Below, in pieces: positions 1-47,184 of a stretch of 47,184 nucleotides of DNA. The notes under the pieces were generated by a model. That model was given only the letters and a program-made list of their open reading frames with translations. It did no database searches and was not told the DNA's origin. The stretch comes from Clostridium sp. (lineage in GTDB: Bacteria > Bacillota > Clostridia > Clostridiales > Clostridiaceae): assembly GCA_031292145.1 (NCBI GenBank), contig JARLHR010000008.1, positions 1 through 47,184 of the forward strand. The letters run 5' to 3'. How positions within the stretch are numbered: the first letter of the stretch is position 1; each line of letters opens with the position of its first letter. A program made the position numbers and the translations under genes.

Positions 1-5
1 GCTGT

Positions 6-100
6 TAAAGGTTCTTAGTTGTAGGTTGTTCCACTTTAGCTTGTCACACTGAAAGTGGGAGCAAGCTAAAGTGGGTACAACCTGCAACTTAGAACCTTTA
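6..100. repeat. Long imperfect foldback downstream of the dynamin operon
   Basis: Arms of about 38 nt (6-43 and 62-100) pair with a few mismatches around an 18-nt loop. The inner arms TTTAGCTTG / CAAGCTAAA are perfect. It follows the last gene of the leftward dynamin cluster. On the minus strand there is no T-run after it, so it is not a classical terminator. It may be a MITE-like element or an RNA-stabilising 3' hairpin. No second copy was seen in this window. Confidence 0.6.
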
Positions 101-192
101 GCTACATTTTCATAGTCTTTCGAAATAAAAATATTTATGATTTCGGTAATTTATCACATAAGTCTAGATTTCACGTTGTTTACATACAGAGT

Positions 193-1974
193 TTATTTTT
201 TTAGATTTATAAGTAAACATTTATTCAATAAAAAGTCTATCTCTGTTTTGAGTCTATTTAATTCTTCTGAACTTATGCTTTCTAAGTCATTTTTACTATG
301 ATTAAATTCTTCCTCTAAATCTTTAAATAAAGCTTGTATTTCTTCTTCATTAGCTTCCTTCATTTCCTCTAAGTATTTCCTAACAGTACCTTCAATATTA
401 TTAGCCCAGGTATCTATAGCACTCATTGATATTTCATTAATTTTGTTCTGCCAAGTTAAAGAATCATATAAGAAGAATATTGAATCTGTAAACACGTTTA
501 AAGATTCAGTGATCCCCTTTAATGAGGAAGCTTTTATTGTTTTTAATAAGTGATTTAAATTATTACTGTTCTCCCCAAGTGCTGATCTTTCAAATGTATT
601 TGCAAGTTTCTTTAGGTTTTGGCTTGATATCAGCCCTTTTTCAGCTTTTCTAAACATTTCTCCCGTAGCTTGTCTTACAATATCTCCTCTGTGTTTTTCC
701 AATATTCCTTGTAAAACTTCAGTATATAATGGGATATTATTTTTAACTTTTTCTTCTAATTTAATAATTTCTGAATTTAATATATTTTCAATTTCTCTAT
801 CTAAACTAATAATTTCATCTTCTATATAAGAATTTAAATTCTCAGTTTCTTCATTTGTAAGCTTTGGTACATAATAATGCTGCATTAGAGCAAAGGTTTC
901 TTCCTTAGCTGTCCATTTACTTTCATCATATGTATATTTTGTAATGTCTTCTTTAATTTTTATGTCAAATTTGCTTATAAGCCTTATGGATTTTAATTTT
1001 ATTTTTACAAAACCATTCTCTATAGCTTCTAGAATACTTTCTTTTCGATCTAGGAATTCCTTTATTATATTTATTTTTTCTCCTGTGTTTTCTTTGGTTG
1101 ACTCTAGTTCTGCAATCTTAGAACTAATTTTTATATCGCATTCACGTAATACATAGTCTTGATAGCTTTTCAAAACTTGTGCAAGTTCTTCTTTTTTATT
1201 TGGATCATTAACTTTTTCATAAATGTAATCCCAAAGCTTATCTGTTACAGGATTTTTTTCACTGCTGCTTTCAATCAGAAATAGTTTGATATCTTTATGA
1301 AGACATTCATCAACACTTTTTTTTATTTCAGAAATTCTTTTATTATCCTCATTAGTATCTTGTGGACACATATTTATAGCTAAAACAACTTCCACATTGT
1401 TATTTATAATTTCTCCAACATATTTTAAGAATTGAAAATCATCCTCTCCAATTCCAGTTCTATAAGAAACAACATAAACAATGATATCACTTTCTGGTAT
1501 AAAATCCTTTAAAACTTCTTCATGCTTATCAATAAGGGAACCATATCCCGGCGTATCAAAAAGTCTTATTCCACTGTATTTTTCATTTTTACTCTTTCCA
1601 ATATATCTTAATCTATTCAAATTATCGTTAGGTTTTACTGTAAGAGCTGCGAATTTTTCGTCATCAATGCTTTCAATAGTGAAATCATCATTAATTGCCA
1701 TTAAAGCTTCCTCTGAATTCTCATCAATTACAACTTCTGTAACAACTCCTGTTGTTGGCCTAACACTTTCCACTAATATCTTTTTATCAAATATACTATT
1801 TATCAAAGCACTTTTCCCCGAGCTTGTTTCACCCAGCATAACAACGTAATGACTTGGATTGATTATTCTATCTTTTATTAATAAATTTTTTGCTACAATA
1901 TCATTACTTTCAAGAATATCAACAACCTTATCAATTCTCTTTTGCCTATCTACACAGCTTTTAAAAATATCCAT
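193..1974 (-). CDS. Dynamin-like GTPase (593 aa)
   Basis: A large GTPase of the bacterial dynamin superfamily. The P-loop GETSSGKS is at residues 48-55, the switch-I threonines (RPTTG) at 72-76 and the G3 motif DTPG at 140-143. The G4 position reads NMCPQD (201-206) instead of NKxD, so base recognition may be relaxed. Residues after about 260 are long helices, as expected for a dynamin stalk, with an amphipathic stretch near 465-515 that could touch membrane. The start codon lies 3 nt after the stop of the upstream gene. Its Shine-Dalgarno AAGGAG is inside the last codons of that gene, so the two are probably translationally coupled. Family assignment is firm at the level of dynamin-type GTPase. 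Function (membrane remodelling, stress or phage defence) is inference. Confidence 0.85.
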   Translation of the reverse strand: MDIFKSCVDRQKRIDKVVDILESNDIVAKNLLIKDRIINPSHYVVMLGETSSGKSALINSIFDKKILVESVRPTTGVVTEVVIDENSEEALMAINDDFTIESIDDEKFAALTVKPNDNLNRLRYIGKSKNEKYSGIRLFDTPGYGSLIDKHEEVLKDFIPESDIIVYVVSYRTGIGEDDFQFLKYVGEIINNNVEVVLAINMCPQDTNEDNKRISEIKKSVDECLHKDIKLFLIESSSEKNPVTDKLWDYIYEKVNDPNKKEELAQVLKSYQDYVLRECDIKISSKIAELESTKENTGEKINIIKEFLDRKESILEAIENGFVKIKLKSIRLISKFDIKIKEDITKYTYDESKWTAKEETFALMQHYYVPKLTNEETENLNSYIEDEIISLDREIENILNSEIIKLEEKVKNNIPLYTEVLQGILEKHRGDIVRQATGEMFRKAEKGLISSQNLKKLANTFERSALGENSNNLNHLLKTIKASSLKGITESLNVFTDSIFFLYDSLTWQNKINEISMSAIDTWANNIEGTVRKYLEEMKEANEEEIQALFKDLEEEFNHSKNDLESISSEELNRLKTEIDFLLNKCLLINLKK

Positions 1975-1977
1975 ATA

Positions 1978-3744
1978 TTATTTCTCCTTGCATTCTTCAA
2001 TTAAATTCCTTAATGTTTTCAAGTCCTCTTCAAATTCCAAAACATGTTCATGATTATAGTTAACTTCATATGCCTTTTCTATATTCTGCATGTCTTCCTT
2101 AAAAGTCTTTTCTAAATTAACCTTTAATTCTTTAATTGAATCATCAACTTCTTGTTGCTTTGCCATCAAGTCACCAATAATTTCTTCTTTTAAATATTTT
2201 TCCAAATCTTCTATCATTGGTTCTAAATCTTTTAATGTATAGCTTGCCCTATTTTTAACAATCTTTTTTCGCATATGATTTCCTATTAAAGAAAACGTTA
2301 AGCTTATTCCCATTCCCACAAGAATTCCAGCTGGACCAAGAACACCTACTGCTCCAACAGTTCCAATTAAACCAGTGGATACTCCAAGTACTGTAGGAAT
2401 TGATTTTTCATATTTAATTGAACTTTTTTTATTAAAAAATGATATATTTTCATAGGTACCATTAAACCCTTTTATTTTTATATCGTTAAGTTCATTATTA
2501 AGATTCTTTATAAGAATACCAATGTTCACTAAAATTTGCTCCATTATGTCATTTATTGCTTTATCAGAAGTTTCCTTATATATTAAACTAAGTCTATTTC
2601 CATCTACTATTCCCTTATTAATAATTCTTCTTAATTCTATTCTCAAATTCTCCATATTTTCTTTTATTATTTTAGAAGAGTTTTCTATAATATTTTCCAT
2701 TTCCTCTTCTGCATAAGCCCTACAACTTCTTATTCGAGCTTTATTTTCTGAAAGCATAGTTTTAATTTTATTTATCTTTTCTTCTTTTTCCATCATATTT
2801 TGATTATCTTCATTTAAAGCTAAAAGTCTATATGCTTCTATTTTATCATTAATATTTTTTAGAGCTTCATATATTCTTTCCTTTAAAGTTTTGATTAAAT
2901 CTTCATTGTATTCTTTCGAAATATTTTTTATTTCTTCTACAACCTTAATTATTCCAGAGTTATTATAGGCTATTTCATCTTTAGTAAATTTCCCTTTAAC
3001 AGCTTCATAAACATTTACTATATTAACCTTTATATCTCTTTCTTCATTATGTGCATAACTTATGCTGCTTAATACTCCTTCATTATGCTCTTTTGCTTCA
3101 TTGGCATCTTCTAAGCTTTCATCATTCCACTTATTTTGAACAAAAAGCGTATTAGAAAGTTTTGGCCATAAAGCATTTATGAAGTTTTTTTCTGATCTTG
3201 TTATTGGAGGATTTGTTCTAATTAAGAAAATTCCTGCTACCAACTTATTTACATATTCTAATGTGGTTTTTTGATTTTCAGGTGTTAAGCTTCCAACCCC
3301 GGGTAAATCTACAAGAACAATATTATCTTTTAAGACTTCACTTTGATTATGTAATACTATTTTAGCTACTTTAAGAGTATTTCCCATATTAAAATCATTA
3401 TGAACATATTTTTGTAACTGATTAATGTATATATTTTCTTTACTTCCATTTAAATAATATACTATAGCTTCATTAATATTTTCACCATATTTCACCTCAA
3501 CAGGTACGCAGGTTGTCTCATCAACATCCGTAGGCAATATGTTATCTTCCATTAAAATAGAATTTAAAAAACTGCTTTTACCAGCCCCTTGAATTCCTAG
3601 TACTGGTACTATTATTTCTTTTTTATTTAAATTTTCAATAAAGTGATTAAAATACTCTTTATAATTTATCCCTTGATTATCATTAAGATATTTTTCTAAT
3701 AATTTATAAAATCTCTCATCTTCAATTAAATTCATGTATGTCAT
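1978..3744 (-). CDS. Dynamin-like GTPase with hydrophobic hairpin (588 aa)
   Basis: This is the second dynamin-type GTPase of the cluster. G1 is GIQGAGKS at residues 50-57, the switch threonines are in DETTC (75-79), G3 is DLPG at 146-149, and G4 is a complete NKWN at 204-207. Long helical segments follow. A glycine-rich, strongly hydrophobic stretch at about 450-488 then gives way to a basic HMRKK sequence. Bacterial dynamins such as BDLP and the Leo proteins carry a membrane paddle of this kind, so direct membrane insertion is likely. The gene is 5 nt downstream of the coiled-coil gene and 3 nt upstream of the next GTPase gene. The G-domain is more canonical than that of its downstream neighbour. 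Pairs of unlike dynamins often act as hetero-oligomers, which is inferred here from the coupling. Confidence 0.85.
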   Translation of the reverse strand: MTYMNLIEDERFYKLLEKYLNDNQGINYKEYFNHFIENLNKKEIIVPVLGIQGAGKSSFLNSILMEDNILPTDVDETTCVPVEVKYGENINEAIVYYLNGSKENIYINQLQKYVHNDFNMGNTLKVAKIVLHNQSEVLKDNIVLVDLPGVGSLTPENQKTTLEYVNKLVAGIFLIRTNPPITRSEKNFINALWPKLSNTLFVQNKWNDESLEDANEAKEHNEGVLSSISYAHNEERDIKVNIVNVYEAVKGKFTKDEIAYNNSGIIKVVEEIKNISKEYNEDLIKTLKERIYEALKNINDKIEAYRLLALNEDNQNMMEKEEKINKIKTMLSENKARIRSCRAYAEEEMENIIENSSKIIKENMENLRIELRRIINKGIVDGNRLSLIYKETSDKAINDIMEQILVNIGILIKNLNNELNDIKIKGFNGTYENISFFNKKSSIKYEKSIPTVLGVSTGLIGTVGAVGVLGPAGILVGMGISLTFSLIGNHMRKKIVKNRASYTLKDLEPMIEDLEKYLKEEIIGDLMAKQQEVDDSIKELKVNLEKTFKEDMQNIEKAYEVNYNHEHVLEFEEDLKTLRNLIEECKEK

Positions 3745-3749
3745 TCTTT

Positions 3750-4445
3750 TTATCTCCTTTTTCCAAAAATCCTAGCGAAAAATGACTTATTTCCCCATTC
3801 TACCTCATCTTGCACATTTTCTATCTTTTCATTAAGATTATTCTCTAATTTGCTTATTAGTTCTATTAATATATCCTTATCTTCAATTTTATCATCAATA
3901 TTTTTAATTTTTTCTAAAATAAAATTATTGCCACTAACTAAATTATTTTTAATTGATTTTTCTAACTGCTCAGCTCTATTTCCAATAGAATTTTCTAATG
4001 ATTCTACCTTTTCTTCAACCTTATCAAGATTTATATTTTCTATCTTACTTAAAATAGCCTCTTTATTACCTGCTGCATCCTTCACTACCTTAAGCCCTAA
4101 AATTGCTAATCTCTCTTCTATAGATTGAAATAATATTTTATTTTGCTCCGCTAAGCTTTTATTTATAGCAGCTTCTATGGTACTTTCCATAGATTTTGTT
4201 ATATTTAATATGCTATTATTCAAATCTTCAATTTTTTCCTCAAACTCATCTTCTTGAAATTCTTGAAGATTCCCCTTTAAATCATTAATTTTCTTTTCAA
4301 TTGGTTTTAACTTTTCAATTACTTCTTCCGACATATTTCTAGAAACCTTAGAAAGTGCAATTGTCATATCCTCTTGAATTTCACTCATTATATTTTTTGT
4401 AACTTCGTCACTTTGAATTAAAATTGATTTTTCTTCCACAATCAT
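3750..4445 (-). CDS. Coiled-coil protein of the dynamin cluster (231 aa)
   Basis: I do not recognise a named family. The protein is almost entirely charged helix (Glu/Lys/Asn-rich heptads from about 15 to 215). It ends in EWGNKSFFARIFGKRR, a short aromatic and basic tail that could anchor it to membrane or to a partner. No signal peptide, enzyme motif or cysteine cluster is visible. It lies directly upstream of two dynamin genes with a 5-nt gap, so it is probably an adaptor, comparable in position to the small helical partner in Leo-type dynamin operons (inference). The AAAGGAG ribosome site sits only 1 nt from the annotated ATG. A GTG two codons downstream (4437-4439) has better spacing and may be the real start. 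Confidence 0.75.
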   Translation of the reverse strand: MIVEEKSILIQSDEVTKNIMSEIQEDMTIALSKVSRNMSEEVIEKLKPIEKKINDLKGNLQEFQEDEFEEKIEDLNNSILNITKSMESTIEAAINKSLAEQNKILFQSIEERLAILGLKVVKDAAGNKEAILSKIENINLDKVEEKVESLENSIGNRAEQLEKSIKNNLVSGNNFILEKIKNIDDKIEDKDILIELISKLENNLNEKIENVQDEVEWGNKSFFARIFGKRR

Positions 4446-4461
4446 ACTCCTTTACTCTTTA

Positions 4462-4481
4462 TAATTGACATTAGTCAATTA
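4462..4481. promoter_or_regulatory. Palindrome TAATTGAC-ATTA-GTCAATTA, possible operator/promoter
   Basis: A perfect 8-bp inverted repeat with a 4-nt spacer sits in the 54-nt gap between the 836-aa GTPase gene and the coiled-coil gene. On the minus strand it lies between TTCATT and TATAAA spaced 17 nt apart. That would be an internal promoter, although the resulting leader would be very short. It is a candidate regulator site, not proven. Confidence 0.35.
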
Positions 4482-4499
4482 ATGAATATATTATTTTTT

Positions 4500-6998
4500 T
4501 CATGTCCTATTTAAAAAGTGGCTTAAAATTGCTTCTAAGGTTTCCTTTTCCTCTGCACCTCTTGATAAAGGATTTTTAAATAACTTTTCTTTTAAAATTT
4601 TATAATCACTGATTATAAATTCATTTTTCTTCTGACCTTCTATTAATGCCATATTGTATATTGGATTTTTAGAATTAATTAGTAAATATTCAATATTAAC
4701 ATTGTAAAATCTATTCTTAAGGTTATTTTTTAAGCTCTTCACCTCTAGTAAAAGTTCTCCTATATTATTAGCATTTATAAACTCCCTGCAGGAATCTATT
4801 ACTAAATTCACCATAATACTTTCATTATCTTTAAAGAAATAACTTAAAATTCTGCTTTCTAAAATCTGCTTTTTTGAATTTCCTATTTGTATTCCATTAA
4901 ATATAATGAACATGTTATAAATTTTATCTTTTATTAATTTTATCTTTGCATAAAACTCAAGCTTATTCGTACATAATTCATAAACAATCACCATATTATT
5001 AATGCTATATATGCCTTCTTTTTGAATTACTTCACATTCCTGCGCTTTTAAATAAACACCATGTGTCCTAAAAACAAATTCTTTGCAAGAATCTATATCC
5101 CAAGTCCAAAAAAGTTCTAAGGTATCAGACTTCATCTTTTCTATACTCTTTTGCCTTATATATTTTCCAATCAACAAATAATTTTGCTCTAATACTTTGT
5201 TACTTAACATATAACGGTTATATTGTCCTTTTGAAATAGAATACAATACTCTTTGCTCATAATAATCGCTTGTTACTGCTAATTCCTTATCTTCTTCAAT
5301 TTTAAACTCCCCAAGTATATCCTTAACCGCCGCTAAACTCTTACTTACATCTTCTATATCGAAAAGTTCTATATTCTGTTTCTTCTTTTCTTCATATTCT
5401 TCTGATCGTTTTTTTACTTCATCATAAAAAATACTTATAGATTTATTGTATTGATTGCTCCATTCTTTTAATACGTTAACATATCTTATTTTATTTTGAT
5501 TACATATATCTCTAGCCGTTTGTATTGTAGCATCTTTATCTACTATTTTTTCATCATAACCTACTTCTTTATATCCCCATTCCCTATCTAATAAGTTAGA
5601 TAATAATCTTTTCCCTTTATTTAATACCCCTTCCTTTTTAAATAACATAGTTCTTTCTTCATACTTATGTTTAATTTCTATATTTTTACTTTCAATGCTA
5701 GGCAAAGCATAAGAAAATCTTATATCCAAGTTAAGCTTTTTATATATTTTCTCCTTATTCTTTTCACACTGTTTAACTATATTTAAAATATCACTTTCAA
5801 TATATAATTTTCTATTGTTAATTTTATCTACTATACTTAAATAATCTTCAAAATTCTCTGATGTTGAAGATGTAATTTCGCTTATTGTATCTGAAATTAC
5901 TCCTTCAATAGTTTCAATTTCTAATACAATTTTTTTCTGAGCATTTTGAAATGCCTCTACAAGTTCATCAATATCTCTAATTTTCACATTTATTAAAGCC
6001 TCTATTGTTTCTAATTCATTTCCCTTTATTATTTCTTTATCAGTAGTAATTATATTATTAATCTTATCACTAATGCTTATTGCTCTTTGTTTATCAATTT
6101 GGGGAATAGTTTTTTCTGTGCAAGCATCTACAGCTTTTATAAAGGCTTCAACGTTAGATTTCTTATACAGCTCTTCATCCTCACCCAAAATTCCATTTAA
6201 CCCGTTAAGAGCCGATATTTGAATAACCTCAAAATTATCTTTTCCTTGAGTAGCTTCCCTTAAAAGATTCTCCGCCCTCTTTTTGTGTTTTTTCAAAATA
6301 GTAGACTTATCTTCTTCCACAATTCCATTCTTACCAATTTTCTCTTCGACCGAATCAATCATATTTTGTACTAGAATTACTTGCTTTTCTTTTTCATCTA
6401 CTATTTTAATCTTTTCAGCATTTGTTCTATCACTGTTAGCTTTAACTGTGGTTACAAATATACAAACATCTATTGTTGGAAGTAATATTTCTAGAGTTAA
6501 TTTTTCATGATTTTCTAAATTCCAGGCATCAAGCCCTGGACTATCTATTATATGTATATTTTCACCCAATATAAAATTAGGAGTAGTAATATGAATTTGA
6601 GTAACATTTAATTCATTATTAGGATTTTTATTCTCATCCGCATATTTACTTATAGTATCCTCATTTAAATTATCTTCTTTTAATATTTGTGGTTCTTTAT
6701 CTTTAAAATAAATAGTAGCCTCTCTAAGTTCTCCCTTAGAAGCTGTGATTATAATACTAGAGCTTGGTCTTATAGCCATAGGTAAAATCTTCTCACCTAA
6801 AAGTGCATTTACCAAGGTTGATTTTCCACTACTTGTAACCCCCATAATAGCAACTCTTATAATATTATTCTTAAAAATACCTCTTCTTTCTTCAAACCAC
6901 TCTATATCTTTATTGTATCTCTTTTTTCTATATTCATTTTTTTCTAAAATCTTCTTTATTTCATCAATTGTATTTAACATATAACTTTTTTTCATCAT
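4500..6998 (-). CDS. Large dynamin-like GTPase (about 832 aa)
   Basis: This is the first and largest gene of the cluster. In the numbering of the longest frame, G1 is GVTSSGKS (57-64), the switch-I serines are PSSSI (82-86), G3 is DSPG (156-159) and G4 is a divergent NMID (216-219). The G-domain is followed by about 500 residues of charged helix and a C-terminal mixed region. No clear transmembrane segment is seen. The longest frame begins at 7010, but that ATG has no ribosome site. A GGAG lies inside the first codons, 6 nt before the ATG at 6996-6998 and 9 nt before the next ATG (6993-6995), so I start at 6998. Family is dynamin/GTPase and biological role is unknown. The G4 motif resembles that of the 593-aa protein more than that of the 588-aa one. 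Confidence 0.82.
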   Translation of the reverse strand: MMKKSYMLNTIDEIKKILEKNEYRKKRYNKDIEWFEERRGIFKNNIIRVAIMGVTSSGKSTLVNALLGEKILPMAIRPSSSIIITASKGELREATIYFKDKEPQILKEDNLNEDTISKYADENKNPNNELNVTQIHITTPNFILGENIHIIDSPGLDAWNLENHEKLTLEILLPTIDVCIFVTTVKANSDRTNAEKIKIVDEKEKQVILVQNMIDSVEEKIGKNGIVEEDKSTILKKHKKRAENLLREATQGKDNFEVIQISALNGLNGILGEDEELYKKSNVEAFIKAVDACTEKTIPQIDKQRAISISDKINNIITTDKEIIKGNELETIEALINVKIRDIDELVEAFQNAQKKIVLEIETIEGVISDTISEITSSTSENFEDYLSIVDKINNRKLYIESDILNIVKQCEKNKEKIYKKLNLDIRFSYALPSIESKNIEIKHKYEERTMLFKKEGVLNKGKRLLSNLLDREWGYKEVGYDEKIVDKDATIQTARDICNQNKIRYVNVLKEWSNQYNKSISIFYDEVKKRSEEYEEKKKQNIELFDIEDVSKSLAAVKDILGEFKIEEDKELAVTSDYYEQRVLYSISKGQYNRYMLSNKVLEQNYLLIGKYIRQKSIEKMKSDTLELFWTWDIDSCKEFVFRTHGVYLKAQECEVIQKEGIYSINNMVIVYELCTNKLEFYAKIKLIKDKIYNMFIIFNGIQIGNSKKQILESRILSYFFKDNESIMVNLVIDSCREFINANNIGELLLEVKSLKNNLKNRFYNVNIEYLLINSKNPIYNMALIEGQKKNEFIISDYKILKEKLFKNPLSRGAEEKETLEAILSHFLNRT

Positions 6999-7010
6999 AA
7001 AATTCTCCAT

Positions 7011-7521
7011 AACAAATTAGAAATAATCTATGCACATTTATAGAATAAAACATACATATTAGCCAATTACTTGCAATAATACAAATTACAATTCTTTACA
7101 CTTTCTTATAATTCCGATATATATATATATTAACACAATTAAGCATATTTATCTAAATAAATACTTGTTTTGCATTAAAATTTTCCCGATTAATTCGTAC
7201 TCAAACGGCATTTTATTATACATAATTAAAATCCTGCTTACATATGTTTGATCCATATTAAAAAATTGCAATATGCATAATACACTTCTCTTCTTGCAAA
7301 ATTTAATACAGATAACATTAAACAGACATTTTAGTGAATAAAAAGAATACTTAGGTTCAAAACATTTATTACTGCTGTTTATTCCCAAATTCATCAGTTT
7401 TAAGTAAATTCTATTTACTTAATTCCATTAATATGTTAATATTTTCATAAAACAAGCTGTATAAAATTGCACGATAATTATTTTCAAATTAGTAAACCTA
7501 TACATTGCTTATATATGCATT
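7011..7521. other. Intergenic, AT-rich; weak promoter only
   Basis: No supported gene. On the minus strand TTGCAA (7071-7076) and TATGTT (7049-7054), 16 nt apart, could serve the dynamin cluster. An 81-codon minus frame at 7149-7394 lacks a ribosome site and any recognisable motif and is not called. Confidence 0.4.
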
Positions 7522-7582
7522 TAAGGCACAATAAAAAAATAACAATTCCATCTGCCAAGCCTATTTTCTTTTATGTGCCTAA
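7522..7582. repeat. Small foldback repeat, copy 1
   Basis: Terminal inverted repeats TTAGGCACA-type are seen (TAAGGCACAATAAAAAAATA at the left, TATTTTCTTTTATGTGCCTA at the right) around a short centre containing TCCATCTGCCA. The centre matches the right outer arm of the composite element at 43430-43676. It lies upstream of the amylase operator. Confidence 0.7.
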
Positions 7583-7715
7583 TCAAAAGTTTCGGAGTTA
7601 TGCCTTAGGGTATTTAAATCTTTTATTATTTGATGTTCATTAAAAATCCTAATGCTTCTCAAATAAATAATTAATCCGTAATGAAAGGAGGATAGTACAT
7701 TTATAAAACTTTACA

Positions 7716-7744
7716 CAAACGTTTGCGAAAATGCAAACGTTTGC
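7716..7744 (+). promoter_or_regulatory. Double operator of the amylase gene (LacI/CcpA type)
   Basis: Two copies of the palindrome CAAACGTTTGC (7716-7726 and 7734-7744) lie 7 nt apart, 33-60 nt before the amylase start. The central AACGTT is typical of LacI-family operators. The second copy in its context fits the catabolite-responsive-element consensus at about 14 of 16 positions. This is expected for carbon-source control by CcpA or by a maltose/starch LacI regulator. Which protein binds cannot be read from the sequence. Confidence 0.7.
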
Positions 7745-7776
7745 CTGAAAAAAAACTATATGGGAGTGTGTGTTAA

Positions 7777-10062
7777 ATGAAAAAAAAATTAATATCCAAA
7801 TTAGTTATCACAACTTTATTTATTAACTTGACCCTTTGTCAATTTCCCGAATTAAACTTTTTCAATACTTCATCAACAGTAGCCTATGCTGCCAACATTA
7901 CTAGTTTACCATCTAGCACCAAAGATGGAACTATACTTCATGCTTTTGATTGGTCCTTTAATACTATCAAAAACGAATTACCAAATATTGCAGCTGCTGG
8001 TTATAAATCAGTTCAAGTTTCTCCAGTTCAAGGAACTAAAGATTCCTCCACAGACCCAAGTAAATGGTGGCTTTTATATCAGCCAACTAATCAAGCTATT
8101 GGAAATGCACAACTTGGAACTTATGCTGATTTCAATGCCCTTTGTACTGAAGCACATAATTATGGAATTTCCATTATCGTTGATGTAGTAATGAATCATA
8201 TGGCTAACAACGGAAATCCAGATCAATTAGATCCTTCAGTAGATTCTAGTTTTCAAAATACTAATTACTATCATAACTTAGGCCAATGTAGCAATTGGAG
8301 TAACAGACACGATATAACCCAGTTAGGCATTGGTATGCCAGATTTAAATACTCAAAATCCTGACGTGCAAAATAAAGCAATTACATTTTTAAATCAATGC
8401 GTAGATGCTGGTGCTGATGGTTTCCGTTTCGATGCAGCCAAGCATATTGAAACTAATTTAGGTTTAGATGCCAATCAATCCTGGGCAGGTAATTACTGGA
8501 CTAATGTTTTAGGAAATTTACACAATAAATCAAACCTATTTATATACGGTGAAATTTTACAAGATGGAAATGTAGATAATATTTCATCTTATGAATCCTT
8601 CATGAATGTAACAGCTAGTAATTTAGGATATAGTATAAGAAATGCAGTTACTTCTAACAATCTAAGTTCAGTTGACACTACTCTTGGCGGAGTCGATTCC
8701 GGTAAAGCTGTAGATTTTGTTGAAACCCATGATACTTATGAAGATGGTACAACTAAAAGCTTAACAGATACACAAAGAAAAATGGGATGGGCTATAGCTG
8801 CTGCCCGTGCAAGTGCGACACCTCTATTTTTTGATAGACCTACTAGTTCAATTGGTACTGAAGGAGATTCATTATGGAAAGATTCAGATATAGTTGCAAT
8901 TAATAAATTTCATAATGCAATGGCCGGACAAACCGAATATTTAAGGTGGACAAATAACAATTCAACTATGTTAATTGATCGTGGCACTATTGGAACTGTT
9001 ATTGTAAATGATGGTTCAAGCACCTATATTAATTCTGCTACTAATTTAGCAAATGGAACATATACTAATCAGGGCAGTGCAAATTGTACTTTAACTGTTT
9101 CAAATGGAACAATTTCTGGAACTATTCCTACAAATTCTATTGTTGTTCTTTATGGTAATTCAATTCCAACTGATGCAGTTTCATGGACACCTTCAACGCC
9201 AGTTGCTGGTAATACTGTAACAATAACTTATAATGCTGCTAGCAGAGTACTCCAAAATTCTTCCAGCATAAATGTACATTGGGGATATGATGGGTTTACA
9301 GGTGTTACTAATACCTCTATGACTTCCGCAGGAAACAATACATGGACAGCTACTTTAACAGTACCAACAGCAGCTAAATCTAAATTAGATTTATGTTTTA
9401 CTGACGGTACAAATTGGGATAATAATAGTTCAGCAAATTGGAGTATTCCTATAACAGCAAGTTCAACTACAAATGTAACTTATGCCCCACATTCTGGTTA
9501 CAAAGTAGACTATGATAGCAGTACCCTTGTTCAAGGAAAAAGCTTTACTATATACTACAATGGCTCTTTAGCTAGTTCTAGCAATGTTTCTCTTCATTGG
9601 GGCTATAACGGTTGGACAAGTTCAACTAATGTTTCCATGACTAAGGATTCTAACGGTTTCTGGAAAGGTACTATAACTATTCCAACTTCTGCAACAAAAT
9701 TAGACTTTGATTTCACTGCTGGCAGCAGCTGGGATAATAATAGTAGTCAAGATTGGCACTTACCAGTATGGTCAAGTTCAGCACCTGTACAAGTCTCTCC
9801 AGGACCAACAGCTGGTAAAGATGTTACTGTTTATTATAATGGAAGCTTAGCATCTAGTGCTACTTCTATAACATTACATTGGGGCTATAACAATTTCACT
9901 TCTCCTGCTGATATAACCATGACTAAACAATCAGATGGAACATGGGCCTCTACTATTACATTACCATCTGGAAGCTATATGCTTAATATGTGCTTTAAAA
10001 ATAATTCAGGCACTTGGGATAATAATAGTTCTAACAATTATAATTTTTCTGTAGCACAGTAA
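7777..10062 (+). CDS. Secreted alpha-amylase, GH13 with three CBM25 modules
   Basis: An extracellular starch-degrading enzyme of 761 aa that hydrolyses alpha-1,4-glucan. A signal peptide (KKK start, hydrophobic core, cut near VAYAA, residue 38-39) is followed by a GH13 domain. The four GH13 signatures are visible: DVVMNH (136-141), GFRFDAAKH with nucleophile Asp219, IYGEI with acid/base Glu259, and FVETHD with Asp319. After about residue 465 come three repeats of about 95 aa (467-560, 572-664, 671-761), each with HWGY...W...DNNSS, as in starch-binding CBM25. It resembles the bacillary AmyE-type single-polypeptide enzymes in the catalytic half. The ribosome site GGGAG precedes the ATG by 10 nt. 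The double operator upstream implies catabolite or starch control. Monocistronic. Confidence 0.95.
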   Translation: MKKKLISKLVITTLFINLTLCQFPELNFFNTSSTVAYAANITSLPSSTKDGTILHAFDWSFNTIKNELPNIAAAGYKSVQVSPVQGTKDSSTDPSKWWLLYQPTNQAIGNAQLGTYADFNALCTEAHNYGISIIVDVVMNHMANNGNPDQLDPSVDSSFQNTNYYHNLGQCSNWSNRHDITQLGIGMPDLNTQNPDVQNKAITFLNQCVDAGADGFRFDAAKHIETNLGLDANQSWAGNYWTNVLGNLHNKSNLFIYGEILQDGNVDNISSYESFMNVTASNLGYSIRNAVTSNNLSSVDTTLGGVDSGKAVDFVETHDTYEDGTTKSLTDTQRKMGWAIAAARASATPLFFDRPTSSIGTEGDSLWKDSDIVAINKFHNAMAGQTEYLRWTNNNSTMLIDRGTIGTVIVNDGSSTYINSATNLANGTYTNQGSANCTLTVSNGTISGTIPTNSIVVLYGNSIPTDAVSWTPSTPVAGNTVTITYNAASRVLQNSSSINVHWGYDGFTGVTNTSMTSAGNNTWTATLTVPTAAKSKLDLCFTDGTNWDNNSSANWSIPITASSTTNVTYAPHSGYKVDYDSSTLVQGKSFTIYYNGSLASSSNVSLHWGYNGWTSSTNVSMTKDSNGFWKGTITIPTSATKLDFDFTAGSSWDNNSSQDWHLPVWSSSAPVQVSPGPTAGKDVTVYYNGSLASSATSITLHWGYNNFTSPADITMTKQSDGTWASTITLPSGSYMLNMCFKNNSGTWDNNSSNNYNFSVAQ

Positions 10063-10155
10063 AATTAATGAACTGATTAGTTATTATTTCACTTATAAAA
10101 TGCTTTAATTATCAATTTTACTTGGTTTATCCTTCTATAATAATATTCACTTTAT

Positions 10156-10213
10156 AGAAATCAGTATCAAAAAATGATCAAAAAAATCATTTCTACTATA
10201 GGTACTGATTTCT
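10156..10213. terminator. Two-tier hairpin after the amylase gene
   Basis: Arms AGAAATCAGTATC (10156-10168) and GGTACTGATTTCT (10201-10213) enclose a second small stem ATGAT/ATCAT. Only a few T residues follow, so termination strength is uncertain. The rest of 10063-10411 holds no gene. Confidence 0.5.
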
Positions 10214-10420
10214 TCTATTAAGCTTATCATTAATCTGGTATGCTAACTACATTAAATCCTTTATCTTTTATTTCATGTTCTGTAATATTGAAACTTCTCA
10301 ATTTGTGAATAATTAGTATTTATACTTTGAAAAAGTAAATAGTTTTTATGTTTTTATTGTTGAATTATTGAAGTTTACTGTATAATGGACTTATACTTAA
10401 TTTTATAAGGAGTGTTTTTA

Positions 10421-11302
10421 TTGTTTGGATATGTAACTCCCTTAAAGGCAGAAATGAAAATTAAAGACTGGGCTAGATTTAAATGCTATTATTGTGGATT
10501 GTGCTGCCATATAAAAAAAGAATTTGGTAATATACCAAGAATGTCTTTAAATTATGATATGACTTTTCTTGGATTATTATTAGATGCATTAAATCCAGAA
10601 GAAATAAAAGTGTTAAAACATAGATGTGTCCTTCACCCAACTGAAAAGAAGACTGTAATAGCCAATAATAAAGCTTTATCCTATGCCGCTGCCATGAATA
10701 TATCCTTATTTTATTATAAATTATTAGATGATGTTCAAGATGATAAAAATATTAAAAGTACATTACTTTCAATGCTTTTGTTACCATATAAAAGGAAATT
10801 TTCATCCTCTATAACTGTAATTAATGATAGCATAAGCCAATATTTAAACAAGCTTTCAATTTTAGAAAATAGTAAATCTTTTTCTTCTATAGATGAAATA
10901 TGCGATCCCTTTAGTTCCTTAGTAGGTATAATTATGCGTGATTATCCATATGAATTAAATGATGATTGTCCTGAATTAAGAAATACTTTATATAATTTAG
11001 GATATTCTATTGGTAAATGGATTTATTTGATTGATGCATTAGATGATTTAAAGTCTGATATTGAAAAAAAGAAGTTCAATCCTTTAGCTTTTTTATATAA
11101 TAAGGAATCTTTATCTTATGATGAGTTTATTGAATTAATAAAGCCTAAAATGGAATTTACTATTTTAAATTGTGGATATACTTGCAGAGAAAACTTAGAA
11201 AAATTGAATCTTGCAAGAAATAAGGATATACTATATAACATAATTGAATTAGGTTTAATGGATAAATACATTAATATTATTCAGGCACAATCAAAAAAAT
11301 AA
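10421..11302 (+). CDS. DUF5685 family protein (293 aa)
   Basis: A member of a clostridial family of unknown function. The N-terminus MFGYVTPLKAEMK, followed by CYYCGLCC (residues 22-29), is the family hallmark. It also has two aspartate-rich helices, LLDDVQDD (about residues 103-110) and IDALDDLKSD (about 213-222). I read these as similar to the paired metal-binding motifs of all-alpha isoprenoid-synthase folds, which is inference. I chose the TTG at 10421, 8 nt after AAGGAG. The GTG at 10412 overlaps that ribosome site and would add residues the family lacks. The last codons and the TAA stop fall inside a foldback repeat (11283-11343), so the C-terminal AQSKK is repeat-encoded. The next gene encodes a J-domain protein. 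Confidence 0.75.
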   Translation: MFGYVTPLKAEMKIKDWARFKCYYCGLCCHIKKEFGNIPRMSLNYDMTFLGLLLDALNPEEIKVLKHRCVLHPTEKKTVIANNKALSYAAAMNISLFYYKLLDDVQDDKNIKSTLLSMLLLPYKRKFSSSITVINDSISQYLNKLSILENSKSFSSIDEICDPFSSLVGIIMRDYPYELNDDCPELRNTLYNLGYSIGKWIYLIDALDDLKSDIEKKKFNPLAFLYNKESLSYDEFIELIKPKMEFTILNCGYTCRENLEKLNLARNKDILYNIIELGLMDKYINIIQAQSKK

Positions 11303-11343
11303 TAGACCAGTATGCTTATCTATTTTTTTCTTTCATGTGCCTA
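11283..11343. repeat. Small foldback repeat, copy 2, overlapping a gene end
   Basis: AGGCACAATCAAAAAAATAATAG at the left pairs with CTATTTTTTTCTTTCATGTGCCT at the right around a centre ACCAGTATGCTTAT. The left arm contains the last five codons and the stop codon of the DUF5685 gene. The hairpin with its T-run may also act as that gene's terminator. Confidence 0.75.
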
Positions 11344-11389
11344 ATGCATATTCCCAAAATACAAATGAAACTAAAAGGAGAGATTAATA

Positions 11390-11998
11390 ATGAATCCATA
11401 TGAAGTATTAGGTGTAAAACCTGGTGCAAGCCAAGACGAAATAAAAAGTGCTTATAGAAAGCTTATTAAGCAATATCATCCAGATAAATTTATAGATAAT
11501 CCGCTAAAAAATTTGGCTGAAGAAAAAATGGCTGAAATCAATAAAGCTTATGAGGAACTAACAAAAAATCCAAATAATAATGCCTATAATTACGGTGGTT
11601 CTAACAATTCATCTAATTATGGCAATTCTTCAAACAACTATTCTTCTTATGATTTTCAAGAAATAAGAAGCTTTATTCAATCTGGAAATTATATTGCTGC
11701 TGAAAGCAGATTAAATTCAATTAACAATAGAAATGCAGAATGGCATTATTTAAATGGTATGGTACTACTTAATAAAGGTTGGTATGATGCTGCCCTTAAC
11801 GAAATCACTGCAGCTGTTAATATGGATCCAAATAACTTTGAATATAGACAAGGTTTAAATTCCCTAAGACAAAGGGGAAACAACTACTCTAACCCTTATT
11901 ACAGAACTACAAATACAAGAAATTCTGATATGTGTGATTGCTGTATACAACTATGGTGTTTAGAGACCCTATGTGACTGTGCAGGTGGTGGCTGCTAA
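11390..11998 (+). CDS. J-domain protein with Cys-rich tail (202 aa)
   Basis: An Hsp70 co-chaperone-like protein. The J-domain occupies residues 1-65 with HPD at 30-32, the motif that stimulates DnaK ATPase. An Asn/Ser/Gly/Tyr linker (about 65-90) follows, then a segment that looks like a TPR-type helical repeat ([19 protein letters not shown]). The tail, after about residue 180, carries DMCDCC...[13 protein letters not shown] with eight cysteines. There are no canonical DnaJ zinc repeats (CxxCxGxG), so this is not DnaJ itself. The tail could bind metal or be lipidated. AAGGAGAG lies 8 nt before the ATG. It is 88 nt downstream of the DUF5685 gene with a repeat between them. Confidence 0.85.
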
Positions 11999-12072
11999 AT
12001 ATCATATTTATTAATTCCATTGCTTATAAGTTTATTTTATAAATTCTAATTGTTTAAAGAGGTGGATGTTCT

Positions 12073-12567
12073 ATGAAGTCAAAACATATTGCTGAAAATG
12101 GAATAACAGTAGCATTAACACTTGTAATACTTTATGCTGCATCAATTCTTCCAGTAAGCACTTTATCAATATTAACAGTTGCTTCTTGCTTAATTCCAAT
12201 TTCTATCATAAGGACTTCAATTAGAAACACAGTATTAGTTTATATAGCTTCAAGTATGGCTAGTTTCTTTTTAGTATCAACTAATATTGCACTTTATTAC
12301 ACTTTATTTTTTGGAGTATATGGCATAATAAAATACTTTGCAGAAAAACTAAGAAATATTCCTTTAGAATTAATTCTGAAGTTAATAGGTTTTAACGCTT
12401 TACTTATGATAATATATTTTGTGCTGATAAATTTTTTAGGACTTCCTACAATTAAATATCCTTTATATTTAATATGGGCAATAAGTCAAGTTGCATTCTT
12501 AATTTACGATTATGCCCTAACTCTTATTATAAGTTTTTATTTGAACAGAATACATACACATGTTTAA
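12073..12567 (+). CDS. Small integral membrane protein (164 aa)
   Basis: I do not recognise the family with certainty. About five or six hydrophobic helices span residues 10-160, with few charges between them. A PxxxL-rich first pair and the layout recall the small ECF-type S-component or DUF2232-like clostridial membrane proteins, but no diagnostic motif is visible. The ribosome site GAGGTGG precedes the ATG. It follows the J-domain gene by 74 nt on the same strand and is closed by a strong bidirectional terminator, so the DUF5685, J-domain and membrane genes may form one expression group (inference). Confidence 0.7.
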   Translation: MKSKHIAENGITVALTLVILYAASILPVSTLSILTVASCLIPISIIRTSIRNTVLVYIASSMASFFLVSTNIALYYTLFFGVYGIIKYFAEKLRNIPLELILKLIGFNALLMIIYFVLINFLGLPTIKYPLYLIWAISQVAFLIYDYALTLIISFYLNRIHTHV

Positions 12568-12608
12568 AAAAATGACAATGGGTAATGATTACTCAGTGTC
12601 ATTTTTTT
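12566..12608. terminator. Bidirectional rho-independent terminator
   Basis: A 12-bp stem (12566-12577 with 12597-12608) has A-run and T-run flanks. It lies between the convergent membrane-protein and pyruvate-kinase-like genes. Confidence 0.85.
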
Positions 12609-12610
12609 GA

Positions 12611-13651
12611 TTACTTGTTATTTTTTCGAATGTCCTTATACTTCACAATTAAATTATTTAAAAATTCTACTGTTTGAATTGGTGCTTTACCTATGGATGT
12701 TTCTCCTGCTAGAAGAAATCCTGTAACTCCAGTTTTCATAAAATTGTATATGCTTTCAACTTCTGAAATAGATGGCATCTTTCCATTCTTCATACTATTA
12801 AATAGGTGTGTTGCTATAATCATATCCTTTTCTTTATTTTTAACAACTTCATTTATTATCATCTCTTCATGTATTGGTGTATCTTCTATTGACGTTTCTG
12901 GAATTAAATCCCCTCTTCCAATTACTATTCCATCTGCTTCACTTACTATGCTCATTCTATTATTTACACCATTTAATGTTTCTATCTTAGCCCAAATTTT
13001 AGGCTTAAAACCATCTGATGTATTTTCATTTAAAAATGTTTTTATTTCCTTAATATCTTCTTTATTTTCAACAAATGATTGGCATATTATATCTACTTTA
13101 TTTTCAATTCCCCACATTATTGCATTCTTATCTTTTTCACTTAGCAAGAAAGTTTTCCTTTCCAAATTTTTAATATTACATCCCTTACCACTTCTAATAA
13201 CTCCTCCTTTTATTGCAATAACTTTAATAAGTTCATTCTTCCTTCCAATAACATTAAAAAACATAGTGTTATCTTTAATTCCTATTTGTTTATAATCTTT
13301 TTGATTTAAAATTTTATTTTCTATATTTAATGGAATTATTTTGTTTTTTATCTTCCCAGTATTATTTTTAAATTCATCATATTTGTCTTCTCCACAAAAG
13401 TATATTTCCTCTCCATTATATATTTTATATATATATTCAAACTTGCTAGATACTCTAACTTTAGTTCCTGAAAGATCTAACATTATCTTAATATCATTTT
13501 TTATATCCTTTGCCATTTCCATGAAATCTGAAAATTCTTCTTGACTTCCATGTATAAAATTAAATCTTAAAATATCAACACCACTATCAATTATGCCCTT
13601 GAGTATAGTTCTATCTTTTACATTTGGTCCTACTGTCCCTATAATATACAT
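12611..13651 (-). CDS. Pyruvate-kinase-like protein lacking the C-terminal domain (346 aa)
   Basis: It matches the pyruvate kinase barrel along its length: GTVGP at the N-terminus, LRFNFIHGS (usually RxNFSHG), LDLSGTKVR (usually DxxGPxIR), AKIET with the catalytic lysine, GRGDL (usually ARGDLG), and a C-terminal SEVESIYNF...GFLLAGETSIGKAP block. It ends there. The regulatory/C domain of a normal kinase (about 470 aa or more) is missing, and several substitutions hit conserved positions, such as Ser to Ile in NFSHG. It may be a divergent kinase, a paralogue with another phosphotransfer reaction, or inactive. The longest frame starts at 13684, but GGAGGAG lies inside it, 5 nt before the ATG at 13649-13651, which also places GTVGP at the usual distance. 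Monocistronic. Confidence 0.8.
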   Translation of the reverse strand: MYIIGTVGPNVKDRTILKGIIDSGVDILRFNFIHGSQEEFSDFMEMAKDIKNDIKIMLDLSGTKVRVSSKFEYIYKIYNGEEIYFCGEDKYDEFKNNTGKIKNKIIPLNIENKILNQKDYKQIGIKDNTMFFNVIGRKNELIKVIAIKGGVIRSGKGCNIKNLERKTFLLSEKDKNAIMWGIENKVDIICQSFVENKEDIKEIKTFLNENTSDGFKPKIWAKIETLNGVNNRMSIVSEADGIVIGRGDLIPETSIEDTPIHEEMIINEVVKNKEKDMIIATHLFNSMKNGKMPSISEVESIYNFMKTGVTGFLLAGETSIGKAPIQTVEFLNNLIVKYKDIRKNNK

Positions 13652-13808
13652 ACTCTCCTCCAAATTATCGCTACTTTTATTCATATTATAAAATCAGCTT
13701 AATTAGCACCTATTGTTATTTTTTTTGAATCTGCCTTAGTAAAAGGTTCTAAAAAACTATTTCATGAATAAAATTATTTTGTGTAAAAATATTTTTGGAG
13801 GTAATTTT

Positions 13809-14297
13809 TTGAAAAAATCAAGTTTTATTTTTCTAGTTTTAATATTATCTCTCACTTTAGTGGGTTGCAATTTTCAAAATCCTAGATACATAAATTTTTC
13901 TATGAAACCTAATAACCATTATTATGTTGATGAAATTAAAAATAGAATCTTAAATAACGATAAATTTACACTATATATATTTGATACCAATCTATATAAA
14001 GAAGTAGAAGTTCCGCCTGAAGATGATAATATAATTGAAGATTTTTTTTCTACATTAACTAGTGATACTTATACTGATGAAAAAACTGATGCAAATGAAC
14101 CTTTTAGATTAAAAATAGTTTTTAATAATAATGATAAATACCTAATCAAAATATTTAATGATTCAATCGTATCTATAGCTCCATGGGATGGAGTTTATAA
14201 AGAAGATACAGTATCAATTAAAAATTTGCCTTTAAAGTATAATCTTTTTGATTTTTGTAATCATATATTAAATAATCCTATATCTAAGCAAAACTAG
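13809..14297 (+). CDS. Predicted lipoprotein (162 aa)
   Basis: A surface lipoprotein of unknown function. From the TTG at 13809 (8 nt after GGAGG at 13797-13801) the product begins MKKSS, has a hydrophobic core and a lipobox LVGC with Cys20, after which it would be diacylated and anchored on the outer face of the membrane. The longer frame from 13764 would bury the signal and lacks a ribosome site. The mature part (about 143 aa) is hydrophilic, with alternating strands and Asn-rich loops. No family is recognised. A decayed second copy of its 3' end lies at 19351-19422. Confidence 0.75.
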   Translation: MKKSSFIFLVLILSLTLVGCNFQNPRYINFSMKPNNHYYVDEIKNRILNNDKFTLYIFDTNLYKEVEVPPEDDNIIEDFFSTLTSDTYTDEKTDANEPFRLKIVFNNNDKYLIKIFNDSIVSIAPWDGVYKEDTVSIKNLPLKYNLFDFCNHILNNPISKQN

Positions 14298-14315
14298 GCA
14301 ATGTGGTCATTTATT

Positions 14316-14347
14316 AGAGGGGCTATTTTATTTTTGCCCCTCTTTTT
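14316..14347 (+). terminator. Rho-independent terminator
   Basis: AGAGGGGC (14316-14323) pairs with GCCCCTCT (14336-14343) and is followed by T residues. It ends the lipoprotein gene. Confidence 0.85.
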
Positions 14348-14701
14348 GCCCCTTATAGAATAGTATTAGTTAGCATAAAAAAGCATGAATAGGTCCTTAT
14401 CATTAATTCTTAGCTCCTTACTTAAAATAATCCTTTTATTTGTCACACCATTACATATCATAAAATACCCTTATTTTACACAAATCACCACGCTATAATT
14501 TGAATATTTTACTTTAGACTCCACATAATAATTATATAATATAGTACTAATTATTTTAATTTTACCTAGGTAGATAGCTTCTTCTTTTAAGTTACAATTT
14601 ATTATCTAATATACACTATCTAAATATTGTATATAAAAATAAATAATCCAATAATTACGGTGAAATATTGATTGTATCATTTATAAATAAGTTTTATGAG
14701 T

Positions 14702-14723
14702 TATAATACCTTATTGGTATTAT
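14702..14723 (+). promoter_or_regulatory. Candidate -10 with overlapping palindrome before pgaC
   Basis: TATAAT (14702-14707) is overlapped by the perfect inverted repeat ATAATACC-TTATT-GGTATTAT (14703-14723), about 100 nt before the pgaC start. A suitable -35 is weak (TTTATA). It may be an operator for the exopolysaccharide genes. The rest of 14348-14821 is AT-rich with nothing else I can support. Confidence 0.35.
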
Positions 14724-14821
14724 CTGCTGAATTAAAATGTATAACTTTTAATAAATAATTTAGCAGGATGAATTATACAACGAATATCTAGGGATTCTAT
14801 ATTAATTTTAAAGGAGTTCTT

Positions 14822-16045
14822 ATGGATAATTTAATAGCATATGCTTCATTATTTGTATTTTGGTATCCACTTATAATGAGTACAGTTTGGATAATTGGTG
14901 GAGTTTTATTTTATTATAGAAGAGAGAAAAAGCCTGGATTGCCTCTAACTGAAAGTCCCATGGTATCAATTTTAGTGCCTTGTTATAACGAAGAAAATAC
15001 TATAGAAAATACAATTGAACATCTTAATGATCTAGATTATCCTAACTATGAAATTATAGCTATTAATGATGGGAGTAAAGATGAAACTGAAGAAATATTG
15101 AACCATCTATCAGAAAAATATGAAAAATTAAGGGTTATTCAGCTTAGAACTAATGCAGGTAAGGCAAATGCGTTATATCTAGGCTTAATTGCATCAAAGG
15201 GAGAGTTTTTAGCTGGAATAGATGCAGATGCGTATCTTGAAAATGATGCATTAAATTATATGATACCTCATTTTATTACTCCAAACTACGGAGAAAGAGT
15301 CGGTGCTGTAACTGGAAATCCTAGAGTTCGCAATCGTAGTTCTTTATTAGCTAAAATACAGTTATGTGAATCATCAAGTATTATAAGCTTAATTAAAAGA
15401 ACTCAAAGATTACTTGGTAAAGTAATGACTGTTTCAGGTGTTGTTGTAGTTTTTAGAAAAAGAGCATTAATAGATTGTGGATTATGGGACAGAGACTTAA
15501 TTACCGAAGATATAGGAGTAACGTGGAAACTTCAAAAGCGTTTTTGGGATATCAGATATGAACCCAAAGCACTTTGTTGGATGTTAGTTCCTGAAACAGT
15601 GGTTGGATTATGGAAGCAAAGAGTAAGATGGGCTCAAGGCGGTCTTGAAGTCATAATTCGTCACTGGAACATATTTTTAAGCTGGAAATATAGACGTTTG
15701 ATGCCTGTATACATAGAACAAATATTTAGCATATTTTGGTCAATAACATGGTTTATATTGTTTATAACAATGATTATACAACTCGCTATTGGAACGCAGA
15801 CGTTTTCCTATATATTTTGGCAAGGTCAATATCTATCTTTTATCTGCTTAATTCAATTCATTGCAGCAATGGCATTAGACAAACGATATGATGAAGAATT
15901 ATTAAAATATTATTTATGGGCGATTTGGTATCCAACTTTTTTTTGGTACTTTAGTGCTTTGGTTATATTAAGAGCTATCCCTAAAGCATTATTTAAGAAC
16001 AGAAAAAAATTTGCAACCTGGGATAGTCCAGATAGGGGGCTTTAA
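14822..16045 (+). CDS. pgaC: Poly-beta-1,6-N-acetylglucosamine synthase catalytic subunit
   Basis: A processive family-2 glycosyltransferase (407 aa) that polymerises UDP-GlcNAc into PNAG-type exopolysaccharide while exporting it. An N-terminal membrane helix (about 8-32) precedes the GT-A core with NDGS (82-85), DAD (134-136), TED (228-230) and QRVRW (266-270), the D,D,D,QxxRW set of synthases. Three to four helices follow (about 290-390). The C-terminal ATWDSPDRG is characteristic of PgaC/IcaA. pgaD follows after 2 nt. No deacetylase (pgaB/icaB) or porin gene is next to it, as fits a Gram-positive with a minimal cluster or with the deacetylase elsewhere. Confidence 0.9.
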   Translation: MDNLIAYASLFVFWYPLIMSTVWIIGGVLFYYRREKKPGLPLTESPMVSILVPCYNEENTIENTIEHLNDLDYPNYEIIAINDGSKDETEEILNHLSEKYEKLRVIQLRTNAGKANALYLGLIASKGEFLAGIDADAYLENDALNYMIPHFITPNYGERVGAVTGNPRVRNRSSLLAKIQLCESSSIISLIKRTQRLLGKVMTVSGVVVVFRKRALIDCGLWDRDLITEDIGVTWKLQKRFWDIRYEPKALCWMLVPETVVGLWKQRVRWAQGGLEVIIRHWNIFLSWKYRRLMPVYIEQIFSIFWSITWFILFITMIIQLAIGTQTFSYIFWQGQYLSFICLIQFIAAMALDKRYDEELLKYYLWAIWYPTFFWYFSALVILRAIPKALFKNRKKFATWDSPDRGL

Positions 16046-16047
16046 AC

Positions 16048-16476
16048 ATGAATATCATTGATGGATTGCAAAAGAAAAGCATTAGAATATTAGAAATATT
16101 AATAACTACAATTGGATGGCTTATCATGCTGTATTATATAATTCAAACTTTATTATCTATCGTATTTTGGTCATTATTATATATAGTATTTTGGTCATTA
16201 AATTTATCTAATTTTTATAAAAAGTTATTTACCTTAGGTGATGTAAGTACAACAATGCATACTTTTATAATCACGATTGTTATTGCAAGTAGTAGTTTTA
16301 TATTAATGTATTTTTGGGGAAGATATAACCATAAAAGATATGCTCATTTAAGACGACGTAAATTTCCTAAAGCTGTAACAAATGACGAAATTGAACGTTA
16401 TTTTAACTTACCATCTTCCACTATAGAAAAGATGCAAAATGATAAGATTATTATTTTAGAAAAGACTATAGTGTAA
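16048..16476 (+). CDS. pgaD: PgaD-like accessory subunit of PNAG synthase (142 aa)
   Basis: A small membrane protein with two predicted transmembrane stretches (about 15-50 and 70-92). A basic cytosolic segment WGRYNHKRYAHLRRRKFP (about 91-108) follows and corresponds to the region after the second helix of PgaD. In E. coli PgaD binds c-di-GMP jointly with PgaC and is required for synthase activity. The arginine-rich segment here could serve that purpose (inference). The gene starts 2 nt after pgaC. Its ribosome site GGGGG is in the last codons of pgaC, so the subunits are coupled. Confidence 0.75.
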   Translation: MNIIDGLQKKSIRILEILITTIGWLIMLYYIIQTLLSIVFWSLLYIVFWSLNLSNFYKKLFTLGDVSTTMHTFIITIVIASSSFILMYFWGRYNHKRYAHLRRRKFPKAVTNDEIERYFNLPSSTIEKMQNDKIIILEKTIV

Positions 16477-16624
16477 AATATATAAAAAAGTATTTATTTT
16501 TTATGTTCACGCAAGTAGCTTAGGAAAAATATAGTTGTTTGTCAATATTATTATAAAATTCTCATAAAATAAAAATTGTTTTCCATTCATGTTCATTTTA
16601 TTGGTTATATATGTATTTAAACTG

Positions 16625-16676
16625 ATACCTATAAGCAAGACACATGAAAAAAGTGTTTAGTTTATAGGTATTTTTT
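16625..16676 (+). terminator. Rho-independent terminator after pgaCD
   Basis: ATACCTATAA (16625-16634) pairs with TTATAGGTAT (16662-16671), with an inner ACAC/GTGT pair and a T6 tail. It lies between the convergent pgaD and response-regulator genes. Confidence 0.8.
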
Positions 16677-16751
16677 ATATAATCGAATAATTAATAGGAT
16701 GAGTGCACTTTTACCAGATTCTTTAATATACTTTATATTTATAATTATATA

Positions 16752-17135
16752 TTATTCTGAAAATATTTTATCTACTAGTTTAATTAAGTCATCAATAATC
16801 TTATCTTTTTTTATAAAATAAGTAGCGCCCAATGCTTCACAGATACCTAATTCATTGGAAAAATCATTCTCCCCACCATCTGAAAAAATAATTATATTTT
16901 TATCATTATTTTCTTTTCTTAGTTCTATTACAAGTTCCAAGCCAGTTTTTTTGGGCATATATATATCCGTAATTATCAAATCAATATTGCCTAATTTTTT
17001 ATATACTTCAATACCTTCCTCACCATTTGATGCTTCATATACATTGTAATTTGCATTTTCTAAAATAAGCCTTATAAACTTTCTAACACTTGAATTATCC
17101 TCAACTACTAATATATTTTTTTGCTTTTCATTCAT
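16752..17135 (-). CDS. Single-domain response regulator (CheY-like, 127 aa)
   Basis: A phosphoacceptor receiver domain with no output domain. From the chosen ATG at 17135 the acidic pair is at residues 12-13 (VVEDN), the phosphorylation site Asp57 is in LIITDIYMP, the switch Ser is in IIFSDG, and Lys is in FIKKD. The alternative TTG at 17144 would touch the AAGGGG ribosome site, whereas the ATG is 9 nt downstream of it. Neighbours are a chemoreceptor remnant, a diguanylate cyclase and PNAG synthase genes. It may relay signals for motility or biofilm, but no cognate kinase is in the window. Confidence 0.85.
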   Translation of the reverse strand: MNEKQKNILVVEDNSSVRKFIRLILENANYNVYEASNGEEGIEVYKKLGNIDLIITDIYMPKKTGLELVIELRKENNDKNIIIFSDGGENDFSNELGICEALGATYFIKKDKIIDDLIKLVDKIFSE

Positions 17136-17398
17136 TTTTTTCAACCCCTTTTTTTCAGATTATAATACAAACATAATATAGCATAAATTAAAGTTGCTCT
17201 ATGCTCTAATACCATCTAATTAAATACTAATTCTTATCCATTAGTGCATTCTTATCATTATTAAATTTTACAATTCTCTAAATATTCTATTTTAAATTTT
17301 CCATCATATAACTTAATTAATCTATAATATACACTGAATCTTGATGGTTGAAGAAACCGCCTCCATAGCTTTTTATAGTTCTTTAGTTGTTTCAAGAG

Positions 17399-17857
17399 TT
17401 ATTTAGCATTTTTTATAGTTCCATTAACTGAATCTTGTATTTTATTTGTTAAACTTGAAATACCTGTTGCCTTTTCCTTAAAATTTTCTGCTAATTTTTT
17501 AATTTCTGTTGCAACAACCGAAAAACCTTTTCCTACCTCTCCAGCTTTAGCAACTTCAATAAAAGCATTTAATCCTAAGATTTTTGTTTGGGCTGCTATA
17601 TTCTTCATTGCATTTAGTATACTATTAATTTGCTCTGTTATTACTCCTACCTTAGTTACTTCACTGTTTAATTCCTCTTGTTGCTCCGAAATATTATTAG
17701 CTTATGCTCAAAGTTCTTCCATTGTTAAAAATATTTTCAAAAAATCATCAGATAATTTTTTAGCTCCTATATCTAATTTTAGTCTATTATATACATTTTT
17801 AGCAAGAGCATTTACAGCAATAAATAATAACTTACATTCGCATATAATAACAATTTA
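17399..17857 (-). pseudogene. Decayed methyl-accepting chemotaxis signalling domain
   Basis: The intact part (17608 to 17399) has the MCP hairpin tip, [19 protein letters not shown], followed by [11 protein letters not shown]. The same frame continues upstream as ...[20 protein letters not shown], then is broken by TAA and TGA (within 17694-17712) in the EEL-A-ANNIS segment. It is open again back to about 17857, where another stop occurs. No start codon, sensor domain or HAMP is present. I take it as the remnant of a short soluble or truncated chemoreceptor. Confidence 0.75.
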
Positions 17858-17944
17858 GCTTACTATATAATTCCTAATAGTCCTTTTGCTTATTCCATAT
17901 AAAAATTGATAGTAATTATTTACACAAACATAATAACATTCTAC

Positions 17945-19045
17945 TTAATTCTGGTGATTATAATCTTTATATAAAACCACTTTATTTCTACCAGTTCTCT
18001 TAGCTTCATACAAAGCCTTATCTGCATATTCAAGAAGATCATTAATTTCATTTGTTGTATCTGGATATGTTGATACTCCAATTGATATTGTAATGCTTAA
18101 ATTTACTTTATCAGAAATGTTAAATTCATGTGTTTCAACTTTTTTTCTTAACCTTTCGGCAATTTCCATAGCATGAGAGGATGAACAATCTAATAATATT
18201 ATTGAAAATTCCTCACCCCCATTACGAGATACAATATCAAAAACTCTGACTGTATCAATAAGAATCTCAGCTAAACCTTTCAATACTATGTCTCCTGCAT
18301 TATGGCCATATGTATCGTTTATCTTTTTAAAAAGATCAATATCTATGAATAATAATGATAAGTTTTCACCTTTTCTCAATGCTAATTGTGAAATATTATT
18401 AAAGGAAGTATCAAATTGTCTTACATTATTTAATCCCGTTATAAAATCTTTTGTCGCTTCATGCTTAAATTTTTTATTAAGCTTAGCAAATTCAATTAAG
18501 TTTTCAGCATAAAAGAATACTATGCAAGATACTACTATATTACCGATACAATATATTGCTGTAGTTTCAAAAAAAGTTATTGATACTCCTAAAACAATAA
18601 TAAATGTTATTATAAACAAAAAAAACAAGTAGATTATTGAAAAAATCCACTTACTTTTTCTTGATAATTTAAATCTACAAATAATACTAAATCCTATTCC
18701 AATAATCAATGCGGCTATAAATGCAGCTATTGAAGGTTGTGAAACACCAAAATGCCAGACCCGAAATGCACCAATACATATGGATGCAATAATTGCAGGT
18801 AAAAATCCACCATACATTGCTGCTAATAAAATCGGTACGTATCTAAAATCTATAATTATATTAGAGGTAACATATACACTATATATCATCAAAATGATAC
18901 CTAATATTCCACAACTCACTCCAGTAATAATTTTTAAAGTTAATGATAAATTATTATTATTTATGTCTTTATCTTTTAAAAAAATATGAGCAACACTTAT
19001 AAAAGTTATCAAAATGCATGCGTTTAAAAAGAGATTTAAAATCAT
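17945..19045 (-). CDS. Membrane diguanylate cyclase (5TM sensor + GGDEF, 366 aa)
   Basis: It makes c-di-GMP from two GTP. The N-terminal half has five to six membrane helices (about 2-22, 37-58, 68-92, 104-123, 133-157, 160-182) with the layout of the 5TM-5TMR_LYT sensor family. The GGDEF domain (about 195-358) has FIDIDLFKKIND (233-244) and an intact active site GGEEF (276-280). The product-inhibition site RxxD (RVFD, 267-270) sits five residues before GGEEF, so feedback inhibition is expected. AGGAG lies before the ATG. It is close to pgaCD, whose activity in enterobacteria depends on c-di-GMP. A functional link is inference. Confidence 0.92.
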   Translation of the reverse strand: MILNLFLNACILITFISVAHIFLKDKDINNNNLSLTLKIITGVSCGILGIILMIYSVYVTSNIIIDFRYVPILLAAMYGGFLPAIIASICIGAFRVWHFGVSQPSIAAFIAALIIGIGFSIICRFKLSRKSKWIFSIIYLFFLFIITFIIVLGVSITFFETTAIYCIGNIVVSCIVFFYAENLIEFAKLNKKFKHEATKDFITGLNNVRQFDTSFNNISQLALRKGENLSLLFIDIDLFKKINDTYGHNAGDIVLKGLAEILIDTVRVFDIVSRNGGEEFSIILLDCSSSHAMEIAERLRKKVETHEFNISDKVNLSITISIGVSTYPDTTNEINDLLEYADKALYEAKRTGRNKVVLYKDYNHQN

Positions 19046-19257
19046 ATTTAATTACTCCTAAGAATGTGTTTTGCATAAAATAGTCTCGAACTCGTAATTA
19101 TTATTACTCCAAATCACTAATTTATGTGATAATATCCATAGCTAAATAATTTAGTACTCTTTTCTTTTAACCTTAAAATTTACCCCTCGAATATAATACA
19201 CAAATTCTTAAACTCCTGTATTTTCAATGGATTGATAATATAAATTCATTAAAAATT

Positions 19258-19422
19258 TTGCCCCTTTTTTTGCCCTCTATAGGATAATATTAAATACTAT
19301 TAACTAATATTCATATCTATATAAAACTAGTATTTATCACATTCTGTAATCAGACAATATTCATAAATACTGACTTTTTCGAATTTTGTAATCATATATT
19401 AAATAATCCTATATCTAAGTAA
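19258..19422 (+). pseudogene. Remnant of a second lipoprotein gene copy
   Basis: The frame at 19372-19422 reads DFFEFCNHILNNPISK followed by a stop. This is nearly identical, also at DNA level, to the C-terminus of the lipoprotein at 13809-14297 (FDFCNHILNNPISKQN). The start of the interval (19258-19295, TTTTGCCCC... TATAGGATAATATTA) resembles the region just downstream of that gene (14331-14365). The order of the two pieces suggests remains of former tandem copies. No intact reading frame remains. The surrounding 19046-19556 interval holds no other gene. Confidence 0.65.
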
Positions 19423-19425
19423 AAG

Positions 19426-19509
19426 TAAGGCACATGAAAAAAATAATACACCATAGATGCCACGCAAAATAAGCAAGCATACTAGTCTATTATTTTTTTA
19501 TGTGCCTTA
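19426..19509. repeat. Small foldback repeat, copy 3
   Basis: TAAGGCACATGAAAAAAATAATA at the left and TATTATTTTTTTATGTGCCTTA at the right form an inverted repeat around a centre with GCATACTAGTC. It follows the lipoprotein remnant immediately and precedes the 3' end of the MBL-fold gene. It may act as terminator for that gene. Confidence 0.75.
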
Positions 19510-19556
19510 TATTCTTAATTTATCATACAACAACATTATATTTATTCTTTTAAATA

Positions 19557-20252
19557 TCAGCAAGAAATTATCTTATCACGGTATATTTCTGAACAATTCA
19601 TTGCTTTTAACATCTTTATTACTGAACTATCATCCCAAAAATGCATTGGATACACTTTATCTGTATTAGTATTTTTCATAAAATAATCAAAACCTAAGTT
19701 AAACCATTCCCCTTGTCTAGGATCTAAAACCACAAAAGCAGCATCAAAATGTCTATTCTTTATTTTTGCTATCTCTTTCTCAAACTCTTGCATCATATTT
19801 TCGTTAAAAATTTCATCCTTGTAATTCCATACCCATAAATTAAGATCACCTGCATGATAAACTGTCTTACCATCTACTGTAACAATAAACGCTACCCCTT
19901 CATCTGTTGAATTTAAAGTTTCTATTTTTAAATCTAATGTTTCAAGAACATGGTTACTCCCCATAAATTCAATCTTTTCATAAATATCATCAGTAATCCC
20001 ATGCTTATTAAATAAATTTCGCCCAAACGCCATCTTAATATCTCTTGAAAAAACATATTTAACATTTGGATATTCTTTTAGTAGCTCAAAAATTGACATA
20101 TTAAAATGATCATGGTGATTATGACTTGAAAACACATAAATTGTTTTCTCTTTATCAAAGTAAGGAAGCTGTCCTTTATAATAATCAAACAGTAAAATCA
20201 CATTTTCAAGTTCCACTGAAAAACAACTGTGTTCAATATAAGTGATCTTCAT
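19557..20252 (-). CDS. MBL-fold metal-dependent hydrolase (231 aa)
   Basis: A metallo-beta-lactamase-fold protein with HNHHDH at 44-49 (HxHxDH), YHAGD with His133 and Asp136, and a C-terminal His204 (PMHFWDD). This is the usual ligand set for two metal ions. The N-terminal EHSCFSVE and short length place it near the UPF0173/UlaG-like group of cytosolic MBL hydrolases. The substrate is unknown. AAGGATG is the ribosome site upstream of the ATG. Monocistronic, with a foldback repeat downstream. Confidence 0.85.
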   Translation of the reverse strand: MKITYIEHSCFSVELENVILLFDYYKGQLPYFDKEKTIYVFSSHNHHDHFNMSIFELLKEYPNVKYVFSRDIKMAFGRNLFNKHGITDDIYEKIEFMGSNHVLETLDLKIETLNSTDEGVAFIVTVDGKTVYHAGDLNLWVWNYKDEIFNENMMQEFEKEIAKIKNRHFDAAFVVLDPRQGEWFNLGFDYFMKNTNTDKVYPMHFWDDSSVIKMLKAMNCSEIYRDKIISC

Positions 20253-20846
20253 TTACATCATCCTTTCTATTTTGTCTAATTGCTTATGAATACTAGATAC
20301 TTTTTTTACTTCTATTTTCTATAAGTATTTTTTTCTAAATAATTCGTATCTTTTACAAGAGTTAGTTTCCACATATTCCCAACCCTATATTCCCGTCATC
20401 ACTGTATATTTATAATATCATATCCCTATAAACCGCACAAGAATTTTTCGATTTGTTTTGCAACTTTTTTCAAATCACCCTTCATTTATTCTTAATTTTT
20501 AATTGATTTTTAAGGATTCATCTTTATTAATGCAAGTTTTTTTTTAATTATTGCATTTTTTGATATAATCCAAAATCTTCTCTCCGATAATCTCATTTAT
20601 CCTTTCAGTATTTATACATACAATTACATAATTATTAATTTTATTTCTTCTCCTTAAAAATTAGAAAAATAATCTTTTCCATTGTTAAATTTCGCTTATG
20701 GACCATTTGAATACTCCTTATACTACTAGTTAATAAAACTAGTTTATCATGATAAATTGTATTTATCTAACAATAAAAAATAGAAGCAAACTATAATATA
20801 TAGTTTACAAATTATATATTATAGTTTATTATTATTTTGCAGGGTT
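20253..20846. other. Intergenic, AT-rich with several palindromes
   Basis: No gene is supported. Small perfect inverted repeats occur at about 20729-20748 (ACTAGTT/AACTAGT), 20748-20764 (TTTATCATGATAAA) and 20787-20828 (AAACTATAATATA / TATATTATAGTTT). All lie within 200 nt upstream of the small Cys-rich gene and may be regulatory. Confidence 0.4.
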
Positions 20847-20873
20847 TTCACAATATGGTTAACAAAGTATAAT
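20847..20873 (+). promoter_or_regulatory. Candidate promoter of the small Cys-rich gene
   Basis: TTCACA (20847-20852) and TATAAT (20868-20873) are spaced 15 nt apart. The -10 lies in the palindrome GTATAATTATAC. Spacing is short, so this is moderate evidence. Confidence 0.4.
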
Positions 20874-20958
20874 TATACTAAAAATGTAAAAAATTCATTT
20901 AAACTATTGAGTATTACAAAGTAAAAATTAGAATAGAAATCAAGGAGGAATTTATATT

Positions 20959-21198
20959 ATGAGTTATAAAAAATGCGCAGGTTTTGGATTTTGTGCATGT
21001 TGCAATGAATCAGTATGTACAGATAACGAATTAAATAATTCTAAGTCAATAGAAACTTTTGAGGTTACTATAAATGAAAAGATTGAAAATATTCAAAGTA
21101 GAGAAGATAAAACTACTTACACTAAGGATGAAGTAGTTCAAATATTAAAGTCATATAAAAAAATGTATAATGCTCACACTAGTAAAATAGAAGAGTAA
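20959..21198 (+). CDS. Small Cys-rich protein (79 aa), unknown
   Basis: Not recognised. The N-terminus has five cysteines in a short stretch (Cys6, Cys12, Cys14, Cys15 and Cys20, pattern CX5CXCCX4C). The rest is a charged helix (residues 30-79) without further cysteines. It could bind metal or an Fe-S species, or be a redox-sensing or thioether-type peptide. No modifying enzyme gene is beside it. A strong ribosome site AAGGAGG lies upstream of the ATG, with a clear terminator after it and a candidate promoter before it, so it is very likely a real single gene. Confidence 0.75.
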   Translation: MSYKKCAGFGFCACCNESVCTDNELNNSKSIETFEVTINEKIENIQSREDKTTYTKDEVVQILKSYKKMYNAHTSKIEE

Positions 21199-21220
21199 TG
21201 GAGTATACCATTATTACTCT
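21192..21220 (+). terminator. Hairpin terminator overlapping the stop codon
   Basis: AGAGTAATGG (21192-21201) pairs with CCATTATTACTCT (21208-21220), followed by TTTC. It overlaps the TAA of the small Cys-rich gene. Confidence 0.7.
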
Positions 21221-21264
21221 TTCAAGCCACAATGTCCAATATATGGGGGTTATGTGATAAATTC

Positions 21265-21435
21265 AAATATCATATTCTTTGAAAATTGAATATGATATTT
21301 AAAGAATGTGTTATCATTGATTTATAATGGTAAATTTAATGATTATTAGAGAAATTAAATGCTATAGTAATTTAATTTTTAGTACGTGTAATTTTAGATA
21401 TGACAAATAGGGGTATCAACTTAACTAATACCCCT
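21265..21435. other. Intergenic hairpins between small Cys-rich gene and chemoreceptor
   Basis: There are two further hairpins. AAATATCATATTC (21265-21277) pairs with GAATATGATATTT (21288-21300), and AGGGGTAT (21409-21416) pairs with ATACCCCT (21428-21435). The second could terminate the leftward chemoreceptor transcript. A short minus frame in phase with the chemoreceptor stop (about 21455-21547) has no ribosome site. Confidence 0.45.
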
Positions 21436-21547
21436 GAAAATATCTTAGTTACACTAAGGTCGGATCTAGAATATTTGAAGTAAATGCTTTTGCACCATCT
21501 TTACTTCTAAATGTTCCAGACTCTATTTTCCTATTCAAATTCTTTTT

Positions 21548-23541
21548 TTAAACTTTAAACTTATTTACTTCTTGAATCATTTGGTCAGTCATATTATTAA
21601 GTATTTGTGCAGAAGAAGCAACTTCTTCTGTTGAAGCATTCATTTCCTCTGATGAGGCTGAAATTTCTTCTGCTGATGCTGAAACTTCTACTGAAATTGA
21701 GGCTAATCCATCTATTCTAGTCAGAATAGCATTCTTATCATTTTCTATATTTTCAGCCAAACTTTTAACTGTTTTAATCTTAGGTATTACTTCATCCACT
21801 GCTTCTACTATTTGCTTAAAGGATGTTATTGAACTATTTATAATTTTAGATTGATTCATCATTTCATCATCCAATGTGACCGACTCTTGAACTATGGCAT
21901 CAGCATTATTAGATATTACATTGATTAATTTACTAATGTTTTCTGATGAATTTTTTGATTGCTCTGCAAGTTTTCTTATTTCCTCTGCAACTACTGAAAA
22001 TCCATTTCCCGATTCTCCTGCCCTAGCTGCCTCAATAGCAGCATTTAGTGCCAATAAATTTGTTTGCTCTGCAACACTATTTATTAAGCTTGTAATTTCA
22101 TTTATTTCATTTATATCTTTTCCAAGTGCCATGACTTTACTATTAAATTCTTTAAATGAATTGCTTACATTGGTTACTGACTGATTTAATTTATTCATTT
22201 CACTACTGCTATCATTTGCCATTAAGCTTATTTCTCTAGAATTTGAATCTACAACTTGTATCTCTCTAACCATTTCAGATAGCCTATTGCTAAATTCATC
22301 AATAATCTCTGTTACATGTATTAATTCTTCAGATTGGTTACTTGTCCCTTGTGCAACATCAGATATTGCTTCTGTAACATTTTGTGATACACTTGCTATT
22401 TCTTCAGAAATGGATGCTAAATTTTCTGATTGCCCATTAATATTTGAAGAGCTTTCTTTTATTTTTTTATCATTATTTCTAATGATTCCTGCATTAATTT
22501 CATTGCATTAGTCATAGCACCAATTTCATCTTTTGATTTCAAATACTTAGTAGAAACTTCTTCACAAAGATTTCCTTGTGCTAATAGTTCCAAATGCTTA
22601 GAAGTTGATTTTATGCCTTTAGATATATTGTCCGAAATTATGTAAATTATTCCAAAACCAATTAATATGAATACTATAGATGATAATGCAACTGAAATTT
22701 GCAAACTATCTAATTCTGATAATATTTCTTTTTTCTCTACTGCTACTCCTACAGACCAATCAGTTCCAGTTACCGGCGCATAGCCAACATATTTATCTTC
22801 TCCATTATATTTATATTCATCTATACCTGTTGCTTTAGTAATCATTTTACTTTCAATATCTGCTAAAGACTGTAAGCTTGCATCTTTTTTTGCCGCTTCA
22901 ATCATATTTGACATTTGTAAAACTAAATCTCTATTACTATTTGCAATAGTAACTCCATTTCCATTTATCATAAACGCTGTACCTGTTTGCCCAATTTTAA
23001 CTTGGTCAGTTAAGTCACTTAAGCCGTTACCATCTTGTGCTTCAATTAATACTCCTACAATTTCATTGTTGTACTTAATAGGAACCGCAAATATAACAAC
23101 AATACTTCCATCAACTATACTTACTTCTGGGTCTGATACGTTGCTTTTACCTGCTACTGCCTTTTGAAAATAGCTTTTATCTTTGGAATTAGTGCTTTTA
23201 CCCTCCGTATTATTTGAATTTCCATCCTTATCTACAATGGCCATTCTAAGGCTGCCAATTCGTTTAGACTCCTCTACAAGAATTGGTATTTTATTTTGCC
23301 ACGGAATATTAGGATTACTTATATCTGATCGTACTGCAATAGACTCTAACGAACTTAATTGCCCTTCAATTCTTCCTTGAATATTACTAGCTGTTTGACC
23401 TGCAATTTTAGGGAGCGTATTTCCTAAGTTTGACGTTAGTGCTTTTGATGAGTTTATAAACGAAACTACACCTAACCCTATACATATAAATCCTATTAAT
23501 AAACCTATAAATACTATCAGTTTTGTTTTTATACTTTTCAT
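21548..23541 (-). pseudogene. Methyl-accepting chemotaxis protein split by a -1 frameshift
   Basis: The first frame (from ATG 23541, after AAAGGGG) has a membrane helix (about residues 5-30), a periplasmic-type double Cache sensor (VDKDGNSN..., GYAPVTGTDWSVGVAVEKKE), a second helix and HAMP. It stops at 22459 after IMIKK. The second frame continues as [22 protein letters not shown]... through the MCP tip ([24 protein letters not shown]) to 21548. The break is in a run of seven A residues on the coding strand (22462-22468). Eight A residues would restore one reading frame of about 665 codons. It could be a sequencing error, a phase-variable tract, transcriptional slippage or a recent mutation. 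The longest upstream frame from 23613 lacks a ribosome site. Confidence 0.85.
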
Positions 23542-23771
23542 AACATACCCCTTTACTAAAATATAATTAAATATTTTTATACCAGCCAAGCAATTCAAAT
23601 TCATTACGAACATGTTTCTTTATAATGAATAAATCATTTTTGAAACTTGGTAAAGAGTTTCAGTGAAGTTCTTTCTCAAGGGATTTCACTTCTTAATTTG
23701 TGGAGGAGTCGTTTACAGTATTCTAAGATTTATCAGCTGTTTTTCTTCTTAACTTCTGAATACACTCCTTC

Positions 23772-23948
23772 TCATTTAGCTTGCAAAAATTCTTTATAAT
23801 TTTCCATTTTATCATCCCTATTGTTGTTCTTCAACCAACTGTTATATCGTGAAATAGCTTCATCAATTTTTTCTAATTTTAGTATTTCTCTTTTGTTACA
23901 ATTAAACTCTGCATACATACTAATTTTAATTATATTTCCCACTTTCAT
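23772..23948 (-). CDS. Small hypothetical protein (56-58 aa)
   Basis: A short frame with a perfect AAGGAGG directly before it. It reads MKVGNIIKISMYAEF... and ends ENYKEFLQAK. It is mostly charged helix, with one cysteine and a Trp in NSWLKNNN. The ATG at 23948 abuts the ribosome site. The GTG at 23942 is 6 nt away and is the better start (56 aa). No family is recognised. It lies between the chemoreceptor gene and the secreted wall-binding protein gene on the same strand. Confidence 0.5.
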   Translation of the reverse strand: MKVGNIIKISMYAEFNCNKREILKLEKIDEAISRYNSWLKNNNRDDKMENYKEFLQAK

Positions 23949-24139
23949 CCTCCTTAATTTTTATTGAGTACTTTCAGAAACACTATAACTCCTAGGCTTA
24001 CTCAATTTTTAATATACCTTGAATTTCCCTCCAAAATATTCATGATTATGTTACAAAATCTGGCCTTCCATTATTATTTCGGTATACATTAGTAAAATAT
24101 CATGATAGAATTCCTAGGATTGTTTCATTAGCAAGTTTA

Positions 24140-24162
24140 GAGAAGTCTTTCCAGGACTTCTC
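24140..24162. terminator. Hairpin after the wall-binding protein gene
   Basis: GAGAAGTC (24140-24147) pairs perfectly with GACTTCTC (24155-24162). It lies 57 nt after the end of the leftward gene but lacks a T-run, so it is a weak terminator candidate. The rest of 23949-24139 shows nothing else. Confidence 0.35.
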
Positions 24163-24218
24163 ATAAGTAATATCTGTTTTTAATCTGCTAACTTGTGGTA
24201 GATTGTACAATTATTCTG

Positions 24219-26135
24219 CTAACCTATCCATGCTCCATCGCTGCTTAATATATATCCATCAACTGTTGTATCAGCTAGCATGGCTCCTGATTCATTTAAG
24301 TAATACCAAGTTCCATTATCATTTACCCAACCAGTTTTCATAGCACCTGATGCATTTAAGTAGTACCAAGTACCATTATCATTTATCCACCCTGTAGCCA
24401 TAGCACCATCAGATTTTAAATAATACCAAGCTCCATTATCATTTAACCAACCAGTCTTCTTAGTTCCATTTTCTAAAAGATAATTCCAAGTATTATCTTT
24501 ATTTAATACCCAACCAGTTTTAGTAGTTGTACTTACTGAAACAGCAGAACCTGTAGTGGTTGCCGTATTAGTTGCACCCGCTGTAGTAGAAGTTGCTGTA
24601 CCAGTTGCAGCAGCAGGTTTTACATTATGTATAACTGTATATACTCCATTATTTTGATCCCACGCAATCATATTATCTTTACTATCAACAGATATGCAAG
24701 ATTCACCAGAATCTGTTTTAGCTGATTTAATAAAGTTGTGGTTTTGATCCCATGTCATTATATATCCATCATTTGTGAACCAAGGACATCCACCTGCTGT
24801 GACTATACTAGTATAGTTTGAAGAAACATCTGAGCTATCATAGCTGCTAACATCTATATAATTAAAACTATCTTTTGTTTTTGGTGTAATAGTTTCAGCA
24901 TATATTCTACTATTTGTGGTATCAAGATATATACTGCTAAGAATGTTTTTCGAACTAGTTGTTATCTTTGTTTTTCCCCCAACAGCAGCACCAGCTTTTT
25001 TGTTTGCATCAGAAGGCGATTTTCCTAATACATATTCTGAATTTCCATGGTCATCTGCAAAGAAATAAATTTCTGAATCCTTAGAATACTTAATACCGTC
25101 TATAGTATTTGTAGCTGGAGCTTTTGAGAACTTTTGCAATACAGTTATAGAATCATCAGAAGAATTAGTAGCTACTGTATAACCTTTGCTTCCAAATTTA
25201 AAGTCCTTTGTAGCCTCCTTATATTCTGAGTCAGGTTGACCGTCTTCTTTTTTATATATGTTAAGATATGCAAGCCTGTATATATAATCAGAACTATCTG
25301 TAAGATACTTACCTTCTCTAAGGGTTGCTTTTATATCATAAGTTTTACCGTCTTCTCCCTTTATTTGATAAGAGTCCTCAGTATTATTAATAGCAGCACT
25401 TGCTCCAGCACTAGTAGTTGTAGTACATACTCTTAAGTTTCCTAAATTATAATCTGCATCAACATAATTTCCTTGTGGATCAGCGTAAATAGTAGAAACT
25501 TTTTGTCCGTTAAGTCTTACATTACTATCATCTAAATCATATTGATAAACAGCTAATCCACTGTTAACATTTTGATACCAATCAGTACCATTTTCCTCGA
25601 TAGGCAGAAGTGAACCATCCGCACCTTTTCCCACAACAGCTTTAAGTTGAGTAGAATTTGAAACCTCTTGATTTTCATAAGATTCTTTCTTAAATATTCC
25701 ATTATTATCATCTTTTATTTTGTTTTTTAAAGTTCTCGCAGCAGTATCTTCTAAATCTGTTCTTACATCATAATCTAATACCTTACAATTATCCTTTGTA
25801 TCTACATAAGTATAATCAGGAGTGCCATTCGAATTAGTAGCACCAGTATTAATTTCTAGATATCTAGTTTCTAATACATCATTTCCGATATCCTCATTGG
25901 CATCAATTCCATCAATTTTATTGTATTTACCATCAGCTGATACCCAATATAAAGCTTCATTTTGTCCATTTATTTCTCCATCAATAAAAATACCGCCTGC
26001 TTTTGCTTTTGCATTATAGATGGTACCTTCTTGTGCAGCTACATTTTGAATATCAGCAGCTTGTACTGGCATAATTGATATAACTAAAGCCGCACTCATT
26101 AATAAACCTGTAATTTTTGTAATTCTTTTAATCAT
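24219..26135 (-). CDS. Secreted protein with C-terminal choline/wall-binding repeats (638 aa)
   Basis: An exported surface protein. The signal peptide (KRITK, hydrophobic core, cut near VQAA, residue 26-27) is followed by about 480 residues of Asp/Asn/Ser/Thr-rich sequence with beta character and no enzyme motif I recognise. It includes a Thr/Ala-rich linker at about 505-538. Residues 541-638 hold four to five wall-binding repeats of about 20 aa (GWxNDNGxWYYLNxSGAMxT), the type that binds choline-substituted wall polymers in clostridia and streptococci. The protein is probably retained on the wall. What the N-terminal part does is unknown. Monocistronic. Confidence 0.85.
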   Translation of the reverse strand: MIKRITKITGLLMSAALVISIMPVQAADIQNVAAQEGTIYNAKAKAGGIFIDGEINGQNEALYWVSADGKYNKIDGIDANEDIGNDVLETRYLEINTGATNSNGTPDYTYVDTKDNCKVLDYDVRTDLEDTAARTLKNKIKDDNNGIFKKESYENQEVSNSTQLKAVVGKGADGSLLPIEENGTDWYQNVNSGLAVYQYDLDDSNVRLNGQKVSTIYADPQGNYVDADYNLGNLRVCTTTTSAGASAAINNTEDSYQIKGEDGKTYDIKATLREGKYLTDSSDYIYRLAYLNIYKKEDGQPDSEYKEATKDFKFGSKGYTVATNSSDDSITVLQKFSKAPATNTIDGIKYSKDSEIYFFADDHGNSEYVLGKSPSDANKKAGAAVGGKTKITTSSKNILSSIYLDTTNSRIYAETITPKTKDSFNYIDVSSYDSSDVSSNYTSIVTAGGCPWFTNDGYIMTWDQNHNFIKSAKTDSGESCISVDSKDNMIAWDQNNGVYTVIHNVKPAAATGTATSTTAGATNTATTTGSAVSVSTTTKTGWVLNKDNTWNYLLENGTKKTGWLNDNGAWYYLKSDGAMATGWINDNGTWYYLNASGAMKTGWVNDNGTWYYLNESGAMLADTTVDGYILSSDGAWIG

Positions 26136-26220
26136 ATTCTATTTCCCCTTTTCATAATGTGTTAATTTAAAGTATATATATGGCAAATTAATTTCTACCA
26201 CCAGACACATAGTCTGTCTA

Positions 26221-27387
26221 TTATCTGAGTTTTATTGCTGATTCAATAACTGCATTAGTTACCGCATTGCAAACTTCTTCATTAAATACACTAGGTATTA
26301 TATAATCCTCATTTAATTCATTATCATTTATCAGATTTGCAATCCCTCTTGCCGCTGCAATTTTCATTTCATCACATATATCCTTAGCTCTAACGCTTAA
26401 GGCACCTTTAAAAATTCCCGGAAAAACTAAAACATTGTTAATTTGATTTGGAAAATCTGATCTTCCTGTAGCAATGACTCTAGCTCCTGCTTCTTTTGCT
26501 TCATCAGGCATTATTTCTGGGATTGGATTAGCTAAAGCAAAAACTATGCTATCTTTATTCATGCTCTCTATCATTTCTTTAGTTACTGTATTACCATCTG
26601 AAACACCAATAAAAACATCAGCATTTTTAATTGCATCTTCTAGTTTCCCTTTTTCTAAATTTCTATTAGTAACCCTGGCTATTTTTTGTTGTGGTTCATT
26701 TAATGTAGTATCACCATCCACAACTACACCATTTATATCACATAATATTATATTTTCCACTCCAGCTGAAATTAAAAGTTTAGCTGTTGCAATACCTGAA
26801 GCACCCGCACCATTTATGACAACTTTTATTTTAGCTATATCTTTATCTACTATTTTTAAGGCATTATATAATCCTGCTAAAACTGCAATTGCAGTTCCAT
26901 GTTGATCATCATGATATACTGGTATATCAAGTATTTCTTTTAATTTCTCTTCAATATAAAAACATTCTGGAGATTTTATGTCTTCAAGATGTATTCCGCC
27001 AAAACCTATTGCAATATTTTTTATGGTATTTACTATATCATCGGGATCTGTAGAGTCTACACAAATTGGCATTGCATCTACATTTCCAAATCTTTTAAGT
27101 AATAGTGCCTTTCCTTCAACTACTGGAAGTCCTGCTAATGATCCTATATTTCCAAGGCCTAGCACTGCTGTTCCATTTGTGATTACAGCAACTGTTCTTC
27201 CTTTTATTGTATACTCATATGCATTTTCTTTATCTTTAGCAATTTCTAAACATGGTCCTGCTATACCTGGAGTGTAAGCTAATGCTAAGTCATCCCCATT
27301 TCTTAATGGCATTGTTCCAACAACTTCAAGTTTACCTTTTTTTTCTCTATGTAATCTTAATGATTCTTCTTTTACATTAATGCTCAT
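26221..27387 (-). CDS. Malic enzyme (NAD(P)-dependent, decarboxylating)
   Basis: It interconverts malate with pyruvate, CO2 and NAD(P)H. The 388-aa bacterial short form is complete: Tyr38 in ALAYTPG, Lys93 in EGKALLLK, the metal ligands in HLEDIKSP (Glu135, Asp136) and YHDDQHGTA (Asp161), and the nucleotide loop NGAGASG (192-198). Cofactor choice is not certain from sequence. It is the last gene of the tricarboxylate cluster, 87 nt after the flavoprotein gene. The ribosome site lies unusually far from the ATG, separated by a perfect hairpin (see the regulatory entry). Confidence 0.93.
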   Translation of the reverse strand: MSINVKEESLRLHREKKGKLEVVGTMPLRNGDDLALAYTPGIAGPCLEIAKDKENAYEYTIKGRTVAVITNGTAVLGLGNIGSLAGLPVVEGKALLLKRFGNVDAMPICVDSTDPDDIVNTIKNIAIGFGGIHLEDIKSPECFYIEEKLKEILDIPVYHDDQHGTAIAVLAGLYNALKIVDKDIAKIKVVINGAGASGIATAKLLISAGVENIILCDINGVVVDGDTTLNEPQQKIARVTNRNLEKGKLEDAIKNADVFIGVSDGNTVTKEMIESMNKDSIVFALANPIPEIMPDEAKEAGARVIATGRSDFPNQINNVLVFPGIFKGALSVRAKDICDEMKIAAARGIANLINDNELNEDYIIPSVFNEEVCNAVTNAVIESAIKLR

Positions 27388-27388
27388 A

Positions 27389-27438
27389 CTATATCAGTTG
27401 AACTATTACATAGTAATAGTTCAACTTCACCTCCCCTT
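27389..27438 (-). promoter_or_regulatory. Hairpin between Shine-Dalgarno and start of malic enzyme gene
   Basis: On the minus strand a strong GGGGAGGTGAA (27438-27428) is followed by a perfect 13-bp stem with a 3-nt loop (27397-27409 with 27413-27425), and only then by the ATG at 27387. The SD is 5 nt before a TTG (27424) that opens an 11-codon frame (MNYYYVIVQLI). That frame's TAG ends 1 nt before the ATG. So either a short leader peptide is coupled to the gene, or the hairpin brings SD and ATG together. Confidence 0.6.
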
Positions 27439-27474
27439 TACAATTACGTTATTATTGCAAACCTCATCCTATAT

Positions 27475-28716
27475 CTATTCTTCTATTGAACAAACATATT
27501 CATCAATAGCTTGTGCTACCAGTTTAGATACTCTTACAGCTTCAACTACTGTCTTTGCACCAGTTACCACATCTCCTGAGGCAAATACCCCTTCCCTGCT
27601 AGTTCTTCCAAATTGATCAACCTCTACTAAGCCAACACCATTAACATTTATTCCTATTGTATTAGAAACAATATTTGAACGCGGTCCTTGCCCTATAGCT
27701 AAAATTACTGAATCTGTTTCAAATACTTCTTCTGTAGATTTACAGTACTGAATTTTTTTATTTCCATCGTTATCTGTTACAATTTCAGTTTGTACATACT
27801 TAACACCTTCATCAATTATTTCAATCGGAGCTTTAAAAAACTCGAACTTAACACCGTCAATTTTGGCATATTCTACTTCAATTGGTTCTGCTTCAATACT
27901 TTCAGGACCTTCTCTAAACATTATATTTACATCTGTAGAGCCATTTCTGAGAGCTGTTCTTGCTACATCCATTGCTACATTTCCTGCACCTACTATGCAT
28001 ACTCTTTTTCCTAAGTTGTATACTGAAGGATTTTTTAAATAATCTATAGCATAATGAACATGCCCAAAAGTTTCACCTTTTATTTTTAGGTTTCTAGGTT
28101 TCCATACACCTGTACCAATAAATATAGCTTTATACCCATCTCTAAAAATATCATCAATGGTTATAGCTGATCCAATTAAAGTATTTGGCCTTATTTTAAT
28201 TCCCATGCTAATTAATTTATCTTTTAGTTTTAGTAAAACACTTTTAGGTAATCTAAATTCAGGGATGCCATACCATAAAACTCCTCCCATATTATCAAGA
28301 GCTTCAAAGATAGTTATCTCATAACCTTTTGCTGCAAGCATAATAGCTATTGTAATTCCAGCAGGACCTGATCCTATTATTGCAATTTTCTTATTAATCC
28401 TTTTTATTTCTTTACTAGTATTAAAATTCAAATAATAGTCTGATATATAATTTTCTATTAAGCTTATTTGTACTGGACTGCCTTTCCTTCCTAAAACACA
28501 ATGTCCCTCGCACTGATTTTCATGTGGACATACTAGTGAGCATACTACTGATAGAGGATTATTTTCAAAAAGCTTTTCTCCACATTCCATAATGCTTCCA
28601 CTTAAAAACATTTGTATTATTTCATTGATAGGAGTATTTACAGGACAACCTTCTTTACACATAGGCTTCTTACAATTTAAACATCTATTTGCTTCTTCTA
28701 TAATAAATTTTCCCAT
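27475..28716 (-). CDS. GltD-like FAD/NAD(P) oxidoreductase with Fe-S domain (413 aa)
   Basis: A flavoprotein of the glutamate-synthase small-subunit family. The N-terminal Fe-S domain has CxxCxxxxCxxxC (Cys12, 15, 20, 24) and a second set Cys59, 63, 69, 73. The FAD loop is IGSGPAG (114-120). A second dinucleotide fold has VGAGNVAMD, and a C-terminal FAD block has ASGDVVTGAKTVVEA. No glutamate-synthase large subunit and no NfnA-type partner is adjacent, so it may pass electrons between NAD(P)H and ferredoxin or another acceptor in the fermentation pathway (inference). GGAGGG precedes the ATG. It lies between pckA and the malic enzyme gene. Confidence 0.85.
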   Translation of the reverse strand: MGKFIIEEANRCLNCKKPMCKEGCPVNTPINEIIQMFLSGSIMECGEKLFENNPLSVVCSLVCPHENQCEGHCVLGRKGSPVQISLIENYISDYYLNFNTSKEIKRINKKIAIIGSGPAGITIAIMLAAKGYEITIFEALDNMGGVLWYGIPEFRLPKSVLLKLKDKLISMGIKIRPNTLIGSAITIDDIFRDGYKAIFIGTGVWKPRNLKIKGETFGHVHYAIDYLKNPSVYNLGKRVCIVGAGNVAMDVARTALRNGSTDVNIMFREGPESIEAEPIEVEYAKIDGVKFEFFKAPIEIIDEGVKYVQTEIVTDNDGNKKIQYCKSTEEVFETDSVILAIGQGPRSNIVSNTIGINVNGVGLVEVDQFGRTSREGVFASGDVVTGAKTVVEAVRVSKLVAQAIDEYVCSIEE

Positions 28717-28775
28717 AATTTTATTATCCCTCCAATACCATCGTAAGTGTTCATGATAACTTTTACTCTCAGGTT

Positions 28776-28830
28776 TTAAGCAAATAATAGACCAAAGATG
28801 TGGCGTATATTTTTCTTGATTGTACCTTAA
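28776..28830. repeat. Degenerate foldback repeat, copy 4
   Basis: TTAAGCAAATAATAGACCA at the left and TATATTTTTCTTGATTGTACCTTAA at the right match other copies loosely (AATAATAGACCA is shared with the copy at 11283). It lies between pckA and the flavoprotein gene, inside the tricarboxylate cluster. Confidence 0.45.
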
Positions 28831-28871
28831 CTTAAGGAACTATACACAAACATCAATTTACACACAAATTA

Positions 28872-30440
28872 TTATAAGCTTGGACCTGCACTTAAAATGT
28901 CATCAGACACACTGCTAAATTTTGCAAAATTCTCATTAAATTTTTGCGCTAACTCTTCAGCTTTTTTATCATATTCTTCTTGATTTTCCCATAAACCTCT
29001 AGCATTAAGCAGTTCACTAGGAACATTTTGGCATTCTTCTGGTACTAGTACCTTAAATAATGGATGTTCATTGAATTTCACATCTTTAAACTTATCTCCA
29101 ATTACTGCATTAACCATTTCCCTTGTATAAGAAAGATTAACTCTATTTCCTGTTCCATATGATCCTCCTATCCATCCAGTGTTTATAAGGTATACTTCTG
29201 TATCATTCTTAGCAACTTTTTCACCTAATAATTTAGCGTAAACTGCTGGATTTAAAAGCATAAACGGTTCTCCAAAACAAGCTGAGAATGTAGCTTTAGG
29301 TTCTGTTATACCTCTTTCAGTTCCTGCTACTTTGCTTGTATAGCCAGACATGAAATGGTACATAGCAGCTTCTTTAGTTAATTTACTTATTGGAGGCATT
29401 ACCCCAAAAGCATCTGCTGTTAAAAATATAATTTTGTCAGGAGTATTTCCAACACCACTAACTTCAATATTTTCTATATGTTCTAATGGATAAGCTGCTC
29501 TAGTATTTTCAGTAAGTGTGCCATCATTATAATCTGGAACTCCATCTTCATTTATTACTACATTTTCAAGTAAAGCTCCTGATTTTATTGCACCATATAT
29601 TTCTTTTTCCTTTTCTTTATTAAGACCTATTGCCTTTGCATAACAGCCACCTTCAAAATTGAATACCCCTTTATCACACCAGCCATGCTCATCATCTCCT
29701 ATAAGCTTTCTATTTGGATCTGTAGATAAAGTTGTCTTTCCTGTTCCTGATAATCCAAAGAAAATAACAGTTTGTCCATCTTCACCTTTGTTTGCTGAAC
29801 AATGCATCGGTAATACACCTTTTTGAGGAAGTAAGAAATTCATAACTGAAAACATAGATTTTTTTATTTCTCCTGAATAAGCTGTTCCGCCTATGAGAAT
29901 TATCTTTTTTGAAAAATTCATTAATACAAAAGCTTCTGAATTTAATCCATCTTCAATTCCCTTTGCCTTAAATCCTGGAGCTGAAATTATGTTAAACTCT
30001 GGTATATGATTAGAAAGTTCTTCTGCACTTGGTCTAATAAACATTTGATTAGCAAACATAGCTTGATAAGCACATTCGCATACAACTCTTATAGGAAGAG
30101 TGTAGTCTTTTAAAGCACCTACAAAACCATCAAATACAAATAAGTCCTTTTCCTTTAAGTATTCAGCAGCATCATTGTAAATTTTATCAAATACTTCTTC
30201 ATTTATAGGTAAGTTTACCTCTCCCCAATTTATTGTGTCTTTTGTCACATCATCTTTTACAATAAATCTATCCTTAGGAGATCTACCTGTATATTTTCCT
30301 GTATTTACAACCAAAGCTCCCTTATCTGACAATGTACCTTCTCCTCTTTCAGTTGCAAATCTTGTAAGTTCTTCCACACTAGTATTTCTATATAAGTTAT
30401 TGTATTTGTTTATATTTAAATAATCTAAATTTATATTCAT
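28872..30440 (-). CDS. pckA: Phosphoenolpyruvate carboxykinase (ATP)
   Basis: It catalyses oxaloacetate + ATP to PEP + CO2 + ADP, reversibly. The 522-aa length matches the ATP-dependent family. Visible motifs are TGRSPKDRF (51-59), FFGLSGTGKTTLS (227-239, P-loop 229-237), LIGDDEHGW (247-255) and the C-terminal WIGGSYGTG and NTRAAYP. AAGGAGG precedes the ATG. In the cluster it gives oxaloacetate from citrate lyase a route to PEP, because no oxaloacetate decarboxylase gene is present. In succinate-forming anaerobes it can also run in the carboxylating direction. Confidence 0.96.
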   Translation of the reverse strand: MNINLDYLNINKYNNLYRNTSVEELTRFATERGEGTLSDKGALVVNTGKYTGRSPKDRFIVKDDVTKDTINWGEVNLPINEEVFDKIYNDAAEYLKEKDLFVFDGFVGALKDYTLPIRVVCECAYQAMFANQMFIRPSAEELSNHIPEFNIISAPGFKAKGIEDGLNSEAFVLMNFSKKIILIGGTAYSGEIKKSMFSVMNFLLPQKGVLPMHCSANKGEDGQTVIFFGLSGTGKTTLSTDPNRKLIGDDEHGWCDKGVFNFEGGCYAKAIGLNKEKEKEIYGAIKSGALLENVVINEDGVPDYNDGTLTENTRAAYPLEHIENIEVSGVGNTPDKIIFLTADAFGVMPPISKLTKEAAMYHFMSGYTSKVAGTERGITEPKATFSACFGEPFMLLNPAVYAKLLGEKVAKNDTEVYLINTGWIGGSYGTGNRVNLSYTREMVNAVIGDKFKDVKFNEHPLFKVLVPEECQNVPSELLNARGLWENQEEYDKKAEELAQKFNENFAKFSSVSDDILSAGPSL

Positions 30441-30607
30441 ATAAATTTATCCTCCTTGTTAATTCACAAATTAATTTTATATTAGTACAAATAATTTTCT
30501 CTCTATTTATATTTCAATAATTTCATATCTTTTATAAAACGGTATTATAGATTTTTCTTGTAATAAAATCTTACACTATAGTATTTTTACTATCCTATAA
30601 TTACTCA

Positions 30608-30649
30608 ACATAAAACCTGAAAGAGCGAAATCCTCATCAGGTTTTATGT
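30608..30649. terminator. Hairpin between aspT-like and pckA genes
   Basis: A perfect 13-bp stem ACATAAAACCTGA (30608-30620) / TCAGGTTTTATGT (30637-30649). There is no clear T-run on the coding strand, so it may be a partial terminator or an mRNA processing site separating two segments of the cluster. Confidence 0.5.
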
Positions 30650-30714
30650 TATTTTAATACTATGATAATTTAAAATTCTAAGTTCTTTTAAAATTGATTA
30701 AGCTATTCGTATCA

Positions 30715-32127
30715 CTACATTAAAAACAATTTATATAATATTGTTATAAAGAATACTTTGCATAATAATGCGAATGGATAAGTTGCACCATAACCAGTAG
30801 CCGCATCATCACTACCTATTGCATCAACTGCTGCTCCAAGTCCAGGTGTTGAAGTCATGCCTCCACATATAGCTCCTGCTAATATAACCCAGTTAAGTTT
30901 AAATACATATCTTCCAACTATGAATCCCATTAGAATTGATGTTAAAACAACTACCAATCCCATCATAGCTAACCAAACTCCTGACCCAGCAAAGGTATTA
31001 ATAACATCATATCCATAAGTTAACCCAACTGTTGCTAGGAAGCATACTAATCCAAACTGTCTTATTGCACCTAATATTTTACCATCCATTCTGAAATGAA
31101 TAATACCGATTTGACCTACATTACTAAATATAAGAGCACTCATTAATACTCCCCCTGGAGTTCCTAAGCTAAAGTGTCCTAATTTTCCTAATGGAATGTT
31201 TATTGCACCTAAGAAATATCCTACAAAACAAACTAGCGCAAATGCAACAAGATCAAATCCAACTTCTTTAACAGTTTTTTTGTTTGCCTTTTCACTATCT
31301 ATAGCTGCTTCTTCTTCCGCTTTTCCATCAGGTCCCGCAGCACTTTTCATTGATTGTGCAAATGCTTCTTTTTCTTTTTCAACATCTATACGGAATAATT
31401 TTGGAATAAGTACTACAGATAATATTATTGAAACTACTCCGAATGGGAATGCTGCTGTAAATCCTGAACTTACATCTGCTTGAGTTGCTTTAACAATTGC
31501 AGCCTTTTGCTCATCTGTTAGTTCATTAGTATTTTCTGGAGTTAGCTTTCCAGACTTATCAATCATTTTTAATGCTTTAGTTTTATCTTCTGTTGACATA
31601 GAACTATATGTTGCTGCTATTTCATTACCATGTTCTTTCGCTGCATCAAGTGATGCTGCAAGCCCTGGTGAACTTGTAAGTGCTCCAGCATATATACCAG
31701 ATACTTGATGAGGACTGTATTGCTTATTAGTTGCTAAAAATCCATAAGTTAGTGCAACCCCTGTAAATGTAATTACAAAACCTATAATAATAAGTTTAGC
31801 TCCATATTTTTTTAATACACCTTTTAAATCCTTACCTGCTAAAAGCCCTACTGCCGCAATAAATAGAATAAGGAATAAATTAAAAAGATCTGTAGATATA
31901 ACACCATTAGTTACTAATTGCTGTGCTGTTTTATTTGCAGCACCACTACTAACAATATTCTTTGCATATGTTAACACTGACCACCCTAAAGCAATTCCTG
32001 CAAATAAGGCTCCTGAAAAACCAAACTTGAATTGACCAATTTTTATTTTTCCGAATAGAAGTCCTAAAAATACTGCTACAAACAGTAACACAAATGGGCT
32101 CATTACAAGACTATCAAAACTTATCAT
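30715..32127 (-). CDS. AspT/YidE-family antiporter (470 aa)
   Basis: A polytopic membrane carrier of the aspartate:alanine exchanger family, with two similar halves of about five helices each. Each half carries the repeat signature (LTSSPGLAASLDAAKE and MTSTPGLGAAVDAIGS). The central cytosolic part (about 185-290) is short and lacks the RCK/TrkA-C domains of YidE. Characterised members exchange aspartate and alanine or export succinate. In this cluster a tri- or dicarboxylate substrate such as citrate, aconitate, malate or succinate is likely (inference). The first ATG (32142) overlaps GGAGG. The ATG at 32127 is 8 nt after it and is preferred. Confidence 0.85.
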   Translation of the reverse strand: MISFDSLVMSPFVLLFVAVFLGLLFGKIKIGQFKFGFSGALFAGIALGWSVLTYAKNIVSSGAANKTAQQLVTNGVISTDLFNLFLILFIAAVGLLAGKDLKGVLKKYGAKLIIIGFVITFTGVALTYGFLATNKQYSPHQVSGIYAGALTSSPGLAASLDAAKEHGNEIAATYSSMSTEDKTKALKMIDKSGKLTPENTNELTDEQKAAIVKATQADVSSGFTAAFPFGVVSIILSVVLIPKLFRIDVEKEKEAFAQSMKSAAGPDGKAEEEAAIDSEKANKKTVKEVGFDLVAFALVCFVGYFLGAINIPLGKLGHFSLGTPGGVLMSALIFSNVGQIGIIHFRMDGKILGAIRQFGLVCFLATVGLTYGYDVINTFAGSGVWLAMMGLVVVLTSILMGFIVGRYVFKLNWVILAGAICGGMTSTPGLGAAVDAIGSDDAATGYGATYPFALLCKVFFITILYKLFLM

Positions 32128-32213
32128 GGTTAATTCCTCCATTATATTCTAAATTATTTTACCTATTGTCAATCTTTAAATAATAAATACCATTAATAAC
32201 CAATTATTATTTT

Positions 32214-33329
32214 TTAATATTTATCTCTTGTATACACATGACCATCCATTATTCTACGTGCGGTTCTAAGAATTTTTACAGATTCAATCTTTTCACCATT
32301 AGATTGAGCGATTGTATCTATAACACCGCCTGGATGACCAATTGTAATTTTATCACTACTGCTTTGCATTAACTTATTAACTAAAGTCCCTTCAATACTT
32401 GCAGCTGCTGTTATACATACTGCTCCTGTTATTGCAAGAGCCTTATGTGGTTTTTGCATCGACATCATTCTAACAACTATATCCATATCTTGTTCGTTTC
32501 TCTCATTTCCACTTAAGTCCACATAATCAGCTGGCGCTGATACAATTGTTGACTTTGGTACCGCTGGTGATTTTTTCGTTGCTTCTTCTTTACTTGCAAA
32601 TCCACATAGTTCAGCTGCTATAGAACGTATTTCTTCTATTAGCTTTAACTTTTCATCTGTAAAGTCTTCTGGTAATTCAGTACCTTTTAATCCAATATCT
32701 CCAGCATTAATAAAAACTAGAGGATTAGCTGCATCAACAATAGAAATACTTATTTTACCTATAGAAGTTTCAATGAAATCAATTACATTGCCTGTAGGTA
32801 AAAGTTTTCCCGTAACTGATCCTTCTGGGTTACAAAATCCAAGATATATTGGTGAACCTGGATTAGGTACCCCTGGAATACAAGCTTCACCTTCTGTTTT
32901 TGCATGCCCATCTTCAACTTCTACTTCTGAAATAATTAGCTTATTTGTATTTGTATTTAATATTCTTACTGCTGCCTTTTCCCCTGTTACTTCCACTAAG
33001 CCTTCATCAATTGCAAATGGACCCACCACTGACGAAATATTCCCACAATTTCCTTTAAAATCTACTACTCTATCAGTTAAACTAACTTGAGCAAATGTAT
33101 ATTCAACATCATACTCTTCACTATCTGATTTTTTTATTATTGCAACTTTACTTGTTAATGAGTTAGCTCCACCTAAACCATCGATTTGTCTTGCATCCGG
33201 GCTTCCCATTACATCTAAAAGGAAATCTGACCATTTAGTTTTATCTTTTGGCATATCTTCATAGTGAAATACTGCCGCTTTACTTGTACCGCCTCGCATT
33301 AAAGCACATTTTACTTTATACATTTTCAA
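32214..33329 (-). CDS. PrpF-family isomerase (371 aa)
   Basis: A cofactor-free double-bond isomerase of the PrpF/DUF453 family. The N-terminal MRGGTSKAAVF, GLGGANSLTSKV, the central SVVGPFAIDEGL, and HPGGVIDT near the C-terminus fit the family. Known members isomerise 3-methylitaconate, 2-methylaconitate (with AcnD) or oxalomesaconate. Some bacterial aconitate isomerases also belong here. Gene order next to aconitase and citrate lyase, with no methylcitrate synthase or propionate genes, favours aconitate or a related tricarboxylate as substrate (inference). It starts 190 nt after the aconitase gene, with a hairpin in the gap. Confidence 0.85.
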   Translation of the reverse strand: MKMYKVKCALMRGGTSKAAVFHYEDMPKDKTKWSDFLLDVMGSPDARQIDGLGGANSLTSKVAIIKKSDSEEYDVEYTFAQVSLTDRVVDFKGNCGNISSVVGPFAIDEGLVEVTGEKAAVRILNTNTNKLIISEVEVEDGHAKTEGEACIPGVPNPGSPIYLGFCNPEGSVTGKLLPTGNVIDFIETSIGKISISIVDAANPLVFINAGDIGLKGTELPEDFTDEKLKLIEEIRSIAAELCGFASKEEATKKSPAVPKSTIVSAPADYVDLSGNERNEQDMDIVVRMMSMQKPHKALAITGAVCITAAASIEGTLVNKLMQSSSDKITIGHPGGVIDTIAQSNGEKIESVKILRTARRIMDGHVYTRDKY

Positions 33330-33422
33330 CTCTCCCCTTAAAGCATCCGCTTCCTATATTAATATCTTGCGTTAATTTTCAATAAATAGTAAAATTGTAT
33401 TTACATAATTTTTTTATCATTC

Positions 33423-33485
33423 ACTCTTTGAGATGTTATTGAATCACACCACATAATTTTAATAACATCCCAAAGAGTTTTTTAT
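33423..33485 (+). terminator. Strong hairpin with T-run on the plus strand
   Basis: ACTCTTTGAGATGTTATT (33423-33440) pairs with AATAACATCCCAAAGAGT (33461-33478) with one mismatch, followed by T7 on the plus strand. Both flanking genes run on the minus strand, where no T-run follows. It would stop antisense transcription or act as an mRNA-stability element between acn and prpF-like. Confidence 0.65.
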
Positions 33486-33519
33486 AAGTATACTTTTTGA
33501 AGTTTAATTGAACTAATTA

Positions 33520-35454
33520 TTACAATAACTTCTTAATAAAATTCAATTGTCCACCAGCTAACAACACTTCTTTTTGTCTATCTGAAAGAGTTGCATAAGC
33601 CTTAATTTCAAATCCTTGAGTTTCATTTGTTATAACAAATTCACCCTTGTTTACTAATTCCTTAACATCTTTAATAACTAATTTGTCATCTTGATTTATT
33701 CTGTCGTAATCAGCTGCATTAGTAAATCTTAATGGTAAAATACCATAATTGATTAAATTATCATGATGAATTCTTGCAAAAGATTTTGCCAAAACTACTT
33801 GAACTCCTAAGTACATAGGTGCAAGAGCAGCATGTTCTCTACTTGATCCTTGTCCATAGTTTTCACCAGCTACAATAACTCCACCATTTTCACTTTCTTT
33901 TGCTCTCTTAGCGAATGTAGAATCTATTCCATTAAACACATATTGTGATATAGCTGGAACATTAGATCTTAGTGGAAGAATTTTAGCACCAGCAGGCATA
34001 ATATCATCAGTTGTAATATTATCTTCTACCTTTATAAGACATGGTGCATTTATTTCTGCATCTAATTCTCCTCTTAATGGTAATGGTTGAATATTTGGTC
34101 CTCTTCTTACAACAACATCATCTGTATTTTCCTTAGGTGTTACTAACATTCTGTCATCTACAATACGATCCATTGATTCCTTTATTGATTCTAGAACTTT
34201 TAAATCAGCTACATCTCTTGGATCAGTGATTACTCCAGCTATAGCACTAGCTGCTGCAACTTCTGGGCTTGCTAGGTAAACTTGAGCATCTTTTGTTCCG
34301 CTTCTACCTTTGAAGTTTCTATTAGAAGTTCTTAATGAAACTCCAGCTGATGGTGGTGCTTGGCCTATTCCAACGCAAGGTCCACATGCACTTTCAAGTA
34401 CTCTAGCTCCAGCAGAAATCAATTTTTGAAGTATTCCATCTCTAGCTATCATTTCAAAAACTTGTTTTGATCCTGCTGCTACAGAAAGGCTTACGTCTGG
34501 ATGAACGCATTTTCCTTCTAAAATAGCTGCTGCTTTAGCTAAATCGCTATAAGATGCATTTGTGCAGCTACCTATAAATACTTGATGAAGTTTAGTAGTT
34601 TGAAGGTCTTTAATTTTAACTACTTTATCAGGCATACTAGGCTCAGCTACCATTGGTTCAATTTCATCAAGGTTAATTTCCATTAATCCATCATATTCAG
34701 CATCTTCATCTGCTACTAATTCTATCCAATCTTTTTCTCTTCCTTGAGCTTTCATAAATTCATAAGCTACTTTATCACTTGGGAAAAGAGAAGTTGTTAC
34801 ACCTAATTCAGCTCCCATATTAGTTATTGTTTGTCTTTCAGTTGCACTTAATGTTTCTACTCCTGGGCCAGTATATTCTAATACTTTTCCTACACCGCCT
34901 TTTACAGTCATAATTCTTAAAATTTCTAAGATAACATCTTTAGCAGCAACTCCTGGTCTTAACTTTCCTGTTAATTTAACATTAATTACTTGTGGCATTA
35001 CTAATGGGAAAGGTTGTCCTGCCATAGCCATTGCTACACTCATTCCACCCGCACCTATAGCTATCATACCTAAAGCGCCTGATGTAGGTGTATGACTATC
35101 TGAACCTAATAAAGTTTTTCCTGGTACTGCAAATCTTTCTGTATGAAGTTGGTGACATATTCCATTTCCTGGTCTTGAACAATATATACCATGTTTTTCA
35201 GCTATTGTTTGTAAAAATATATGATCATCTGCATTTTCAAAACCTGCTTGTAATGTATTATGGTCTATATAACTTACTGAAACTTCAGTTCTTACTTTTG
35301 GTATTCCTAATGCTTCAAAGGCTAAATATGACATTGTACCTGTAGCATCTTGTGTTAATGTTTGGTCAATTTTAATTGATATCTCTTCTCCTGCAATCAT
35401 TTGTCCTTCTACTAAATGTGATTGTAGAATTTTTCTAGTTATATTTTGTTTCAC
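33520..35454 (-). CDS. Aconitate hydratase (644 aa)
   Basis: It interconverts citrate, cis-aconitate and isocitrate on a 4Fe-4S cluster. Cluster ligands are visible as Cys297 (IGSCTNAS) and Cys357/Cys360 (ESACGPCVGIG). Other signatures are GSDSHTPTSGALG (117-129), the substrate loop GRSG, and the C-terminal swivelling domain with GQGSSREHAALAP. The length of 644 aa is typical of the clostridial, homoaconitase-like single-chain type rather than the 890-aa AcnA. The start is a GTG preceded by AGGCAGG. A perfect 20-bp GntR-type operator lies 47-66 nt upstream, so it probably has regulated internal expression. Confidence 0.93.
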   Translation of the reverse strand: MKQNITRKILQSHLVEGQMIAGEEISIKIDQTLTQDATGTMSYLAFEALGIPKVRTEVSVSYIDHNTLQAGFENADDHIFLQTIAEKHGIYCSRPGNGICHQLHTERFAVPGKTLLGSDSHTPTSGALGMIAIGAGGMSVAMAMAGQPFPLVMPQVINVKLTGKLRPGVAAKDVILEILRIMTVKGGVGKVLEYTGPGVETLSATERQTITNMGAELGVTTSLFPSDKVAYEFMKAQGREKDWIELVADEDAEYDGLMEINLDEIEPMVAEPSMPDKVVKIKDLQTTKLHQVFIGSCTNASYSDLAKAAAILEGKCVHPDVSLSVAAGSKQVFEMIARDGILQKLISAGARVLESACGPCVGIGQAPPSAGVSLRTSNRNFKGRSGTKDAQVYLASPEVAAASAIAGVITDPRDVADLKVLESIKESMDRIVDDRMLVTPKENTDDVVVRRGPNIQPLPLRGELDAEINAPCLIKVEDNITTDDIMPAGAKILPLRSNVPAISQYVFNGIDSTFAKRAKESENGGVIVAGENYGQGSSREHAALAPMYLGVQVVLAKSFARIHHDNLINYGILPLRFTNAADYDRINQDDKLVIKDVKELVNKGEFVITNETQGFEIKAYATLSDRQKEVLLAGGQLNFIKKLL

Positions 35455-35500
35455 TATTTTGTACCTGCCTTTCTTACAAACTAAAATATTTACAAATCGA

Positions 35501-35520
35501 ATTGTATACCTGTATACAAT
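35501..35520. promoter_or_regulatory. GntR-type operator before the aconitase gene
   Basis: The perfect palindrome ATTGTATAC-CT-GTATACAAT lies between citX and the aconitase gene. It is the same sequence as those upstream of citC and is presumably bound by the FCD regulator encoded at 40399-41073. Confidence 0.8.
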
Positions 35521-35547
35521 TATTAGGATGACTTACCTTTTTTTTAT

Positions 35548-36084
35548 TTATAAAATATGACTTGTATATAATTCTTCATAGTCAATTATTTCGTATATCT
35601 TATCTAATAGTTCATTAATTGAATGCTTTCTGCTTCTTCCACATGCTTTCGCAGTATTGTTACATAATAAACACCTTCTAGCATGTAGACCTATTCCACT
35701 TCTACTAACTTGTTCTCCATTATTATTAAACACATCATAATCAAACAATCTTCCTAACCTATGATTTCCCTCAATGGATGTAGTTATTCTTTTTACAAAC
35801 CATGGACCTGCATCAACAACTAGGAATGCCTCATCGCCATCAGCAGTAGTTTGAACTGCCTTATAAACTAATTTCACATTATATTTGTTCAATTCTTCCT
35901 CTAATAATTCAATACCACTTTCATGAATCTTTGTGAAAGTTGGATTATTTTTTTCTACTCCTGGAATATTTAATGTAAAAGAAATCAAAGTATTTTTATA
36001 AATATTAATTAGTTCTTTTTGCATTTCTGCTCTTTTCTCTCTTGCATTAAGTATTTGTTCAATTACTTGCTCTTTCTTATTCAT
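35548..36084 (-). CDS. citX: Apo-citrate lyase phosphoribosyl-dephospho-CoA transferase
   Basis: It attaches the 2'-(5''-triphosphoribosyl)-3'-dephospho-CoA prosthetic group to the acyl carrier subunit CitD. The C-terminal half has the CitX signature GLHARRCLLCNN...CGRSRKHS, and the length (about 178 aa) is normal. The frame can begin at a TTG at 36090, but the ATG at 36084 has better spacing (9 nt) to AAAGGGG. It is the last gene of the citCDEFX block, 21 nt after citF. Its donor substrate is made by CitG (41206-42084). Confidence 0.92.
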   Translation of the reverse strand: MNKKEQVIEQILNAREKRAEMQKELINIYKNTLISFTLNIPGVEKNNPTFTKIHESGIELLEEELNKYNVKLVYKAVQTTADGDEAFLVVDAGPWFVKRITTSIEGNHRLGRLFDYDVFNNNGEQVSRSGIGLHARRCLLCNNTAKACGRSRKHSINELLDKIYEIIDYEELYTSHIL

Positions 36085-36105
36085 TATCAATATCCCCTTT
36101 GTAAT

Positions 36106-37653
36106 TTATTTTACTTGCTTGATAACATCAATAATTGTTCCATCTCTGTACTCTACAATCCCAACAATTTTATCACCATATTCAATTGGTTTTGCTTTTC
36201 CTGTAATACTTTCTGCTTTCTCTTTTAATTCTTCTATAGAGAATACAGGTAATTTTGCTTTTGTAAATCTTTCAATTAAATCTTGTCTTAATGGATTTAC
36301 TGCTATTCCTCTATCAGTAACTACAACATCAATTGTTTCTCCTGGAGTTATTACTGTATTAACCTTATCTACAATTGTAGGTATTCTTCCTCTAATTAAT
36401 GGACAAACTATCATTGCAAGCTTTGCACCTGCGGCAGTATCACAATGTCCACCTGAAGCACCTCTTATTACTCCATCTGAACCTGTAATTACGTTAACAT
36501 TAAAATCAGTATCTACTTCTAAAGCACTTAACATAACTATATCAAGCTTATTAACTGCACAGCCTTTGTTATGAGGATTTGCATAGAAAGATGCACTTAT
36601 TTCATAATGATTTGGGTTTTCTCCTATTGATCTCGCTGCTGTTAAGTCAAAACTTTGTGTATCATATAGTTTTGAAATTAATCCTTCCTCTAGCATTTCT
36701 ACAAACTGCCCTGTAATTCCACCTAATGCAAAACTAGCTTTAATGTCTTTTTCAATCATCTTTTCTCTTATAAATCTTGCAACTGCTAGTGATGCACCGC
36801 CTGTACCACATTGCATAGAGAAACCTGGTGCAAAATAACCTGAAGCCTCAATTGCTGCTGCTGCATATTTAGCAATTAATAATTCTCTCGGATTTTTAGT
36901 ATATCTTGTAGCACCTGATACAATTCCCTTTGGATTTCCAATTGCGTCTACCTTAACTACGTAATCTACATCAGTTTGTACAATACTTGCAGGTACATTG
37001 GGATATTCAACTAAGTTATCTGTAATAAGTACCACTTTATCTGCTAATTCTGCATCTACCTTGGCATATCCTAATGATCCACAGAATGATTCCCCACTAT
37101 ATCCATTTGCATTACCATATTCATCGCAGCAAGGCGCTCCTAAAAATGCAACATCAATTTGTGAATCTCCTGCTTCTATAGCTCTTGCTCTACCACCATG
37201 TGAACGTATTATAATTGGAGTCTCTAAAATCCCTTTTGATATAGCTTCAGCTAAAGGTCCTCTAACACCACTTGTAATTATTTTTGTAACAACACCATTT
37301 TTTATATGTTCAACAACTGGTGCATGTACTTCATTTAATGAACTAGAAGCTAAAGTCAAGTTTTTGATTCCTTGCTTTGCTATGCAATCTAGAACCATAT
37401 TTAAAATATAATCACCTTCTCTAAAGTGATGATGAAAAGATATTGTCATACCATCTTTAAGTCCAGTTTCTACAACCGCTTTTTCAATACTGTCTAATAA
37501 TTTACTGTTTCCTGGCATTACTTGAGATATTTTGCGTCCAAATTTACGTTTTTCAGGTTGAAAACTAAATGGTCCATTGTAAGGCATTAATTCTCCAATT
37601 CCTTCTACATATTCTGGTACTTCTCTTCCGATTTTATTCTTAAGCAATTTCAT
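36106..37653 (-). CDS. citF: Citrate lyase alpha subunit (citrate CoA-transferase)
   Basis: It exchanges acetyl on the CitD carrier for citrate, giving citryl-carrier and acetate. At about 515 aa the chain has the normal CitF length and sequence: GREVPEYVEGIG at the N-terminus, FHHHFREGD, GCAVNKLDIVMLSALEVD, GGHCDTAAGAKL and the C-terminal VTDRGIAVNP. It overlaps the end of citE. AAGGAGGGG in the citE end sits close to the ATG at 37653. A TTG at 37647 (8 nt after GGAGG) is an alternative start giving MLKNKIGREVP, and the longest frame begins at 37665. The exact start is therefore uncertain by a few codons. Confidence 0.95.
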   Translation of the reverse strand: MKLLKNKIGREVPEYVEGIGELMPYNGPFSFQPEKRKFGRKISQVMPGNSKLLDSIEKAVVETGLKDGMTISFHHHFREGDYILNMVLDCIAKQGIKNLTLASSSLNEVHAPVVEHIKNGVVTKIITSGVRGPLAEAISKGILETPIIIRSHGGRARAIEAGDSQIDVAFLGAPCCDEYGNANGYSGESFCGSLGYAKVDAELADKVVLITDNLVEYPNVPASIVQTDVDYVVKVDAIGNPKGIVSGATRYTKNPRELLIAKYAAAAIEASGYFAPGFSMQCGTGGASLAVARFIREKMIEKDIKASFALGGITGQFVEMLEEGLISKLYDTQSFDLTAARSIGENPNHYEISASFYANPHNKGCAVNKLDIVMLSALEVDTDFNVNVITGSDGVIRGASGGHCDTAAGAKLAMIVCPLIRGRIPTIVDKVNTVITPGETIDVVVTDRGIAVNPLRQDLIERFTKAKLPVFSIEELKEKAESITGKAKPIEYGDKIVGIVEYRDGTIIDVIKQVK

Positions 37654-38542
37654 CCCCTCCTTCATTTACATATACACCTGCTGCTTCTGCTAACATAAGT
37701 GCTCTTTGTGCTCTTTCTATTATTGGCTTATCTACCATTTTCCCATCTAGAGATACTACACCTGAACCTCTTTGTTTAGCTTCTTCTGCTGCTTTTATTA
37801 CTCTTATTGATTTATCTATTTCCTTTTGTGATGGTGTATATATTTCATGAACCGGTCCTATTTGTCTTGGATTTATTACTGATTTCCCATCGAAGCCTAA
37901 TTGTTTTATTAATTTTACTTCATTTGCAAAACCTTCTTCATTATTTACATCTGAGTATACTGTATCAAAAGCATATATTCCTGCTGCTCTTGCTGCAAGC
38001 AATATTTGACTTCTTCCCATTAATAATTCAATTCCTTCTGGTGAACGAGTAGTTTTGATATCGGTTACATAATCCTCCGCTCCTATAGCTATACCCATCA
38101 GTCTTTTACTAGCTGTAGCTATTTCATATGCATTTAGTGCTCCTAATGCTCCTTCAACAGCAGCCATCATTTTTGTTTTTCCTACTGGTATTCCTGCTTC
38201 TCTTTCTATTCTTGCTATTTCATTTTCCACATCTATAATATCTTGTGCACATTCTGTTTTTGGAAGCCTAATGACATCTGGCTGTGCTCTAACTATAGCT
38301 TCTAAATCTTCCATACCAAATGGTGTTTCCAATCCATTTATTCTTACTACGGTTTCAACACCTTCATAATCTATAGTTTTCAATGCATTATATACTAAAA
38401 ATCTTGCAGCATCTTTTTCATTTAATGATACAGAATCTTCTAAATCAAACATTATTGAATCTGCTCCATATATATGTCCATCTTTAATCATTCCCGGGTT
38501 ATTTCCTGGTATATACATCATTGTCCTTCTTAGTTTGTACAT
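37640..38542 (-). CDS. citE: Citrate lyase beta subunit (citryl-ACP lyase)
   Basis: It cleaves citryl-carrier to acetyl-carrier and oxaloacetate with Mg2+. The 300-aa TIM-barrel of the HpcH/HpaI/CitE family is complete: RRTMMYIPGNNPGM at the N-terminus, FDLEDSVSLNEKDAAR (metal and CoA region), AAVEGALGALNAYEI with the metal-binding Glu, and GFDGKSVINPRQI. The start ATG overlaps the citD stop as TAATG. Its 3' end overlaps citF, so CitD, CitE and CitF are made in coupled fashion. Confidence 0.96.
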   Translation of the reverse strand: MYKLRRTMMYIPGNNPGMIKDGHIYGADSIMFDLEDSVSLNEKDAARFLVYNALKTIDYEGVETVVRINGLETPFGMEDLEAIVRAQPDVIRLPKTECAQDIIDVENEIARIEREAGIPVGKTKMMAAVEGALGALNAYEIATASKRLMGIAIGAEDYVTDIKTTRSPEGIELLMGRSQILLAARAAGIYAFDTVYSDVNNEEGFANEVKLIKQLGFDGKSVINPRQIGPVHEIYTPSQKEIDKSIRVIKAAEEAKQRGSGVVSLDGKMVDKPIIERAQRALMLAEAAGVYVNEGGDEIA

Positions 38543-38838
38543 TACTTTTCGCCTCCCCAGTAAAAGTTGGTTTCCCCTGCTGCTCTTAGCGCTGCAGTCT
38601 GCACTCTTGATTTAATAACACAATCTAATGCTCCTTTATCATTAACACCAACAATAGCACTTTCGATTTTAAGATCTTTTAGTGTATCAATTATAACTTT
38701 CTTAATTTGTTCACCAAATTGTTTCTCTACTGAGCTTTTCAATTTTATTAATATTTCTTTATCTGGATTTGGTTCAATTGTTACTGCAATATCGCTTGAT
38801 TCCAGAGTTCCTGCCATAGCAGTATTCTTTATTTCCAT
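38542..38838 (-). CDS. citD: Citrate lyase acyl carrier protein (gamma subunit)
   Basis: The 98-aa carrier subunit of citrate lyase. The prosthetic group attaches to Ser14 in GTLESSDI. The family's conserved N-terminus (KNTAMAGTLESSD) and C-terminal RVQTAALRA are visible. Length is normal. It follows citC by 41 nt, is preceded by GGAGGAT, and overlaps citE by 1 nt (TAATG). Confidence 0.95.
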   Translation of the reverse strand: MEIKNTAMAGTLESSDIAVTIEPNPDKEILIKLKSSVEKQFGEQIKKVIIDTLKDLKIESAIVGVNDKGALDCVIKSRVQTAALRAAGETNFYWGGEK

Positions 38839-38879
38839 GATTCATCCTCCTATACTGAAATTAAAGTTATTTTAAAATT

Positions 38880-39905
38880 TTAAATCTTACTTATTATTGC
38901 CTTAGCTTCTAATGACATTAAAAACTTATAAGTTGTCTCAGGAATTAAATTTTTCACTTCTGAAAATTTATTTTCTTTAATCAGCTTTCTAACTCTTGAT
39001 GCACTTGTTATATCATTTCCTACACCTATTCTTGGAACTTCAATCACTTCAACATTATAACTAGGCAATATTTCTTTCATAGTATCATTGTATGTTTTAG
39101 TAACTTCGCATGAAGGTTCTTCACCTACATATCTTCTGTTAATCCCTAAAGCTGGTACTATATATTCTGCAAAAATCTTTATATCTAATGATGTATGAAT
39201 TTTAACAACTTCATCTAATTTCTTTATAAAGTACGATGGAAAAGTTGCACTTGAAATTATATAGTCTTCCCCCTTGTGTATTACGACATTTTTTAAATGT
39301 CCCAACCCTTCTTCAACAAGTTTATATCTAACTTTAGCTGAAAAAACTGATCTATCTTCTGAAACTACAAAAACATGAACTACATCACTTTCTTTAGATG
39401 CTTTTTCTATCAAATATTTATGTCCTAAAGTAAATGGATTACAATTTACAACCACAGCTGAAATTATTTTTCCTTCAACTTTTTTCTTTTGAATCCTATC
39501 TTGAAAACTACTTATTCCATAAGGATTATTTTCTAACAAAATGACTTTATTAGTAACTTCCGCTATTTTATAAAAGCCAAAGTCTTCAAACATCTTATAA
39601 TTACTTGGTTTTGTATAAACAAACAAATGATTATTACCTCTTCTATACTGTTCATTAATTAAAGTAGATACAATTTTATTCGAAATACCCATTCCTTTAT
39701 AGTTTTCATCTACAGCTATGCATTTTAAGATTCTTCCGTCAAATGAGCCGGTAGCAATTATCTGATTATTATCATATAGTGCCACTGTATACTCTATATT
39801 ATTATCAAATCTTAGTCCTTGTTTTAAGAGAAAATTTTTCACCTCATTTATTTTTTTATAATCATTACCTTCAATGATTATTTCTTCTAAGTTAAGGTAT
39901 TCCAT
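38880..39905 (-). CDS. citC: Citrate lyase synthetase (acetate:SH-citrate lyase ligase)
   Basis: It acetylates the thiol of the citrate lyase prosthetic group using ATP and acetate, thereby activating the enzyme. The N-terminal third (about 10-130) is a GNAT-like domain (YKGMGISNKIVSTLI). The rest is a nucleotidyltransferase fold with NPFTLGHKYLIEKAS (a T/HxGH-type nucleotide motif) and SASRVRKLI. The longest frame starts at 39938, but the ATG at 39905 follows AAGGAAGTG at correct distance. It is the first gene of citCDEFX and is preceded by about 500 nt holding several GTATAC operators. Confidence 0.93.
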   Translation of the reverse strand: MEYLNLEEIIIEGNDYKKINEVKNFLLKQGLRFDNNIEYTVALYDNNQIIATGSFDGRILKCIAVDENYKGMGISNKIVSTLINEQYRRGNNHLFVYTKPSNYKMFEDFGFYKIAEVTNKVILLENNPYGISSFQDRIQKKKVEGKIISAVVVNCNPFTLGHKYLIEKASKESDVVHVFVVSEDRSVFSAKVRYKLVEEGLGHLKNVVIHKGEDYIISSATFPSYFIKKLDEVVKIHTSLDIKIFAEYIVPALGINRRYVGEEPSCEVTKTYNDTMKEILPSYNVEVIEVPRIGVGNDITSASRVRKLIKENKFSEVKNLIPETTYKFLMSLEAKAIISKI

Positions 39906-39971
39906 AATATCACTTCCTTCATATTTAAAATGACACATTATATTATTTAAATTAAAGATTTTTAGTATAAT

Positions 39972-40015
39972 ATATTATTTCTAATTGTATACCTGTATAC
40001 AATTAGAAATAATAT
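39972..40015. promoter_or_regulatory. 44-bp perfect palindrome containing a GTATAC operator
   Basis: The operator ATTGTATAC-CT-GTATACAAT is embedded in a palindrome with 21-bp arms (39972-39992 and 39995-40015), starting 67 nt upstream of citC. It can bind the GntR dimer. As RNA, if transcribed, it would form a very stable hairpin. Confidence 0.85.
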
Positions 40016-40023
40016 TTTTTACC

Positions 40024-40043
40024 ATTGTATACATGTATACAAT
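40024..40043. promoter_or_regulatory. Second GntR-type operator upstream of citC
   Basis: ATTGTATAC-AT-GTATACAAT is a perfect palindrome whose centre lies 40 nt, close to four helical turns, from the centre of the 39972-40015 palindrome. Cooperative binding is plausible. Confidence 0.8.
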
Positions 40044-40180
40044 TTGTTTGAAAAAAGGTTTGGTTTATACTTATTGCTTTTTATAATCATTTTTATTAAG
40101 TTAAATTTTTTTTATAGAAAAACATTTTATGTATATTAATTATTTAAGCAGGAATCTTTATAGCAATATATTTTTCAAAC

Positions 40181-40196
40181 TGTATACCTGTATACA
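40181..40196. promoter_or_regulatory. Third GntR-type operator upstream of citC
   Basis: TGTATAC-CT-GTATACA. A degenerate copy (TTATACTAATATACAAT) lies further upstream near 40224-40240. No gene is present in the 39939-40398 interval. Confidence 0.7.
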
Positions 40197-40347
40197 ATTA
40201 GAGATAAAGATAGTTTTTTAATCTTATACTAATATACAATTTCTATAAGATTAATTTTTTTTGATTTCTATGTGTTTATTATATTATGTATCTTAATATT
40301 TTGCAATCGTTTTTGCAAAAAAAAATGCGGAAATTTAAGGAAATTTC

Positions 40348-40400
40348 AATCATGAGTGTATACATATATAAACAAAGTATACTTGTATACACTCATGATT
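40348..40400. promoter_or_regulatory. Hairpin with operator core at the regulator's 3' end
   Basis: AATCATGAGTGTATAC (40348-40363) pairs perfectly with GTATACACTCATGATT (40385-40400), which includes the last bases of the GntR gene. The core GTATAC-TT-GTATAC (40377-40390) is also an operator-like site. It may combine 3' hairpin and autoregulatory or roadblock binding. Confidence 0.6.
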
Positions 40401-41073
40401 AAAATAAATGAATCTCTTTTGATAGAAACTTCTTAGCATTTAATGTGTGCTCCCTACCTATTTGTTCCGCTAATATTTCATCTTTCTTTTCAAAAGCTTC
40501 TATAAGTGCTTTATGTTCTTCCATTGCTACATTCCTTCTTTTATTCATAACCAAAGTAAAATTTCTCAACTTTGATAAATATTCATAAATCTGTTTCATT
40601 TGGTCTATAAGCCTTTGATTATTACTAGAATATAATATACTATCATGAAATTCTCCATGCAATATCCAATATCCTTTAATGTCATTATTATTAATACATT
40701 GGTCCATCTTAGAAGCCTTTTCCTTTAGTTTTAATATTTGTACTGCAGATATACTAGAACATGCCAACCTAAATGCTAATCCTTCAAGAACTTCTCTGAT
40801 TTCATAAATTTCTAAAATATCTCTTTTAGAAATTCCTTTAACAATAGTTCCTTTCCTAGGAATATTTTCTGCCAAACCTTCAATTTCTAATTGTCTAAAT
40901 GCTTCTCTAACAGGAGTTCTACTGACCCCCATCTTATCTGCTATAGAAGTTTCAACTAATCTATCACCTGGTTGGAAACTTCCATTCATAATTGCCTTTC
41001 TAAGTCTTTCAAGAACTACTTCTCTAATAGGCCTTAAATCTGTTATTTCAATTTTTTCAAATAATGGTTCCAT
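40399..41073 (-). CDS. GntR/FadR-subfamily (FCD) transcription regulator (224 aa)
   Basis: It controls the tricarboxylate cluster by inference from position and repeated sites. The N-terminal winged helix (about 14-80) has the GntR signature: LRKAIMNGSFQPGDRL, then SIADKMGVSRTPVREA, then LEIEGLAENIPRKGTIV. The C-terminal part (about 85-215) is an FCD ligand domain with EIYEIREVLEG, FHDSI and EHKALIEA, where His/Asp residues bind a metal and a carboxylate ligand, here perhaps citrate. AAGGAAG precedes the ATG. Sites GTATAC-NN-GTATAC downstream fit a GntR dimer. Confidence 0.92.
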   Translation of the reverse strand: MEPLFEKIEITDLRPIREVVLERLRKAIMNGSFQPGDRLVETSIADKMGVSRTPVREAFRQLEIEGLAENIPRKGTIVKGISKRDILEIYEIREVLEGLAFRLACSSISAVQILKLKEKASKMDQCINNNDIKGYWILHGEFHDSILYSSNNQRLIDQMKQIYEYLSKLRNFTLVMNKRRNVAMEEHKALIEAFEKKDEILAEQIGREHTLNAKKFLSKEIHLF

Positions 41074-41205
41074 TTATTCACTTCCTTAAAATAAAAGTTT
41101 TTCCTCTCATTTAATCACTCTATTTTCAATCCTCTTATTTTTGCTTATATAGCTTACCATGATAGCTTTACTAAGTTCAACTACCTATGTTAAACTTAAT
41201 AATTT

Positions 41206-42084
41206 CTATAATTTTATATTATTCATATATTCTTCTACGAGACTCAAAAATACAGTTAATGCTAATAAATCTGCACTTCCTCCTGGACTTATGTTTCTTT
41301 CCATGAATTCAGTACATAAATTATATATATGTTCTCTCCCGTTAGAAGTTTTCATTCCTCCAATTGCTAATATATCTCCTGCCCTTTCTTTAACTTCTGC
41401 TAATACTTTAGGTGAATGTCTATATATTATGGTGGAATCATCACAAATTTGCATTATCCCAATAAGCGTGTGGACTAATCTATCATTAATGCTTAACTCA
41501 GAACTTTTCTTATAAAAATCTAAAGAAAATTCAAAAACAGTTGGAATTCCTCTTTCTACTTCACCTCTTACTCCATTTGTTCTATATTTTAAGAACAATT
41601 TTTCACCGTGGCTCTGTCCCTCTGTATTTTTTAAAGATACAAGTTCTTTTTCTACTATTCCTACGGTCATTTTTTTTACAACATCCTGTATATGTTCAAA
41701 ATTTTTCCCCTCATAAATGACCTTCCCTATAGCAGCACAAGTAATTCCCATTAGGAATAACATACCTTTGTGAGTATTGACTCCTTTAGTTTTCGCAAAC
41801 ATGTCTTTTTCCGCTTCTATTCCTATATGCCTTATAGAATCAAATATTTCTTTGCAGGGCTTACACGAAAATCCCTCTTGCACAAATAGTATTAAATACT
41901 TGCTTAATACTGATGTGCTGTCAACAAATGTAAAAAAATCCATATCCTTATGGGCACCGCAAGATACTGGCGATACCAATCCAGGTGATGGATAGCAAGA
42001 AACTTCATAAATCATAGCTTGAATTGCTAAACCACTAATTTCCAGTGCCTTCTCATTAATTGTAAATACTTTTTTGTTATTCAT
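41206..42084 (-). CDS. citG: Triphosphoribosyl-dephospho-CoA synthase
   Basis: It makes the citrate lyase prosthetic-group precursor from ATP and 3'-dephospho-CoA. The 292-aa chain has the CitG/MdcB signatures YPSPGLVSPVSCGAHKDMD at the N-terminus, NTHKGMLF, GQSHGEKLFLKYRTNGVRGE, and a C-terminal ISPGGSADLLALT. The first ATG (42096) overlaps GGAG. The ATG at 42084, 6 nt after it, is the better start. It lies upstream of the GntR gene on the same strand, 132 nt apart, and completes the set citCDEFXG. Confidence 0.94.
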   Translation of the reverse strand: MNNKKVFTINEKALEISGLAIQAMIYEVSCYPSPGLVSPVSCGAHKDMDFFTFVDSTSVLSKYLILFVQEGFSCKPCKEIFDSIRHIGIEAEKDMFAKTKGVNTHKGMLFLMGITCAAIGKVIYEGKNFEHIQDVVKKMTVGIVEKELVSLKNTEGQSHGEKLFLKYRTNGVRGEVERGIPTVFEFSLDFYKKSSELSINDRLVHTLIGIMQICDDSTIIYRHSPKVLAEVKERAGDILAIGGMKTSNGREHIYNLCTEFMERNISPGGSADLLALTVFLSLVEEYMNNIKL

Positions 42085-42180
42085 TTTTTTCTCCATATAT
42101 TATTTTTGATAAATTGCGTATTAATCTATAATTATTTAGTTAATTTATTATTGATATTTTATCACAATACTAATTTAAAT

Positions 42181-42206
42181 ACTATTATTTAATAATAAAT
42201 AATAGT
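42181..42206 (+). promoter_or_regulatory. 5' hairpin of the 29-aa peptide gene
   Basis: A perfect 11-bp stem ACTATTATTTA / TAAATAATAGT with a 4-nt loop ends 20 nt before the GGAG ribosome site. It is probably a leader or operator structure. Confidence 0.55.
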
Positions 42207-42239
42207 TCTTTATCAATAAAAGTAATGGAGATGGCACCA

Positions 42240-42329
42240 ATGATTGCAGCTGAGGTAGTTGGATTTGGTGCAGCTCACATAGTACTCAGAATCATTGATT
42301 TGGTTGAGCACACGAATCATCATAAGTAA
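42240..42329 (+). CDS. Very small amphipathic peptide (29 aa)
   Basis: The ATG at 42240 follows GGAG (42227-42230) at 9 nt. In-frame ATGs at 42225 and 42231 are less well placed. The product begins MIAAEVVGFGAAHIVLRIID and ends with a charged, His-rich tail (LVEHTNHHK). The first 20 residues form a hydrophobic or amphipathic helix. A 5' hairpin and a 3' terminator frame the ORF tightly, as for a dedicated small gene. It could be a membrane-active peptide, a type I toxin or a small regulatory peptide. No family is recognised. Confidence 0.5.
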   Translation: MIAAEVVGFGAAHIVLRIIDLVEHTNHHK

Positions 42330-42366
42330 GTATAAACCGTATAGAATAAAATAACACTATTATAGC

Positions 42367-42403
42367 CTGGTGATTCTAAATTAAGTTCGCCAGTTTTCTC
42401 TTT
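42367..42403 (+). terminator. Terminator after the small peptide gene
   Basis: CTGGTGA (42367-42373) pairs with TCGCCAG (42387-42393) with one G-U pair, followed by TTTTCTCTTT. Confidence 0.65.
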
Positions 42404-42564
42404 ATTACTCAGATAATTGTTACAATATCAATTACTGCATTCGGGATATTTTAATTATATTTATACTAGTATCAATATAATATTTCATTTAAGTTAAAAG
42501 TATGATATTATCTTCTTTAATAATATTTATTATGAAAATCCATAATAATTGGAGGTTAAATAAT

Positions 42565-43407
42565 ATGCTTAAAGCAGACTTTCATGTTCATACATCTTCC
42601 TCAGATGGAATTTTGTCTCCTTCTGATGTTATTAAAAGAGCTCACAAAAATAATGTTAGATACATGTCAATAACTGATCACGATACATTAAGTGGATTAG
42701 ATGAATCTATTGAAGAAAGCAATAAATATGGTATTACTTTAATACCTGGAATTGAACTATCCACTCAGCATAACAGCGAAAGCGTACACATTTTAGGTTA
42801 TTTTAAAGATAATAACTTTAAAAATGAAAATCTTATAAAAGAATTAGCTAAAATAACAAATCATAGAATTATTAGGGCCAAAAACATGGTCGCCAAACTT
42901 AGAGAAGAATTTAATATAGAAATCAATTTTGAAAAGATTTTTAAGGAAGCTAATGATACTATTGCAAGACCACATATTGCTAGAGAAATAGTAAATTGTG
43001 GGTATCCTTATACCCATGACGAAATATTTGATAACTTCATTGGTAAAGGCTGTAAAGCTTATGTTCCTACTTTAAAATTATCTACTGCTGATGGCTTAAA
43101 GCTTTTAAAAGAATACAATGCCATTGTATTTTTAGCTCATCCAAAGCTAATTTTAAATACTAACATCAATGAATTTATATCCATGAATTTCAATGGTATA
43201 GAAGCTTTATATTATCAAAATACTCCTGAAGAAAACCAGAAGTATTTGAAAATAGCAAATGATAATAATCTACTTGTTTCTTGTGGTTCTGATTTTCATG
43301 GTGATTTAAAAAATGATGCTCGTCACGGCGATATAGGTTCCATTGAATTACCTTCTGAGTTTTTATCTAAGTTACTCAATGAATTAAACATAGAAATTCA
43401 TAACTGA
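42565..43407 (+). CDS. PHP-domain phosphoesterase (280 aa)
   Basis: A metal-dependent phosphoesterase of the PHP family, close to the TrpH/RnaAM group that acts on 3',5'-nucleotide bisphosphates and short RNA 5' ends. Metal ligands are visible in ADFHVHTSSSDG (residues 4-15), ITDHDTLSG, GIELS, RPHIAREI, FLAHP and SDFHGD. The longest frame begins at 42502, but GGAGG lies 9 nt before the ATG at 42565, where the family's usual N-terminus begins. Monocistronic, followed by a foldback element. Confidence 0.88.
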   Translation: MLKADFHVHTSSSDGILSPSDVIKRAHKNNVRYMSITDHDTLSGLDESIEESNKYGITLIPGIELSTQHNSESVHILGYFKDNNFKNENLIKELAKITNHRIIRAKNMVAKLREEFNIEINFEKIFKEANDTIARPHIAREIVNCGYPYTHDEIFDNFIGKGCKAYVPTLKLSTADGLKLLKEYNAIVFLAHPKLILNTNINEFISMNFNGIEALYYQNTPEENQKYLKIANDNNLLVSCGSDFHGDLKNDARHGDIGSIELPSEFLSKLLNELNIEIHN

Positions 43408-43429
43408 TTACTGCAAATTTTAATTTTCA

Positions 43430-43676
43430 TAAGGCACATGAAAGAAAATAGCAAATCCAAAATGCCATGGAATGTTCCTATATGCAGCATAGCTGCTCTT
43501 TTTAGAGGTGTTTATTTTTCATCAGACAAGGAAACAGATTAGCCTCATAGCGGGTCTATTAGGGAAATCTGCCGACGCAGTATGATGGAAAATAGGCATA
43601 TTAGAAAAGAGCAGCTATGCTGCAATACGGAACTTTTCTGGCAGATGGACTTGTTATTTTTTTGAATGTGCCTTAA
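43430..43676. repeat. Composite foldback element, copy 5 (about 247 bp)
   Basis: The outer arms TAAGGCACATGAAAGAAAATA... and ...TATTTTTTTGAATGTGCCTTA match the simple copies, including TCCA/TGCCA inside. Between them lies a second large hairpin with 20-bp perfect arms TGCAGCATAGCTGCTCTTTT (43483-43502) and its complement (43605-43624). Its centre is more GC-rich and has further pairing (TTTTTCATCA/TGATGGAAAA; CAGATT/AATCTG). The inner part looks like an insertion into a simple copy or a structured RNA. Confidence 0.75.
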
Positions 43677-43751
43677 TAATATCTCTTTATATATTCCTAT
43701 AATCTCATATATTTAGGTTACATTATCTAAGCATTACCCATTAAACATATA

Positions 43752-45149
43752 TTACGCTTCAATTAGGAACGCCTTATAACCCTTCATTGTTTCATATATA
43801 TCAACTTTACTTGCAATTTCCCATGGTGAATGCATATTAAGAAGTGCAACTCCACAATCTATTACTTCCATATTATATTGAGCTAATATATATGCTATAG
43901 TTCCGCCACCGCCAGCATCTACTTTACCAAGCTCTGCTGTTTGAATTGTAACATCATGTTTTTCCATTATTTTTCTTAACTCCGCCATATACTCAGCATT
44001 AGCATCATTACATCCTGATTTCCCTCTAGCCCCAGTATATTTATTAAATACCATTCCTTTACCAAAGAAGGCTGCATTTTTCTTTTCCATCACAGATGGA
44101 TAATTAGGGTCATATGCTGCACTAACATCAGATGATAGCATCTTTGAATTAGAAAGGCATCTTCTTAACTTAAGATCTGTATATCCTTCAACGTTATCAA
44201 TAATTTCTGCAACTATATTTTCAAAGAATCTTGAATGCATTCCAGTAGCACCAATACTTCCTACTTCTTCTTTATCAACTAATAAAGTACAACATGTTTT
44301 ATCTGTTTCTTTTATATCAAACATAGCTAATAGTGAGGTATATGAACAAACTCTATCATCATGGCCATAAGCCATAACCATGCTTCTATCTAAACCATAA
44401 TCTCTTGCTTTTCCTGCTGGAACAACTTCAATTTCAGCAGATACAAAGTCTTCTTCCTCAAAATCATACTTTTCTTTAAGCAAATTCAGTATATTAGCTT
44501 TTACAGACTCTTTTTCAGTTCCCTTTAAAGGCATACTTCCAATTAAAACATTAAGGTCTTCCCCTTCTACTACTTTATCAGCTTTTTTGCCCATTTGATC
44601 TCCTGCTAAATGCACCAAAAGATCAGATACTCCAACAACAGGATCCTTTTCATCTTCTCCAATACAAATATCGATTACAGTACCGTCCTTCTTTACTACT
44701 ACCCCATGTAATGCTAATGGCAAGGTAACCCATTGGTATTTTTTAATTCCACCATAATAGTGTGTATCAAGTAAAGCCAATTCAGTATCTTCATAAAGCG
44801 GATTTTGTTTTAAATCCAATCTTGGCGAGTCAATATGTGCTCCTAATATTTTTAATCCATTTTCTATTGGTTCTTTTCCTATAATAAATAATGCAATTGC
44901 TTTTCCTTTATTGTTTGCAAAAACTTTATCACCGGCTTTCAATTGCTTCTTTTCTTTGATAATCTCTTCTATATCTCTATAGCCTTCTGCTTTTGCTAAT
45001 CTTATTGCTTCTGAAACACATTCCCTTTCAGTTTTGCATTTTGACATAAAATCCTTATATCCTTCGCAAAACTCGAAAATTTCTTTAACTTGCGCAGCAT
45101 CATATTTGCTCCATGCATTTTTACTTTCATTCTTTTTTCCATTCTTCAT
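43752..45149 (-). CDS. M18 family aminopeptidase (465 aa)
   Basis: A zinc aminopeptidase acting on N-terminal acidic and other residues, cytosolic, forming large homo-oligomers. Metal and catalytic residues are visible in LGAHIDSPRLD (His105, Asp107), VDKEEVGSIGATG (Glu-Glu pair), LSSDVSAAYDPNYP and a C-terminal NMHSPWEIASK. Length is typical for the clostridial M18 group. AGGAGGAAAC precedes the ATG. It follows hprK on the same strand by 26 nt and may share its transcript. Confidence 0.92.
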   Translation of the reverse strand: MKNGKKNESKNAWSKYDAAQVKEIFEFCEGYKDFMSKCKTERECVSEAIRLAKAEGYRDIEEIIKEKKQLKAGDKVFANNKGKAIALFIIGKEPIENGLKILGAHIDSPRLDLKQNPLYEDTELALLDTHYYGGIKKYQWVTLPLALHGVVVKKDGTVIDICIGEDEKDPVVGVSDLLVHLAGDQMGKKADKVVEGEDLNVLIGSMPLKGTEKESVKANILNLLKEKYDFEEEDFVSAEIEVVPAGKARDYGLDRSMVMAYGHDDRVCSYTSLLAMFDIKETDKTCCTLLVDKEEVGSIGATGMHSRFFENIVAEIIDNVEGYTDLKLRRCLSNSKMLSSDVSAAYDPNYPSVMEKKNAAFFGKGMVFNKYTGARGKSGCNDANAEYMAELRKIMEKHDVTIQTAELGKVDAGGGGTIAYILAQYNMEVIDCGVALLNMHSPWEIASKVDIYETMKGYKAFLIEA

Positions 45150-45175
45150 AATAAGTTTCCTCCTCTAGCTGATCA

Positions 45176-46087
45176 TCACGCTTCATTTATGTCGTTCATT
45201 CTATTTTCTATAACATCAACAGGTGTAATTTTAGACATTAATGCATGCCTATAATTAACCGCTGCCGCTTCTATAATAACTGCTATATTTCTACCTGGTC
45301 TAACTGGAACTGTTAGTTTTTTTACATTAATTCCAAGTATATTCATATATTCGTTATCTATTCCAAGCCTATCATAATCATTATCATCTTTCCAGTGTTC
45401 AAAATGCATAATTAGTCTTATTTCCTTTTCTTGAACAACAGAACTTAATCCATACAAGGTAGTAACATCAATAATGCCAAGTCCTCTAACTTCTAACATT
45501 CCTACTGTTATTTTAGGGGACCTGCCTATTAATTGCCCATCTATCTCCTTTATATCAACAGCATCATCTGTAACAAGTCTATGTCCTCTTTTTATTAATT
45601 CTAGTGCAGTTTCACTTTTACCTATACCACTTTCACCAGTAATTAAAATTCCTATTCCAGAAACATCAACTAGAACTCCGTGTAATCTTGTTTCTGGTGC
45701 AAGTTTATCAGCCAAATATACAGTCGTTTTACTAATAAAATGTGTACTTACCAAGTTGCTTCTGACAAACCATATATTATGCTTTTGAGCCTCTTTTATA
45801 AACTCTGGATGTGGTTCTAATCCCCTAGTTATAATTAAACAATTTATATCAAAGGTAAAATACTTTTTCACTCTTTTTTTTCTTAGTTCTATTTGCATAT
45901 CATCCAAAAAACTCCACTCTGCCTTACCAATAACTTGGATTCTCTCTGGAGCAAAATAATTATAAAAACCTGCAAATTGAAGCCCTGGCCTATTTATATC
46001 ACTAACTGATATTTCTACATCCTCCTTTCCCTCTACTAATACTTCTAAATTTAACTCATCTACTAGCTTTTTAACTAAAACTCCCAC
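45176..46087 (-). CDS. hprK: HPr kinase/phosphorylase
   Basis: It phosphorylates HPr of the PTS at the regulatory serine and also reverses this, setting CcpA-dependent catabolite control. The 303-aa chain has the N-terminal DRTGG-like domain, the P-loop GESGIGKS (151-158), the catalytic His136 in RLHG, Asp174/175 (VTDDAV), and the family signature EVRGLGIIDV (199-208). It starts with GTG overlapping the DUF896 stop as TAGTG, with AGGGG 8 nt before it. This places the sensor of carbon state in the same window as an amylase with a cre-like operator. Confidence 0.95.
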   Translation of the reverse strand: MGVLVKKLVDELNLEVLVEGKEDVEISVSDINRPGLQFAGFYNYFAPERIQVIGKAEWSFLDDMQIELRKKRVKKYFTFDINCLIITRGLEPHPEFIKEAQKHNIWFVRSNLVSTHFISKTTVYLADKLAPETRLHGVLVDVSGIGILITGESGIGKSETALELIKRGHRLVTDDAVDIKEIDGQLIGRSPKITVGMLEVRGLGIIDVTTLYGLSSVVQEKEIRLIMHFEHWKDDNDYDRLGIDNEYMNILGINVKKLTVPVRPGRNIAVIIEAAAVNYRHALMSKITPVDVIENRMNDINEA

Positions 46088-46290
46088 TACTGATACCCCT
46101 TTTTCCTGTCCTTAGGTTCTATTCCTTCTAATTGTGCCCTAAAATTTTTCTTAATATTATCTATATATCTTTTCCTTAATTTTTCTTGTAATTCTTTTTC
46201 TTCTACTGTCAATTCTCTTTCTTGACTAAGCTTATATAATAAATTAATCTTCTCTACAACTTGTTCTATTTTCGCATTTTTAATATCCAT
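46087..46290 (-). CDS. DUF896 family protein (67 aa)
   Basis: A short, charged two-helix protein of the DUF896/UPF0291 (YnzC) family, recognised by the pattern LSQERELTVEEKELQEKLR followed by YI...RAQLEG. Bacillus YnzC is SOS-linked, but no LexA box is visible here. It is translationally coupled to hprK through a TAGTG overlap. AAGGATG is upstream of the ATG. Function in clostridia is unknown. Confidence 0.88.
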   Translation of the reverse strand: MDIKNAKIEQVVEKINLLYKLSQERELTVEEKELQEKLRKRYIDNIKKNFRAQLEGIEPKDRKKGYQ

Positions 46291-46323
46291 TATATATTCA
46301 TCCTTTCATTGTGTATATCAATA

Positions 46324-46351
46324 ATTTTACCATTTAAAATAATATAATCAA
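46324..46351 (-). promoter_or_regulatory. Candidate promoter of DUF896-hprK
   Basis: On the minus strand TTGATT (46351-46346) and TAAAAT (46329-46324) are spaced 16 nt apart, 34 nt before the DUF896 start. Confidence 0.5.
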
Positions 46352-46361
46352 TATGAATTAT

Positions 46362-46400
46362 TTCGACATTATATATTTATATTTTTAAGTACATGTCGAA
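46362..46400. promoter_or_regulatory. Two inverted Spo0A boxes
   Basis: TTCGACA (46362-46368) and TGTCGAA (46394-46400) are exact copies of the 0A-box core in opposite orientation, 25 nt apart, in the divergent region between DUF896-hprK and the Spo0E-like gene. The first lies 10 nt upstream of the DUF896 -35. Confidence 0.6.
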
Positions 46401-46526
46401 CACTTTCGTTGTAAATTATATACAATTATGTTGCTACAAGGAATTTATTTCCCAGAAAAACATAATTTAAAATGTTTTCTTTCACTTTTTTGCTATTTAT
46501 TGTCACTTAATGTTTTATGAAATATT

Positions 46527-46555
46527 TTTACAAATTCTGATTTATTGTTTATAAT
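46527..46555 (+). promoter_or_regulatory. Sigma-A type promoter of the Spo0E-like gene
   Basis: TTTACA (46527-46532), 17-nt spacer, TATAAT (46550-46555). This is the best consensus promoter in the window. Transcription would start near 46562, about 35 nt before the ATG. Confidence 0.75.
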
Positions 46556-46596
46556 AATTATATATTAAAAACTACTATGGTAAATGGGGTGTGATT

Positions 46597-46809
46597 ATGA
46601 AAACTTGGGTATTTTCTAAACTAAAATGTAATATCTTACTTAGAACGCATTTACTTAATTTATTACTACTATTTATTTCACCAAGTAATAAATTTATAAT
46701 TGCTTTATCTCAAAACTTAGATAAATATATTGTCTTATATCAAGAAGAATTAGTTTCTCTACATAATAAGCAACAAAAGTCTAAATCTACTAAAGAAATA
46801 GCAGCTTAG
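46597..46809 (+). CDS. Spo0E-like aspartyl-phosphate phosphatase (70 aa)
   Basis: A small protein with the Spo0E signature SQNLDKYI (residues 38-45), in which SQxLD is the core used to dephosphorylate Spo0A~P. The N-terminal part (1-33) is more hydrophobic than usual. The C-terminal tail is charged. I use the ATG at 46597 with GGGGTG about 7 nt upstream. A GTG at 46591 is possible. A strong sigma-A promoter, Spo0A boxes further upstream and a terminator flank it. It probably delays sporulation or modulates Spo0A activity. Confidence 0.75.
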   Translation: MKTWVFSKLKCNILLRTHLLNLLLLFISPSNKFIIALSQNLDKYIVLYQEELVSLHNKQQKSKSTKEIAA

Positions 46810-46859
46810 TTATTTCTAAGACATATTTTAATTTATTATCTTCATATGCATATAGCAAC

Positions 46860-46892
46860 ACCTAACTAATATAAAATTTAGTTAGGTATTTT
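46860..46892 (+). terminator. Terminator of the Spo0E-like gene
   Basis: ACCTAACTAA (46860-46869) pairs perfectly with TTAGTTAGGT (46878-46887), followed by ATTTTT. Confidence 0.85.
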
Positions 46893-46897
46893 TAATT

Positions 46898-46957
46898 TAA
46901 GGCATATGAAAGAAAATAATAGGCAATCATACTAATCTAGTATTTTTTGATTGTGCT
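46898..46957. repeat. Small foldback repeat, copy 6
   Basis: TTAAGGCATATGAAAGAAAATAATA at the left and TAGTATTTTTTGATTGTGCTAA at the right, with the centre CAATCATACTAATC, related to copies at 11283 and 19426. Confidence 0.65.
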
Positions 46958-46980
46958 AAAAATGCAATATATTTTTCCAC

Positions 46981-47184
46981 GTAAAAACACCTCATTACTG
47001 AGGTGTTAAATCCATAATAATAGTTCCCAACATGCCGTTCACCTATATATTCAAGTCCTGCGCCTCGCAGGTGGGTTAAGCTCAATTCACTTCTGCCTTC
47101 TACTGCCACACTAGGTGATTAAAAGAAGCCTGACATTTATGAATATGTTGCAAATCCCGATAATGTCATGTAGGTTGAATATCA
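46981..47184 (-). mobile_element. Structured 3' end of a possible decayed IS200/IS605 (TnpB) element
   Basis: The segment is markedly more GC-rich than its surroundings and ends, on the minus strand, in the strong terminator AACACCTCA-GTAA-TGAGGTGTT with a T5 tail (47007-46981). Upstream stems include CACCTGCGAGGCGCAGG and short pairs. At the window edge the minus strand reads pieces such as HDII...NIFINVRLLL, which resemble the DRDxNASxNIxxEGLRLL end of TnpB with frameshifts. The reading is tentative. It could equally be an independent noncoding RNA cut by the window edge. The 60-codon frame 46927-47109 crosses the terminator and is not called as a protein. Confidence 0.35.

Follow-up and report, generated by a model that had tools for sequence, protein, structure and literature searches.

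A leftward operon in the window (the whole stretch of Clostridium sp. DNA that was analysed, 47,184 nucleotides) encodes three dissimilar dynamin-like GTPases and a coiled-coil protein that are kept together across six phyla. Sequence comparison establishes which genes belong together and in what order, that each dynamin is monophyletic and inherited along with the other two, and that both ends of the coiled-coil protein are conserved. As the best explanation of their function, we infer a hetero-oligomeric three-dynamin membrane-remodelling system, probably directed against phages, a reading to which we give about an even chance. The four genes are the following:

4500..6998, minus strand: D3, dynamin-like GTPase of 832 aa with an extra C-terminal domain (open reading frame, Pfam)
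3750..4445, minus strand: CC, coiled-coil protein of 231 aa with two conserved ends (open reading frame)
1978..3744, minus strand: D2, dynamin-like GTPase of 588 aa, nearest in sequence to BDLP and mitofusin (open reading frame, Pfam)
193..1974, minus strand: D1, dynamin-like GTPase of 593 aa (open reading frame, Pfam)

All four frames lie on the minus strand, with D3 first and D1 last in the operon. The original prediction had placed the three GTPases and the coiled-coil protein in one leftward cluster at 193-6998, with gaps of 3-5 nt among the last three genes, and both points were borne out by the open reading frames and Dynamin_N matches: 54 nt separate D3 from CC, 5 nt CC from D2 and 3 nt D2 from D1. 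Counted from its first ATG, the D3 frame spans 4500-7010 (836 aa); because an internal ATG at 6998 has a GGAG 6 nt ahead of it and all 12 aligned D3 proteins share M5, the predicted length of 832 aa is the likelier one. A promoter scan gave 43 promoter-like sites against 52.9 in shuffled sequence, i.e., no excess. As the contig starts 193 nt past the D1 stop, within a dispersed repeat, the region downstream of D1 was read in the loci of relatives.

D1, D2 and D3 matched Dynamin_N (Pfam) with E values of 6.5e-19, 5.6e-22 and 1.3e-20, respectively (69, 79 and 74.5 bits; cut-off 27). They are the sole strong matches in the window's genome, the remaining six of nine match rows reaching at most 24 bits each in frames of 315-536 aa. 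The P-loop and DxPG are retained in the dynamins, and a long helical neck and trunk follow the G domain. The canonical (T/N)KxD G4 motif, which is typical of the dynamin superfamily and not strictly defining, occurs in none of the three. Two non-canonical G4 motifs (NMCP and NMID) had been predicted and proved real and conserved across the aligned D1 and D3 proteins, while the predicted glycine-rich membrane stretch was located in D2. These and other parts of the proteins lie as follows:

1363..1374, minus strand: D1 G4 motif NMCP, without the guanine-reading Asp
3121..3135, minus strand: D2 G4 region NKWND, its Asp displaced by one residue
6354..6365, minus strand: D3 G4 motif NMID, from the alignment of D3 proteins
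2281..2397, minus strand: D2 glycine-rich hydrophobic hairpin, about residues 450-488, from sequence
5541..5690, minus strand: stalk tip of D3, predicted as two strands flanking an amphipathic helix, VLNKGKRLLSNLLD, at about residues 437-486
4503..5138, minus strand: D3 C-terminal alpha/beta domain, about residues 621-832
4353..4421, minus strand: CC N-terminal D-E-x-T motif, SILIQSDEVTKNIMSEIQEDM
3753..3800, minus strand: CC C-terminal aromatic-basic tail, EWGNKSFFARIFGKRR

The G4 loops are family-specific. Every one of the 28 aligned D1 proteins had N-x-x-P and 29 of 29 D3 proteins had QN[MFK]xD (NMxD or NFxD in 28, NKID in the one from locus L113), and D2 proteins carry QNxW or QNxF with the Asp displaced or missing. 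The D2 G4 region is mitofusin-like, of the NxW type, and the D2 G domain matched mitofusins with an E value of about 1e-11. The D2 hairpin occupies the position of the membrane paddle in BDLP and mitofusin. Structural searches returned IniA as the best match of D3, whose residues 1-570 have the IniA fold, and IniA and BDLP as the top matches of D1. Sequence features and single-chain models suggest that D1, D3 and CC may also act on membranes, and the modelled D3 stalk tip is a candidate membrane contact.

The D3 matches listed by the fold searches fell on residues 1-570, i.e., ahead of the C-terminal domain, which was present in 29 of 29 aligned D3 proteins. The window copy of this domain belonged to no Pfam family and had no credible PDB sequence match (best E 0.027); among the 29 members, three Pfam families each matched one member, none credibly (best E 0.0069). 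Its strand-helix order prompted a comparison with GTPases, and a pseudo-GTPase found no support: the profile gave a probability of 0.4 against the D2 alignment and, against the D3 alignment, matched the domain itself only.

Both ends of CC are conserved. The N-terminal pattern was found in 31 of 34 CC rows and 9 of 125 neighbour proteins, and the tail pattern in 21 of 34 and 2 of 125, respectively; the patterns were composed after viewing the sequences and are descriptive only, and some of the 34 rows repeat one protein. In the CC proteins of L108 and L111, D-x-T replaces D-x-x-T. Going by gene content, the window holds a four-gene form, and the fuller form elsewhere is a six-gene operon, D3-CC-D2-D1-S1-S2, in which the genes of S1 and S2, both small and helical, are added (19 of 20 distant loci). 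The S1 and S2 profiles had no match in the 19 window-clade loci or the window, nor did S1 in the single genome of the window. In two distant loci (L103 and L115), S2 is fused to an LRAT lipid-enzyme domain (75.2 and 73.5 bits; Pfam cut-off 24.3), which is not in the window.

Conserved synteny of the four families, proposed as a check on the original prediction, was found within the genus and across phyla. The order D3-CC-D2-D1 was kept in 19 of 20 genus loci, the 20th ending at a contig edge, and recurred in 20 distant loci from six phyla. D1, D2 and D3 were each monophyletic across phyla, in trees that mix phyla, and their pairwise distances correlated (r 0.87-0.92). Purifying selection acts on each of the four genes (NG86 dN/dS 0.10-0.15 against one close relative, L035), and the cluster is therefore not a chance one. 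That unrelated dynamin genes simply came together by chance in one genome has a negligible probability: we found no point in its favour, and the gene order conserved across phyla and the correlated distances refute it. Carriage by phages or plasmids was not borne out, which is a point against the anti-phage reading: a search of 50,697 phage records was empty, none of 61 candidates in IMG/VR was confirmed, and 72,556 plasmids gave a single match. Carriers of the system include the solvent-producing C. beijerinckii group, among them strain HUN142.

PADLOC-matched neighbours were present at 7 or more of 21 distant loci, and in Anaerovirgula the operon has DISARM genes on one side and Gabija genes on the other; the remaining 14 loci had no confirmed defence neighbour. 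Of the multi-component membrane-remodelling or defence machine originally predicted, the conserved four-gene unit stands and some distant relatives do lie in defence islands, while the remodelling or defence role itself is putative. The distant neighbours numbered 125, of which 15, chosen by suspicion, were inspected singly (4 of 15 without a match), and their Pfam families also included ordinary metabolic genes (citrate synthase, glycerate kinase and others). At 1e-15, these 125 neighbours matched 194 PADLOC families; the control was not clean, as its 102 proteins, drawn from 15 other stretches in 9 of those genomes or records, still matched 80. Because these family counts come without distinct members, the defence case leans on the named hallmark neighbours and not on the rate. 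Among the 25 PADLOC families listed, the control matched mostly PD-T4-6 models, which are kinases, whereas GajB (UvrD) models predominated for the distant neighbours; UvrD helicases have housekeeping roles too, so the latter are weak evidence of defence. The word 'dynamin' occurs 0 times in the main text of the YprA/DISARM paper (PMC12458937).

The same neighbours bear on a vesicle-release or secretion apparatus, in which the dynamins would release vesicles from the membrane, a role suggested earlier for ETEC Leo. There, according to PMC4159319, losing leoA, leoB or both reduces vesicle-borne protein release. We consider this improbable for the present system: the Pfam families found in two or more of the 125 neighbours (21 loci) were helicase, AAA, WYL and GTPase, none of them secretory, and no signal peptide was evident in D1, D2, D3 or CC when the sequences were read by eye.

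Neighbourhoods in the window clade are defence-poor. At 1e-15, only 3 PADLOC families were matched among 142 neighbours of 19 loci (mad2 in 7, mad3 in 4 and a GlgB-type model in 2); the neighbour genes are partly common to several species, and the operon looks vertically kept. These neighbourhoods, together with the purifying selection on the operon, the IniA match of D3 and the membrane-surveillance role of DynA (PMC8844932), favour a serious rival, namely a membrane-maintenance machine that would tether and seal lesions in the manner of DynA or IniA. Its task would be to repair or stabilise the inner membrane when solvents, cell-wall antibiotics, pore formers or osmotic stress threaten it, and any phage effect would be secondary. 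We regard this as possible, at well under an even chance. Outside the clade, the sporadic spread (the D3 C-terminal domain occurs in 2 of 398 genomes of the phylum, including the window's own), the phylum-mixing trees and the DISARM and Gabija neighbours suit defence better.

For the three-dynamin anti-phage system, we propose that the D2 hairpin inserts into the inner membrane and that D1 and D3 assemble with D2 as unlike partners, each with its own non-standard G4 loop. Because these two loops are non-standard, nucleotide binding and hydrolysis would probably require cross-partner contacts. CC may serve as an extensible tether, its D-x-x-T end gripping the dynamins and its aromatic-basic tail the membrane, and the D3 C-terminal domain would be the likeliest sensor or docking part. 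S1 and S2 may be accessory subunits with a regulatory role, to which an LRAT-type lipid enzyme is added in two cases. Infection would damage or mark the membrane, whereupon the complex would assemble at that place and either clamp, seal or break the membrane, with fewer phages released. The window clade keeps only the core, perhaps mainly for membrane maintenance.

More tentatively, and with a chance somewhat short of even, the operon could represent a widespread new class of bacterial immune system. Its three dynamins would form an obligate hetero-complex, held by an extensible coiled-coil tether and joined by exchangeable small subunits able to carry a lipid-modifying effector; the complex would sense infection through the D3 C-terminal domain and block phage release by inner-membrane remodelling, as bacteria's equivalent of Mx, GBP and IRG immunity. 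The bacterial dynamins known so far act singly, as fusions or in pairs, and why pairing is needed has yet to be explained. With its family-specific G4 loops and its own adaptor, the conserved trio offers a natural system in which to dissect hetero-oligomerisation. Should the trio prove to be anti-phage, the joint action of GTPases that remodel membranes would be an immune principle common to bacteria and animals.

The trio with its helical adaptor had been put forward as an unrecognised set, and we did not find it described in the literature; as far as tested, it is also not one well-characterised system. Eleos (Leo) resembles the trio in that dissimilar bacterial dynamins are encoded side by side in a single operon, and PADLOC models Eleos among defence proteins. 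To our knowledge, Eleos as described lacks CC, S1, S2 and the D3 C-terminal domain. The PADLOC LeoBC model weakly matched all three window dynamins (E 7.1e-6 to 5.9e-12) and the LeoA model matched one distant D1 (L116; 65.4 bits, 1.3e-18), as a variant of the Leo pair with an additional dynamin would predict. However, true LeoA/LeoBC pairs in the genus scored 332-373 bits against at most 54 bits for the system's own genes among the matches listed, and no adjacent LeoA and LeoBC homologues were found in the operon. One genome (G022) carries both systems at separate loci, and Leo proteins branch outside D1, D2 and D3, although on long branches, one Leo row being very long. ETEC Leo consists of two dynamins, and it is a pair and not a triple because LeoB and LeoC form one split dynamin (PMC4159319), whereas here three dynamins are joined by CC and, outside the window clade, usually by S1 and S2. 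Membership in Leo/Eleos was thus ruled out on low scores, separate loci and separate branches, and derivation from it as a variant is very improbable.

Bacillus subtilis DynA, for which PMC8844932 also gives a phage-resistance effect, is one fused double dynamin, whereas the present system has three separate frames with one Dynamin_N stretch each, plus an adaptor; the NCBIfam DynA model gave 28.1 bits on D1 (cut-off 1600). Campylobacter Cj-DLP1/DLP2 are likewise unlike, mutually dependent dynamins that tether membranes, but they are two proteins coupled by an assembly domain of DLP1 (PMC6104087) and not by a separate coiled-coil protein. Mycobacterial IniA and Nostoc BDLP share the fold of D3 residues 1-570, to which D3 adds its C-terminal domain. 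We know of no IniA or BDLP with the D3-CC-D2-D1 gene set. Mitofusins, which are eukaryotic organelle fusogens, resemble D2 in the G domain and the NxW-type G4, the Asp of D2 being displaced by one residue.

The three dissimilar dynamin-like GTPases (D1, D2 and D3) and the coiled-coil adaptor (CC), which the original prediction read as one multi-component machine, are a real and co-inherited system. The window is an entire contig (C13) of a genome of 6.34 Mb in 282 contigs, and encodes them as follows:

Four-gene operon, 6998 to 193, leftward (minus strand), in the order D3, CC, D2, D1
D3, first gene of the operon, minus strand, 832 aa by the likelier start (836 aa by the first ATG)
CC, between D3 and D2, minus strand, 231 aa
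D2, between CC and D1, minus strand, 588 aa
D1, last gene of the operon, minus strand, 593 aa

The intergenic gaps are 54 nt (D3-CC), 5 nt (CC-D2) and 3 nt (D2-D1). D1, D2 and D3 individually exceeded the Dynamin_N cut-off, and the remaining matches to this model elsewhere in the genome were weak. NG86 dN/dS, calculated against one close relative locus (L035), was 0.138 for D1, 0.100 for D2, 0.117 for CC and 0.145 for D3. Directly 3' of D1, a long imperfect palindrome occupies positions 1-110 (RNA fold of 1-125: -55.5 kcal/mol, z -8.8). It is a dispersed repeat with copies of up to 96% identity inside the same genome. Of 67 genus genomes, 12 have matches to it, and 11 of the 12 gave at least 13 match rows, in a count where few candidates were scored and both strands may count for one copy. 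The contig probably ends at position 1 because of this repeat. Outside the operon, a DUF5685 protein and then a DnaJ-TPR protein are encoded rightward at 10412-11998.

Of 68 genus genomes, 22 gave a D2 match with an E-value no higher than 1e-10, and in 21 of these the score was at least 240 bits. A D3 search of 206 family genomes at 1e-15 found matches in 24, namely the same 21 genus genomes, G104 and G175 from other genera, and G073, whose match is an unlike dynamin (66 bits). The order D3-CC-D2-D1 was kept in 19 of the 20 genus loci read around D2, and the contig of the other (L052) starts within CC. The dynamins of L054 are ~28-32% identical, yet all four genes are present. Flanking genes vary among the 19 loci: seven have one common gene, which we take from its N-terminus to be alanine racemase, five have three common neighbours, presumably pab-type, and four have what appears from N-termini to be a common transporter set. 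At 1e-15, the PADLOC defence-gene models matched among the 142 neighbours were mad2 (7), mad3 (4) and a GlgB-type model (2), and no others. Given such varied, partly common neighbours and sparse PADLOC matches, the operon looks like an old chromosomal resident of the C. beijerinckii group and not a defence-island passenger.

When the D2 alignment was used to scan the collection of species genomes, 39 of 308 candidate loci were confirmed, an undercount because the scan relied on two short peptide patterns. They comprise 12 loci of the window's clade, 20 distant full-order loci, three fragments truncated where their contigs end (L105, L109 and L112) and four planctomycete loci. The 20 distant loci carry D3, D2 and D1 in order (D3 of L101 and D2 of L124 being incomplete), with D3 and D2 flanking a CC-like protein that in L113, L115 and L118 was found only by all-frame reading of the gap. 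By ranks as recorded, they span Bacillota, Bacteroidota, Pseudomonadota, Spirochaetota (Brachyspira), Synergistota and Myxococcota. The system is also present on a Paenibacillus plasmid (L130) and in G175 (L085). In L085, D3 is broken across two frames (7543-9979), and the neighbours resemble site-specific recombinases, judged by N-termini only. The planctomycete loci (L119, L125, L126 and L127) have a lone D2-like dynamin placed inside D2 in the tree, and no D1 or D3 match was found in their available DNA. Outside the clade the system is rare: of 398 phylum genomes, only the window's own and one other have the D3 C-terminal domain. A D2 re-search of 10 genomes or records found a single copy in each.

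The distant form has two further small helical proteins 3' of D1: S1 (130-162 aa) and S2, mostly of 103-119 aa, within a longer frame in L120, and of 286 and 304 aa in L103 and L115, where it is fused to an LRAT domain. Profiles of both matched 19 of the 20 distant loci (all except L129), L130 and L085, and neither matched the 19 window-clade loci or the window; since most of these loci went into building the profiles, the matches are partly circular, and the misses are not. S1 occurred in 3 of 200 family genomes, exactly those with the six-gene form, including G175, which was left out of the S1 profile.

In a G-domain tree (91 rows, quick search, SH-aLRT support without bootstrap), D1 (25), D2 (30) and D3 (25) each formed one side of a branch (support 100, 100 and 99), and 11 dynamins of other clostridial clusters fell apart from them. 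Pairwise distances, compared without regard to the species tree, were correlated across 18 loci (D1-D2 r 0.92, D1-D3 0.87, D2-D3 0.91; p 0.0001) and, for S1 and S2, across 16 loci (r 0.76-0.87; p 0.0001). Phyla were intermixed in the trees, with a Bacteroidetes locus beside Burkholderia and Bacteroidales loci interspersed with those of Clostridia; this mixing suggests that the gene set was transferred as a whole.

The Anaerovirgula operon (L116) is flanked by DrmA/DrmB/DrmMII of DISARM and GajA/GajB of Gabija. Individually confirmed defence neighbours were DrmA (L101), TmtA (L114) and PDC-M27C (L117), and UvrD helicases matched GajB models in L122 (4.1e-98), L130 (1.6e-45) and L123 (2.8e-27); in L130, an abortive-infection protein is annotated as well. 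Counting the 20 and L130, no fewer than 7 of the 21 distant loci thus have confirmed PADLOC-type neighbours; of the 125 neighbours, 15 picked as promising were read singly, and 11 of these matched. A batch scan at 1e-15 gave 194 PADLOC families for the 125 neighbours, against 80 for a control set of 102 proteins. The controls were taken from 15 other stretches in nine of the genomes or records with distant loci, in some cases from the contig that carries the operon. Pfam matches among the 125 neighbours included helicases, WYL proteins and also ordinary metabolic genes. We infer that the system is probably a membrane machine serving defence, and that in the window's clade it possibly serves membrane maintenance.

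Further unlike three-dynamin clusters were seen in Clostridiaceae (L086 6087-15225, L088 6376-12928 and L087 2634-10216), each with a small protein of 137-142 aa; in L086 the third dynamin bears MORN repeats, and a zinc-ribbon protein comes after it. L089 perhaps carries another defence-type cluster: at 4608-12507, a trio of large dynamin-like proteins (776, 744 and 746 aa) adjoins a WYL-domain regulator.

Titles and abstract starts in the open PMC literature, together with text of PMC4159319, PMC12458937, PMC8844932, PMC11811056 and PMC6104087, gave no recognisable description of the three-dynamin set, which we provisionally regard as undescribed because most subscription papers and preprints lay outside this search. 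The system was compared with the Eleos/Leo pair, LeoA with LeoBC; in ETEC, LeoB and LeoC are halves of a single dynamin, according to PMC4159319. Among 67 genus genomes, true LeoA and LeoBC adjoin in G022 and G047 (LeoA 373 and 332 bits, LeoBC 335 and 336 bits, respectively), and the present system reached at most 54 bits to Leo among the matches listed; a distant D1 (L116) scored 65 bits against LeoA. G022 carries Eleos and the three-dynamin system at different places, and the Leo proteins were placed, on long branches, outside D1, D2 and D3. Low Leo scores, separate loci in G022 and tree placement indicate that the three-dynamin system is not Eleos.
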